A stretch of 46,941 nucleotides of DNA from Ornithinimicrobium sp. (lineage in GTDB: Bacteria; Actinomycetota; Actinomycetes; Actinomycetales; Dermatophilaceae), in the NCBI RefSeq assembly GCF_030537745.1, contig NZ_JAUNVI010000018.1, forward strand, positions 1 through 46,941. The letters run 5' to 3'. A program made the translations under genes and the position numbers. Below the pieces are notes generated by a model that ran no database searches, was not told where the DNA came from, and was given only the letters and a program-made list of their open reading frames with translations. Shown in pieces: positions 1-46,941 of the stretch. Within the stretch, counting starts at the first letter, position 1, and each line of letters opens with the position of its first letter.

Positions 1-679
1 CAGAGGCATGAGCAGAGGCATGGGCCGGGCGCCGGTAGTAGGACACGACCGACTGTGCCAGGGACCCGACTCCGACCGGGACGGCGACCAGGTCGGGCGC
101 CCGGCCAAGGGCGTCGTCAACCTCCTCCAGGAGGGTCGCGTAGCCGTCGACGATCCAGCGGGGGACTTCCTCATAACCGGGCCATGCGGTGTCCTGGACG
201 AGCGCGCGGTCGCTTTCGCCGTCGGCATACTGCGCCGCGGTGCGCACCGCAGCGTCATAGTCGCCATCGATGCGCACCACCGCGGCGCCCTCGGACGCGA
301 TCAGTGCGGAGGTGTGCTCCAGCATGACCGCGGGGACGAAGATCGTGGCCCGAACGCCAAAATACCTAGCCAGGTGGGCTACCGCCCGGCCGTGGTTGCC
401 GTCGGTCGCGGTGACTAGGTGCGCTCCCGGCCGCCGCTCGAGGACCTGCTGGCACGCCCAGGAGGCGCCGAGCACCTTGAAGGCGGGCAGCCCCAGACGA
501 GAAGACTCGTCCTTGACGAGCAGGCGGCCGACCCTAAGCTCTGTTGCCAGGGAGGGCAGGTCCACCAGCGGAGTCGGCGCATAGCCGGGCAGCGTGCGGT
601 GGAAGTCTCGCGCTGACTGCCCTGCGCTGCCGGAAGACCATTGACGCGCAGGAGCATTGGCATACCAACTCCTCATCAT
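1..679 (-). CDS. Diaminopropionate ammonia-lyase-like PLP enzyme, 3' end missing
   Basis: The frame is open from ATG at 679 to the window edge, about 226 residues of a protein that should be near 370-400, so the C-terminal half is missing. The N-terminal part shows the fold-type II PLP signature LPAFKVLGAS, with the Schiff-base lysine near residue 68, followed by TATDGNHGRAVA and VQDTAWPGYEEVP. The last two blocks are typical of diaminopropionate ammonia-lyase (YgeX family), which converts 2,3-diaminopropionate to pyruvate and ammonia. Threonine/serine dehydratase is the less likely alternative. A second ATG lies at 676 and either could start the protein. The last visible codons contain an in-frame 12-base repeat giving HASAHAS. 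It is divergent from the HNH gene and about 20 kb from the purine genes. Confidence 0.75.
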   Translation of the reverse strand, partial: MMRSWYANAPARQWSSGSAGQSARDFHRTLPGYAPTPLVDLPSLATELRVGRLLVKDESSRLGLPAFKVLGASWACQQVLERRPGAHLVTATDGNHGRAVAHLARYFGVRATIFVPAVMLEHTSALIASEGAAVVRIDGDYDAAVRTAAQYADGESDRALVQDTAWPGYEEVPRWIVDGYATLLEEVDDALGRAPDLVAVPVGVGSLAQSVVSYYRRPAHASAHAS

Positions 680-810
680 GGGCCGACCGTAGTAGACGCC
701 ACGGACAGTCCTTGGGCACCGCTCCCAGCCCGCAGAGTGTGCGACGTGCTGGTGTGTGCTGTTCTGAGAGTCCTGCGGGTATGTCGGTGGTTGGTGTTTG
801 ACTGGGTCTT

Positions 811-2196
811 ATGAAGGAGTCGAGCAGCCTGGTGGAGCGGCTTGGCCTGGTGGGCCAGTCGGCCCTGGTGGGCGCCGTGACCGCAGCGGCTGCGGACGAG
901 GCGGGGTGGGACCTTGCCGCCGACCGACCGGCAGACGCCGTCATGTCGGCCGGGAAGGCGGTGCTGGCGCGGGTGTCGGACCTGGCCGGGCAGGTGATGG
1001 TCACCGACGTGATAGCCCGGGACCGACTGCCGGTGGCCGATGACGGCGATGTGGCAGCCGGCCTGTTCGGGCTCTCGCAGTCGCTGGGCCGGATGGAGGC
1101 CTTGATGGTGGCCTTCGTGGTCCAGGCCCATGAGCGTCGGGCGTATGCCGAGACTGGTCTGTCGTTGCACGACTGGTTGGCGACCCGGTGCCTCTATCTG
1201 AGCCGCGGGCAGATCGACGACCTGGTGGTGGTCGCGACCAGCATCTCCGTCGGTGGGGTGTTCCCCTCGAAATGGGCGGCGGCCTACGGCCCTCTCGCGG
1301 CCGCGCTGCAGGAGCGGGGCCTGTCGCTGCGAAGGGCTGCGAAGGTGGTGCGGACGGCGGTGAAGGTCCGGCCCGTGTTCGACACGATCGAGGAGTTCAC
1401 GGCGTTCATCGAGTCGCTGGTCGCGGTCGCGCTGCGCGGTGATGTGACCGACCATGACCTGGATCGACTTGCGAAGAAGGTCGTCACGACGGCGCTGCCG
1501 CCCAAGGACAAGGAATGCCGGGAGAAGGCCGCCCGGCTGATGCGCTCGGTGACCGAGGTCGAGCTTGCCGAGGGGGAGGTGGTCAGGTTCACTGTTACGA
1601 CGGACGCGGCCGGCGCTGCGACCATCCGCGCGGTCCTCTCCTCACCGCTGGCCGCGCCGGTGCCGGACCCGATCCTGGGGATGGACGAACGCAGCGCGGG
1701 GCAGCGCCGCCACGATGCTTTGCTCACCGTGATCGGCAGGGGTGTCGCCTCTGCCGAAGGGGTCCCGACCACGGAGAAGGCGAAGGTCGTCATCACGATC
1801 GACTGGGAGGTCCTGCTCGAGCGGGTCAACGGCGCTGGCTTGACCACCACCGGCGAGGTGCTGTCTCCCGCGGCCGTCCGCAGGCTCGCCTGCGGTGCCG
1901 GGATCCTGCCGATGGTGCTCGGCACCGGCTCCGTCCCGCTCGACATGGGCCGGGAGACCCGCCTGGCCACCCCTTCGCAACTCAAAGCACTGTGGGTCCG
2001 GGACGAGGGCTGCAGTTTCCCGGGCTGCACCATTCCGCCCGGCTGGTGCGACGCCCACCACATCCTCTGGTGGGGCCGTGGTGGCCGCACCGATCTGGAC
2101 CAGCTCACCCTCCTGTGCGGACGGCACCACACCATCGTCCACGACAAGGATCTGGCTGCGACCCTCGTCGACGGACACGTCTACTGGCACCTCTAG
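811..2196 (+). CDS. DUF222/13E12-family HNH endonuclease-like protein
   Basis: This is a 461-residue protein with the layout of the actinobacterial 13E12-repeat family: a long helical DUF222 region (about residues 60-340) and a C-terminal HNH module (about 388-450). The HNH part shows CSFPGC, CDAHHILWW, TDLDQL and LLCGRHH, so the zinc-binding cysteines and both histidine blocks are present. The central Asn usual in the family (as in TDLDNL) is Gln here, near residue 431, which could weaken nuclease activity. Members are often multicopy in these genomes and their role is poorly known; they may be relics of selfish elements or DNA-processing enzymes. No inverted repeats or partner genes suggest a complete mobile element. 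The start is the ATG before KESSSLVERL; no strong ribosome-binding site is visible. Confidence 0.85.
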   Translation: MKESSSLVERLGLVGQSALVGAVTAAAADEAGWDLAADRPADAVMSAGKAVLARVSDLAGQVMVTDVIARDRLPVADDGDVAAGLFGLSQSLGRMEALMVAFVVQAHERRAYAETGLSLHDWLATRCLYLSRGQIDDLVVVATSISVGGVFPSKWAAAYGPLAAALQERGLSLRRAAKVVRTAVKVRPVFDTIEEFTAFIESLVAVALRGDVTDHDLDRLAKKVVTTALPPKDKECREKAARLMRSVTEVELAEGEVVRFTVTTDAAGAATIRAVLSSPLAAPVPDPILGMDERSAGQRRHDALLTVIGRGVASAEGVPTTEKAKVVITIDWEVLLERVNGAGLTTTGEVLSPAAVRRLACGAGILPMVLGTGSVPLDMGRETRLATPSQLKALWVRDEGCSFPGCTIPPGWCDAHHILWWGRGGRTDLDQLTLLCGRHHTIVHDKDLAATLVDGHVYWHL

Positions 2197-2252
2197 CGAC
2201 CACGCCCCAGGCCCGGCGCCCCGCGCCGGGTCTGCTGGCCTGCGCCGGTGCC

Positions 2253-2582
2253 TCACATGTCGTGAACGGCGTCCAGCGCGAGCGCTGAGTGCGCGAAGGC
2301 GCCACCGGCCCGCATCTCTGCCGCGACCCAGATCGCTTCCATCAACTGCTCCTTGGATGCCCCGGCTTTCAGGGCTCCCTTAGAGTGTCCCCGGATGCAG
2401 TAGGGGCACTGGGTGGTGTGTGCCACCGCCACCGCGATCAACTGCTTGGTCTTCGCGTCCAGCGAGCCATCGGCAAATACCGCCTTGCTGAACGCGCTGA
2501 AGGCGGCGTGAGTCTCCGGCGCCAGGTCGCGTCGCTCACGCGACATTTCCGGGGTGGCCTGGGGATAGAGGTCGTCAGACAT
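2253..2582 (-). CDS. AhpD-like carboxymuconolactone decarboxylase family protein
   Basis: This 109-residue single-domain protein has the AhpD-type redox motif CPYCIRGH (Cys59, Cys62, His66) in an all-helical CMD fold. Family members act as peroxidase-linked disulfide reductases or as small uncharacterised oxidoreductases; the CxxC plus histidine favours a thiol-redox role over true carboxymuconolactone decarboxylation. The start at 2582 is chosen because GAAGGAG sits about 7 bases upstream and the extra N-terminal frame up to 2657 has no family-like sequence. It is convergent with the HNH gene (57 bases apart) and divergent from the hemolysin III gene across about 205 bases. Confidence 0.85.
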   Translation of the reverse strand: MSDDLYPQATPEMSRERRDLAPETHAAFSAFSKAVFADGSLDAKTKQLIAVAVAHTTQCPYCIRGHSKGALKAGASKEQLMEAIWVAAEMRAGGAFAHSALALDAVHDM

Positions 2583-2787
2583 GAGGTGCTCCTTCGCACT
2601 CGATCGCGAGCCGCGTGGCGGGTCGGGGCGATCAGCTGGCGGCAGCGCTCCTTCCAAGATAGCCCGGCCGAAGCGGCGAGAGGGGTGGGCCTGCGGAGCA
2701 GCCCATCGCTTTTGCCCCGACGCAACTTAGGATGAGTCCCGACCGACGTGCACCGGCGTCGGCCGCCAAGAGCCGTTGGGAAGTGAC

Positions 2788-3465
2788 ATGGACACAGCCA
2801 CCAGGAGCAGGGACGGCAGCATCCACGTCACCGACGAGCGCTTCAACACGGTCTCCCACCTCGTCGGGGCCTGCTTCGCCATCCTTGGCGCCGCGCTACT
2901 CATCGCCCAGGCCAGCGAGCAGAGTGACCCCTGGAAGATCGTCGGGTTGAGCATCTATGGCGCCTCGCTGGTCACCCTCTTCGTCTGCAGCACCCTGCAC
3001 CACGGGCTCGACCGCGGACAGCGGTTCAACGACCTGCTGCGCACGCTCGACTACACCTCGGTCTTCTTCCTGATCGCGGGCACGGTGACACCACTGGTGC
3101 TGGTCTTCTTCCGTGACACCTTCGGGTGGACCGTCCTGGCAGCCGTGTGGGCGATCGCGGTGCTTGGAATTGTGCTGCGCTCGGTATGGCGATCGCTGCC
3201 GAAGTATGTGACGAACGCTTTGTACATCGCGCTGGGATGGATGCCGGTAGCCCTCATCGGCGCAGGTGCCTCGCTGCCGCTGGGCGCCTGGGTGCTGATG
3301 GCCGTCGGTGGCCTGATCTACAGCGTCGGCTTCGTGATCTACGTCATCGAGCGCCCCAACCTCGTGCCGGGAGTGTTCGGCTTCCACGAGCTCTGGCATC
3401 TGCTCGTGATCATCGCGGCGGCGCTGCACTTCGTCCTGATGTACCTCTACGTGCTTCCCGCCTGA
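2788..3465 (+). CDS. Hemolysin III family (TrhA/PAQR) membrane protein
   Basis: The 225-residue protein has about seven hydrophobic segments and the PAQR/hemolysin III landmarks: STLHHG near residue 70 and HELWHLLVIIAAALHF near the C-terminus. The histidines in these blocks form the metal site in this family. Bacterial members (YqfA/TrhA) are linked to membrane energetics and fluidity; true haemolytic activity is doubtful. ATG at 2788 is preferred over an in-frame TTG at 2776 because GGGAAG precedes it. The 3' end overlaps the convergent GNAT gene by about 56 bases. Confidence 0.88.
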   Translation: MDTATRSRDGSIHVTDERFNTVSHLVGACFAILGAALLIAQASEQSDPWKIVGLSIYGASLVTLFVCSTLHHGLDRGQRFNDLLRTLDYTSVFFLIAGTVTPLVLVFFRDTFGWTVLAAVWAIAVLGIVLRSVWRSLPKYVTNALYIALGWMPVALIGAGASLPLGAWVLMAVGGLIYSVGFVIYVIERPNLVPGVFGFHELWHLLVIIAAALHFVLMYLYVLPA

Positions 3466-4069
3466 CCGTCGCGTCTGCGAAGTCGATCCGCAGGACGGCA
3501 CGTCGTGTGGTGGGGCGGGAGACCTCCCTCAGCCCCGCATCTGCAAAGGTCGACACCGTCCCGACGTGCAACTCCTCCTCGAGGGCAGCGCCCGTCACCA
3601 TCGGGTAGGCCTCCACTGCGCGAGCGCCGCGCTCGCGGGCATGGACCACAGCGGCCCGGGCCAAGTGAGCACTGATGCCTTGCTTGCGATGCCCGGCACG
3701 GACGAAGAGGCAGGTGATCGCCCAGACCGAGTCGTCGGCGCGGTCTTCCGCACGCCCCTGCCAGGGCACGGTGAAGACCCGCACCAGCCCCGAGTAGGCA
3801 GAGCGCGGCTCCACCGCGCACCACCCGACGGGTTCGTCGTCGAGATAGGCCACTAGACCACTGGTGCCAGGAGAGTCCGGGTCGGCGCACGCCGTCTGCT
3901 CGCGGAGTCGCGCGGCACGCTCCTCCGCGGGGAAGCTGCCGAAGGACTCACCGCGAGACAACTTGTAGCGCTGGCAGAAGCAACGGCTGCCTGCGCCACG
4001 GGTACCGAAGATCGCGGCCAGGTCGTCACCACTGGCCTCGTTGGCCGGGACGATGCGCAGCCGCGTCAT
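3410..4069 (-). CDS. GNAT-family N-acetyltransferase
   Basis: This is a 219-residue protein with a GNAT core: YLDDEPVGWCAVEPRSAY (strand region), then WAITCLFVRAGHRKQGI, where the R-x-x-x-G part resembles the acetyl-CoA pyrophosphate loop, and AVEAYPM after it. The early FCQRYKLSRGESFGSFP block occurs in an actinobacterial GNAT subgroup of unknown substrate. ATG at 4069 overlaps the TGA of the upstream glycosylase-like gene (ATGA), so the two are translationally coupled and likely co-transcribed. The C-terminus runs about 56 bases into the opposing hemolysin III gene. The substrate cannot be predicted. Confidence 0.85.
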   Translation of the reverse strand: MTRLRIVPANEASGDDLAAIFGTRGAGSRCFCQRYKLSRGESFGSFPAEERAARLREQTACADPDSPGTSGLVAYLDDEPVGWCAVEPRSAYSGLVRVFTVPWQGRAEDRADDSVWAITCLFVRAGHRKQGISAHLARAAVVHARERGARAVEAYPMVTGAALEEELHVGTVSTFADAGLREVSRPTTRRAVLRIDFADATVRREARRGTSGRSAAPPR

Positions 4070-5205
4070 CGCGTGCCGCCCAGATGCGTGGGCAGGATCG
4101 GCTCCAGGCCCAGCCATGCGGCCAGGTCATGGATCTGCTCGAGCACCCGATCTCGGCGCGATGCACTCCATACCCCGTCCTCATGAAGCGCGTCCACCCG
4201 CAACACCCCGGCCTTGGGGTCGGCGGTCGTGTCCAGCTTGCCGCAGAGCGTGTCGCTATCGAGGACGGGCAGCGCGTAGTAGCCCCACTTCCTCTTGGCC
4301 TTCGGCTTGTACATCTCCAGGATGTAGTCGAACTCGAGCAACTCGCGCATCCGAGTCCGGTCGAAGACGAGGCGGTCGATCGGGCAGAGCAGGGCGACGC
4401 GACCGTCCCAGGGTTGCTGGTCCAGATAGGACCCGTGCACGCGCCACGTGCCTTTGACCCCATCCACCACCGCTTCCTCACCGGCGTTGCCCGCGTCCAG
4501 GGACTCGGACGGGCACTGCGGTCCGCGGGGCCGAAGGATCCCCAGCGCTGCCAGGCGCCACTCGTCCTTCACTGTCTGCGCCTCTTCGATCGGGATGGTG
4601 GGCACGTCGGGATAGATGCGTTCCGCCAGGTCCCACAGCCGCTGTCCGCCCTCGCGCCCGGCCACGGCGATCTCGCCACGGGCGCCCATGAAATCAAGGA
4701 GTCGCTGGACGTTCTTCTCGTTGGTCCACCCGCTCGACTGCCACGGCACCTCGGTGTGGTCGGGGATCGCGCCCGTCGGGGCAGGACCCTCCGTCTCCAG
4801 GAGATCAAGGATGGCGCGTCGGGCGCGGTCGTTGGCCTCCACCCAGCGCGCGTTACTGACCTGCCAGGGCAGGGTCTCGCCCTTGCGTCCGGCCGGCGAG
4901 GGCCAGGTCTCCATCTCGGCACGGTAGAGCCCGATGTCCTCGCCGGATCGAATGTGGCCCAGGATCTCGATCAGGGTGCGGTCAGCGAGGTGAGCGTCCA
5001 GGTCGCCCTGGTCGTAGTCGCGCCCAAGCCGTGACCAGAGGACCAGGTGGTGGGCGGGAGCGACGGCCTTGACGGGGTCGATCTGCAGGTGTCCGAGCTC
5101 GCGGACGGTCTCCACTACGTCGCCGGGACGTTCCTTGGTCAGGAGCTGAGCTCTGATGAGGATGCGTCGGGCCTCGCGCCGCGACAGATGGTGCGGGGTG
5201 CTCAT
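4066..5205 (-). CDS. Winged-helix DNA glycosylase-like protein (YcaQ/AlkZ family)
   Basis: This 379-residue protein begins LSRREARRILIRAQLL, with a Q-hydrophobic-D motif (QID, residues 41-43) in LGHLQIDPVKAV. This belongs to the YcaQ/AlkZ-like HTH_42 family, glycosylases that excise bulky or crosslinked alkylated bases. The QxD form matches the E. coli YcaQ-type subfamily rather than the QxQ self-resistance enzymes found in antibiotic clusters. The rest shows the tandem winged-helix regions and a C-terminal beta domain. It is the first gene of a two-gene operon with the GNAT protein, joined by an ATGA overlap. Nearby genes give no sign of a genotoxin cluster, so a general repair role is the safer inference. 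Confidence 0.85.
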   Translation of the reverse strand: MSTPHHLSRREARRILIRAQLLTKERPGDVVETVRELGHLQIDPVKAVAPAHHLVLWSRLGRDYDQGDLDAHLADRTLIEILGHIRSGEDIGLYRAEMETWPSPAGRKGETLPWQVSNARWVEANDRARRAILDLLETEGPAPTGAIPDHTEVPWQSSGWTNEKNVQRLLDFMGARGEIAVAGREGGQRLWDLAERIYPDVPTIPIEEAQTVKDEWRLAALGILRPRGPQCPSESLDAGNAGEEAVVDGVKGTWRVHGSYLDQQPWDGRVALLCPIDRLVFDRTRMRELLEFDYILEMYKPKAKRKWGYYALPVLDSDTLCGKLDTTADPKAGVLRVDALHEDGVWSASRRDRVLEQIHDLAAWLGLEPILPTHLGGTR

Positions 5206-5351
5206 CGCGCCAGACTAGATCTGCTCGCGGACAGTTGTCGTCCGCACCGTTGACCAGCAGCGTCCCTGTCTCCGGCAGGGTGCCTCTCGTCGGCCGTCTC
5301 CAGCGCCAATCAGTTGGACGCCGCGCTAGCCACTCTCGTAGCGTCACGAGC

Positions 5352-6095
5352 GTGCCCGCCAACGAGTTCGATCATCCGTTGATCGCCGCTGCTTATGACA
5401 TCGTGGATGGAACTCGTGACGACCTCGATATCTACGTGCAACTCGCAGCCGATCTGGGCGCCGGCGCAGTGCTCGACGTCGGCTGTGGGACAGGCACTCT
5501 GGCCATCCGGTTGGCCGAGGAGGGGTATGCGGTGACCGCCGTCGACCCGGCTGGCGCCATGCTTGACATCGCCCTCAGCAAGCCTGGCGCGCAAGGCGTG
5601 CGATGGGTCCATGGCACGGTCGATGACGTCGCCGGGCTGGCGAGCGCGCCCGGATTGCCCGCAGACCTGGCCGTCATGACCGGCAACGTCGCGCAGGTCT
5701 TCCTGACCGAGGAGGCCTGGCTCGCCACCCTGCGCACCATCCACGACAACCTTGCTCCCCGGGGCCACGTGGTCTTCGAGACCCGGATCCCGCAGCGGCG
5801 CGCGTGGGAGGACTGGGCGGCGGCGCCCGGCCCGATGAGCTACGTCGTCCCCGGCGTCGGCGAAGTGAGCGACACCTTCGAAGTTCGCAGCGTGGACCTG
5901 CCCTATGTGACGTTTTGCTCGGTCAGTCGACTCCCGGACGGGACCACCGTGAAAGCGGAGTCGACGTTGATCTTCCGACCCCTTTCCGAGCTGAAGCGCG
6001 CCCTGGGGACGGTCGGCTTCACCATCGTGGATGTGCGCGACGCCCCGGATCGGCCAGGACGGGAGTGGGTCGTCATCGCGCGGCGCGGGGCCTGA
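5352..6095 (+). CDS. Class I SAM-dependent methyltransferase
   Basis: The 247-residue protein carries VLDVGCGTGTLAIRLAEEG (motif I), then AVDPAGAMLDIA (acidic motif II) and a C-terminal beta region typical of small-molecule methyltransferases. GTG at 5352 is favoured because a TAGCGT -10-like hexamer (5339-5344) ends 7 bases upstream with a TTGGAC-like -35 at 5314-5319, giving a leaderless mRNA. The in-frame extension back to 5235 does not look like protein. The substrate is unknown. It is divergent from the YcaQ-type gene and ends 27 bases before the convergent VOC gene. Confidence 0.82.
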   Translation: MPANEFDHPLIAAAYDIVDGTRDDLDIYVQLAADLGAGAVLDVGCGTGTLAIRLAEEGYAVTAVDPAGAMLDIALSKPGAQGVRWVHGTVDDVAGLASAPGLPADLAVMTGNVAQVFLTEEAWLATLRTIHDNLAPRGHVVFETRIPQRRAWEDWAAAPGPMSYVVPGVGEVSDTFEVRSVDLPYVTFCSVSRLPDGTTVKAESTLIFRPLSELKRALGTVGFTIVDVRDAPDRPGREWVVIARRGA

Positions 6096-6122
6096 TGCGC
6101 TGGTCGTGACGGGGGTGGCGTC

Positions 6123-6542
6123 TCAGCAGTGGTAGGCGGTGACGTGCCGCGGCTCGTAGAGCAGGATGTCGTCGGCCCCCGGCACCTTGAGCATGACGCC
6201 CAGGCCGAAGCCCATGTCTTCCTTCTGGGTCGCAAACTCGGCGCCGCGGTTGGTGAGTTCGGTCACGGTCGCCTCGAGGTCGTCACACATCAGGGTGAAC
6301 TGGTGGCGACGCTCACCCTTCCACTCGCCGCTGATGGTGGGGTGGACGCCCAACTCGCTGGGCCCGGTGCCGAAGATGAGCCAGTCGGCGGGGTCCTGCG
6401 AGCCGGAGCCTTCTCCGTGTGGCTCCCCGTGGTCGCCATCGCCGGGCTCGGAGACGAACGGAAAGTGGAGCACGTCCTTGAAAAAGGCGCGCGTGGCGGC
6501 GGCGTCGTCGGAGTAGATCAACGTGTGCACCGAGGTGATCAT
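6123..6542 (-). CDS. VOC superfamily (glyoxalase/bleomycin-resistance-like) protein
   Basis: This is a 139-residue protein with one vicinal-oxygen-chelate module pair: an N-terminal half starting MITSVHTLIYSDDAAATRAF and a second half with HQFTLMCDDLEATVTELTNRG, ending in ILLYEPRH. This pattern fits glyoxalase-like domain proteins that bind a metal and a small ligand; the exact reaction cannot be told from sequence. No strong Shine-Dalgarno is seen before the ATG. It is divergent from the M50-like gene across 46 bases, in which both promoters must lie. Confidence 0.82.
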   Translation of the reverse strand: MITSVHTLIYSDDAAATRAFFKDVLHFPFVSEPGDGDHGEPHGEGSGSQDPADWLIFGTGPSELGVHPTISGEWKGERRHQFTLMCDDLEATVTELTNRGAEFATQKEDMGFGLGVMLKVPGADDILLYEPRHVTAYHC

Positions 6543-6588
6543 GGCGTCAACCTAGCGCGGGCACAGGTCGACCTGCTATCTGTGGCGG

Positions 6589-7317
6589 GTGCTCAGCGAC
6601 CTGTGGGACCGCGCCACGTCCACCGCGGTGCCGCTGTCGTGGCAGGTCAGCCTGTTCCTGGGCGCATTAGCTGTGGTGGTGACGTGGAGTCCGGTGGGCT
6701 ATCGCGTGGTCCGGCATCTGGTCACCCTGCTCCATGAGGCTGGCCACGCGCTCGTCGCGGCGGCGGTGGGGCGCCGCCTGTCCAGCATCCGGCTGCACGC
6801 GGACACCTCCGGGGTGACGCTCTCTCGCGGGCGTCCGCGGGGCCCAGGCATGGTCGCGATGGTCGCGGCGGGTTATCCGGCGCCCGCGCTAGCCGGTCTG
6901 GGTGGGGCCTTCCTGCTGGGGGCCGGGTATGCCGCGGGGCTCCTCTGGGCGCTCGTCCTCACCTGCGCGGTCCTGCTGCTTCTGGTCCGCAACCTCTACG
7001 GGTTGTGGGTGGTCGCGGTCACCGGTGCGCTGGTGGCGTGGCTCTCCTGGGCGGCTTCTCCGCCCGTGGTGACGGGGGCTGCCTACCTGGTCGCCTGGTC
7101 CTTGCTCCTGGCCGCCCCGCGGTCAGTGGTCGAGCTGCAGCGGCAGCGGCGGCGACCGCGACAACCGCGAGGACGCGCGGGCAGTGGCGGTGCCAGCGAC
7201 GCCGACCAGCTCGCCCAGCTCACCGGCCTTCCGGCACTGGTGTGGGTCGGGTTCTTCTGGCTGGTGTGCGCCGCTGCGCTGGCCGTCGGCGGGATGCTGC
7301 TGCTGCGCAACGCATGA
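6589..7317 (+). CDS. M50-like membrane metallopeptidase (M50B type)
   Basis: This 242-residue multi-span membrane protein has the zinc-protease motif HEAGH (His49, Glu50, His53) in LLHEAGHALVAAAVG, followed by GVTLSRG and AAGYPAPALAG. This block order matches the M50B group of site-2-protease relatives. The classical second motif (LDG type) of S2P enzymes is not evident, so activity is likely but not proven. The start is GTG at 6589; a TATCTG hexamer lies close upstream, compatible with a leaderless or near-leaderless transcript. Only 13 bases separate it from the rhomboid protease gene, so two different intramembrane protease families are in one operon. Confidence 0.82.
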   Translation: MLSDLWDRATSTAVPLSWQVSLFLGALAVVVTWSPVGYRVVRHLVTLLHEAGHALVAAAVGRRLSSIRLHADTSGVTLSRGRPRGPGMVAMVAAGYPAPALAGLGGAFLLGAGYAAGLLWALVLTCAVLLLLVRNLYGLWVVAVTGALVAWLSWAASPPVVTGAAYLVAWSLLLAAPRSVVELQRQRRRPRQPRGRAGSGGASDADQLAQLTGLPALVWVGFFWLVCAAALAVGGMLLLRNA

Positions 7318-7330
7318 CAGGGTGAGGTCC

Positions 7331-7957
7331 ATGACTTTCCGGTCCCTGGGTCGACCTGCACCATCAACCACCCGACCCGCACCGCGGCCGAGCCCGACCA
7401 CCTGGTTGCAACGCGTCATACCTGTGTTTCTCCTCGTCGCGCTGATGTGGGTCAGCGAGATCGTCGACCTGTCCACCCCGCTGCGCCTGGATCAGTACGG
7501 CATTCGGCCGCGTGACCCCAGCCATCTCGTCGGGATCGTGCTCAGTCCCTTCTTGCACCTCGGCTTCGGGCACCTGCTGGCCAACTCGATCTCGCTGCTC
7601 GCGCTGGGCAGCATGCTCGCGCTGTCGACGCGACACTTGTGGCTGGTCACGGTCGGCGTCATCGTGCTGGGCGGGGCCGGCGTGTGGTTGTTTGCCGGTC
7701 CGAATACCGTGCACATCGGTGCCAGCGGCGTGGTCTATGGCTATGCCGCGTTCCTGGCGGTCTACGGCTTCGTCGCCCGGCGCCTGGGCTCAGCGGCGGT
7801 CGGCCTGCTGGTCATCGTGGTTTACGGGTCGATGGTGTGGGGAGTGCTGCCGCTGCGCGAGGGCGTCTCCTGGCAAGGGCACCTGTTCGGTGCCTTAGCG
7901 GGAGCGGCGCTGGCCGTCGCGTTGGGGCGCAGGGACCGCGCAGCCCGGCGGATCTGA
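7331..7957 (+). CDS. Rhomboid-family intramembrane serine protease
   Basis: The 208-residue protein has six or so membrane spans and the rhomboid catalytic pieces: HLGFGHLLANS (His81 and Asn85), HIGASGVVYG (catalytic Ser132) and WQGHLFGALAGA (catalytic His184). Rhomboids cleave substrate transmembrane segments. ATG at 7331 with GTGAGG just upstream is chosen; frames upstream of it overlap the M50-like gene. The N-terminal 25 residues are proline-rich and cytosolic. The close spacing with the M50-like gene suggests joint expression, perhaps acting on related membrane substrates. Confidence 0.9.
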   Translation: MTFRSLGRPAPSTTRPAPRPSPTTWLQRVIPVFLLVALMWVSEIVDLSTPLRLDQYGIRPRDPSHLVGIVLSPFLHLGFGHLLANSISLLALGSMLALSTRHLWLVTVGVIVLGGAGVWLFAGPNTVHIGASGVVYGYAAFLAVYGFVARRLGSAAVGLLVIVVYGSMVWGVLPLREGVSWQGHLFGALAGAALAVALGRRDRAARRI

Positions 7958-8187
7958 CGGCACCCGGGCATGCAGCGAGCCCCGACGGGGGACGATCGCG
8001 TCGAGGCTCGGCATGTCAATGATAACGAACCTCATCGCCCCTGCCGACCACCACCTGTCGGGGTGTCGGGGACGATCTGGATCTTCCCAGCAGGGCTGCC
8101 TGTGCTTTGCGTAGGCGCATCCCTCTGACGGCGGCGTCTTCGACGGGCCCCTGGCCAAGATCGCCGAGGAGGAGCGTCGCTGACCCG
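7958..8187. other. Intergenic gap between convergent genes, with Fur/Zur-like box and a coding-like tail
   Basis: These 230 bases lie between the 3' ends of the rhomboid and DinB genes. At 8018-8035 there is an imperfect palindrome (AATGATAACGAACCTCAT) resembling Fur/Zur-type boxes of actinobacteria. At 8115-8183 a short plus-strand frame with no start codon reads like a protein tail, ending AKIAEEERR and a TGA stop. No intact gene is recognisable between them. This may be the remains of a deleted metal-regulated gene, but the signal is weak. Confidence 0.3.
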
Positions 8188-8952
8188 TCAGCCGGCTGCC
8201 TCGGCCACCTGCTTGAGCTTTTCGACGTAGTCCGACCACCAGTCCGCGTCATGCTCGGGCAGGTTGGAGATCGCCGGCATGAGTCCGCACGAGCCGTCCG
8301 TCAGCTCACGGACGATATCGGCCTGACCAAGATGGCGCGCGAGCTCGACGACGACATGCACGAGCACGTGGGCGAAGGTCACCGGATCTTCCCCCCACCA
8401 CGGCACGTGACCGGTCGCATCGAGGTCGAGCTCGTCGATGGTGGCGTCCGCGTGCGCCCATACGACGGTGGCCAGATCACGCACCGAGCCGATCGTCTCC
8501 TCGGCCCACGCCCACATGTCGGCATTGTCCGGCGCGTCCTCGCTCGACCAGGGCAGGGTCAAGGGGAAGGGCCGGTCGAAGACGAACCCGAAGTATTCCG
8601 ACTCCACGCTCGCCACGTGCTTGAGCAGGCCGAGCAGGTTGGTCCCGGTCGGCGTCATCGGCCAGCGTGCGTCGCGCTCCCCGAGACCGTCGATCTTCCA
8701 CAGCAACGTCTCGTGCAGGCGATGCAGGTAGCGAGCGAGGACATCCTTGACTGCGCCTGTGGGGTCGTCCTCGCCCTGGCTCACCGCGAGGTGGCCGATC
8801 GTCTTGGAGGTCGAGTCCGTCAGCGGGAACTCGACCGCAGCGCGCAGATCCATCTGGGCCACGGCTCCCGCCCAGTAGCGAAGGGTCCGTCCCGCCTCGG
8901 CGGCCGTGTCCTCGCCCAGGGTGTCAAGGTCGATGTCGAGTGTGAGTCTCAT
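8188..8952 (-). CDS. DinB/DUF664-family protein with extra N-terminal domain
   Basis: This is a 254-residue protein. Residues from about 66 to the end match the DinB/DUF664 four-helix family: LLWKIDGLGERDARW, TGTNLLGLLKHVASVE, and HVVVELARHLGQADIVREL. Conserved histidines in these helices bind a metal, and many actinobacterial members are thought to use mycothiol. The first 65 residues (MRLTLDIDLDTLGEDTAAEA onward) form a distinct short domain that resembles a stand-alone small actinobacterial protein, so this may be a gene fusion. No partner gene gives a function. Start at 8952 is the only good ATG for the fused form; an internal start for DUF664 alone is possible. Confidence 0.78.
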   Translation of the reverse strand: MRLTLDIDLDTLGEDTAAEAGRTLRYWAGAVAQMDLRAAVEFPLTDSTSKTIGHLAVSQGEDDPTGAVKDVLARYLHRLHETLLWKIDGLGERDARWPMTPTGTNLLGLLKHVASVESEYFGFVFDRPFPLTLPWSSEDAPDNADMWAWAEETIGSVRDLATVVWAHADATIDELDLDATGHVPWWGEDPVTFAHVLVHVVVELARHLGQADIVRELTDGSCGLMPAISNLPEHDADWWSDYVEKLKQVAEAAG

Positions 8953-8992
8953 CCCTGCAGTCTGCCCATGCCGGCCGCGCTGTGCACGCGTT

Positions 8993-10414
8993 TTAGCTCG
9001 GGTCTGGCACCGGGATCACTTTGCCGGGGTTCAGGATCCCGTGCGGGTCCAGCGCCGCTTTGACCGCATGGTGCATCGCGAGCGTGGTCGGTGACAGCTC
9101 CCGCAGCAGCCCGGGGAGCTTGAGCAGTCCGACGCCGTGCTCGCCGGTGACCGTGCCTCCCATCTGCAGGGTTGCGGTGATCACCTCCTCGAATGCGGCC
9201 TGCGCGTGCGCCTTGGCCTCCTCGTCGTTCGGCGGCACGATGAGGAGCGGGTGCAGGTTGCCGTCCCCGACGTGGGCGACGTTGGCGATGGTCACGTCAT
9301 ACCGCTGGGCGATCTCCTCGATCCGGCTCAACATCTCCGGCACCTTCGCCATCGGCACGCACACGTCCTCGGTCAGGACGGGGCCGAGGCGCTCGACCGC
9401 GGGATAGGCCAGCCGCCGCGCGGCATAGAGGGCTTCGGACTCCTGCGGATCGCTTGATTGTGCGACGAAGGTCGCCCCCGCCTCCTCGAAGCACTGCACC
9501 AGCCCGGTGGCTTCAGCCAGACCGCCGTCCCCAGGCACATCTGTCCGGGCGATCAGCACGATCTCGGCCTCGACCGACAATCCCATGTGCTTCCACGCAT
9601 CGACGGCCGCGAGGCAGTGCTTGTCGACCAACTCGAAGGTCGACGGCACCAGCCCCGCCGCCGCGACCGCACGCACCGCGTTGCCGGCATCGACCACAGA
9701 GGTGAAGTAGCCAGCCACCGTGATCGGCTCGGCAGGCAGGGGGCGCAGGCGCAGCACCGCTTCGGTCACGATCGCCAGCGTCCCCTCGGACCCGACGATC
9801 AACGAGCACAGGTCATAACCGGCTACCCCCTTGGCGGTCCGCCGTCCGACCCTCGTGAGCTCTCCGGCGGCGGTGACGATCTCCAGCTCGAGGACGTAGT
9901 CGCCGGTCACGCCATACTTCACGCAGCACATCCCGCCAGCGTTAGTGGCGATATTGCCGCCGATCGTGGACCAGGGAGAGCTGGCCGGGTCCGGCGGATA
10001 CCAGAGGCCCTGCTCGGCGACCGCGGCCCGCAGGTGGTCGTTGACCACGCCCGGCTGCACGCGCACCCAGCGCTCGACAGTGGAGACCTCCAGCACCCTG
10101 GTCATCCGCTCCAACGACAACATCAGGGCGCCGTCGACCGCGTTGGCCCCGCCCGAGAGTCCCGTGCCCGCACCACGCGCGATCACCGGCACGCGGTGCT
10201 CGGCGCACCAGGCGACCGCCGCGCGCACCTGCTCGCTCGTCTCCGGACGCACCAGCGCGAGAGGTCTGCCGTACGGCGCCCACTCCGCGTCGTCGTGGGC
10301 ATAGCTGGCGAGCACGTCGGGGTCAGTCACCACCAAGTCTGCGCCCACGGCAGCGACCAGCGCGGAGAGGTCGGTGTCGGCCCGCGTCGGGGGGAGGGTT
10401 GCGTCGTCTGCCAT
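8993..10414 (-). CDS. FAD-linked oxidase, GlcD-like (glycolate/D-lactate dehydrogenase family)
   Basis: This 473-residue flavoprotein has the PCMH-type FAD domain (PVIARGAGTGLSGGANAV, then NAGGMCCVKYGVTGDYV) and a C-terminal substrate domain with AHVGDGNLHPLL and TVTGEHGVGLLK. These are hallmarks of GlcD/D-lactate dehydrogenases that oxidise 2-hydroxy acids. No GlcE or GlcF iron-sulfur partner is adjacent, so it may act alone as an FAD oxidase. Glycolate oxidation would give glyoxylate, the same intermediate the purine regulon feeds to Gcl, but no shared operator is seen here. ATG at 10414 is chosen: a CATACT hexamer lies 6 bases upstream, fitting a leaderless start. Confidence 0.88.
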   Translation of the reverse strand: MADDATLPPTRADTDLSALVAAVGADLVVTDPDVLASYAHDDAEWAPYGRPLALVRPETSEQVRAAVAWCAEHRVPVIARGAGTGLSGGANAVDGALMLSLERMTRVLEVSTVERWVRVQPGVVNDHLRAAVAEQGLWYPPDPASSPWSTIGGNIATNAGGMCCVKYGVTGDYVLELEIVTAAGELTRVGRRTAKGVAGYDLCSLIVGSEGTLAIVTEAVLRLRPLPAEPITVAGYFTSVVDAGNAVRAVAAAGLVPSTFELVDKHCLAAVDAWKHMGLSVEAEIVLIARTDVPGDGGLAEATGLVQCFEEAGATFVAQSSDPQESEALYAARRLAYPAVERLGPVLTEDVCVPMAKVPEMLSRIEEIAQRYDVTIANVAHVGDGNLHPLLIVPPNDEEAKAHAQAAFEEVITATLQMGGTVTGEHGVGLLKLPGLLRELSPTTLAMHHAVKAALDPHGILNPGKVIPVPDPS

Positions 10415-10427
10415 ACCGCCAGTATGG
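10411..10427. promoter_or_regulatory. Palindrome over the GlcD start and divergent promoter
   Basis: CCATAC-N5-GTATGG is a perfect 6-base inverted repeat in the 42-base gap between divergent genes. One arm covers the GlcD start codon and the other covers its probable -10 hexamer. It could be an operator or just two facing -10-like elements. Confidence 0.35.
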
Positions 10428-10456
10428 CGACCGGTGCGCGGTGGCAGGCTCACCCC

Positions 10457-11077
10457 ATGGGCACTGATCATTTCAACAGCAAGGCGGCAACCTGGGACCA
10501 GGATCCGGACAAAGTCGTCCGGGCCGCAGACGTTGCGGCGGCGGTGGCCGCCACCGTCCCGCTGGGCTCGCAGACCCGGCTCCTGGAGTATGGCGCGGGC
10601 ACCGCCCTGGTGAGTCAGGCGTTCGGGGACCAGGTGGGCAGCCTGACCTTGGTCGACAACTCCTCCGGGATGCGGGCCGTGATGCTCGACAAAGTCGAGG
10701 CGGGCACCCTGCCGCCCGGGACGCGGATCTGGGACCTCGACCTGGAGCACGACGTGCCAGCCCCCGCGGAACGCTTCGACGTGGTCGTCAGCTCACTGGT
10801 GCTGCACCACGTCCACGACCTGGCCCGCGTGCTGTCCGGTTTCGCCACTCTGCTGCAGCCCGGTGGTTGGGTTGCGATCGCGGACCTGGACACCGAGGAC
10901 GGCTCCTTCCACTCGAACACCCACGACTTCGACGGACCTCATGGCTTCGACCGGGCGGCGCTGACCGCAGCCTTGGAATCGGCAGGCTTCGTCGAGGTGA
11001 GCGTCGTGAACTGCACGACGATCACCAAGGACGAGACGGACTATCCAGTCTTCCTCGCCACCGCACGGCGACCCTGA
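10457..11077 (+). CDS. Class I SAM-dependent methyltransferase
   Basis: The 206-residue protein opens HFNSKAATWDQDPDKV, a common lead-in of small Ubie/COQ5-like methyltransferases, then shows LLEYGAGTALVSQ (motif I), LTLVDNSSGMRAVML (motif II) and VVSSLVLHHVHD. The C-terminus with LQPGGWVAIADLDTEDGSFH completes the Rossmann core. The substrate is unknown. ATG at 10457 is used; it faces the GlcD gene across a short divergent promoter. A strong hairpin downstream (11112-11145) separates it from the TRAP operon. Confidence 0.87.
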   Translation: MGTDHFNSKAATWDQDPDKVVRAADVAAAVAATVPLGSQTRLLEYGAGTALVSQAFGDQVGSLTLVDNSSGMRAVMLDKVEAGTLPPGTRIWDLDLEHDVPAPAERFDVVVSSLVLHHVHDLARVLSGFATLLQPGGWVAIADLDTEDGSFHSNTHDFDGPHGFDRAALTAALESAGFVEVSVVNCTTITKDETDYPVFLATARRP

Positions 11078-11111
11078 GCCAAACGCCACCGCGCCAGGGC
11101 CTTAGCCAACG

Positions 11112-11145
11112 ACGAGCTGGCGGCCCCAGGGGACCGCCAGCTCGT
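11112..11145. terminator. Bidirectional terminator hairpin
   Basis: Arms ACGAGCTGGCGG (11112-11123) and CCGCCAGCTCGT (11134-11145) pair perfectly over 12 bases around a 10-base loop that itself holds CCCC/GGGG. It sits between the convergent methyltransferase and DctM genes and can serve both. No U-tract follows, as is common in high-GC actinobacteria. Confidence 0.8.
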
Positions 11146-11172
11146 GGATCGGGCAGACGTGCTGTCGGGACG

Positions 11173-12513
11173 CTAGTAGAGCAGGTTGGGCAGCACCAAC
11201 ACGATCTGCGGGAAGATCGAGAACAACACGATCGCCAGGCTCAGCACGAAGACGTAGGGCAGCGACCCGAGCAAGATCTCCTTGAGCGGGATATGCGGCG
11301 CGATGCCCTTGAGCACGTAAAGGTTCAGCCCGACCGGTGGGGTGATCAGACCCATCTCCATGTTGATCGTCATGATGACACCGAACCAGATCGGATCGAA
11401 TCCTTGCGCCAGGATCATCGGCAGCAGGATCGGCGTGGTCATCACGATGATGGACACCGGGGGCAGGAAGGCACCCATGACGAGCAGCACCAGGTTGATC
11501 AGCAGCAGGACGACCCAGCGATTCAGGTCTGCGTCACTGACCAGCGTAGCCAGGTCCTGGGGGACCCGTAGATAGCTCAGCACCGTCGCGATGACCGCCG
11601 AGAACGCGGTGATCATCAAGATCATCGTGCTCTGGTTGGTCGACTCCAGCAGCACATTCATCAGCTGCTTGCCGGTCAGGTCGCGGTAGAGAAGGGTGAC
11701 CATGATCCACACCAGCAGGGCGCCGATGGCCGCCGCCTCGCTCGGGGTGGCGATGCCGCGGTAGAGCACCACCAGCACCAGACCGATGAGCAGCGCGAAC
11801 GGCAGTGTCTTGGCCAGGCTCATGAACCGGAAGGCCCAGGTATAGGTGCGCTCCTGATGTGCCTCCCGGGCCTCGACCAGGCTGGAGACATGCTTGGAGA
11901 GGCGCCGGTCCTCCATGGTCTGCGCGATGTAGATCCAGATGCAGAACATCACCGCCAGCACGATGCCTGGCAAGATTCCGCCGGCGAAGAGCTGACCGAT
12001 CGACTGCTCCGCGGCGATGCCGTAGAGGATCAGCGTCACGCTCGGGGGGATAAGGATGCCGAGCGTCCCGCCAGCGGCCACGGCACCCGTGGCGATCCGG
12101 TCGGAGTAGCCGCGTTTCTCCATCTCCGGCACCGCGACCCTGCCGATAGCGGCAGCAGTGGCCGCGCTTGACCCGGTCAGCGCGGCGAAGAGGGTCGAGG
12201 CGGCGACCGAGCTCATCGCTAGCCCGCCTCGGACCCGGGACAGCCACGCCTCGCCAGCCTCGAACAGTTGCGTGCTCGCCTTGGAGCCACCGAAGAGGTT
12301 GCCCATGAGCACGAACAAGGGGATGGCGAGGAGGCTGAAGTCGTTGACTGAGTCGAAAGTCATCTTGCCGAACAGCTCGAGCTGCGCGGGACCGAGGAAG
12401 AGGAAGATGGACAGCAGAGCGGTGATGGCGAGCGCGAACGCGATCGGCATACCCAAGAAGAAGAGCACCATCGCCATCAGACCGATGATGCCGCCTTGGG
12501 CCAGTGAGCTCAT
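11173..12513 (-). CDS. dctM: TRAP transporter large permease, DctM
   Basis: This 446-residue, roughly 12-span membrane protein is of the DctM family: MVLFFLGMPIAFALAIT at the start, FVLMGNLFGGS, AAGGTLGILIPPSVTLILYG near residue 145, and VIMTINMEMGLITPPVGLN near the end, a family signature. It is the sodium-coupled translocation subunit of a TRAP importer for carboxylates. Its ATG overlaps the TGA of DctQ (ATGA at 12510-12513), so it is translationally coupled. It is the last gene of the unit, followed by a strong terminator. Confidence 0.93.
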   Translation of the reverse strand: MSSLAQGGIIGLMAMVLFFLGMPIAFALAITALLSIFLFLGPAQLELFGKMTFDSVNDFSLLAIPLFVLMGNLFGGSKASTQLFEAGEAWLSRVRGGLAMSSVAASTLFAALTGSSAATAAAIGRVAVPEMEKRGYSDRIATGAVAAGGTLGILIPPSVTLILYGIAAEQSIGQLFAGGILPGIVLAVMFCIWIYIAQTMEDRRLSKHVSSLVEAREAHQERTYTWAFRFMSLAKTLPFALLIGLVLVVLYRGIATPSEAAAIGALLVWIMVTLLYRDLTGKQLMNVLLESTNQSTMILMITAFSAVIATVLSYLRVPQDLATLVSDADLNRWVVLLLINLVLLVMGAFLPPVSIIVMTTPILLPMILAQGFDPIWFGVIMTINMEMGLITPPVGLNLYVLKGIAPHIPLKEILLGSLPYVFVLSLAIVLFSIFPQIVLVLPNLLY

Positions 12514-13199
12514 GAGCGCTCCCCTTGATTCTCGGATCCGTCGGTCGTGGAGCGCCTCCCGGCATGGGGCGGCGGGTCGTGCTCGTGGAGCGCTGCCTCT
12601 AGCTCGAGGTCAGCCATGACCTGGGCGAGCTCGCTGGTGCCGGACATCATGGACACCTTGGACAGGGGAATCTTGCCCATCAGCCCGAGGACTGCCTCGA
12701 TGATCATCGCGATGAACTGCAGCGCCACCAGCAGCATCCCCATCGGCAGGATCGCGTAGGCGATCCACAGCGGGAACCGGAAGGCCGTCGCCGATTTGTA
12801 GTTGAAGAGATACGCCTCCTGCCAGTTGTTGAAGGAGGTCCAGAAGACCACCAGCACGACGCCAATGCACAGGAGCGCATTGATGATCCGCATGATCAGC
12901 TGAGGTCGCTGTGGCAACGCGTTGATAGCCAGGTCGACCCCGACGTGGGCATGGTGCTTGAGGCCGTAGGCGGCCCCGACGAAAGTCACCAGCATCATCA
13001 GGTAGATCGTCGACTCGGTCTGCCAGATCGTCGGCGCCTTGAAGAAGTAGCGGGTGACGACGGCGTGCGTGGTGATCAGGGTGGCGGCCACCAAAGCGAT
13101 GGCCGACAACCAGCCGGACGCCTCAGAGAGCCAACCGACCCACCGCACGATCCTTGGCGGCCGGTACTCCTCCTCGACTGGCGCGGAGGTCGCGCTCAC
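12510..13199 (-). CDS. dctQ: TRAP transporter small permease, DctQ
   Basis: This 229-residue protein has four membrane spans, as expected for DctQ, with VVTRYFFKAPTIWQTESTIY and GAAYGLKHHAHVGVDLAINA as family blocks. The start is GTG at 13199, overlapping the TGA of DctP (GTGA); frames further upstream run into the dctP coding region. The C-terminal 45 residues after the last span are longer than usual, charged, and end in a polar tail. The small permease scaffolds DctM and helps dock the loaded binding protein. Confidence 0.9.
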   Translation of the reverse strand: MSATSAPVEEEYRPPRIVRWVGWLSEASGWLSAIALVAATLITTHAVVTRYFFKAPTIWQTESTIYLMMLVTFVGAAYGLKHHAHVGVDLAINALPQRPQLIMRIINALLCIGVVLVVFWTSFNNWQEAYLFNYKSATAFRFPLWIAYAILPMGMLLVALQFIAMIIEAVLGLMGKIPLSKVSMMSGTSELAQVMADLELEAALHEHDPPPHAGRRSTTDGSENQGERS

Positions 13200-14296
13200 C
13201 GTCCCTCGCGAAGCTTCAGGGCCAGGTCGAGGAACTTCTGGCCACCGTCGACATTCTTGGCGTAGTCGTCCCACTGCTTCTTGGCCAGCGGGAGCCAGGC
13301 CTCAAAGTCGGCGTCGCTCATGGTGACGACATCGACACCGGCATCCTTGAAGATCTTCTCGACCCGGGCGTCGTCCTCCTGGGATGCAGTGTAGGCGTAC
13401 TCCTGCAGGTCCTTTCCGACCTTCAGCACGGCGTCCTGCTGCTCGGCGCACAACTTGTCGAACGCCTCGGTGGTGACGACGAGAGGCTCATACATGAACC
13501 AGAAGGTGTGGGTGGTCGGCGAGGTGAAGGACGTCACCAGCTCCTGCAGGTTGTAGGACGCGAACGACCCGGTCGAGGTGACCGCGGCATCCAGGATGCC
13601 GGTCTGCATCGCCGTGTAGATCTCCGAGCTGGGCAGCGAGGTGATGCCCGCGCCAGCGTCCTCGAGCATGTGCTCGACGTAGGTCCCGGCGGCGCGCATC
13701 GTCATACCACCCTTGATGTCATCGGGTCGCAGGATCGGGTCGCCCTTGACCCCGATGGCTCCGGCATTCCATACGTCGGTCAGCGCGACGAGGCCGTTCT
13801 CCTTCATGTGCTCATGGACTGCCTGGCCGATCTCGCCGCTGTCCCAGGCCTTGGCCTCGTCGTGGCTCTGCACCAGGGCAGGCATCAGGGTGATCGACCA
13901 CTGCGGGACACGCCCTGAGGCATAGTCGAGCGGGAAGACGGAGGCGTCGATCGCGCCGGTCATCATCGCGTCGTACTGCTCGGTCGCCTTGGACAGCGTG
14001 CTGTTGGGGTAGACGGTCACCTTGACCTTGCCGTCGGTCTCCTTGTCGACGCCTTCGGCGAACTTCGTGGCGATCAGGGCGCGGAAGTCGCCGTCCTCGG
14101 CGGCGGGCTCGGGCCACTGGTGGGAAAGCCGCATCGCGACGTCGGTGCACTCACCAGCGGCAGCATCGCCGGTGGCCGCGCCGTCGCCGGTGCCCGTGTC
14201 GGTCTTGGTGCCGGAGCCGGGGGCGCAGGCGGTCATGCTCAGTGCGGTGGCCATGGCTAGCGCCGCCGTGAAGACGCGGGATCGAGTGGGGGTCAT
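13196..14296 (-). CDS. dctP: TRAP transporter substrate-binding lipoprotein, DctP
   Basis: The 366-residue protein starts with a lipoprotein signal (charged N-terminus, LAMATALSM, lipobox ending TAC at about residue 23) and a Gly/Thr/Asp-rich linker. The mature domain shows DctP blocks such as RLSHQWPEPA, VTVYPNSTLSKATEQYDAMM, KGGMTMRAAG and YTAMQTGILDAAVTS. The conserved arginine in the MRAAG region normally binds the ligand carboxylate, so an organic acid is the expected substrate. ATG at 14296 is preceded by AGGAG. About 140 bases separate it from the carboxyltransferase gene upstream, so an internal promoter is possible. Confidence 0.92.
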   Translation of the reverse strand: MTPTRSRVFTAALAMATALSMTACAPGSGTKTDTGTGDGAATGDAAAGECTDVAMRLSHQWPEPAAEDGDFRALIATKFAEGVDKETDGKVKVTVYPNSTLSKATEQYDAMMTGAIDASVFPLDYASGRVPQWSITLMPALVQSHDEAKAWDSGEIGQAVHEHMKENGLVALTDVWNAGAIGVKGDPILRPDDIKGGMTMRAAGTYVEHMLEDAGAGITSLPSSEIYTAMQTGILDAAVTSTGSFASYNLQELVTSFTSPTTHTFWFMYEPLVVTTEAFDKLCAEQQDAVLKVGKDLQEYAYTASQEDDARVEKIFKDAGVDVVTMSDADFEAWLPLAKKQWDDYAKNVDGGQKFLDLALKLREGR

Positions 14297-14435
14297 TGGT
14301 CTCTCCTGAGGGGGTGATGGCTGGTTCTTGACAGGGATGGGGATGCACTGCGGGGGGAAGGAACGCTCAAGGGTATGTCGTGGCGGCACCCTGCCGGGCG
14401 ATGTCTCCTTGGTCTGCGGGCACAGGGTCTGGAGG

Positions 14436-15971
14436 TCACCTCATCCGCCGGTAGCGATCCTGGCGGGCAGCCAGGCGTTCGTCGCGCGGCTGCGCGAGCA
14501 GGTCGCGCAGGTGGGCGGCGGTGGCACCGGCGATGCGGCGACAAAACTGTTCGGGCTCTTCTGCCGCGTCGGGTCGTTCCGGGACGATCTCGTCGACCGC
14601 GCCCATCGCGACGAGATCGACCGCGCGGATGTGGTGCGACTCGGCCATCTGCGCGGCCTTGCTGTCGTCGCGGTAGACGATGGCGCTGGCCCCTTCGGGA
14701 GGAAGCGGGGCGATCCAGCCGTTCTCCGCGCACACGGTCCGGTCAGCGGGCAGGAAGGCGAGTGCGCCGCCGCCCGTGCCCTCACCCAAGATGATCGAGA
14801 CTACCGGGACCTCGACGGTCGCCAGGCTGGCCAGGCACCGAGCGATCTCGCCCGCCATGCCGCCGTTCTCAGACTCCGTGGACAAGTCCGCCCCCGGAGT
14901 GTCGATGACGGTGATGAGGGGCAGGTCGAGCTCTTGGGCCAGCGCAAACCCACGCTGGGCCACCCGGAGCGCGGCCGGACCGAGCGAGGAATCTTCCTGA
15001 GCCTGACGGTCCTGACCGACGAGCACGCAGGAGACGCCGCAGAAGCGTGCCAGGCCGAGGATGACAGTGAGGTCGGACTCCCCCGACCCAGTGCCGCGCA
15101 GAGGGATGAAGGTGGTGGTGGCATGCGTGAGCAGTTCACGCAGCCCGGGTCGGTCGGGCCGCCGGGTCGCTTCCACCGAGGACCACGCTGGGCGCGCATC
15201 GTCGACGGACCCGTCCGAGTGCTCACCGACGGGTTCCTGGGGCGACATGAGCACCTCAAGCGCCGCGATCGCGACGGACCGCAGCTCGGGCAGCGGCACG
15301 ATGCCGTCGATAATCCCTCGCCGGGTGAGATTCTCCGCGGTCTGGACCCCTTCAGGGAAGGACTCTCCCTTGATGATCTCCCGCACGCGAGGCCCGAGGA
15401 AGCCGATCAGGGCGCCCGGCTCAGCGACCGTGAGGTGGCCGAGCGAGCCCCAGGATGCCAGCACCCCGCCGGTGGTGGGATGGCGCAGGTAGACCAGGTA
15501 GGGCAGCCCGGCGCGTCGGTGCGCTGCGACTGCCTGACCGATCTTGACCATCTGGACAAAGGCCGGGGTCCCCTCCTGCATCCGGGTGCCTCCGGAGGAG
15601 GGTGAAGCCAGCAGGGCAAGCCCCTCGGCGGTGGCTCGTTCGAAGGCCAGGGTCAGCCGCTCACTCGCGGCGGACCCGATGGAGCCGGCCAAAAAGCTGA
15701 ACTCCGTCGCAGCGACCGCGACCCGTCGGCCGTCGAGTCGCCCCTCGCCGGTCACGACCGACTCGTCCAGGCCGCTCTTCTGACTCGCACGAGCCAGTTG
15801 GTCGGGGTAGTCCGGCCCGGCGTCTGGCTCGCTCATCGGCACGTCCCAGGACTGGAAGGACCCCGGGTCCAGCACGGTCGCCAGCACGTCGAGCGCGTGC
15901 GGGCGAGGAGGACGGCTGGCCCTGTCGACGGTCGGCGACGGCGCAACGGTGGGCGATGGTGCAGGCGTCAT
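14436..15971 (-). CDS. Fused AccD/AccA-like acyl-CoA carboxyltransferase
   Basis: This 511-residue protein has two crotonase-like carboxyltransferase halves. Residues about 60-245 match the AccD body (TEFSFLAGSIGSAASERL, PSSGGTRMQEGTPAFVQMVK, HPTTGGVLASWGSLG). Residues about 290-490 match AccA (ALAQELDLPLITVIDTPGA, VVSIILGEGTGGGALAF, PEGASAIVYRDD). The N-terminal zinc ribbon of E. coli AccD is missing; there is no cysteine in the first 150 residues. No biotin carboxylase or biotin carrier is nearby. It may borrow a housekeeping biotin subunit, or act without biotin like the MdcD/MdcE pair of malonate decarboxylase. It is joined to the CoA-transferase by an ATGA overlap, so a CoA ester made by CaiB is its likely substrate. 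Confidence 0.82.
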   Translation of the reverse strand: MTPAPSPTVAPSPTVDRASRPPRPHALDVLATVLDPGSFQSWDVPMSEPDAGPDYPDQLARASQKSGLDESVVTGEGRLDGRRVAVAATEFSFLAGSIGSAASERLTLAFERATAEGLALLASPSSGGTRMQEGTPAFVQMVKIGQAVAAHRRAGLPYLVYLRHPTTGGVLASWGSLGHLTVAEPGALIGFLGPRVREIIKGESFPEGVQTAENLTRRGIIDGIVPLPELRSVAIAALEVLMSPQEPVGEHSDGSVDDARPAWSSVEATRRPDRPGLRELLTHATTTFIPLRGTGSGESDLTVILGLARFCGVSCVLVGQDRQAQEDSSLGPAALRVAQRGFALAQELDLPLITVIDTPGADLSTESENGGMAGEIARCLASLATVEVPVVSIILGEGTGGGALAFLPADRTVCAENGWIAPLPPEGASAIVYRDDSKAAQMAESHHIRAVDLVAMGAVDEIVPERPDAAEEPEQFCRRIAGATAAHLRDLLAQPRDERLAARQDRYRRMR

Positions 15972-17164
15972 CGGAGGCTGTCCTTCTCGAGCCAGGCGCG
16001 GATCTGGTCACCGTGCTGGTCCAGCAGCGGCGGACTCTGGTGGCTGGTCGGCGTCGTCTCCTCGCCGTCCGGGGTGAAGAACCGTAGTGGCGGTCCGGGC
16101 AGGTCGATCGGGCCCAGCGTCGGATGGTCGACCCCGACGATGAGGCCCTGCGAGCGCGTCTGGTCCCACTCGTAGACCTCCTGCAAGTTGCGCACCCGTC
16201 CGGAGGGGACGCCAGCGGCCTCGAGCCGCCGGAGCAGCTCGTCTCCGTCGATGGTGGCGAAGGTCGACTCCAGCAAGGTGATCACGTCCTGGCGGTGCTC
16301 CACCCGCTCGGAGTTCGTCGCCATACCTGACGCCAGCGGGTCCAGCCCGAAATCGGCGCACAGACGCTGCCAGAGACTCTCGTTGCCGCAGGCGATCTGG
16401 ACGGCCCCGTCCCGGCAGTGGAAGAGGCCGTAGGGGCAGATCGAGGGATGGTGGTTGCCCTGGGCGGCAGGCACCTCGTTGGCCACCGTCCACCGGGTGC
16501 CCTGGAAGGCGTGCACGCCGACGATCGAGGCGAGCAACGAGGTCCGTACTACCTGGCCGCGCCCTGTGCGCTCGCGCTCGAGAAGAGCGGCCAGCACGCC
16601 GTAGGCGCCATACATGCCGGAGAGTAGATCCCCGATCGGCACCCCGACGCGTTGCGGGTCATCGGGTCCGGAGCCGGTCATCGACATCAGCCCGGCCTCG
16701 CCCTGGGCGATCTGGTCATAGCCGGGGCGGCCGCCCTCGGGTCCGTCATGCCCGAAACCGGAGATCGACAGGACGACCAGGCGTGGATTCAGCTCGTCCA
16801 GGACGGTGGTGGGGAAACCCAGGCGGTCGAGCACGCCGGGGCGGAAGTTCTCCATGAGCACGTCGCAGTGCCGGATCAGCTCGGTGAGGGTGCTGCGTCC
16901 TTCGTCGGACTTGAGGTCCAGCGCGATGGATTCCTTGTTGCGGTTGCAGGACAAGAAGTAGGTGGCGACGTCTTCCCCGTCGCTACCCGTCACGAAGGGG
17001 GGGCCCCAGGAGCGAGTCTCGTCTCCGCGCTGTGGTGCCTCCACCTTGATGACGCGGGCGCCGAGGTCAGCGAGCATCATCGCCGCGTGCGGCCCTGCCA
17101 GCGCCCGGGTGAGGTCGAGCACCGTGACGCCCTGAAGCGGGCCATCGTGGACAGGCTGTGTCAT
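15968..17164 (-). CDS. CaiB/BaiF family (class III) CoA-transferase
   Basis: This 398-residue family III CoA-transferase has VTVLDLTRALAGPHAAMMLADLGA at the start, VIKVEAPQRGDETR, NRNKESIALDLK, and GVPIGDLLSGMYG, whose Asp179 is in the place of the catalytic aspartate that forms the acyl-enzyme. It moves CoA between carboxylic acids. AAAGG lies upstream of the ATG. It is the first gene of the locus, divergent from the FadR-type regulator, and its stop overlaps the carboxyltransferase start. The inferred role is to activate the acid imported by the downstream TRAP system. Confidence 0.92.
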   Translation of the reverse strand: MTQPVHDGPLQGVTVLDLTRALAGPHAAMMLADLGARVIKVEAPQRGDETRSWGPPFVTGSDGEDVATYFLSCNRNKESIALDLKSDEGRSTLTELIRHCDVLMENFRPGVLDRLGFPTTVLDELNPRLVVLSISGFGHDGPEGGRPGYDQIAQGEAGLMSMTGSGPDDPQRVGVPIGDLLSGMYGAYGVLAALLERERTGRGQVVRTSLLASIVGVHAFQGTRWTVANEVPAAQGNHHPSICPYGLFHCRDGAVQIACGNESLWQRLCADFGLDPLASGMATNSERVEHRQDVITLLESTFATIDGDELLRRLEAAGVPSGRVRNLQEVYEWDQTRSQGLIVGVDHPTLGPIDLPGPPLRFFTPDGEETTPTSHQSPPLLDQHGDQIRAWLEKDSLR

Positions 17165-17201
17165 GCGGCACCTTTCGAAGTGGGTCAGTGGCTTAGCCTC
17201 T

Positions 17202-17230
17202 AGTCAACCAGACTGCTTTGTCAATAGACT
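17202..17230. promoter_or_regulatory. Two candidate FadR/GntR operators in the divergent promoter
   Basis: AGTC-N5-GACT (17202-17214) and GTC-N4-GAC within TTGTCAATAGACT (17218-17230) are two similar dyads about 16 bases apart. They lie in the 72-base gap between the CoA-transferase and regulator genes. On the minus strand the second dyad contains a TTGACA -35 hexamer (17219-17224) for the CoA-transferase operon, so binding would block that promoter. Confidence 0.55.
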
Positions 17231-17236
17231 GCGCTC

Positions 17237-18040
17237 ATGAGTCCACGCGGCAGGGGCGTCCGGGGTAGACAGCTGGCGAGTGCCGGCGACCCCGAGCACA
17301 GCGCTACGACGACCGTCCCGGGTCGGATGATGCGGCCACGTCTTTACGAGCAGATCGTGGAGGAGCTGCTCACCCATATCCGCCGGGAGAAGCTGCATGC
17401 CGGGGACAAGCTGCCTCCCGAGCGCGACCTCGCGCAGGCCCTCGGCGTGAGCCGCGCCTCCCTTGCCCAGGCCCTCGTCGCGCTGGAGGTCGTCGGTGTG
17501 CTGCAGGTCCGGCACGGCGAAGGGGCGGTGATCCTGGAGGCCGCGCCCCCCCATGGCGCGCTGCTCGCGGCGGTTCGTCAACATCAGGACACGCTGCCGG
17601 ACATCATCGACGCCCGGTCCGCACTGGAGGCCAAGCTGGCGTCGCTGGCGGCCCAACGCCACGTCCCGGAGGACATGCAGGCGATCGACGACGCGCTGGC
17701 GTTGATGGAGCGGCAGGTCAACAGCGGTGAGCGGGCCCTCGAGGGGGACCGCGCCTTCCACGAGGCGGTCACGCGCGCGGGGCACTCCCGGATCCTGGCG
17801 CGCCTGATGGGCGAGATCAGCTCCTTGATCCTGGAGACCCGGATCGAGTCGCTGTCACAGCACGGACGGCCTGCGGAGTCGCTGGAGCAGCATCGCCTGG
17901 TCGCGGAGGCGATCCGCTCCCGCGACGCGATGGGCGCCGCGATCGCGATGATCCGGCACATCGACACGGTGTCCGACGTCGCCTTCCTGCGGCCGTACGA
18001 AGAAGAGCAGGACATCGCGTCAGAGGCGGGCGTGGGATGA
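17237..18040 (+). CDS. FadR/GntR-family transcriptional regulator (FCD type)
   Basis: This 267-residue protein has an N-terminal winged helix (LYEQIVEELLTHI, LPPERDLAQALGVSRASLAQA, VLQVRHGEGAVI, residues about 35-100). An all-helical FCD effector domain follows (DIIDARSALEAKLASLAA, RAFHEAVTRAGHS, EQHRLVAEAIRSRD), with histidines that often hold a metal for organic-acid binding. The first 29 residues are basic and atypical, so translation may instead begin at the ATG near 17327. It is divergent from the CoA-transferase operon with two candidate operators between, so it probably represses that operon and itself. It is coupled by ATGA to the next gene. Confidence 0.9.
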   Translation: MSPRGRGVRGRQLASAGDPEHSATTTVPGRMMRPRLYEQIVEELLTHIRREKLHAGDKLPPERDLAQALGVSRASLAQALVALEVVGVLQVRHGEGAVILEAAPPHGALLAAVRQHQDTLPDIIDARSALEAKLASLAAQRHVPEDMQAIDDALALMERQVNSGERALEGDRAFHEAVTRAGHSRILARLMGEISSLILETRIESLSQHGRPAESLEQHRLVAEAIRSRDAMGAAIAMIRHIDTVSDVAFLRPYEEEQDIASEAGVG

Positions 18041-18738
18041 CTCACCGTGCGGCCGACAACCTGGACCTGCTGGACCACGAGAGCGCCAAGCTCCTGACCA
18101 CGGTCGAGGGTTTGACGACGCAAGACCTCGCGAGGGCGACCCTGTGCACAGGGTGGACGGTCGGGCACGTCCTGACCCACTTGTCCCGCAACGCAGAGGC
18201 GCTGCTCAACCTGGTGCGCTGGGCCGTCGACGGCCAGGAGCGAGACTCCTACGCCTCGGATGCGGCCAGGACGGACGACATCGAGGCCGGCGCGGGCCGG
18301 CCACTGCAGGACATCGTGAGCGACCTCCGCTCCAGCGGGGAGCGTTTTCGACAGGAGGCCGAGCAGTTGCGCGGCCCGGCCGGCGAAGCCACCGTCCTCA
18401 GCCGCCTCGGGACGCCGGTCACCGGGGCTCAGGTCATCGCGATGCGCAGCCTGGAAGTCGTCTTCCACCACGTCGACCTCCGCGTCGGCTACACCTTCGA
18501 CGACGCCGATCCCGCATGGGTGGCACGCACCATGCGCGGCGGGGCCAGGCGCTGGGACGCGCTCCCGCAGGCTCCCGGACTCACCCTGCGGCCGAGCGGA
18601 CTGGCGCCTATGGACATCGGCGGAGGCGGGTCAGCGGTCAGCGGCACGGCGGGTGCCCTGCTGCTCTGGCTGGCCCGAGGTCGGGCCGATGGTCTGAGCA
18701 GCGAGGCAGAGCTGCCCTCCCCGCCGCCCTGGGCCTGA
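18037..18738 (+). CDS. Maleylpyruvate isomerase-like mycothiol-dependent enzyme
   Basis: The 233-residue protein is a DinB-fold enzyme with His48 (HVLTHLSRNAEAL), Glu140 and His144 (RSLEVVFHHVDLRVGY). The spacing matches the zinc triad of mycothiol-dependent maleylpyruvate isomerase. A C-terminal SCP2-like part follows (LRPSGLAPMDIGGGG). Family members isomerise or modify small electrophiles with mycothiol. The ATG overlaps the regulator stop (ATGA), so it belongs to the regulator operon and probably to the same carboxylate pathway; the actual substrate is unknown. Confidence 0.85.
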   Translation: MTHRAADNLDLLDHESAKLLTTVEGLTTQDLARATLCTGWTVGHVLTHLSRNAEALLNLVRWAVDGQERDSYASDAARTDDIEAGAGRPLQDIVSDLRSSGERFRQEAEQLRGPAGEATVLSRLGTPVTGAQVIAMRSLEVVFHHVDLRVGYTFDDADPAWVARTMRGGARRWDALPQAPGLTLRPSGLAPMDIGGGGSAVSGTAGALLLWLARGRADGLSSEAELPSPPPWA

Positions 18739-18766
18739 ACCGCCGGATACTGGAGGCGTGCGAAGG

Positions 18767-19288
18767 ATGAATGTGCAGATGGATACAGACAGCGGGGAGC
18801 GACCTGGTCCTGACCTGTCCATCTCTGCCCACCGGTGGCGGGCGCTGCGCCCCTTTGCCGCGGTCGCTCTCCTCGCCGTCGTCGTGGGGGGATTGGTAGC
18901 GGCGCTGACGGGACCACTGAGCTGGCCCGACGGATCCTGGGCGGCGGCATACCTCGTGCTCGTGGTCGGGGTCGCCCAACTTGTGCTGGCCGCGGGTCGG
19001 ATCTGGCTTCCCGAGCACCTCACCGCCAGGCGCTCCCGGCTGTGGGCGGAGCTAGCGGCCTGGAACCTCGGCAGCCTCGCCGTGCTGGCCGGGACGATGG
19101 GGGAGTCGGTATGGGCCGTCGCGCTCGGCAGTCTCCTCCTGCTCGCGGCGCTCGCCTCGTGGGCGGAGGCGGCTCGTCGGCCGCGCCACGGGCACCGGAC
19201 CGTGGCGGCGGGCTATCTACTTTTCCTCGCCTTCCTCATCCTCAGCGTGCTCGTGGGCACCGCGATCTCCGTGAGCCGCCACGCCTGA
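18767..19288 (+). CDS. Hypothetical membrane protein, four to five spans
   Basis: I do not recognise a named family. The 173-residue protein has a polar N-terminus of about 25 residues and then hydrophobic stretches (AAVALLAVVVGGLVAAL, AYLVLVVGVAQLVLAAG, LGSLAVLAGTMG, ALGSLLLLAALASW, AGYLLFLAFLILSVLVGTAI). ATG at 18767 has GGAGG 10 bases upstream; GTG at 18758 sits too close to that site, and ATG at 18779 is another choice. It lies 28 bases after the isomerase gene and may be co-transcribed, but nothing links their functions. Confidence 0.7.
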   Translation: MNVQMDTDSGERPGPDLSISAHRWRALRPFAAVALLAVVVGGLVAALTGPLSWPDGSWAAAYLVLVVGVAQLVLAAGRIWLPEHLTARRSRLWAELAAWNLGSLAVLAGTMGESVWAVALGSLLLLAALASWAEAARRPRHGHRTVAAGYLLFLAFLILSVLVGTAISVSRHA

Positions 19289-19323
19289 GGTGGTAGGAAG
19301 AAGCCAGAGGCAAGGAGCGCGTC

Positions 19324-19683
19324 GTGACGACACCCAAGGTGCAGATCAAGCGGATGTATGAAGACCCCTCGCCCGATGACGGTCAGCGGGTGCTCGTCGA
19401 CCGGATCTGGCCGCGAGGCGTGAGCAAGCAGCGGGCCGCGCTGGACGAATGGTGCAAGGAGGTAGCGCCGTCGACCGCGCTGCGAAAGTGGTACGACCAC
19501 GACCCGGACAAGTGGCCTGAGTTTGCCACGCGTTATCGGGCCGAGCTGAAGGAAAAGGAGCGCGCCGCCGCGTTCGACTCGCTCCGGAAGCGGGCGCGCG
19601 AGGGCAGGTTGACCCTCCTGACCGCGAGCAAGGCGAGCGAGATCAGCGATGCCGCCGTGCTCGCGGAATTGCTCAACGACTGA
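19324..19683 (+). CDS. DUF488 family protein (YeaO-like)
   Basis: The 119-residue protein shows the DUF488/YeaO signature: VLVDRIWPRGVSKQRAALDEW early on, LRKWYDHDPDKWPEFATRYRAEL in the middle and TLLTASK near the end. The family is widespread, small and of unknown biochemical role. The start is GTG at 19324 with an AAGGAGCG-type site just upstream. It is followed 35 bases later by the aldo/keto reductase, probably in the same transcript. Confidence 0.88.
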   Translation: MTTPKVQIKRMYEDPSPDDGQRVLVDRIWPRGVSKQRAALDEWCKEVAPSTALRKWYDHDPDKWPEFATRYRAELKEKERAAAFDSLRKRAREGRLTLLTASKASEISDAAVLAELLND

Positions 19684-19718
19684 GACGATCGCCCTACCTA
19701 CCGAGTGGAGTTATCTGG

Positions 19719-20762
19719 ATGAGCACCTTCCCGGCCGATGATCGCTACGACTCCATGACCTACCGCCGGACCGGACGGTCCGGCCTGGTGCTGCCGGCGG
19801 TGAGCCTGGGCCTGTGGCACAACTTCGGGCACGACGTGCCGGTCGAGCGGCAGCGGGACATCTTGCGCACCGCCTTCGACCACGGCGTGACGCACTTCGA
19901 TGTGGCCAACAACTACGGGCCGCCATCGGGAAGCGCCGAGGAGAATTTCGGTGAGCACCTGCGCAGAGACTTCGCCGTGCTGCGCGATGAGCTGGTCATC
20001 TCGAGCAAGGCCGGGTGGGACATGTGGCCCGGCCCCTACGGTGGCATCGGGGGATCCCGCAAATACCTGATCAGCAGTCTGGACCAGTCGCTGCGGCGCA
20101 TGGGACTGGACTATGTCGACATCTTCTACCACCACCGACCCGACCCGCAGACCCCGCTGGAGGAGACGATGGGCGCGCTGGACCAGATCGTCCGCAGCGG
20201 CCGAGCGCTCTATGTCGGCATCTCCTCCTACTCCGCGCAGCGCACCCGCGAAGCGGCGGCCATCCTCGCCGACCTGGGAACCCCGCTGCTGATCCACCAG
20301 CCGTCCTATTCGATGCTCAACCGCTGGATCGAGACTGAAGGCCTGGTCGAGGTGCTCGACGAGCTTGATGTGGGGTGCATCGCGTTCTCACCGCTGGCGC
20401 AGGGGATGCTCACCGACCGCTACCTCGACGGAGTCCCGGAGGACTCGCGCGCCGCCCAGAGCAAGTCCCTGGGGAGGGGCATGCTGACCGAGGAGGCCCT
20501 GGGCCACATCCGCTCGCTCAATGACCTCGCCCGCGAGCGTGGACAGACGCTGGCCCAGATGGCGCTGGCGTGGGCGCTGCGGTTGCCCCAGATCACCTCC
20601 GTCCTGATCGGGGCCAGCAGCGCCGCGCAGATCAAAGCCAACCTGGGCGCCCTCGCCAACCTCGACTTCTCCGATGAAGAGTTGAGCGCGATCGAGGCGC
20701 ATGCCGTCGACAGTGGCGTCGACATCTGGCGGGCTGCCCGCAAGAGCGACGGTCGCGACTGA
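19719..20762 (+). CDS. Aldo/keto reductase (YghZ/L-glyceraldehyde-3-phosphate reductase-like)
   Basis: This 347-residue TIM-barrel NADPH oxidoreductase has the catalytic set Asp61 and Tyr66 (HFDVANNYGPPSGSAEENFG), Lys97 (ISSKAGWDMWPGPYG) and His138 (DYVDIFYHHRPD). The PPSGSAEENFG and MWPGPYG blocks place it near the YghZ (AKR14) group, which reduces L-glyceraldehyde 3-phosphate and methylglyoxal and so detoxifies aldehydes. It ends just before the purine regulon, but no purine-type operator is seen in front of it, so it is likely outside that regulon. Confidence 0.9.
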   Translation: MSTFPADDRYDSMTYRRTGRSGLVLPAVSLGLWHNFGHDVPVERQRDILRTAFDHGVTHFDVANNYGPPSGSAEENFGEHLRRDFAVLRDELVISSKAGWDMWPGPYGGIGGSRKYLISSLDQSLRRMGLDYVDIFYHHRPDPQTPLEETMGALDQIVRSGRALYVGISSYSAQRTREAAAILADLGTPLLIHQPSYSMLNRWIETEGLVEVLDELDVGCIAFSPLAQGMLTDRYLDGVPEDSRAAQSKSLGRGMLTEEALGHIRSLNDLARERGQTLAQMALAWALRLPQITSVLIGASSAAQIKANLGALANLDFSDEELSAIEAHAVDSGVDIWRAARKSDGRD

Positions 20763-20834
20763 CCCGCGACCGGCCTACGCACAGCATGGGCAACTCACCA
20801 CATTGCTGACAGGCAGAGGTCGGGCAGGGCAGGA

Positions 20835-20865
20835 TTGGGAGCAGGCTCAGAACCTCACGTAAACT
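20835..20865 (+). promoter_or_regulatory. Promoter of the aldolase-like gene
   Basis: A TTGGGA (20835-20840) and TAAACT (20860-20865) pair with a 19-base spacer precedes the DUF6986-like gene. The -10 hexamer ends 10 bases before the GGAA arm of the candidate operator, the same geometry as at the uricase, hyi and iclR promoters. Confidence 0.5.
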
Positions 20866-20875
20866 TCCGAGAAGT

Positions 20876-20889
20876 GGAAAATAACATCC
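20876..20889 (+). promoter_or_regulatory. Candidate IclR-type purine operator 1 (half-degenerate)
   Basis: GGAAAATAACATCC matches the regulon palindrome GGAA-N6-TTCC with one mismatch in the right arm. It lies between the probable -10 and the start of the aldolase-like gene, so it would act as a repressor site. Confidence 0.5.
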
Positions 20890-20914
20890 ATGAAACGGAA
20901 AGTCAGGAGTGTCC

Positions 20915-22207
20915 ATGTCATCAGCACCACACCCCAGCTCGACGACGACCCCCACCGACTCGCCCACCGACTCGCTCGTCGCTGAGCTCACGGCTGACCT
21001 GGATCAGCGGCTGGAGGCTGCCGATGCAGATCTAGTCAGCCAGTTCCCCGGGGATGTCGCCAGCCGCCAGCCGATCCACACGGTCTATATCCCGGCGGAC
21101 CGCTATGCCGACGACGTCGTGGCGCTCTGGGGCCAGCAGGCCCAGGCCGCGCTCACCGAGCACCACGACCTGCTTGCCGGCCTGCTCGGCGAAGACGTCG
21201 CGAAGGAGGTGCTGCCGCTGGTTGCCGCCAAGCTGGCGAGCGAGCCGATCGAAGACCTGCGGATCGACTTCGAGGACGGCTTCGGCGACCGGGGTGACGA
21301 GGCTGAGGACGTCGCCGTCGCCACCGCCAGCGCCGCCCTGGCCCGCTCGCAGCAAGGCGGCACCTGCCCGCCCTTCACCGGGATTCGGTTCAAGTCGTTC
21401 GAAGCGCCGACGCGGGCGCGCGGCATCCGAACCCTGACCACCTTTATCGGGGGCCTGCTGCACTCGGGTGGGAGCCTGGAGGGGTTCGTGGTCACCTTCC
21501 CCAAGGTGACCAGCGTCGACCAGGTCGAGGCGATGGTCCACGCCTGCGACCGCATCGAAGAGGCCCTCGGGCTGCCGACGGGGTCGATCCGTTATGAGAT
21601 TCAGGTAGAGACTCCGCAATCGATCCTCGGTCCCGACGGCTCCGCGCTCGTGGCTCGGATGATCCATGCCAGTGCTGGGCGGGCTACCGCGCTGCACTAC
21701 GGGACGTATGACTACTCCGCGTTCTGCGGGATCCCGGCGCCCTACCAATCGATGGAGCACCCCGTCGCCGACCAGGCCAAACTGGTCATGCAGGCTGCGG
21801 CGGCGGGCACGGGCGTCCGCCTCTCCGACGGCTCGACCAATATCCTGCCCATCGGCTCGCCGGAGGAGGTCCGCACCGGTTATGCCCTGCACCTGCGGCT
21901 GGTCCGGCGCTCGCTGGAGCGCGGCTACTACCAGGGGTGGGACCTGCACCCCGCGCAATTGCCCAGCCGGTTCGCGGCCACCTACGCGTTCTACCGGGAG
22001 AACTTCGCTCCAGCCGCGCTGCGGCTGCGCAACTATTTGTCCAAGGCGCAAGGCAGTGTCATGGACGAGCCGGCGACTGCTCGCACACTGGCTGACCTCG
22101 TCGTGCGTGGCTTGGACTGCGGCGCCTTGCTGGCTGAGGAGGTGCAGGAGGCCACGGGAGCGGAAGCGCAGACCTTGATCGATTTGGCTCGCCCTCTCAG
22201 GGTGTGA
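20915..22207 (+). CDS. Uncharacterised CitE/HpcH-like aldolase (DUF6986-like) of the purine regulon
   Basis: This 430-residue protein shows features of the phosphoenolpyruvate/CitE-HpcH aldolase superfamily: DLRIDFEDGFGDRGDEAED (acidic metal region, near residues 115-135), YEIQVETPQSILG (metal Glu region), and GWDLHPAQLPSRFAATYAFYR. It is shorter than malate synthases and has no obvious CoA lyase name. I believe it is the DUF6986 family seen in actinobacterial purine clusters, with no established reaction. ATG at 20915 has AGGAG 5 bases upstream. It is the first gene of the purine block and has a regulon-type operator. Condensation of glyoxylate or another C2/C3 keto acid is an inference only. 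Confidence 0.75.
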   Translation: MSSAPHPSSTTTPTDSPTDSLVAELTADLDQRLEAADADLVSQFPGDVASRQPIHTVYIPADRYADDVVALWGQQAQAALTEHHDLLAGLLGEDVAKEVLPLVAAKLASEPIEDLRIDFEDGFGDRGDEAEDVAVATASAALARSQQGGTCPPFTGIRFKSFEAPTRARGIRTLTTFIGGLLHSGGSLEGFVVTFPKVTSVDQVEAMVHACDRIEEALGLPTGSIRYEIQVETPQSILGPDGSALVARMIHASAGRATALHYGTYDYSAFCGIPAPYQSMEHPVADQAKLVMQAAAAGTGVRLSDGSTNILPIGSPEEVRTGYALHLRLVRRSLERGYYQGWDLHPAQLPSRFAATYAFYRENFAPAALRLRNYLSKAQGSVMDEPATARTLADLVVRGLDCGALLAEEVQEATGAEAQTLIDLARPLRV

Positions 22208-22239
22208 CCAAATCGATGTGGGGAATTGTGGCCAAGGCC

Positions 22240-22269
22240 TTGACGGCGGCCCACGATTGCCCCTAGTCT
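22240..22269 (+). promoter_or_regulatory. Promoter of the uricase operon
   Basis: TTGACG (22240-22245) and TAGTCT (22264-22269) with an 18-base spacer form a good sigma-70-type promoter. The same TTGACG-N18 layout occurs before hyi. Confidence 0.6.
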
Positions 22270-22280
22270 TCCAACATCCG

Positions 22281-22293
22281 GGAAAGTAATTCC
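22281..22293 (+). promoter_or_regulatory. Candidate IclR-type purine operator 2 (uricase)
   Basis: GGAAAGTAATTCC is a clean GGAA-N5-TTCC palindrome starting 11 bases after the -10 hexamer, over the expected transcription start. It fits the general IclR-family operator shape (TGGAA-N-TTCCA type). Confidence 0.7.
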
Positions 22294-22370
22294 ACATCGC
22301 GGACAACACACCACCACACAGACAGTGAAGTCTCACCGCGGAGGCGAGCTGTCGAAGGAGCGTGAACCAG

Positions 22371-23279
22371 ATGGCCATCGTCCTCGGGACCAACAGGTAC
22401 GGCAAGTCCGAGAACCGCGTCGTGCGGATCAACAAAGACACCGACCGTCACGAGATCCGCGACATGAATGTCTCCACTTCCCTCTACGGCGACTTCGAGG
22501 AGGCGCACACCTCCGGGGACCAGGCCAACATCCTGCCGACGGACACGCAGAAGAACACGTCCTTCGTCTTTGCCAAGACCGTGGGAGTCAGCTCCATCGA
22601 GGAGTACGCCCAGGCTCTCGGCAAGCACTTCCTGGAGGCGGCCCCGCCAGCCACCCGTTCGCAGATCCGTGTCCAGGAGTACGCCTGGGACCGGATCGTC
22701 GTGGACGGCCAGGAGCACGACCACAGCTGGGTCCGCCGTGGCACCGAGACCCGCACCGCCGTGGTGACCGTGGAGGGACGTGGCGACGACCAGCAGGTCT
22801 GGGTCCTCTCCGGGCTGGAGGACCTCACCGTCCTCAAGTCCAGCGGGTCCGAGTTCCAGGGCTACCTCAAGGATCAGTACACGACCCTGAAGGAGACCAC
22901 CGACCGCGTCATGGCCACCTCGCTCACCGCTCGGTGGCGCTGGAGCGACACCGAGGGCGTCGACTTCAACGCGGTCTACGACTCGGTCAAGGCGCTGTGC
23001 CTGGCAGCTTTCGCCCGGCACTACAGCAAGGCCCTGCAGAACACCCTGTTCGTCATGGGCCAGGACGTCCTCGAGGCGCACCCGCAGATCGCCGAGATCC
23101 GCTTCTCCGCACCCAACAAGCACCACTTCGACTACGACTTGGGTCAGTTCGGGCTGGAGAACAACAACGAGGTCTTCATCGCGGCCGACCGTCCGTACGG
23201 CTTGATCGAAGCCACCGTGACCCGCGACGACGCAGCCGAGGCTGGGCTGGCGTGGCAGGACGCCCGCAGCTTCGTCTGA
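22371..23279 (+). CDS. uox: Urate oxidase (uricase)
   Basis: The 302-residue protein is a tunnelling-fold urate oxidase. It has GTNRYGKSENRVVRI with the active-site lysine near residue 12, ILPTDTQKNTSFVFAK with the partner threonine, SGSEFQGYLKDQYTTL (substrate-binding Phe/Arg region) and APNKHHFDYDL with the catalytic histidine. It oxidises urate with O2 to 5-hydroxyisourate plus H2O2 without a cofactor. ATG at 22371 is preferred to GTG at 22362 because AAGGAG lies 10 bases before it. It is first in a uox, OHCU decarboxylase, HIUase unit, so both later steps to (S)-allantoin are encoded in order of need. Confidence 0.96.
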   Translation: MAIVLGTNRYGKSENRVVRINKDTDRHEIRDMNVSTSLYGDFEEAHTSGDQANILPTDTQKNTSFVFAKTVGVSSIEEYAQALGKHFLEAAPPATRSQIRVQEYAWDRIVVDGQEHDHSWVRRGTETRTAVVTVEGRGDDQQVWVLSGLEDLTVLKSSGSEFQGYLKDQYTTLKETTDRVMATSLTARWRWSDTEGVDFNAVYDSVKALCLAAFARHYSKALQNTLFVMGQDVLEAHPQIAEIRFSAPNKHHFDYDLGQFGLENNNEVFIAADRPYGLIEATVTRDDAAEAGLAWQDARSFV

Positions 23280-23321
23280 GGGCTAGCACGACACCGTTCA
23301 ACGCACACCGAGGAAGGCCAG

Positions 23322-23816
23322 ATGTCCGGACAGTTCCAGGATTTCAATGCTCTCGATGACGGGCAGGCACGCCGCCTCCTCGCGAGTTGCCTCGATGTGC
23401 CGCGATGGGTCGAGGAGGTCAACGCGGGTCGACCCTATGCCGACCGTGCCAGCCTTCTCGCTGCCGCCGACGCGTCGGCGCGCACCCTGAGCCCGGAGGA
23501 GTTGGACGCCGCACTGGCGGGCCACCCTCGGATCGGGGAGCGCGCCGGCGCCGGTCACAATGCCACGGCGTCCTCCCGGGAGCAGGCCGGGGTCGACGCG
23601 CGCGATGACGAGGTGGTGGCCCGGCTCGCGGACGGCAACGCCGCCTACGAGCAGCGCTTCGACCGGGTCTTTCTGATCCGCGCCGCAGGACGGTCCGGGG
23701 AGGACATCCTCGCCGAGCTGGAGCGGCGCCTGCGTCACGACGACGACACCGAGCGTGCCGAGGTCGTCGACAACCTCCGGGAGATCACTCTCCTCCGACT
23801 CGAACAGGCTGTGTAA
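23322..23816 (+). CDS. uraD: 2-oxo-4-hydroxy-4-carboxy-5-ureidoimidazoline (OHCU) decarboxylase
   Basis: The 164-residue all-helical protein has the family motif LAGHPRIGERAG, with catalytic His68 and Glu73, followed by SSREQAGV and a C-terminal LRHDDDTERAEVVDNLREIT block. It decarboxylates OHCU to give (S)-allantoin stereospecifically. GAGGAAGG sits just before the ATG. It lies between uricase and HIU hydrolase, 42 bases after the first and 6 before the second, and is clearly in the same operon. Confidence 0.95.
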   Translation: MSGQFQDFNALDDGQARRLLASCLDVPRWVEEVNAGRPYADRASLLAAADASARTLSPEELDAALAGHPRIGERAGAGHNATASSREQAGVDARDDEVVARLADGNAAYEQRFDRVFLIRAAGRSGEDILAELERRLRHDDDTERAEVVDNLREITLLRLEQAV

Positions 23817-23822
23817 GCACCT

Positions 23823-24149
23823 ATGGCAACTCTGTCCACCCACGTCCTCGACACCTCCCTGGGCCGCCCCGCCGAAGGTGTCGCCATCGTGCTGACCACA
23901 GTGGCCGGCGAGGAGCTCGGCTCGGGGGCGACCAACGCCGACGGTCGGATCGGGCGGATCGGTCCCGAAGAGCTGCCGGCCGGTGACTACGTGCTGACCT
24001 TCGCCACCGGTGCCTACTACCTCGCCACCGGGCAGCAGGGCTTCTATCCCAGCGCCTCGGTGACCTTCACCGTGGCGGAGGGCAGCGAGCACTACCACGT
24101 GCCGCTCGTGCTTAACCCGTTCGCCTACTCCACCTACCGGGGCAGCTGA
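23823..24149 (+). CDS. uraH: 5-Hydroxyisourate hydrolase (transthyretin-like)
   Basis: The 108-residue protein shows the TLP signature STHVLDTSLGRPAEGV (His7), an internal NADGRIGRIG with the active-site arginine, HYHVPLVLNPFAYSTYRGS and the diagnostic C-terminal YRGS tetrapeptide. It hydrolyses 5-hydroxyisourate to OHCU. It lacks a strong ribosome-binding site and starts 6 bases after the OHCU decarboxylase stop, so it is probably translated by coupling. It is the last gene of this three-gene unit before the next promoter. Confidence 0.96.
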   Translation: MATLSTHVLDTSLGRPAEGVAIVLTTVAGEELGSGATNADGRIGRIGPEELPAGDYVLTFATGAYYLATGQQGFYPSASVTFTVAEGSEHYHVPLVLNPFAYSTYRGS

Positions 24150-24179
24150 ACTCCTGCGTGCACGGTGACGGGTCGCGGC

Positions 24180-24209
24180 TTGACGCGGCGACTACTTCTT
24201 CCCTACACT
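24180..24209 (+). promoter_or_regulatory. Promoter of the hyi operon
   Basis: TTGACG (24180-24185) and TACACT (24204-24209) with an 18-base spacer. The layout is nearly the same as at the uricase promoter, with a regulon operator directly downstream. Confidence 0.6.
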
Positions 24210-24219
24210 CTCACATAAC

Positions 24220-24233
24220 GGAAACATATTTCC
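24220..24233 (+). promoter_or_regulatory. Candidate IclR-type purine operator 3 (hyi)
   Basis: GGAAACATATTTCC is a perfect 5-base-arm palindrome (GGAAA-N4-TTTCC), the best copy of the motif in the window. It begins 10 bases after the -10 hexamer. Confidence 0.75.
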
Positions 24234-24282
24234 ACGATGTGAAAACTCGAGACTGACGACGAACCAGTGAAAGGCAGATCCC

Positions 24283-25110
24283 ATGAGCGACCAGCCACAC
24301 ACCCTGCGCTATCTGGCCAACTGCTCGATGCTCTTCACCGAGGAGCCGCTGCTGGAGCGGCCGCGCGCCGCTGCCGCGGCAGGCTTCACGGCGATCGAGT
24401 TCTGGTGGCCCTGGCCGGACAACCCCACGCCTTCGCAGGAAGAGATCGACGCCTTCGTCACCGCCGTGGATGATTCCGGTGTGCAGCTCGTCGGGCTCAA
24501 CTTCTTCGCCGGTGAGCTGACTGGGCCGGTGGATGCGGGTGTGCTGTCGATCCCCGCGCGGTCACAGCAGTTCCGCGACAACATCCCCGTCGCAGTAGGC
24601 ATCGGGGAACGGCTCGGCGTCCAGGCCTTCAATGCGCTGTATGGCGTGCGGGTGGATGACTCCACGCCCCAGGAGCAGGACGCGCTAGCCCTCGAGAACC
24701 TCGGCTTGGCCGCGGAGGCGGCAGCCCGCATCGGCGCCACCGTCCTCGTGGAGCCGGTCAGCGGTCCCAAGCCCTACGCCCTGCGGACTGCCGCCGACAC
24801 GATCGCCGTGGTCGACGCGGTCCGGGCCGCCGGCCACGACAACGTCGGCTTCCTCAACGACCTCTTCCACCTGGCCAACAACGGCGACGACCCCGCCGCC
24901 GCGGTCGCGGCCCACACCGATAAGACGGCGCACGTGCAGATCGCGGACTACCCCGGCCGCGGCGAGCCCGGCACCGGCGAGCTGGACCTGGACGCGCTCC
25001 TGGCCCAGCTTCAGGAGCAGGGCTACGACGGCTACGTCGGCCTGGAGTACAAGCCGACCACCACCACCACCGACTCCCTAGCCTGGCTGCCTACCGCCCG
25101 CCGGGCCTGA
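24283..25110 (+). CDS. hyi: Hydroxypyruvate isomerase
   Basis: This 275-residue xylose-isomerase-like TIM barrel starts LRYLANCSMLFTEEPLLERP and has GFTAIEFWWPWP, VLVEPVSGPKPYALRTA, VGFLNDLFHLANNGDD and YVGLEYKPT. The two glutamates in VEPVSG and GLEYKP fit the catalytic metal ligands of Hyi. It interconverts hydroxypyruvate and tartronate semialdehyde. GAAAGG precedes the ATG. It heads the hyi, glxR, gcl order found in glyoxylate (glycerate pathway) operons. Confidence 0.92.
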   Translation: MSDQPHTLRYLANCSMLFTEEPLLERPRAAAAAGFTAIEFWWPWPDNPTPSQEEIDAFVTAVDDSGVQLVGLNFFAGELTGPVDAGVLSIPARSQQFRDNIPVAVGIGERLGVQAFNALYGVRVDDSTPQEQDALALENLGLAAEAAARIGATVLVEPVSGPKPYALRTAADTIAVVDAVRAAGHDNVGFLNDLFHLANNGDDPAAAVAAHTDKTAHVQIADYPGRGEPGTGELDLDALLAQLQEQGYDGYVGLEYKPTTTTTDSLAWLPTARRA

Positions 25111-25139
25111 CCACCGACCCCCTCGCAAGGAGACCTTCA

Positions 25140-26018
25140 ATGGCACGCATCGCCTTCATCGGCCTCGGCATCATGGGCAGCCCCATGGCCGTCCACCTGC
25201 AGAACGCCGGCCACGACGTCGTCGGCTACAACCCCAGCCCCGAGAAGACTCGGCCGCTCGTGGACGCCGGCGGCACGGCCGCGGAGAGCACCGCGGACGC
25301 CGTCAAGGACGCCGAGGTCATCGCCGTCATGGTCCCGGACTCCCCGGACGTCGAGGACGTCCTGATCAACGGGATCTTCGGCAACGCCCCCGAGGGTGCG
25401 CTCATCATCGACTTCTCCAGCATCCGCCCCGACGTGACGACCGCCTTGGCCAAGCAGGCCATCGAGCGCGGCTACCGCATCCTGGATGCCCCGGTGTCCG
25501 GTGGTGAGGCCGGCGCGGTCAACGCCAAGCTCTCGATCATGGTCGGCGGCAGCGCCGAGGACTTCGCCGAAGTCGAGGACATCTTCACCACGGTCGGCAA
25601 GACTGTCGTGCACGTCGGTCCGAACGGCGCCGGCCAGACGGTCAAGGCTGCCAACCAGCTCATCGTCGCCACCAACATCCAGGCGGTCGCCGAGGCCCTG
25701 ATCTTCCTCGAGGCCTATGGCGTCGACACCGAAGCAGCACTGACCGTGCTCGGCGGCGGCCTCGCCGGCTCGGCCGCCCTGGAGCAGAAGAAGCAGAACA
25801 TGCTCACCCGCTCGTTCGAGCCGGGCTTCCGCATCGACCTGCACCACAAGGACATGGGCATCGTCACCTCCGCCGCCCGCGAGGCCGGCGTGGTGCTGCC
25901 CGTCGGTGCGCTCATGGCCCAGCTGATGGCCTCTGCACGCGCCAACGGTGACGGTGGCCTCGACCACTCCGGGCTGCTGCGGGGCGTCGAGCGTCTCAGC
26001 GGTCAGACCCCGGCCTGA
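25140..26018 (+). CDS. glxR: 2-Hydroxy-3-oxopropionate (tartronate semialdehyde) reductase
   Basis: The 292-residue beta-hydroxyacid dehydrogenase has the NAD(P) Rossmann motif [18 protein letters not shown], the substrate-binding [11 protein letters not shown] (Ser120) and the catalytic lysine (Lys169) in [11 protein letters not shown]. It reduces tartronate semialdehyde to D-glycerate. AAGGAG lies 7 bases before the ATG. It stands between hyi and gcl, 29 bases after the former, so its substrate is made by its neighbours. A glycerate kinase is not in the window. Confidence 0.95.
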
Positions 26019-26065
26019 CGCACACCTTCCCCCCTACCCGCTCCCGTCCCATCGAGGAGCACCCA

Positions 26066-26085
26066 ATGCAATTCAAGGAGACGAC

Positions 26086-26095
<10 letters not shown>
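26066..26095 (+). CDS. Possible 9-codon leader ORF overlapping the gcl start
   Basis: ATG at 26066 with GAGGAG 6 bases upstream opens a frame reading MQFKETTWR and a TGA at 26093-26095. It overlaps the gcl start (26086) by 10 bases, and its stop forms TGATG with the fourth codon of gcl. This arrangement could couple or tune gcl translation. It is too short to judge as a protein and may be fortuitous. Confidence 0.3.
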
Positions 26096-27864
<1,769 letters not shown>

Positions 27865-27952
27865 GACCCGGTATGACGTCGGGCGCGCCAGCAGGCACGG
27901 ACGTGGCGACCTGGTCGACCGTGTCGTCACCGAAAGAGGCACGATAGACCCC

Positions 27953-29314
27953 ATGGACGATCCCCTGCGCAACACCGCCGAGCTGGACCTGCTGGTCCGC
28001 GCCCCACGAGCCATTGTCGCCGGTCAGGAGCAAGCCGTGGCCGTCGGCGTCAAGGACGGCCGCATCGTGACGGTCGCGCCCCTGGACGCCGACCTCTCGG
28101 CGACCCAGGTCATCGAGCTCGCTCCCGACGAGGTCCTCCTCCCTGGGCTGGTCGACACGCATGTGCACGTCAACGAGCCAGGTCGGACCGAGTGGGAGGG
28201 CTTCGCCTCCGCCACCCGTGCCGCGGCGGCCGGCGGCGTGACCACGATCATCGACATGCCACTCAACTCCATCCCCTCGACTGTCACGCTCGCGGCGCTG
28301 CGCGAGAAGCAGGAGGTGGCGCGGGACCAGGTCAGCGTCGACGTCGGCTTCTGGGGCGGCGCCGTCCCGGACCACCTCGGTGACCTAGAGGCGCTGCACG
28401 AGGCGGGCGTCTTCGGCTTCAAGTGCTTCTTGGCAGACTCCGGCGTCGAGGAGTTTCGACACCTGGAGCCGGAGCAGTTCACCGAGGCGATGACCGAGAC
28501 CGCTCGGATCGGGGCGCTCATGATCGTGCACGCCGAGGACTCTGGTGCGTTGGCCGCGTCCACCCCGGCGGCGGGCGTCGGCTACCGGGACTTCCTTGCC
28601 TCCCGACCCACCCAGGCCGAGGACATCGCCGTGCAGCGCGTCATCGACGAGGCGCGCCGCACCGGGGGACGTGCCCACATCCTGCACCTGTCGGCGGCGG
28701 ACGCGCTGCCGGCCCTGAAGGCGGCGCGTGCCGAAGGCATCGACCTCTCGATCGAGACCTGCCCTCACTACCTCTCGCTCTGCGCCGAGGACATCCCCGA
28801 TGGTGCCACGCAGTTCAAATGCTGCCCGCCGATCCGCGAGCACGACAACCAGGACCAGCTGTGGGCGGGCCTGGTGGACGGCGACATCGACATGATCGTG
28901 ACCGACCACAGCCCTTCGACCGCAGATCTCAAGCATTTTGAGACCGGCGACTTCGGCACCGCCTGGGGCGGCATCGCCTCGGTCCAGCTGGGGCTCGCTG
29001 CCGTGTGGAATGAGGCGCGCGGGCGCGGCATACCTCTCACGAGTGTCGTCTCGTGGATGGCGACCGCCCCCGCCGACCGGGTCGGGCTGACCCACAAGGG
29101 TCGGATCGAGATCGGCGCTGACGCCGACCTCGTCGTCTTCGCGCCCGAGGAGGAATGGGACGTCGACGTCGCCAAGCTCAAGCACAAGAACCCCGTCTCC
29201 GCCTATGCCGACCGCCACCTGACGGGCAAGGTCCGCCAAACCTGGCTCCGCGGGACCCTGATCACCGACGATGGCGCGCCGTTCGGCGCCTTCCTTCAGA
29301 GAGGACAGTCATGA
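27953..29314 (+). CDS. allB: Allantoinase
   Basis: This 453-residue cyclic amidohydrolase has the binuclear metal site: LVDTHVHVNEPG (His70, His72), GFKCFLADSG with the carbamylated Lys157, IVHAED (His193), HILHLS (His245) and VTDHSP (Asp318). The first motif and the SIETCPHYL and FKCCPPIR blocks distinguish it from dihydroorotase. It opens (S)-allantoin to allantoate. No good ribosome-binding site precedes ATG 27953; a GATAGA hexamer close upstream could drive a leaderless transcript. It is coupled to allE by ATGA. Confidence 0.95.
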   Translation: MDDPLRNTAELDLLVRAPRAIVAGQEQAVAVGVKDGRIVTVAPLDADLSATQVIELAPDEVLLPGLVDTHVHVNEPGRTEWEGFASATRAAAAGGVTTIIDMPLNSIPSTVTLAALREKQEVARDQVSVDVGFWGGAVPDHLGDLEALHEAGVFGFKCFLADSGVEEFRHLEPEQFTEAMTETARIGALMIVHAEDSGALAASTPAAGVGYRDFLASRPTQAEDIAVQRVIDEARRTGGRAHILHLSAADALPALKAARAEGIDLSIETCPHYLSLCAEDIPDGATQFKCCPPIREHDNQDQLWAGLVDGDIDMIVTDHSPSTADLKHFETGDFGTAWGGIASVQLGLAAVWNEARGRGIPLTSVVSWMATAPADRVGLTHKGRIEIGADADLVVFAPEEEWDVDVAKLKHKNPVSAYADRHLTGKVRQTWLRGTLITDDGAPFGAFLQRGQS

Positions 29315-30147
29315 GCACCACGCCCGCACCGCGGCGCTTCGCCACCCCCCCGGGAGGTCTGCCACCGCAGACCCAGCTCACCACCGACCGGGCGGTGTTC
29401 ACGGAGGCCTACGCCGTCCTCCCGCACGGGACGATGACCGACATCGTCACCAGCCTGCTGCCCTTCTGGGACGACACCCGGCTGTGGACGATCGCGCGGC
29501 CGTTGTCCGGCTTTGCCGAGACGTTCTCGCAGTATGTCGTCGAGGTCGCCCCCGGCGGCGGCTCCGACCGGCCCGAGCTCAATGAAGGCGCAGAGGGCGT
29601 GATCTTCGTCGTCGGGGGTGCGCTCACCCTCACCCTCGACGGCACCGACCACGAGCTGGCCGAGGGTGGCTACGCCTACCTCCCCCCCGCCGCTGACTGG
29701 ACGTTGCACAACACCAGCTCGGAGGTCGCGACCTTCCACTGGATCCGCAAGGCCTACGAGGTCGTCGACGGCCTGGACGTGCCGGAGGCGTTCGTCACCA
29801 ACGAGGCTGACGTCGTGGCCGTGGAGATGCCCGGCACGAACGGCGCCTGGGCCACGCAACGCTTCGCGGACCCCAACGACGTCCGACACGACATGCACGT
29901 CAACATCGTGAACTTCGAGCCCGGTGGCGCGATCCCCTTCCCCGAGACGCACGTCATGGAGCACGGCCTCTATGTGCTCGAGGGCAAGGCCGTCTACCTG
30001 CTCAACGACGACTGGGTCGAGGTCCAGGCCGGCGACTTCATGTGGCTGCGGGCCTTCTGTCCCCAGGCCTGCTACGCCGGCGGTCCCGGCCGGTTCCGCT
30101 ACCTGCTCTACAAGGACGTCAACCGGCACGCCAAGCTGCCCTACTGA
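29311..30147 (+). CDS. allE: (S)-Ureidoglycine aminohydrolase (bicupin)
   Basis: The 278-residue protein has two cupin domains. The C-terminal one carries the metal site (HVMEHGLYVLEGKAVYLLN, GDFMWLRAFCPQACYAGG) as in plant and bacterial UGlyAH; the N-terminal one is structural (NEGAEGVIFVVGGALTLTL). It releases ammonia from ureidoglycine to form (S)-ureidoglycolate. The start overlaps the allantoinase stop (ATGA). Its presence implies an allantoate amidohydrolase elsewhere, since ureidoglycine is that enzyme's product, and none is seen in this window. Confidence 0.93.
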   Translation: MSTTPAPRRFATPPGGLPPQTQLTTDRAVFTEAYAVLPHGTMTDIVTSLLPFWDDTRLWTIARPLSGFAETFSQYVVEVAPGGGSDRPELNEGAEGVIFVVGGALTLTLDGTDHELAEGGYAYLPPAADWTLHNTSSEVATFHWIRKAYEVVDGLDVPEAFVTNEADVVAVEMPGTNGAWATQRFADPNDVRHDMHVNIVNFEPGGAIPFPETHVMEHGLYVLEGKAVYLLNDDWVEVQAGDFMWLRAFCPQACYAGGPGRFRYLLYKDVNRHAKLPY

Positions 30148-30161
30148 CCAACTTTCACCAA

Positions 30162-30179
30162 GCGGAAGTCATTTTCCGC
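30162..30179 (+). promoter_or_regulatory. Candidate IclR-type purine operator 4 (xdh)
   Basis: GCGGAA-N6-TTCCGC is a perfect 6-base-arm inverted repeat containing the regulon core GGAAGTCATTTTCC. Its relation to the promoter differs from the other sites: a TTCCTC-N17-TAACCT pair (30187-30215) lies just downstream of it, and no convincing -10 is seen before it. Confidence 0.65.
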
Positions 30180-30186
30180 AAACTTC

Positions 30187-30215
30187 TTCCTCAATCGATC
30201 TGGGTGGCGTAACCT
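30187..30215 (+). promoter_or_regulatory. Tentative xdh promoter
   Basis: TTCCTC (30187-30192) and TAACCT (30210-30215) with a 17-base spacer are the best hexamer pair before xdhA; the -35 is poor. A start near 30222 would give an untranslated leader of about 115 bases. Confidence 0.3.
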
Positions 30216-30281
30216 GTCCAGAGAGCACCGAGGATTGTCGTTCGCCTGGACAACCGGCAATCTGGAGACACGAACCAGGAT

Positions 30282-30324
30282 CCCAGCGGCCAGCGCCGGC
30301 CGCCGGGACGAGCCCCGCCCGGGG
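30282..30324 (+). other. Two hairpins in the xdh leader, before the ribosome-binding site
   Basis: CCC-A-GCGGCC pairs with GGCCGC-C-GGG (30282-30307, 6-base loop, one mismatch), then CCCC (313-316) pairs with GGGG (321-324). The second hairpin ends just 2-3 bases before the GGAG ribosome-binding site at 30327-30330. This could be a translation-control leader or simply GC-rich sequence. It matches no riboswitch I can name. Confidence 0.4.
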
Positions 30325-30337
30325 TAGGAGTGAGAGC

Positions 30338-31845
30338 ATGACAGTAGAGACCTCCGAACACATCGCCAGGCTGACGGTGAACGGCAAGGACGCCTCCATG
30401 GCGGACGCGACACCGCATACGACGGCTCTGGACTGGTTACGTAACAAGGGGTTGACCGGCGCGAAGGAGGGTTGCGCGGAGGGCGAGTGCGGGGCCTGCG
30501 CGATCATGGTCGCCCGCCCCAGCGCGACCCCCGGGGTGGAGACCGAGTGGGTCTCGATCAACTCCTGCCTGGTCCCCGTGGCAGCCCTGGACGGACAGGA
30601 GATCGTGACCGCCGAAGGCTTGGGCACGCCCACAGACCTGCACCCGGTCCAGCAGGAGATGGCAGACCGGGGCGGATCGCAGTGCGGCTACTGCACGCCA
30701 GGATTCGTCACCTCGATGGCGGCCGAGTACTACCGGTGGGGGCGCGGCACCAAGAACGACCCCCTGCAGATCGGCTCGCGGCCCGCAGCGCCTGCGGACG
30801 CGCACGCCGGTGATGCCGAGCACGGGCCTAACGGCTTCGACCTGCATTCGCTGTCCGGCAACCTGTGCCGCTGCACCGGCTATCGCCCGATCCGGGATGC
30901 GGCCTATGCCCTCGGGGCGCCGCCGGAGGGCGATCCCTTCGAGGCGCGCCTGCATCAGCCCGCTCCCGGCCCCGCCGCGACGCGGATCCTCGCCGATGGC
31001 GCCGAGTTCGTCCGTCCCGCGAGCCTGGACGAGCTCCTCGAGCTGCTCGCCGCGCGTCCCGAGGCCATGCTCCTAGCCGGCTCGACGGACGTCGGAGTCG
31101 AGCTCAACATCCGCGGTTCAAGGCCCCCGTTGGTCGTCGCCATCGACCGTCTCCAGGAGCTGCGCGACTTCGAGGTCGGGCCGGAGGAGGTCCGGATCGG
31201 CGCCGCGCTGACGTTCTCCGAGATCGAAAAACTTCTGGACGGGCGTGTCCCCGTGCTGGATGAACTGTTCCCGCAGTTTGCCTCCCGGTTGATCCGCAAC
31301 TCCGGCACGATCGGCGGCAACTTGGGGACTGCCTCGCCGATCGGAGACTCCCCACCTGTGCTGTTGGCGTTAGAGGCCTCGTTGCTTCTGGCTGGGCAGG
31401 GTGGCGAACGTCTCGTCCCGCTCGCTGATTACTTCACCGGTTACCGCCAGTCCGTGCGGGCGCCGGAGGAGCTCATCAAGGAGATCCGGATCCCGCTGCC
31501 CATCGCCCCGATCACCGCCTTCCACAAGATCGCCAAGCGCCGCTTCGACGACATCTCCAGCGTCGCGGTCGGCTTCGCCCTGGACATCGTCGACGGTCGG
31601 GTCGCCGAGGCCCGGATCGGGCTGGGCGGGGTGGCCGCCACCCCCATCCGTGCCCTGAAGACCGAAGCTGCCCTGGAAGGAACTGACTGGACCCAGGAGA
31701 GCGTCGCCGCTGCGGCCGCGATCCTCGGGGCCGAAGGCACCCCCATGTCGGACCACCGGGCCAGCGCCCCCTACCGCGCCGCCATGCTCGAGCAGTCTCT
31801 GCTCAAGCTCTACGCCAAGACCCTCACCCTCGAGGAGAACGCCTC

Positions 31846-31849
<4 letters not shown>
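30338..31849 (+). CDS. xdhA: Xanthine dehydrogenase small subunit XdhA (2x[2Fe-2S], FAD)
   Basis: This 503-residue protein has the plant-type [2Fe-2S] motif CAEGECGAC plus Cys77 (Cys46, 51, 54, 77). The second cluster is CGYCTPGF and NLCRCTGY (Cys116, 119, 177, 179), and the FAD domain includes RNSGTIGGNLGTASPIGDSP. It passes electrons from the Mo subunit to NAD+. Between Cys119 and Cys177 lie 57 residues, about 26 more than is usual, including a Pro/Ala/Asp-rich insert (about 136-167). AGGAG lies before ATG 30338. The stop overlaps the xdhB start (ATGA). Confidence 0.95.
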
Positions 31850-34290
<2,441 letters not shown>

Positions 34291-34292
34291 GC

Positions 34293-35120
34293 ATGTTGTG
34301 GCTTCGAGCGGTGGAGATGCTGCGCTCCCAGCGGCAGCCTGGCGTGCTGGTCACCGTCACGGCGGTGCGCGGCCATTCCCCACGCCACGCGGGCGCCAAG
34401 ATGGTCGTCGGAGAGCACGACACCTGGGACTCGGTCGGCGGCGGCAACCTGGAGATGGTCGCGATCCAACGCGCCCGCGCGCTGCTCGCGCAGGACGCTC
34501 CGGCCCCGGTCACGATCTCCTCGCAGCTCTCTGACAAGGCGCCCTACGAGCACGGGGTGCAGTGCTGCGGTGGCGTCGTGACGATGCTCCTGGAGCCGCT
34601 GCACGTGACGCCGGTGGTGGCCATCTTCGGGATGGGTCACGTCGGGCACGAGCTGGCGCGGATCCTGGCGCGGCACGACCTGGATCTGCACCTGGTCGAC
34701 ACCCGTCCCGAGCAGTTGGCCGAGGCAATGATGGGGCCCTATGCGGACGCGGACGCCCGCATCCACAGCCATCAGATGCCGGTGCTGCCGGAGTTGGTGC
34801 TGGGGGGCCTCCCGGCGGGCACGCACATCCTGGTGATGACGCACGACCACGCCGAGGACTACGCCATCGTCGACGCCGCGCTGCGCACCGAGGGCCTCGG
34901 CTCGATCGGCCTGATCGGGTCTTCGGCGAAGTGGTCTCGGTTCCGGTCTCGGCTGCTCCGCGAGGGTGGCTTCGACCTCGAGGCGCTGGAGCGCGTGAGG
35001 ACGCCGATCGGGCTCCCCACCGTGACCAGCAAGGAGCCGGCTGCGATCGCGGTCGGGGTCGCGGCCGACCTCCTTGGCACGTTCGCGCACCAACGCCTGA
35101 GTGCTGCACATTCGGGCTAA
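34293..35120 (+). CDS. xdhC: Xanthine dehydrogenase accessory protein XdhC
   Basis: The 275-residue protein has the XdhC N-terminal domain (VLVTVTAVRGHSPRHAGAKM, GGGNLEMVAIQRAR, GVQCCGGVV with the CCGG motif near residue 91) and a C-terminal Rossmann fold (VAIFGMGHVGHELARIL, SIGLIGSSAKWSRF). In known systems XdhC binds the molybdenum cofactor, adds the essential sulfido ligand with a cysteine desulfurase and inserts it into XdhB. Start ATG 34293 is 2 bases after the xdhB stop, so it is coupled. It is the last gene of the xdh unit. Confidence 0.94.
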   Translation: MLWLRAVEMLRSQRQPGVLVTVTAVRGHSPRHAGAKMVVGEHDTWDSVGGGNLEMVAIQRARALLAQDAPAPVTISSQLSDKAPYEHGVQCCGGVVTMLLEPLHVTPVVAIFGMGHVGHELARILARHDLDLHLVDTRPEQLAEAMMGPYADADARIHSHQMPVLPELVLGGLPAGTHILVMTHDHAEDYAIVDAALRTEGLGSIGLIGSSAKWSRFRSRLLREGGFDLEALERVRTPIGLPTVTSKEPAAIAVGVAADLLGTFAHQRLSAAHSG

Positions 35121-35145
35121 GGCGATCTTCCGCGGCCACGTGGCG

Positions 35146-35151
35146 TAGACT
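35146..35151 (+). promoter_or_regulatory. -10 element of the iclR-type regulator gene
   Basis: TAGACT ends 10 bases before the GGAA arm of the operator, the same spacing as at the uricase, hyi and aldolase promoters. No convincing -35 is seen 17-18 bases upstream. A TTGACA at 35177-35182 has no good partner -10. Confidence 0.4.
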
Positions 35152-35174
35152 TCCGTCATACGGAAAATCATTCC
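35151..35174 (+). promoter_or_regulatory. Compound operator 5 before the IclR-family gene
   Basis: Two palindromes overlap here: TTCCGT-N3-ACGGAA (35151-35165, perfect) and GGAAAATCATTCC (35162-35174, GGAA-N5-TTCC). The second matches the motif upstream of the purine operons, so the regulator gene is likely autoregulated. The overlap could let two dimers compete or cooperate. Confidence 0.65.
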
Positions 35175-35213
35175 CGTTGACAGCGCGTCTTGTGCTCGAT
35201 GGAAGGTTAGGTC

Positions 35214-36023
35214 ATGTCAGCAACAACCACCACCAGTCCCGTCAATGGCAAGACTGGTGGTCGTTCGGGAGGTGTCCAATCCCTGGAGCGTGCCTTCCAC
35301 ATCCTGGAGGCCATGGCCGACTCGGGCGGCATCATCGGGTTGTCCCAGCTGGCGGACAAGGTCGATCTCCCGCTCGCGACGATCCACCGCCTGGTCCGCA
35401 GCCTCGTTGACCTCGGCTACGTCCGCCAGGAAGCCAACCGGCAGTACTCCCTCGGGCCACGTCTGATGCGGCTAGCCGCGGAGTCCGGCAAGCGCATCGG
35501 AGCGCTCGCCAAACCGTTGCTGACGGAGGCGGTAGAGGCCCTCGACGAATCGGTGAACCTGGCCATCCTCGACGACGACGAGATCGTCTACGTCGCTCAG
35601 GTGCAGCCCTCACGCAACTTCATGCGCATGTTCACCGAGGTCGGCCGCCGCACCACACCGCACAGCACGGCGGTCGGCAAGGCTATCCTCGCCTCCAGCG
35701 ACGACGTCGACGTCGTCGCGCTGCTCGAGCGCACCGGGATGCCCCGGCGGACCGAGCACACCCTCACCACTGCCGAAGAGTTCCTCACCGTGCTCCGTGC
35801 TACCCGGGCTCGTGGTTTCGCCATGGACGAGGGTGAGCAGGAGGTCGGCGTCCGGTGCGTGGCGGTCGCGGTGCCCGGCGCACCCCGCCCGATGGCGCTG
35901 TCCATGTCAGGGCCGACCACCCGGATGGATGATGCCACGGTCGAGCGAGGGGCCAAGGTGCTCAGAGAAGTGGCAGCCAAGCTCGCCAAGGAGCTCGGCG
36001 CCAACGACCTCATCATCGCCTGA
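35214..36023 (+). CDS. IclR-family regulator of the purine regulon (AllR-like)
   Basis: The 269-residue protein has an N-terminal winged helix (GGVQSLERAFHILEAMAD, LSQLADKVDLPLATIHRLVRSL, YVRQEANRQYSLGPRLM, residues about 18-85). An IclR effector domain follows (NLAILDDDEIVYVAQVQPS, RRTTPHSTAVGKAILAS, GFAMDEGEQEVGVRCVAVAV). Family members such as E. coli AllR bind glyoxylate or allantoate-linked ligands. Its position after xdhC and the palindrome shared with all purine units make it the obvious regulator, probably a repressor since the sites overlap transcription starts. An AAGG-rich sequence lies 10 bases before the ATG. Confidence 0.93.
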   Translation: MSATTTTSPVNGKTGGRSGGVQSLERAFHILEAMADSGGIIGLSQLADKVDLPLATIHRLVRSLVDLGYVRQEANRQYSLGPRLMRLAAESGKRIGALAKPLLTEAVEALDESVNLAILDDDEIVYVAQVQPSRNFMRMFTEVGRRTTPHSTAVGKAILASSDDVDVVALLERTGMPRRTEHTLTTAEEFLTVLRATRARGFAMDEGEQEVGVRCVAVAVPGAPRPMALSMSGPTTRMDDATVERGAKVLREVAAKLAKELGANDLIIA

Positions 36024-36025
36024 CC

Positions 36026-36727
36026 TCACTGGACCGGCTGCTGGAGCTCGGTCACCCACACGTGAGGACGGCCGGTGGGCTTGGCCAGATAGATCTCGCG
36101 GCAGCGTCCCCGTGGTCGCAGCCCCTGCTCGGCGACCTGGATCTCCAACGACTGCCAGGTGCCGATGATCTCGCCCAGGCTGCCGTGGTGCAGCGTGGTG
36201 ACCGCCCGGGCTTCGGGCTCCAGGGTGGCGAGCTCAAGACCGGGGCAGTGGTCCACGGCCGGCTCAAGGCCGGGACGGATCGGGTAGGCAACGCCCAGCC
36301 GCAGGTCGCTGCGCGGGGGTGCGTCGTCATACCAGGCGATGGTCGGCTCCGTCCTCCTGATCCCGAGGGCTCGCAGATCACGGGACAGCGCTGCCCACAA
36401 CGGCACGATCGCGTGGTCGATCTGCGTCGGATCCTCGACCCGCGTCCACCTTTGCAGCACCAGGGTCGCGGGCAGCGCCTTCTCCGTGATGGCCAGGCCG
36501 CAGCGGTCAGCCTCCTGCAGACTGCGCCGCCAAGCCGCCTCGGAGGAGTCAATCCCCGGCTCCTTGGCGAGGAGCCGGTTGAGCTCGGGGAGCTGTCGAG
36601 CGTCGTAGCCACCTGCGCCGGCGTCGGGATCGACGAGCGTAGGGACCAGCAGTGCGCGAGCGCGCAGGTCGCTCAACGTGGCCGCGCGGACGTGCCCGTG
36701 GCGTGCGAAAGCGAGGGGAGTGAGCAT
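36026..36727 (-). CDS. MerR-like N-terminus with GyrI-like small-molecule-binding domain
   Basis: The 233-residue protein ends in a GyrI/SOUL-type effector module (residues about 125-233: TIAWYDDAPPRSDLRLGVAY, LEPEARAVTTLHHGSLG, CREIYLAKPTGRPHVWVTEL), as in BmrR-type regulators. The start (LSDLRARALLVPTLVDPDAG and GYDARQLPELNRL) resembles the second half of a MerR DNA-binding domain but lacks its first helix-turn-helix part. It is thus a diverged MerR-type regulator or a stand-alone sensor. A perfect AGGAGGTGA ribosome-binding site fixes ATG 36727. It is divergent from the ATP-grasp pair across 70 bases and convergent with the IclR gene (2 bases apart). Confidence 0.72.
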   Translation of the reverse strand: MLTPLAFARHGHVRAATLSDLRARALLVPTLVDPDAGAGGYDARQLPELNRLLAKEPGIDSSEAAWRRSLQEADRCGLAITEKALPATLVLQRWTRVEDPTQIDHAIVPLWAALSRDLRALGIRRTEPTIAWYDDAPPRSDLRLGVAYPIRPGLEPAVDHCPGLELATLEPEARAVTTLHHGSLGEIIGTWQSLEIQVAEQGLRPRGRCREIYLAKPTGRPHVWVTELQQPVQ

Positions 36728-36741
36728 CCCTGTCACCTCCT

Positions 36742-36790
36742 GACCCGTTTTCCCTGATGTATTTTCCCCGACCTGAAAAGACGCTAGCCT
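36742..36790 (+). promoter_or_regulatory. Divergent control region of the ATP-grasp pair
   Basis: Contains a TTTTCCC direct repeat (36749-36755 and 36763-36769 within 36748-36770), an inverted repeat TTTTC-N8-GAAAA (36762-36779) and a TAGCCT -10 (36785-36790) ending 7 bases before ATG 36798, so the mRNA is probably leaderless. The inverted repeat overlaps the expected -35 position, a normal place for an operator of the neighbouring sensor. Confidence 0.45.
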
Positions 36791-36797
36791 CCCAGGC

Positions 36798-38027
36798 ATG
36801 GTCGCCGCCGTCTTCGTCGCTCCCTATCTGCTCGATGCCACGGCGCGGTTCGTGCTCTCGGCAGCCCGCCTGCCCGGGGTGCGGCTCGCGGTCATCACGA
36901 TGGACCCCGTCGAGAAGTTGTCGCGGGAGGCACGCGCAGCGCTGGCGGGGCACTGGCAGGTCTCCGACGCCCTCGACCCGCAGCAGCTCGTCGACGCGGT
37001 GCGCGGGCTGCGTGCCCAGCTCGGACCCGTCGATCGGTTGATCGGGGTGCTGGAGCAGCTGCAGGTCCCCCTCGCGCAGGCGCGGGACGCACTGGGGATC
37101 GAGGGCATGGACGAGGTCACGGCCCGCAATGTGCGCGACAAGTCGCAGATGAAGTCCGTGCTGAGGGCGGCGGGCCTGCCGTGCGCCCGACACCAACTCG
37201 TCTCCCGGACGCAGGAAGCCCTCGACTTCAGAGCAGAGGTCGGATTCCCCCTGGTGGCCAAGCCTCCGGACGGCGCGGGCGCCAAGGCCACCTACCGGCT
37301 CGACACCGACGCCGACTTCGCCTCGTGGCTGCGCGCGGTTCAGGCCGATCCTGGCGAAGTGTGGTTGTTGGAGGAGTTCCTCACCGGGCGGGAGCACACC
37401 TTTGACAGCGCGACCATCGACGGCACCACGATCTGGTCCTCCATCTCGCAGTATCAGCCGCCGCCCCTGGAGGTGCTGCGCACGCCGTGGGTGCAATGGA
37501 CCGTGGTGCTGCCTCGTGACATCAGCGGGCCGGAGTACGACCAGATCAAGGCCGTCGGTCCGCGGACCCTGGAGGTGCTGGGAGTGCAGACTGCGTTCTC
37601 CCACATGGAGTGGTTCCAGCGGCCCGACGGGTCGGTCGCCGTATCCGAGGTCGGCGCGCGACCTCCCGGCGCCCAGCTGGCCTCGATGATCGGCTTCAGC
37701 CACGACTTCGACTTCTACTCGATGTGGGGACGACTGGTCATCCTCGACCGGTTCGAGCCGCGCGACCGGGTCTACGCGACCGGCACCGCATACCTGCGCG
37801 GCATGGGGCGTGGCCGGGTGCGTGCCGTGCACGGCGTCGAGGAGGTGCAGCGCAGGGTGGGTCACCTCGTGGTCGACGCCAAACTGCCCCGACTCGGCCA
37901 GCCGGCTTCCTCCTCCTACGAAGGGGAGGGCTTCGTCACCGTCCGGCACGAGGACACGGCTGTGGTCCGGGAGGCTCTCGACCTCATCCTCTCGGGCCTG
38001 CGGGTTGAGCTCATCGAGAACGACTGA
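36798..38027 (+). CDS. ATP-grasp domain carboxylate-amine ligase-like protein, first of tandem pair
   Basis: This 409-residue protein has an ATP-grasp layout: NVRDKSQMKSVLRAAGLPCA (pre-ATP domain entry), FPLVAKPPDGAGAKATYRL (ATP-binding lysine and Gly-rich loop, about residue 155), VWLLEEFLTGREHTFD, and SVAVSEVGARPPGAQL with the Mg-binding Glu (about 287). ATP-grasp enzymes couple ATP to joining a carboxylate with an amine or thiol. The substrate is unknown; no peptide or biosynthetic partner is adjacent. The start lacks a ribosome-binding site but has a -10 at leaderless spacing. The next gene, 13 bases on, is a clear paralogue. Confidence 0.85.
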   Translation: MVAAVFVAPYLLDATARFVLSAARLPGVRLAVITMDPVEKLSREARAALAGHWQVSDALDPQQLVDAVRGLRAQLGPVDRLIGVLEQLQVPLAQARDALGIEGMDEVTARNVRDKSQMKSVLRAAGLPCARHQLVSRTQEALDFRAEVGFPLVAKPPDGAGAKATYRLDTDADFASWLRAVQADPGEVWLLEEFLTGREHTFDSATIDGTTIWSSISQYQPPPLEVLRTPWVQWTVVLPRDISGPEYDQIKAVGPRTLEVLGVQTAFSHMEWFQRPDGSVAVSEVGARPPGAQLASMIGFSHDFDFYSMWGRLVILDRFEPRDRVYATGTAYLRGMGRGRVRAVHGVEEVQRRVGHLVVDAKLPRLGQPASSSYEGEGFVTVRHEDTAVVREALDLILSGLRVELIEND

Positions 38028-38040
38028 AAGGCGTACTGCT

Positions 38041-39252
38041 GTGAACATCGTGATGCTCTCCCCAGGTTTCCCCCACGAGCAGGCCTATTTCACCCGGGCC
38101 CTAGCCCGGACCGGGGCCAGGGTGATCGGGGTCGGAGACCAGCCTCCGCAGCTCCTTCCCCCCGAAGCCCGGGAAAGCCTCGCCCACTACGAGCACGTCT
38201 CCCTCGGCGACGAAGCCGCGGTGCTGGCCGCGCTCGAGGGGCTGTCGCGACATACCCGCATCGATCAAGTGGAGTGCCTCTGGGAGCCGTATGTCGTGCT
38301 CGCTGCCACTATCCGTGAACATCTGGGACTGCCGGGGATGACGGTCGCGCAGGCGCTGCCCTTTCGCGACAAGGAGGCGATGAAGCAGGTGCTGGACGCG
38401 GCGGGCATCCGCACGCCGCGGCACGCGGCCGTCTCGGACGTGCACGGGGCATGGGAGGCAGCCGAGCGGATCGGCTACCCCCTCATCGTCAAGCCGATCG
38501 ATGGTGCCGGCTCTGCGGACACCTACCGCGTCGACTCCGCGCAGGAGCTGGCTCAGGTGCTCACCATGGTCCGGCACGTCGCGACGCTGAGCGTAGAGGA
38601 GTTCATCGACGGTGAGGAGTTCACCCACGACACAGTGTGCGGTGAGGGTGACATCCTCTTCGAGAACATCAGCTGGTATCGACCACGCCCGCTGCAGGGA
38701 CGCAGTCATGAGTGGATCAGTCCGATGACGATCGCCCTGCGCGACATCGAGGACGAGCGACTCGCCGGGGGTCGGGCGATGGGTAAGGACGTGCTGAAGG
38801 CCCTTGGCTTCCGCACCGGGTTCACGCACATGGAGTGGTATCTCAAGGGGGACGGCGAGGTCGTCTTCGGCGAGATCGGTGCCCGGCCGCCGGGTGCCCG
38901 CACGGTCGAGGTGATGAACTATGCGCTGGACGGGGACCTGTACACGACCTGGGCGCAAGCCGTGGTCACCGGCACGTCGGCACCGATGAAGCAGCAGTAC
39001 AACGCGGTGAGCATCTTCAAACGGGCCCAGGGCGCTGGCCGGATCACCCGGATCGAGGGGCTGGAACAGCTCGTCGCGCAGTTTCGGCCGAGCATCTGCG
39101 TCGTCGACTTGTTGCCCGTGGGGGCGCGCCGACGAGACTGGCGGGCGACCTTGCTCTCCGACGGCGTGGTCATCCTGCGCGACCCAGACCTCGATCGACT
39201 GGTCGCGATCAGTGACCGGTTCGCGCAGGATCTGCAGCTCTACGCCGGATGA
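38041..39252 (+). CDS. ATP-grasp domain ligase-like protein, second of tandem pair
   Basis: The 403-residue paralogue of the upstream gene shows the same order: FRDKEAMKQVLDAAGIRTP, YPLIVKPIDGAGSADTYRV, LSVEEFIDGEEFTHDTV, FRTGFTHMEWYLKGDGEVVF and GEIGARPPGARTVEV. Similarity runs through the whole length, so the pair arose by duplication but has diverged strongly; they may act as a heterodimer or in two successive ligations. The start is GTG at 38041 with AAAGG upstream. The unit ends in a hairpin terminator. Function beyond ATP-dependent ligation cannot be assigned. Confidence 0.85.
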   Translation: MNIVMLSPGFPHEQAYFTRALARTGARVIGVGDQPPQLLPPEARESLAHYEHVSLGDEAAVLAALEGLSRHTRIDQVECLWEPYVVLAATIREHLGLPGMTVAQALPFRDKEAMKQVLDAAGIRTPRHAAVSDVHGAWEAAERIGYPLIVKPIDGAGSADTYRVDSAQELAQVLTMVRHVATLSVEEFIDGEEFTHDTVCGEGDILFENISWYRPRPLQGRSHEWISPMTIALRDIEDERLAGGRAMGKDVLKALGFRTGFTHMEWYLKGDGEVVFGEIGARPPGARTVEVMNYALDGDLYTTWAQAVVTGTSAPMKQQYNAVSIFKRAQGAGRITRIEGLEQLVAQFRPSICVVDLLPVGARRRDWRATLLSDGVVILRDPDLDRLVAISDRFAQDLQLYAG

Positions 39253-39262
39253 AAGACCTCGA

Positions 39263-39298
39263 CCCCGGGCGTCGCAGGAAGATTGACGACACCCGGGG
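39263..39298. terminator. Bidirectional terminator hairpin
   Basis: CCCCGGGCGTCG (39263-39274) pairs with CGACACCCGGGG (39287-39298), 11 of 12 bases with one mismatch, 12-base loop. It lies between the convergent ATP-grasp and ScyD-like genes. Confidence 0.75.
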
Positions 39299-39318
39299 GA
39301 GGGTCCAGACGAGCCCGC

Positions 39319-40473
39319 CTAGGGGAGCTCGAAGGTGTTGACCTCGCCGAAGCCGGGGCACATCGCGCACGTGGTGACGTAGGCGGTGCCCTGCCGGATC
39401 GCCACGCCATAGGGCGCGGTCAGCCCGTCCACGACGGCTGCGTGCTGCGTCGCCCCAGGGGTGATGGCACGCAGCGAACCGGTCGGCAATCCCTCCGGCG
39501 GCTCGTTGAGCAGGCCCACGTCCGAGAGCTGCACGGCATAGAGCTGCTTGCCGGACCACGCGAGGTCGGTGACATTGGTCAGCCCGGTCGCGTAGACCGT
39601 CGGCGTCTGGCCCTTGCGGACCATCCAGATCCGGGCGGAGCCGGGAGCGAACGGGAAGCCGGTCAGCTCGCTGACGAAATAGGCCCCGTTCGGGCCCTTG
39701 GCGACGGCGGTCGGCACCGACTGCATGGGTATCTTGAAGTCGCCGACCAACGGGGGTGCCTGCACCCACTGGTCACCGAAGACCGCGAGGGTGGAGACCT
39801 TGTCACCGACCGTCTGGAGCAGGTCGTTGCCGCCCGCGTCCGTCGCGATGTAGCGGTTGCCCTGGCGGATGACGGAGGTCGGGTTGGAATCGAACCACTT
39901 TCTCGGGTCCTCGGGGTCGGCCGGTCCCTGGTGCGGGTTGGCGTCGTTCTCGTAGGCGGCCAGGTCGGCCACCATGGCCGGCGCCGCGCCACCCTTGGAA
40001 GTGACCAGCGTCCCCAGCAGCGCGCCGGCCTCGCCGAGGGTGTCGCGATCGGCCGGGTCCCCACCCAGACCCATAGCGACTGCCAGGCGGTCGAACGTCT
40101 GCGCGGAGACGTCAGAGGGCCCGGTCGCGGCGAAGCCCCCCGGTCCGGCGAGCGACGGCAGACCGATGAGCACTCGCGACTGGACGCCGGACTTCTTCAT
40201 CAGCTTCGTCACCGACCCGGTCGAGCCCAGGCAGGCCACTCCTTCACCGCCCTCGATGCAGGGGCCGTCGCCGCCGAGCCCTGCCTCGGCGACGTAGAGA
40301 CTGCCATCGGGAGAGAAGGAGAGGCCTCGGGGGTTGTTGAGCCCGGTCGCCACGGTGTTGTCGGCCGAGTCTGGACTTGCGGCGATCGCCACCGGAATGG
40401 CGGTCGTCATCGCAAGTCCGAGAGCGAGCGCGCCCATGGCCAGTGTGCGGGTCGATCGATGAGTGCTTGACAC
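39319..40473 (-). CDS. ScyD/ScyE-family secreted beta-propeller protein
   Basis: The 384-residue protein has a cleavable signal peptide (LAMGALALGLAMTTAIPVAIA, about residues 10-30) and then beta-propeller-type repeats: TGLNNPRGLSFSPDGSLYVAEAG, SVPTAVAKGPNGAYFVSEL, TGLTNVTDLAWSGKQLYAV and GLTAPYGVAIRQGTAYVT. This order is that of the ScyD/ScyE family, known from cyanobacterial scytonemin clusters but common in actinobacteria as orphan exported proteins. No scytonemin genes are near. GTG at 40473 has AAAGGAA upstream. Cysteine pairs (GPCIEGGEGVAC, TCAMC) may form disulfides outside the cell. Confidence 0.85.
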   Translation of the reverse strand: MSSTHRSTRTLAMGALALGLAMTTAIPVAIAASPDSADNTVATGLNNPRGLSFSPDGSLYVAEAGLGGDGPCIEGGEGVACLGSTGSVTKLMKKSGVQSRVLIGLPSLAGPGGFAATGPSDVSAQTFDRLAVAMGLGGDPADRDTLGEAGALLGTLVTSKGGAAPAMVADLAAYENDANPHQGPADPEDPRKWFDSNPTSVIRQGNRYIATDAGGNDLLQTVGDKVSTLAVFGDQWVQAPPLVGDFKIPMQSVPTAVAKGPNGAYFVSELTGFPFAPGSARIWMVRKGQTPTVYATGLTNVTDLAWSGKQLYAVQLSDVGLLNEPPEGLPTGSLRAITPGATQHAAVVDGLTAPYGVAIRQGTAYVTTCAMCPGFGEVNTFELP

Positions 40474-40632
40474 GGTTGTTCCTTTCCCTGCGCGTGTCCG
40501 TCGGTGGGCACGACTCACCTTGCAGTGTCCTGCGCTCTCCCACTCCTGTAAATAGGGCAACTGCCCTATATGGCTGGGTGGGGCACACGGCTGGGCACGT
40601 GCGGGAGAGCGGCTGGGCGAGCGAGCGGCGGC

Positions 40633-41649
40633 ATGGCGACCACATACTTGCTCATGACCCGACTGCGCACCGTCACGCCCGAGTCCCCGGGCTGGACCCG
40701 GCGTCGTGCCGGCACCGGCTTCACTTACCTGGACCACGCCGGCGAGCGGCTGCGCCCCGAGGACGTGGAGAGGGTCAAGGCGCTCGCGATCCCGCCGGCG
40801 TGGACGCAGGTGTGGATCTGCCCGGTCCCCAACGGGCACCTCCAGGCGGTCGGCACCGATGACGCGGGGCGGCGGCAGTACCTCTACCACCCGGCGTGGC
40901 GGGAACGGCAAGACGAGCTCAAGTTTGGCCGTATCGAGGAGGCAGCCGCCGCCCTTCCCGCAGCTCGGCGGCGTGTCGGCACCGACCTAGCGCGGGAGGG
41001 TATGCCGTTGGAGCGCGCCTGTGCAGCGGCGGTGCGGATGCTCGACCTTGGCTACTTCCGCATCGGGCACGACGTCTACACCGACGCCAACGGGAGCTTT
41101 GGGCTGACGACCCTGGAGCGCCGGCATGTGCGCGCGGTCGCCGGCGGTCTGCGGTTCAGCTTCGAAGGAAAAGGGGGGATCGCGCAGGAGTTGTCGATCG
41201 AGGACGAGCAGGTGCGTGCGGCGATCGCCGTGATGCGCAGGCGGCGCACCGGCTCGGTGCGGGTGCTGGCGTTCAAGGACGGTCGGCGCTGGCACGACCT
41301 GGAGGCCACGCACGTCAACGCCTATCTGGCCGACCTGTTCGAGGGAGAGCTGACCGCCAAGGACTTTCGCACCTGGCACGCCACGGTGCATGCCGCCGTG
41401 TCGCTGGCCAGCTCACCGGAGCCGGGCGACACCAAGACGTCGCGGCGGCGGGCGATCAAGGAGGCGGTCCAGGAAGTGTCGGACTATCTGGGCAACACGC
41501 CCACGATCGCCAAGGGTTCCTACATCGACCCCCGCGTCATCGACAGATACGAGTCAGGGGTGACGATCACCGTCCCCTCCGCCACCGGCCGCACGCCCGC
41601 GACGAGGCAGCGCGCGATCGAGGAGGAGGTCCGCTCGTTGCTCTCCTGA
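40633..41649 (+). CDS. DNA topoisomerase IB (poxvirus type)
   Basis: This 338-residue protein is a bacterial topoisomerase IB. It has GFTYLDHAGERL, LAIPPAWTQVWICPVPNGHLQAVGTDDAGRRQYLYHPAWR at the start, RIGHDVYTDANGSFGLTTL, SFEGKGGIAQEL and TWHATVHAA (catalytic Arg/Lys/His region). The nucleophilic tyrosine (about 297) is in TIAKGSYIDPRVID. It relaxes supercoils by a transient 3'-phosphotyrosyl link. ATG at 40633 or 40654 are both possible starts. It is divergent from the ScyD-like gene across about 160 bases and appears to stand alone. Confidence 0.93.
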   Translation: MATTYLLMTRLRTVTPESPGWTRRRAGTGFTYLDHAGERLRPEDVERVKALAIPPAWTQVWICPVPNGHLQAVGTDDAGRRQYLYHPAWRERQDELKFGRIEEAAAALPAARRRVGTDLAREGMPLERACAAAVRMLDLGYFRIGHDVYTDANGSFGLTTLERRHVRAVAGGLRFSFEGKGGIAQELSIEDEQVRAAIAVMRRRRTGSVRVLAFKDGRRWHDLEATHVNAYLADLFEGELTAKDFRTWHATVHAAVSLASSPEPGDTKTSRRRAIKEAVQEVSDYLGNTPTIAKGSYIDPRVIDRYESGVTITVPSATGRTPATRQRAIEEEVRSLLS

Positions 41650-41678
41650 GGCCTGGCCCACCACTGCGAGCGCATCAG

Positions 41679-43679
41679 TCACAGCCGTGCGGCGAGCTCG
41701 ACGCCCTGCCGGATGGCACGCTCGGCATCCAGCTCCGCGGCGACCTCAGCCCCGCCGATCACGTGGGCACCGGGGAGCTCCTCCGCTAGGTCGCGCACGG
41801 ACTCCTGCCCTGCGCACAGCACGATGGTGTCGACGTCGAGGAGCTGCGGCTGCCCGTCCACCAACAGGTGCAGGCCGGCGTCGTCGATCCGCTCGTAGGT
41901 CACGCCGGTCAGCTGGACGACTCCGGCATCGCGCAGGTTGATCCGATGCGCCCAGCCGGAGGTCTTGCCCAGCCCCGCCCCGATCCGTGTTGTCTTGCGT
42001 TGCAGCAGCCAGACCGCACGAGGCGGCACGGGCAGGTCCTTCTCGGTGAGCCCGCCACGGTGGACTGCCGGGTCGGCCACCCCCCACCTCGATTTCCATC
42101 CCGCCAGGTCCGTGTCGACATGCGTGAGGAAATGGCTGACGTCGACGCCGATGCCACCGGCACCCACCACCGCGACCCGCGGCCCGGCGCGCACCTGCCC
42201 AGCCAGCAGGTCGGCATACGTCACGACACTGGGGTGGTCGACGCCGGGCATCGCCGGGACGCGCGGTCGCACTCCGGTGGCGAGCACGACCTCGTCGAAG
42301 CCTTCGAGGTCTGCGGCCGTGGCCGGGGTGCCGAGCCTGACCGTTGTCCCCAGCACCTCGAGCCGTCGTCGGAAGTAGCGCAGGGTCTCGCCAAAGTCGG
42401 CCTTGCCCGGGATCCGCATCGCATAACGAAACTGACCACCGAGCTCCGCACCCGCCTCGAAGAGGGTGACGACGTGCCCACGTTCGGCTGCCGCTACCGC
42501 GGCCGACAACCCGGCCGGGCCGGCTCCGACGACGGCGACCTTCTTGACCTGGCGGGTCGGGCCCAGCACGAGCTCGGTCTCCCGACCCGCGCGCGGGTTG
42601 ACCAGGCACGACGCGCGCTTCCCGACGAAGACGTGGTCGAGGCAGGCTTGGTTGCAGGCGATGCACGTATTGATCTCATCAGCACGACCAGCGCTCGCCT
42701 TGGCGACGAACTCCGGGTCCGCCAGGAACGGCCGCGCCATCGACACCAGGTCGGCGCTGCCGTCGGCGATCAACTGCTCGGCCATCTGCGGGCTGTTGAT
42801 CCGGTTGGAGGCAGACACCGGGACGCCGACCTCCCGGCGGAGCCGAGCGGTCAGGTCTGCCCAGGCTCCTTGCGGCACCTGGGTGATGATCGTTGGCACC
42901 CGCGCCTCGTGCCAGCCGATGCCGGTGTTGAAGATCGAGACGCCCACCTCCTCCAGGCGCTGCGCGAGCTCGACGACTTCCTGCCAGGTCTGGCCGCCCT
43001 CGACGAGATCGATGAGCGAGATCCGGTAGAGCAGGAGGAAATCCTCGCCGACCGCCTCGCGCACGCGGCGCACGACCTCGACCGCCAGGCGCATCCGCTT
43101 CTCCGGGGTGCCGCCCCAGGCGTCCGTGCGGTGATTGGTCCGCGGCGCGAGAAACTGGTTGAGCAGATAGCCCTCCGACCCCATGATCTCGACGCCGTCA
43201 TAGCCGGCCCGCTGGGCCAGCCGCGCCGACCGCGCGAAGGCGGTGGCCGTCCGATCCACGGACCGCGCGGACATCTCGCTCGCCGAGAACGGCGTGATCG
43301 GCGACTTCGAGGCAGAGGCGGACACCGCAAACGGGGTGTAACCGTAGCGACCGGCGTGGAGCAGTTGCAGCGCGATCTTGGCGCCGTGCTCATGGACTGC
43401 GGCGGTAAGGCTCCGATGCCGGCGCGCAGTGACAGCGCTGGTCAGTTGCGCGCCCAGCGGCGTGAGCCAACCACGAATCGTGGGCGCATAGCCGCCGGTG
43501 ACGATCAATCCCACCCCGCCGCGCGCTCGCTCCACGAAGTAGGCGGTGAGCTCGCTGTGATGCCACGGTCGATCTTCCAACCCGGTGTGCATCGAGCCCA
43601 TGATGACCCGGTTGCGCAACTGCCCGCCGAGGACATCGATCGGCGAGAGGAGATGCGGGTAGGCAGAGTCGCTGGTCAC
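41679..43679 (-). CDS. NADH:flavin oxidoreductase / 2,4-dienoyl-CoA reductase-like (FadH type)
   Basis: The 666-residue protein has an N-terminal old-yellow-enzyme barrel (IMGSMHTGLEDR, GYDGVEIMGSEGYLLNQFL, RTDAWGGTPEKRMRL), a [4Fe-4S] site (CIACNQACLDHVFVGKRASC, about 345-365) and two nucleotide-binding folds (VAVVGAGPAGLSAAVAAAERG and VAVVGAGGIGVDVSHFL). This is the domain plan of FadH, which reduces 2,4-dienoyl-CoA with NADPH through FMN, Fe-S and FAD. Related trimethylamine dehydrogenases share it. The acyl-CoA dehydrogenase gene two places downstream fits fatty or aromatic acid metabolism, but they are not coupled directly. Confidence 0.92.
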   Translation of the reverse strand: MTSDSAYPHLLSPIDVLGGQLRNRVIMGSMHTGLEDRPWHHSELTAYFVERARGGVGLIVTGGYAPTIRGWLTPLGAQLTSAVTARRHRSLTAAVHEHGAKIALQLLHAGRYGYTPFAVSASASKSPITPFSASEMSARSVDRTATAFARSARLAQRAGYDGVEIMGSEGYLLNQFLAPRTNHRTDAWGGTPEKRMRLAVEVVRRVREAVGEDFLLLYRISLIDLVEGGQTWQEVVELAQRLEEVGVSIFNTGIGWHEARVPTIITQVPQGAWADLTARLRREVGVPVSASNRINSPQMAEQLIADGSADLVSMARPFLADPEFVAKASAGRADEINTCIACNQACLDHVFVGKRASCLVNPRAGRETELVLGPTRQVKKVAVVGAGPAGLSAAVAAAERGHVVTLFEAGAELGGQFRYAMRIPGKADFGETLRYFRRRLEVLGTTVRLGTPATAADLEGFDEVVLATGVRPRVPAMPGVDHPSVVTYADLLAGQVRAGPRVAVVGAGGIGVDVSHFLTHVDTDLAGWKSRWGVADPAVHRGGLTEKDLPVPPRAVWLLQRKTTRIGAGLGKTSGWAHRINLRDAGVVQLTGVTYERIDDAGLHLLVDGQPQLLDVDTIVLCAGQESVRDLAEELPGAHVIGGAEVAAELDAERAIRQGVELAARL

Positions 43680-43700
43680 CGGGCCGATGCTACCGATGGG

Positions 43701-44888
43701 TCACCCGCGCTGGGCCAGGGTCCGGGGTTCCTGCTGGGGGATGGCCACGATTGCGCCGATGACCAGGACCCCGGCCGAGAAGACGAGCCCGGAGGCCAGC
43801 CCGCCGAAGCGGTCGGCCACCAGCCCGGACAGCCACGGGCCGAGGGTCTGCCCGAGACCGAAGGCGATGGTCGTGAAGGCCAGCGCGGAGGTCCATTGTG
43901 CCGTCGGCAGCAGGCGCCGCACCCCGACCGTCATCGCGGTCACCGCGGATAAAAAGGTCCCGCCGACAACGATCCCAGACACGAAGAACGCCCACGTCTG
44001 CGGCACGATCACCGGCAGCACGGTCCCCGCGGCGAGCGCCAGGAGCACGACGGTCATGGACCGCGAGCCGCCGAGGCGGCCCAGCAGCCGGGCCCACGCG
44101 AGGACCCCACCGACCGCGGCCAGGCCGAGCACGACCCAGAAGGCCGCTGTGGTGCGCTGCCCCACCCCCTGCTCCTGCAAATAGGCGACCACGAAAGTGA
44201 GGTAGGCGATGTAGCCGAGCCCGAAGCAGGCATAGGACGCGGAGAGCCACCCGATGCTGCGGCGGCGCCAGCTGCGCTGGTCCAGGGCTGGCTGCTCGGG
44301 GTCCTGGGTATGGCGAAGCGCCAGCCCCGCGACGACGGTCGCCAGGAGGCCCATGCCGGCCAGCATCACCCAGCCGAGTCGCCAGCCGGTCCCGCCGGTC
44401 TCGTCGAGCACCCACGGGACGACGAGCCCGGCGACCGTCATGCCAGCGCCGGTGCCGGCGTAGTAGATCCCCAGCATGACCGCGGCGCGTCCTGCCGAGC
44501 CCTTGGCGCCGGCCGCCGCGACGAGCACCGCCCCGAGGACGAACGCCCACGCGCCGCCGATCCCAGCCAGGAGGCGCATGGTCAGGAGCACGCCATACAC
44601 CGTGCTCACCGCGGTCAGGAGCACCGAGACGGTGGTCAGCGCGCAGCCCAGCAGGAAGGCGCGTCCGGTCCCGATCCGTCCAGCCAGCTGCGCCGCGACC
44701 AGCGCGCCGACGAGATAACCGATCGCGTTGGCCGTGTTGAGTACGCCGGCCTGGGAGTAGGTCCAGGACAGCTCCGCGCGCATCGGTGGGAGCAGCAGCG
44801 CATAGGCGAAGCGTGCCAGCCCCAGCCCGACGAACGGCCCGGCCGACAGGGCGACGGCGACCAGGACGCGGTCGGGATGGCGCGACAT
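43701..44888 (-). CDS. MFS transporter, YbfB/YjiJ family
   Basis: The 395-residue, 12-span protein has the YbfB/YjiJ entry block AGPFVGLGLARFAYALLLPPMR and TYSQAGVLNTANAIGYLVGAL, then GIYYAGTGAGMTVAGLVVPW and TAMTVGVRRLLPTAQWTSAL in the C-terminal half. It is likely an exporter or permease of unknown substrate. The ATG at 44888 lies 13 bases before the stop of the acyl-CoA dehydrogenase gene on the same strand, so the two are probably one transcript. Confidence 0.9.
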   Translation of the reverse strand: MSRHPDRVLVAVALSAGPFVGLGLARFAYALLLPPMRAELSWTYSQAGVLNTANAIGYLVGALVAAQLAGRIGTGRAFLLGCALTTVSVLLTAVSTVYGVLLTMRLLAGIGGAWAFVLGAVLVAAAGAKGSAGRAAVMLGIYYAGTGAGMTVAGLVVPWVLDETGGTGWRLGWVMLAGMGLLATVVAGLALRHTQDPEQPALDQRSWRRRSIGWLSASYACFGLGYIAYLTFVVAYLQEQGVGQRTTAAFWVVLGLAAVGGVLAWARLLGRLGGSRSMTVVLLALAAGTVLPVIVPQTWAFFVSGIVVGGTFLSAVTAMTVGVRRLLPTAQWTSALAFTTIAFGLGQTLGPWLSGLVADRFGGLASGLVFSAGVLVIGAIVAIPQQEPRTLAQRG

Positions 44889-44901
44889 CGTGGGCGACCT
44901 C

Positions 44902-46104
44902 TCAGACGAAGGCGCTGAGGCCGGTGACGGACCGTCCGACGAGCAGAGACTGGACCGTGTCGCTGCCCTCGTAGGTGTAGACCGCCTCGATGTCGGCGAA
45001 GTGGCGGGCGACGTGGTGGTCCAGGAGGATCCCGTTGCCGCCGAGCAGGTCCCGGGCCGTGCCGCACACCTTGCGTGCCGCTCGACCGCAGTGCAGCTTG
45101 GCCATCGCCGCGTGCTCAAGGGTGCAACGACCTTGCGCCTCGAGTTGGGACATCCGCGCGCACAGCAGCTGCATGGAGGTGATGTCGGTGACCATGGCCG
45201 CGAGCTTGTCCTGGATGAGCTGGAAGGAAGCCAGCGGATGCCCGAACTGCTCCCGGCGCAGGGTGTAGCCCAGCGCTCCCTCGTAGGCGGCGACGGCGTG
45301 GCCGACGGCCTCCCAGGCCACCGCCTGCCGGGACTTGCAGAGGACCTTGTTGGTGTCGGAGAAGGTGCGTGCGGAGGCGAGCCGCGCGTCGCCTGGGATC
45401 CGCACGCCGGTCATCGTGATGTGTGCTTGGATCACGCCACGGTTGGCGATCTTGCCGGTGATCGGCTGCGCCTCCCACCCCTCTCGCTGGCGAGGATCCT
45501 CCACGACGAAGCCGCCGACGTCACCCTCCTCGTCGCGCGCCCACACCACCACCAGATCGGCGACCGTGCCGTGCCCGATCCAGCGTTTGGCGCCGTCCAG
45601 CACCCACGAGTCACCGTCCCGCCGGGCGGTGGTCTCCAGGCTGACGACGTCGGAGCCATGATTCGGCTCGGTGAGTGCCACTGCACCCAGACGGTCGACC
45701 GTCGCCATCGAGGGGAGCCAGCGCTCACGCTGCTCGTCGTTGCCTAGGAGCTGGATCGAGGTCATCGCCAACCCCGAGTGGACCGCGTTGCAGGTCGCCA
45801 GCGAGCCGTCCGCGCGAGCGAGCTCGAGGGCGATCATGCCCTCGGCCAGTGGCGACACGCCGGCGCAGCCCCAGCCCTCGAACGAGGCGCCGGCCACCCC
45901 CAGCTCGCGGTAGACGTCGACCATCCGGGTGTCGAACTCGCCCCGCTCCCAGTAGTCGCCCGCGATCGGCACGACCCGCTCGTCGCACACCGCTCGGACC
46001 TTGTCGCGCAGTGTTCGCTCGGAGTCGCTGAGCAGGTCATCCAGATGCATGAAGTCAGTGCCTCGGGCCAGGCCGAGATCAGAGCCGTCGGGAAGTTCAC
46101 TCAC
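44902..46104 (-). CDS. Acyl-CoA dehydrogenase family protein (glutaryl-CoA dehydrogenase-like)
   Basis: The 400-residue flavoenzyme shows the ACAD plan: GVAGASFEGWGCAGVS (N-terminal), GAVALTEPNHGSDVVSLETTA and GDSWVLDGAKRWIGHGTVADL (FAD and substrate loops), and ARDLLGGNGILLDHHVARHFADIE. The catalytic base is probably Glu379 in TYEGSDTVQSLLVGRSVTG, the position used by glutaryl-CoA dehydrogenases and medium-chain enzymes. It oxidises an acyl-CoA at the alpha-beta bond; glutaryl-CoA is the best guess. It is first in a unit with the MFS gene. Confidence 0.92.
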   Translation of the reverse strand: MSELPDGSDLGLARGTDFMHLDDLLSDSERTLRDKVRAVCDERVVPIAGDYWERGEFDTRMVDVYRELGVAGASFEGWGCAGVSPLAEGMIALELARADGSLATCNAVHSGLAMTSIQLLGNDEQRERWLPSMATVDRLGAVALTEPNHGSDVVSLETTARRDGDSWVLDGAKRWIGHGTVADLVVVWARDEEGDVGGFVVEDPRQREGWEAQPITGKIANRGVIQAHITMTGVRIPGDARLASARTFSDTNKVLCKSRQAVAWEAVGHAVAAYEGALGYTLRREQFGHPLASFQLIQDKLAAMVTDITSMQLLCARMSQLEAQGRCTLEHAAMAKLHCGRAARKVCGTARDLLGGNGILLDHHVARHFADIEAVYTYEGSDTVQSLLVGRSVTGLSAFV

Positions 46105-46160
46105 CCCGCCATTGTGTCCTGTCAGCCGATGCGGCGGGACGACGGCCGTACGATTTGGGC

Positions 46161-46631
46161 ATGCCGAGCACCTACATCGTCGAGCGGTCCACCACCATCT
46201 CGTCTTCTCCGCACAGCGTCTACGAGCAGATCGCCGACTTCCGGCAGTGGCCAGGCTGGTCCCCCTGGGAAGGCCTGGACCCGCAGATGCATCGCGTCTA
46301 CACCGGTGCCGATTCCGGTGTCGGTGCGTCCTACGCCTGGTCCGGCAACAAGAAGGCCGGGTCCGGGAGCATGGTCATCGTCGAGGCCGAAGAACCGTCC
46401 AAGGTGCGGATCGACCTGGTCTTCGAAAAGCCGTTCCCAGCCAGCAACGACACCTGGTTCACGATCATGCCCGACGGCGCCGGGTCGCGCGTGACCTGGA
46501 CGCTGACTGGTGTGTTGACCCGTGGCCTGAAACTGATGGGCGTCTTCAGGTCGATGGACACGATGATCGGCCCCGACTTCGACAAGGGCCTGGCCCAGCT
46601 CAAGGAGCTGCTGGAGATCCGCGTCTCCTGA
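46161..46631 (+). CDS. SRPBCC (START/Bet v1-like) family protein
   Basis: The 156-residue protein fits the polyketide cyclase/SRPBCC fold: TYIVERSTTISSSPHSVYEQIADFRQWPGWSPWEGLDP at the start (helix-grip entry), KVRIDLVFEKPFPASND, SRVTWTLTGVL and MIGPDFDKGLAQLKELLE at the C-terminal helix. It binds a hydrophobic ligand; the ligand is unknown. A TACGAT -10 ends 6 bases before the ATG, so the mRNA is probably leaderless. It is divergent from the acyl-CoA dehydrogenase gene across 56 bases. Confidence 0.85.
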   Translation: MPSTYIVERSTTISSSPHSVYEQIADFRQWPGWSPWEGLDPQMHRVYTGADSGVGASYAWSGNKKAGSGSMVIVEAEEPSKVRIDLVFEKPFPASNDTWFTIMPDGAGSRVTWTLTGVLTRGLKLMGVFRSMDTMIGPDFDKGLAQLKELLEIRVS

Positions 46632-46643
46632 GTGGAGCGCGGC

Positions 46644-46941
46644 TCACCCGGGCCACGGGCACTGCTGACCAGCGGCCCACTCCCAGGGCGGGTCCTCCCC
46701 GACGAGGCCGTCGACCGACTCCCGGAGCAGGTCCGCGTGCCCGGTATGACGCCCGTACTCCTCGATGAGGTCGCAGACCAACTGGCACAGGTTGGCGTGC
46801 TGGCCAGAGGCATCGCTGGCGGCGACCCGTTGCGACATGCCCCCGTCGTTGAGCGCGGACGCCAGCCGTGCACGGCTGCGCAGCACGGCAGCGTCGTAGA
46901 GCGTGTAGAGCTCCTCGGGGGAGTTGTCGCCCGCGGAGACG
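46644..46941 (-). CDS. DinB/DUF664-family protein, 5' end missing
   Basis: The frame is open from the window edge to the stop at 46644, about 98 C-terminal residues. The block CQLVCDLIEEYGRHTGHADLLRESVDG, with Glu/His/His residues in a conserved helix, is the C-terminal metal-binding helix of DUF664 proteins, and the tail PPWEW is also typical. This is the third DinB-fold protein in the window. It is convergent with the SRPBCC gene, 12 bases apart. The N-terminal part lies outside the window. Confidence 0.8.
   Translation of the reverse strand, partial: VSAGDNSPEELYTLYDAAVLRSRARLASALNDGGMSQRVAASDASGQHANLCQLVCDLIEEYGRHTGHADLLRESVDGLVGEDPPWEWAAGQQCPWPG

Follow-up and report, generated by a model that had tools for sequence, protein, structure and literature searches.

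A promoter-coupled four-half-site element before the purine-to-glyoxylate genes of an Ornithinimicrobium sp., predicted to be the operator of a neighbouring IclR-family regulator

Background

AllR of Streptomyces is reported to be released from DNA by allantoate or glyoxylate, and the AllR regulon reportedly comprises the allantoin-to-glycerate part of the pathway. PMC12772271 cites S. coelicolor AllR (Navone 2015, AEM 81:6649) as an IclR-family repressor of allantoin-pathway genes, as is proposed for the regulator described below. In E. coli, the glyoxylate-linked repressors AllR and IclR act at gcl and allS-allA and at the malate synthase operon aceBAK, respectively, according to the available portion of PMC11323563, which also describes BhcR of Paracoccus denitrificans as glyoxylate-responsive. 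Table 1 of PMC8222616 shows the E. coli AllR and IclR sites as GGAA...TTCC cores with an N5 spacer. The available text of that paper gives TTYCRYW3RYGRAA as the group 1 consensus of the family, mentions operators of three alternating boxes, reads tandem sites (mostly 19-21 nt apart) as tetramer sites, and raises as an open question which half-site pairing an IclR dimer uses.

The DNA analysed here is a 46,941-nt stretch of an Ornithinimicrobium sp. genome (the window), in which an IclR-family gene follows a block of purine-degradation genes. The type of switch is already known; the regulon predicted here from sequence would reach further and be unusually complete. Compared with the reported regulon of Streptomyces AllR, it would add uricase, xanthine dehydrogenase and a xanthine permease. 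The window protein is 29% and 34% identical to E. coli AllR and IclR, its predicted operators have an N6 rather than an N5 spacer, and several pocket residues differ. BhcR, the best NCBIfam model for the protein, controls the beta-hydroxyaspartate cycle, unlike the regulon predicted for the window. Whereas the available text of PMC8222616 describes three-box and tandem operators, those found here have up to four regular half-sites, are locked to promoters and are repeated over one pathway. The orthologous group of this regulator may already be listed in the supplementary tables of PMC8222616.

Proposed operators and promoters of the block

The genes and control elements of the block are listed below. 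Operator scores are matches among the 16 half-site letters, followed by the number of dinucleotide shuffles of the upstream segment that attained the score.

20860..20865, + strand: -10 element of the DUF6986 promoter, TAAACT
20865..20900, + strand: DUF6986 operator, box 1 20865-20879 TTCCGAGAAGTGGAA, box 2 20886-20900 ATCCATGAAACGGAA; 15/16, 0/200 shuffles
20915..22207, + strand: DUF6986 gene (ATG 20915), weakly similar to HpcH/HpaI aldolases and malyl-CoA lyase
22240..22245, + strand: -35 element of the uricase promoter, TTGACG, N18 to the -10
22264..22269, + strand: -10 element of the uricase promoter, TAGTCT
22269..22304, + strand: uricase operon operator; 14/16, 0/200 shuffles
22371..23279, + strand: uricase (factor-independent urate hydroxylase), TIGR03383 362 bits
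23322..23816, + strand: OHCU decarboxylase
23823..24149, + strand: 5-hydroxyisourate hydrolase (HIUase)
24180..24185, + strand: -35 element of the hyi promoter, TTGACG, N18
24204..24209, + strand: -10 element of the hyi promoter, TACACT
24209..24244, + strand: hyi operon operator, box 2 24230-24244 perfect; 15/16, 0/200 shuffles
24283..25110, + strand: hyi, hydroxypyruvate isomerase-like (253 bits, under the model cut-off of 353)
25140..26018, + strand: glxR, tartronate semialdehyde reductase
26086..27864, + strand: gcl, glyoxylate carboligase
27953..29314, + strand: allB, allantoinase (likely start; ORF 27776-29314)
29311..30147, + strand: allE, (S)-ureidoglycine aminohydrolase (likely start; ORF 29155-30147); a bifunctional allantoicase model matches too
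30153..30177, + strand: xdhA operator, perfect box 1 30153-30167 TTTCACCAAGCGGAA, half-site TTCC 30174-30177, no fourth half-site; 12/16 over 36 bp, 5/200 shuffles
30338..31849, + strand: xdhA, xanthine dehydrogenase small subunit (likely start; ORF 29924-31849)
31846..34290, + strand: xdhB, xanthine dehydrogenase large subunit
34293..35120, + strand: xdhC (likely start; ORF 34074-35120)
35146..35151, + strand: -10 element of the iclR promoter, TAGACT
35151..35175, + strand: iclR operator, perfect box 1 35151-35165 TTCCGTCATACGGAA, half-site TCCC 35172-35175, no fourth half-site; 12/16, 4/200 shuffles
35214..36023, + strand: IclR-family regulator, the proposed binder of all block operators

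The original prediction held that a GGAA-N5/6-TTCC operator at five places ties the block into one regulon. The palindrome is exact at four of these (uricase, hyi, xdh and iclR); at 20876-20889, GGAAAATAACATCC, the right half reads ATCC, one mismatch against TTCC. The core stands, and the actual operator is longer: the palindrome is the middle of an element TTYC-N7-GGAA-N6-TTCC-N7-GRAA, which with all four half-sites amounts to two 15-bp IclR-family boxes 21 bp apart in a fixed promoter register. The letters of the N5/N6 mixture are likewise as described, and probably reflect a single N6 register with single mismatches. N5 as the true spacer was rejected, both exact N5 sites being readable as N6 with one mismatch each (uricase GGGAAAGTAATTCC, 22280-22293; iclR GGAAAATCATTCCC, 35162-35175). 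N6 is preferred because of these readings and because, in relatives, the regions before pathway genes make up 5.8% of the bases searched and hold 20 of the 24 exact N6 palindromes, against two of the four with N5; the remaining spacers gave 0 or 1.

The promoter claims were borne out. All four -10 hexamers are where they had been placed, with GGAA 10, 11, 10 and 10 bases further on (all 10 if N6 is used), and TTGACG-N18 is common to the uricase and hyi promoters, with the -35 at 22240 and 24180. The xdh site lacks this spacing, as had been suggested: CCAACT stands at the equivalent offset, with the final T retained and the TA lost. TTGAC -35 elements occur at three of the six own promoters, the sixth being that of an unlinked permease described below. 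In relatives, TTGAC lies 38-41 bases before GGAA at 13 of 20 sites, and a distance of exactly 10 between the -10 and GGAA is found at only 4 of 16.

The six own sites were aligned with 16 of the 20 relative sites, near-identical Nocardioides rows (L005, L006, L007, L009) having been dropped. With at least three of four letters matching, the outer TTYC at gap 7 is present at 6/6 own and 13/16 non-redundant relative sites, and the outer GRAA at 4/6 and 11/16. Perfect TTYCRYNNNRYGRAA boxes of the group 1 type (TTYCRYW3RYGRAA) at hyi, xdhA and iclR are predicted IclR sites. At DUF6986, uricase, hyi and the xanthine permease the palindrome centres are 21 bp apart, inside the 18-22 nt that define a tandem site, with 1-2 mismatches in 16; at xdhA and iclR the second box is reduced to a half-site, so that no tandem is formed. 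GGAA-N6-TTCC as a group 2 dimer site was set aside, the letters C, A, T and G of CA..TG being found in only 0, 10, 8 and 2 of the 22 sites. In the same 22, the group 1 letters RY...RY are matched by 18, 14, 15 and 21 sites in the first N7 spacer and by 21, 18, 15 and 18 in the second. Because the N7 spacers fit RY...RY better than N6 fits group 2, the alignment favours group 1 boxes as the dimer sites, short of proof.

Genome-wide scans

In the window, GGAA-N4..8-TTCC occurs five times (18453, 22281, 24220, 30164 and 35162) against a dinucleotide-shuffle mean of 1.32, a count of five being attained in 1 of 100 shuffles. The occurrence at 18453, absent from the original list of sites, lies within a coding ORF of the MDMPI_N family. 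By itself, the palindrome (N4-7) is no rarity in the genome, with 55 occurrences in 3.03 Mb (149 for the reversed-letter control). The claimed span of 14.3 kb holds 4 of the 55, for which the binomial value of 1.4e-4 is descriptive, the limits of the span having been set by the sites themselves.

A composite of promoter and palindrome, TANNNT-N10-GGAA-N6-TTCC, was then used to scan both strands of the 3.03-Mb genome with at most one mismatch, and gave nine matches at eight places (reversed-pattern control, 5). Four of the eight are the DUF6986, uricase, hyi and iclR promoters (binomial 6e-8, with both span and spacing derived from these promoters). The fifth lies before an unlinked NCS2 xanthine permease on contig C15, whose promoter reads TTGACA-N17-CACACT-N10-GGAAGTTCCCTTCC. 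Matches at C26 and C86:17982 were discarded, as they fall inside reading frames or on their borders. A palindrome at C86:38033, 41 bp before the ATG of malic enzyme, has no matching promoter register and poor flanking half-sites (3 mismatches).

When the genome was scanned for all four half-sites with at most one mismatch, only the xanthine permease, DUF6986 and hyi were found. Two mismatches added uricase and two other places (C49, C111), and three brought no gain, the 18 places found being matched by 17 in the control. With four mismatches to the full pattern, the window's xdhA and iclR sites fall outside these matches. Perfect single boxes occur nine times in the genome against three in the control; one of the nine, accompanied by a partial half-site, is 20 bp before the ATG of malate synthase A, where the upstream segment scores 12/16 (attained in 5/200 shuffles).

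The original prediction was to fall if the motif were as frequent in unrelated intergenic regions. The promoter-coupled form is concentrated at the block genes, so the idea of a regulon survives, and a single regulon is further supported by the unlinked permease that the composite led to and by conservation before orthologous operons. The unity of the block is supported; the regulon probably extends beyond it, to the xanthine permease and, less clearly, to malate synthase. Its predicted members are DUF6986, uricase-OHCU-HIUase, hyi-glxR-gcl-allB-allE, xdhABC, iclR and the unlinked xanthine permease, with malate synthase A as a further candidate on weaker evidence.

Conservation in relatives

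Scores of at least 12/16 are frequent before operon-leading pathway genes of relatives and occur at 0 of 57 usually operon-internal genes; in the window, all eight non-leading genes are at background. Hyi has a site in 7/7 relatives, excluding the L045 row, an artefact of a gene cut by the locus end. OHCU has sites in 10/15 and iclR in 19/27, each count including six near-identical Nocardioides loci (6/11 and 15/23 after dropping four). Orthologous promoters scoring under 12 are 7/12 for xdhA, 10/12 for DUF6986, 10/11 for uricase (often non-leading), 5/15 for OHCU and 8/27 for iclR. No site was found in the L002 stretch, whose IclR is 74% identical. Some iclR sites are shared with a divergent neighbour, DUF6986 in L008 and malate synthase elsewhere.

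Other members of the class, Streptomyces among them, also have homologues of the regulator with sites close by. Of 28 class-level loci, 16 have a site of at least 13 within 1.5 kb of iclR and 12 have none; in genus g91 (58-60% identity) such a site is absent from 7/7 loci. In genus g73, with genomes of 7.1-9.9 Mb, a 53-55% identical homologue adjoins allB in 10/10 fetched loci, and sites of 13-15/16 lie between the two genes in all ten. In Streptomyces sp. BHT-5-2, allB and the gene of a 56% identical protein are about 2.9 kb apart, and a 13/16 site lies upstream of the latter. In a different genus (L103), the same element stands 53 bp before the ATG of an NCS2 permease that is likewise unlinked.

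The composite scan was also run on ten IclR-positive genomes and ten IclR-negative genomes, the latter being those without a match at E 1e-40. The positives gave 14 matches at 11 places (reversed control 7) and the negatives 5 matches (reversed control 4), an excess that is only modest. Of the 11 places, eight are before genes of the pathway: five genomes contribute hyi, two OHCU and one an NCS2 permease. A ninth is before a universal stress gene, after which comes an NCS1 permease, and two (L104, L106) seem unrelated. Permease copies reach 13 in 5/17 cases in positives and 0/4 in negatives. Many lower-scoring permease copies sit within purine operons. Malate synthase is present in 10/10 positives against 1/10 negatives and adjoins iclR in five of the ten. 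Of its primary copies in the positives, four score 13, three 12, one 11 and two are at background; two additional copies score 11 and 10, and the single copy in the negatives scores 9.

The regulator and its possible alternatives

IclR 35214 matches PF09339 (HTH_IclR, 59.5 bits) and PF01614 (IclR_C, 132.4 bits) above cut-off. It stays below the equivalog cut-offs for E. coli AllR (NF007548, 93.2 against 406 bits), E. coli IclR (NF008601, 140.6 against 380) and BhcR (NF045644, 170.2 against 350). The pocket that binds glyoxylate/pyruvate in E. coli IclR differs at G160A, A161V, L154T, L143F and L220V, and the oxygen-binding D212, S239 and S241 are retained. Among 59 genomes, a close homologue (E 1e-40) occurs in 20 of 21 that carry uricase and in 7 of 38 others. 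This co-occurrence, together with the sites upstream of iclR in part of the class-level loci, backs the earlier assignment of this protein as the regulator, and it is the predicted binder.

Control could be partial, with uricase, hyi, DUF6986 and the permease as true targets and the single boxes of xdhA and iclR weak or incidental. This is unlikely, if conceivable: neither gene has a second box, the -10 of xdhA is poor, and good xdhA sites are few in relatives (5/12 at 12 or more, 2/12 at 13 or more), but box 1 of both genes is among the only nine perfect boxes of the genome, and the iclR sites recur in homologues as counted above, some of them in intervals that also precede a divergent gene. 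That the IclR protein uses the same operators chiefly to activate, or both to activate and to repress, is quite unlikely. Activators and dual regulators exist in the family (available text of PMC8222616), and BhcR, the best model though under cut-off, is proposed to be dual in the available portion of PMC11323563; against this, the sites begin at the -10 end and extend downstream, a position from which the protein would obstruct polymerase, and three of the six own promoters have a TTGAC -35.

It is very unlikely that the motif is bound by another regulator, such as an IclR paralogue or the GntR/FCD protein encoded at 17237, with iclR as just one target. The genome does carry five further IclR-family matches. 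The recognition helix of one, on C13 and 32% identical, resembles that of IclR 35214 fairly well, and its reading frame is preceded, at a distance of about 95 bp, by the box-like TTTCACTATGTGAAA. The paralogues are, however, at most 33% identical to IclR 35214, and the best one (L093) has a different recognition helix. The GntR protein has no counterpart at E 1e-10 among the matches listed for L001-L014 and L045-L091, and a later listing gave only a 27% match in a Rhodococcus locus. The sites recur beside homologues of IclR 35214 in other families, a comparison that is not neutral because the relative loci were selected by IclR. Chance, in the form of AT-rich upstream patches that yield GGAA/TTCC palindromes, is barely credible. 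The simple palindrome is common enough in the genome for the idea to arise, yet shuffles of the own upstream segments seldom attain the observed scores, usually operon-internal starts show no enrichment, and composition-matched palindromes show none comparable, the 23 others that likewise combine two strong letters with two weak ones having at most three occurrences upstream of pathway genes in the relatives.

Proposed mechanism and significance

The five sites are most likely operators of IclR 35214-36023, an actinobacterial AllR-like regulator. The element is shared by five start sites of the block and by one or more uptake genes elsewhere in the genome, so one nearby regulator probably switches the whole pathway. 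It would bind three or four alternating half-sites of the TTYC-N7-GGAA-N6-TTCC-N7-GRAA pattern, and the two boxes, 21 bp or two helical turns apart, would fit a tetramer bound along the same side of the helix. The -10 hexamer and the first half-site overlap by one base, the final one of the hexamer. Once bound, the protein would thus lie over the end of the -10, the start site and the first transcribed bases, and would act as a repressor; we infer repression rather than activation from this placement. Probably, then, an AllR-like repressor relieved by glyoxylate or allantoate controls the uptake of xanthine, the breakdown of purines and the use of glyoxylate: as purines are degraded, one of these pathway products would release the repressor and the operons, iclR included, would be induced together.

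Altogether this gives a testable regulon for a complete actinobacterial purine-to-glyoxylate pathway. The prediction adds unlinked genes, the xanthine permease and more weakly malate synthase, and would tie the uncharacterised DUF6986 family to the pathway. Regular four-half-site operators for which a putative regulator gene is available are also good material on which to ask which half-site pairing IclR dimers use. More tentatively, and with the balance of our judgement somewhat against it, a widespread actinobacterial AllR-like family may read glyoxylate through a regular, promoter-locked 36-bp operator of four half-sites, and in this lineage it may have captured every step from the uptake of xanthine through to malate synthase, with DUF6986 among them as a so far unrecognised enzyme that uses glyoxylate.

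The purine block and its promoters

The purine genes of the window lie on the plus strand in the order DUF6986, uricase, OHCU decarboxylase, HIU hydrolase, hyi, glxR, gcl, allB, allE, xdhA, xdhB, xdhC and an IclR-family gene. The features discussed by coordinate are:

18453-18466, GGAA-N6-TTCC within a mycothiol maleylpyruvate isomerase-like coding ORF
20915-22207, plus strand, DUF6986 gene
29311-30147, plus strand, allE
35214-36023, plus strand, IclR-family regulator gene

For allE there is also a match to NCBIfam's bifunctional allantoicase/(S)-ureidoglycine aminohydrolase model, and the annotated genes of the block showed no separate gene for allantoate hydrolysis.

The original prediction placed a GGAA-N5/6-TTCC operator at five places, in four of them at a fixed distance from the -10, and proposed that it unites the block as one regulon bound by the IclR protein. 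The window contains five copies of GGAA-N4..8-TTCC, four of them at the uricase, hyi, xdh and iclR sites. At the DUF6986 (aldolase-like) site ATCC replaces TTCC, and the fifth occurrence is the one at 18453-18466, which is probably due to chance. The -10 hexamers are present where they were placed, the TTGACG-N18 pair is as described, and the gap from -10 to GGAA, given as 10-11 bases in four promoters, is exactly 10 in all four when a single N6 spacer is used.

Genome-wide search

The motif's frequency was compared with the rest of the 3.03 Mb genome. The bare palindrome is common (55 occurrences, and 149 of the version with its letters backwards), but the form coupled to a -10 is rare and concentrated at the block: a scan of both strands for TANNNT-N10-GGAA-N6-TTCC, one mismatch allowed, finds 9 matches at 8 places, versus 5 for the reversed-pattern control, and four of the 8 places are the block promoters. 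Since the spacing was derived from those four, they are not independent evidence; the fifth match is. It lies on another contig (C15:19088), unlinked to the block, and reads TTGACA-N17-CACACT-N10-GGAAGTTCCCTTCC upstream of a permease gene, whose product scores 504.9 bits against the xanthine permease model (cut-off 414.15). A pattern taken from the block alone thus retrieved a likely pathway transporter elsewhere in the genome. Separately, GGAATACTTTTTCC lies 41 bp upstream of a malic enzyme gene's ATG (C86:38033; locus L085, 2534) but lacks the promoter register.

The full predicted operator

Alignment of the sites extends the palindrome outwards. TTYC stands 7 bases 5' of GGAA in 6/6 own sites and 13/16 sites of relatives, and GRAA 7 bases 3' of TTCC in 4/6 and 11/16. 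The full element is TTYC-N7-GGAA-N6-TTCC-N7-GRAA, with two boxes 21 bp apart. Its TTYC-N7-GRAA corresponds to the IclR family's group 1 box, given as TTYCRYW3RYGRAA, and its GGAA-N6-TTCC resembles group 2; the same source describes three-box sites and interprets tandem sites 18-22 nt apart as tetramer sites (PMC8222616).

With at most one mismatch the full element occurs genome-wide only before xanthine permease, DUF6986 and hyi, and two mismatches add uricase and two other places. At three mismatches it does no better than the control (18 vs 17 per strand), and the searches miss the sites of iclR and xdhA, which carry four. Perfect single boxes occur at 9 places (control, 3):

hyi
xdhA
iclR
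permease
upstream of an IclR paralogue
three in or overlapping reading frames
malate synthase A (C77:35035; locus L167, 1536-1550), ending 20 bp upstream of the ATG

At C13:15679 of this genome (locus L166, 2180), TTTCACTATGTGAAA comes just after a TTGACA, about 95 bp upstream of another IclR-family gene, and is possibly an operator of a sibling regulator.

Conservation in relatives

In 837,542 bases surrounding IclR homologues of relatives, 20 of 24 distinct GGAA-N6-TTCC sites lie upstream of pathway genes, in 5.8% of the bases (binomial 2e-21, the sites not all being independent). With an N5 spacer the count was 2/4; no other spacer gave more than 1, and none of the 23 palindromes of matched composition more than 3.

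Scores of at least 12/16 for the 36-bp element were found before OHCU decarboxylase (10/15), hyi (7/7, one artefact row dropped) and iclR (19/27), the OHCU and iclR counts being inflated by near-duplicate Nocardioides loci (6/11 and 15/23 with four removed). They were found also before xdhA (5/12), DUF6986 (2/12) and uricase (1/11), and in 0/57 cases before allB, allE, gcl, glxR or HIU hydrolase.

A -35 TTGAC lies 38-41 bases 5' of GGAA in 13/20 relative sites (9/16 minus near-duplicates), whereas the A and T of a -10 at exactly gap 10 are found in only 4/16, so the promoter register appears general and the exact gap local. In one relative (G030, contig C57; locus L105, 1516) the same promoter-operator layout stands before a gene for a universal stress protein, and an NCS1-type permease gene comes next.

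Distribution of the proposed regulator

Among 59 family genomes, this one included, 21 have uricase, 27 a close IclR homologue (E 1e-40) and 20 both; at class level 41/148 genomes have a homologue at E 1e-45. A site of at least 13/16 lies within 1.5 kb of iclR, outside its frame, in 16/28 class loci; none was found within that distance in 12/28, including 7/7 of genus g91 (58-60% identity). In genus g73 (7.1-9.9 Mb genomes) iclR adjoins allB in 10/10 loci; the top intergenic score is 14-15 in 8 of them and 13 in the other 2. In Streptomyces sp. BHT-5-2, allB lies about 2.9 kb from the gene of a 56% identical protein, and a 13/16 site stands upstream of that protein's gene. The 51% identical homologue of Rhodococcus pseudokoreensis has gcl-glxR-hyi and genes of the glycolate oxidase type in its vicinity, where sites stand before hyi (13/16) and between an FCD-type regulator gene and an Nramp transporter gene (15/16). 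For a 51% identical homologue on an Arthrobacter plasmid, 16.7 kb held no site of at least 13/16.

Most homologues have a recognition helix close to LPxPTIHRxxRTLV (LPLATIHRLVRSLV in the window protein), and most keep D212, S239 and S241, which are among the ligand residues of E. coli IclR.

Malate synthase and DUF6986

Malate synthase is present in 10/10 IclR-positive vs 1/10 IclR-negative genomes and adjoins iclR in 5 of the 10; related sites (11-13/16) precede it in 8/10 IclR-positive relatives. Upstream of the gene for the DUF6986 protein (551.7 bits) stands a strong predicted operator, and many relatives have this gene close to iclR or to purine genes. The protein weakly resembles HpcH/HpaI aldolases and malyl-CoA lyase; together with a non-significant resemblance to malate synthase G (E 0.38), this suggests a glyoxylate-using enzyme.

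Proposed regulation

The distribution, neighbouring genes, sites, helix and ligand residues, and co-occurrence with malate synthase point to a glyoxylate-linked regulator, a putative binder of these sites. The operator's first base is the final one of the -10, and it extends up to 36 bp downstream, a position from which we infer repression: a tetramer on the operator would keep transcription from initiating until a product of purine degradation released it. Judging from the regulator family and the gene content, the effector may be glyoxylate or allantoate.

The AllR/IclR regulator type, tandem boxes and three-box operators are already known, and an AllR acting on allantoin genes has been described in Streptomyces (PMC12772271). 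Full-text searches, covering few subscription papers, turned up none with a title or abstract on an actinobacterial IclR regulon joining uricase, xanthine dehydrogenase, xanthine permease and glyoxylate genes. What is predicted here is a wide regulon under a known type of regulator.
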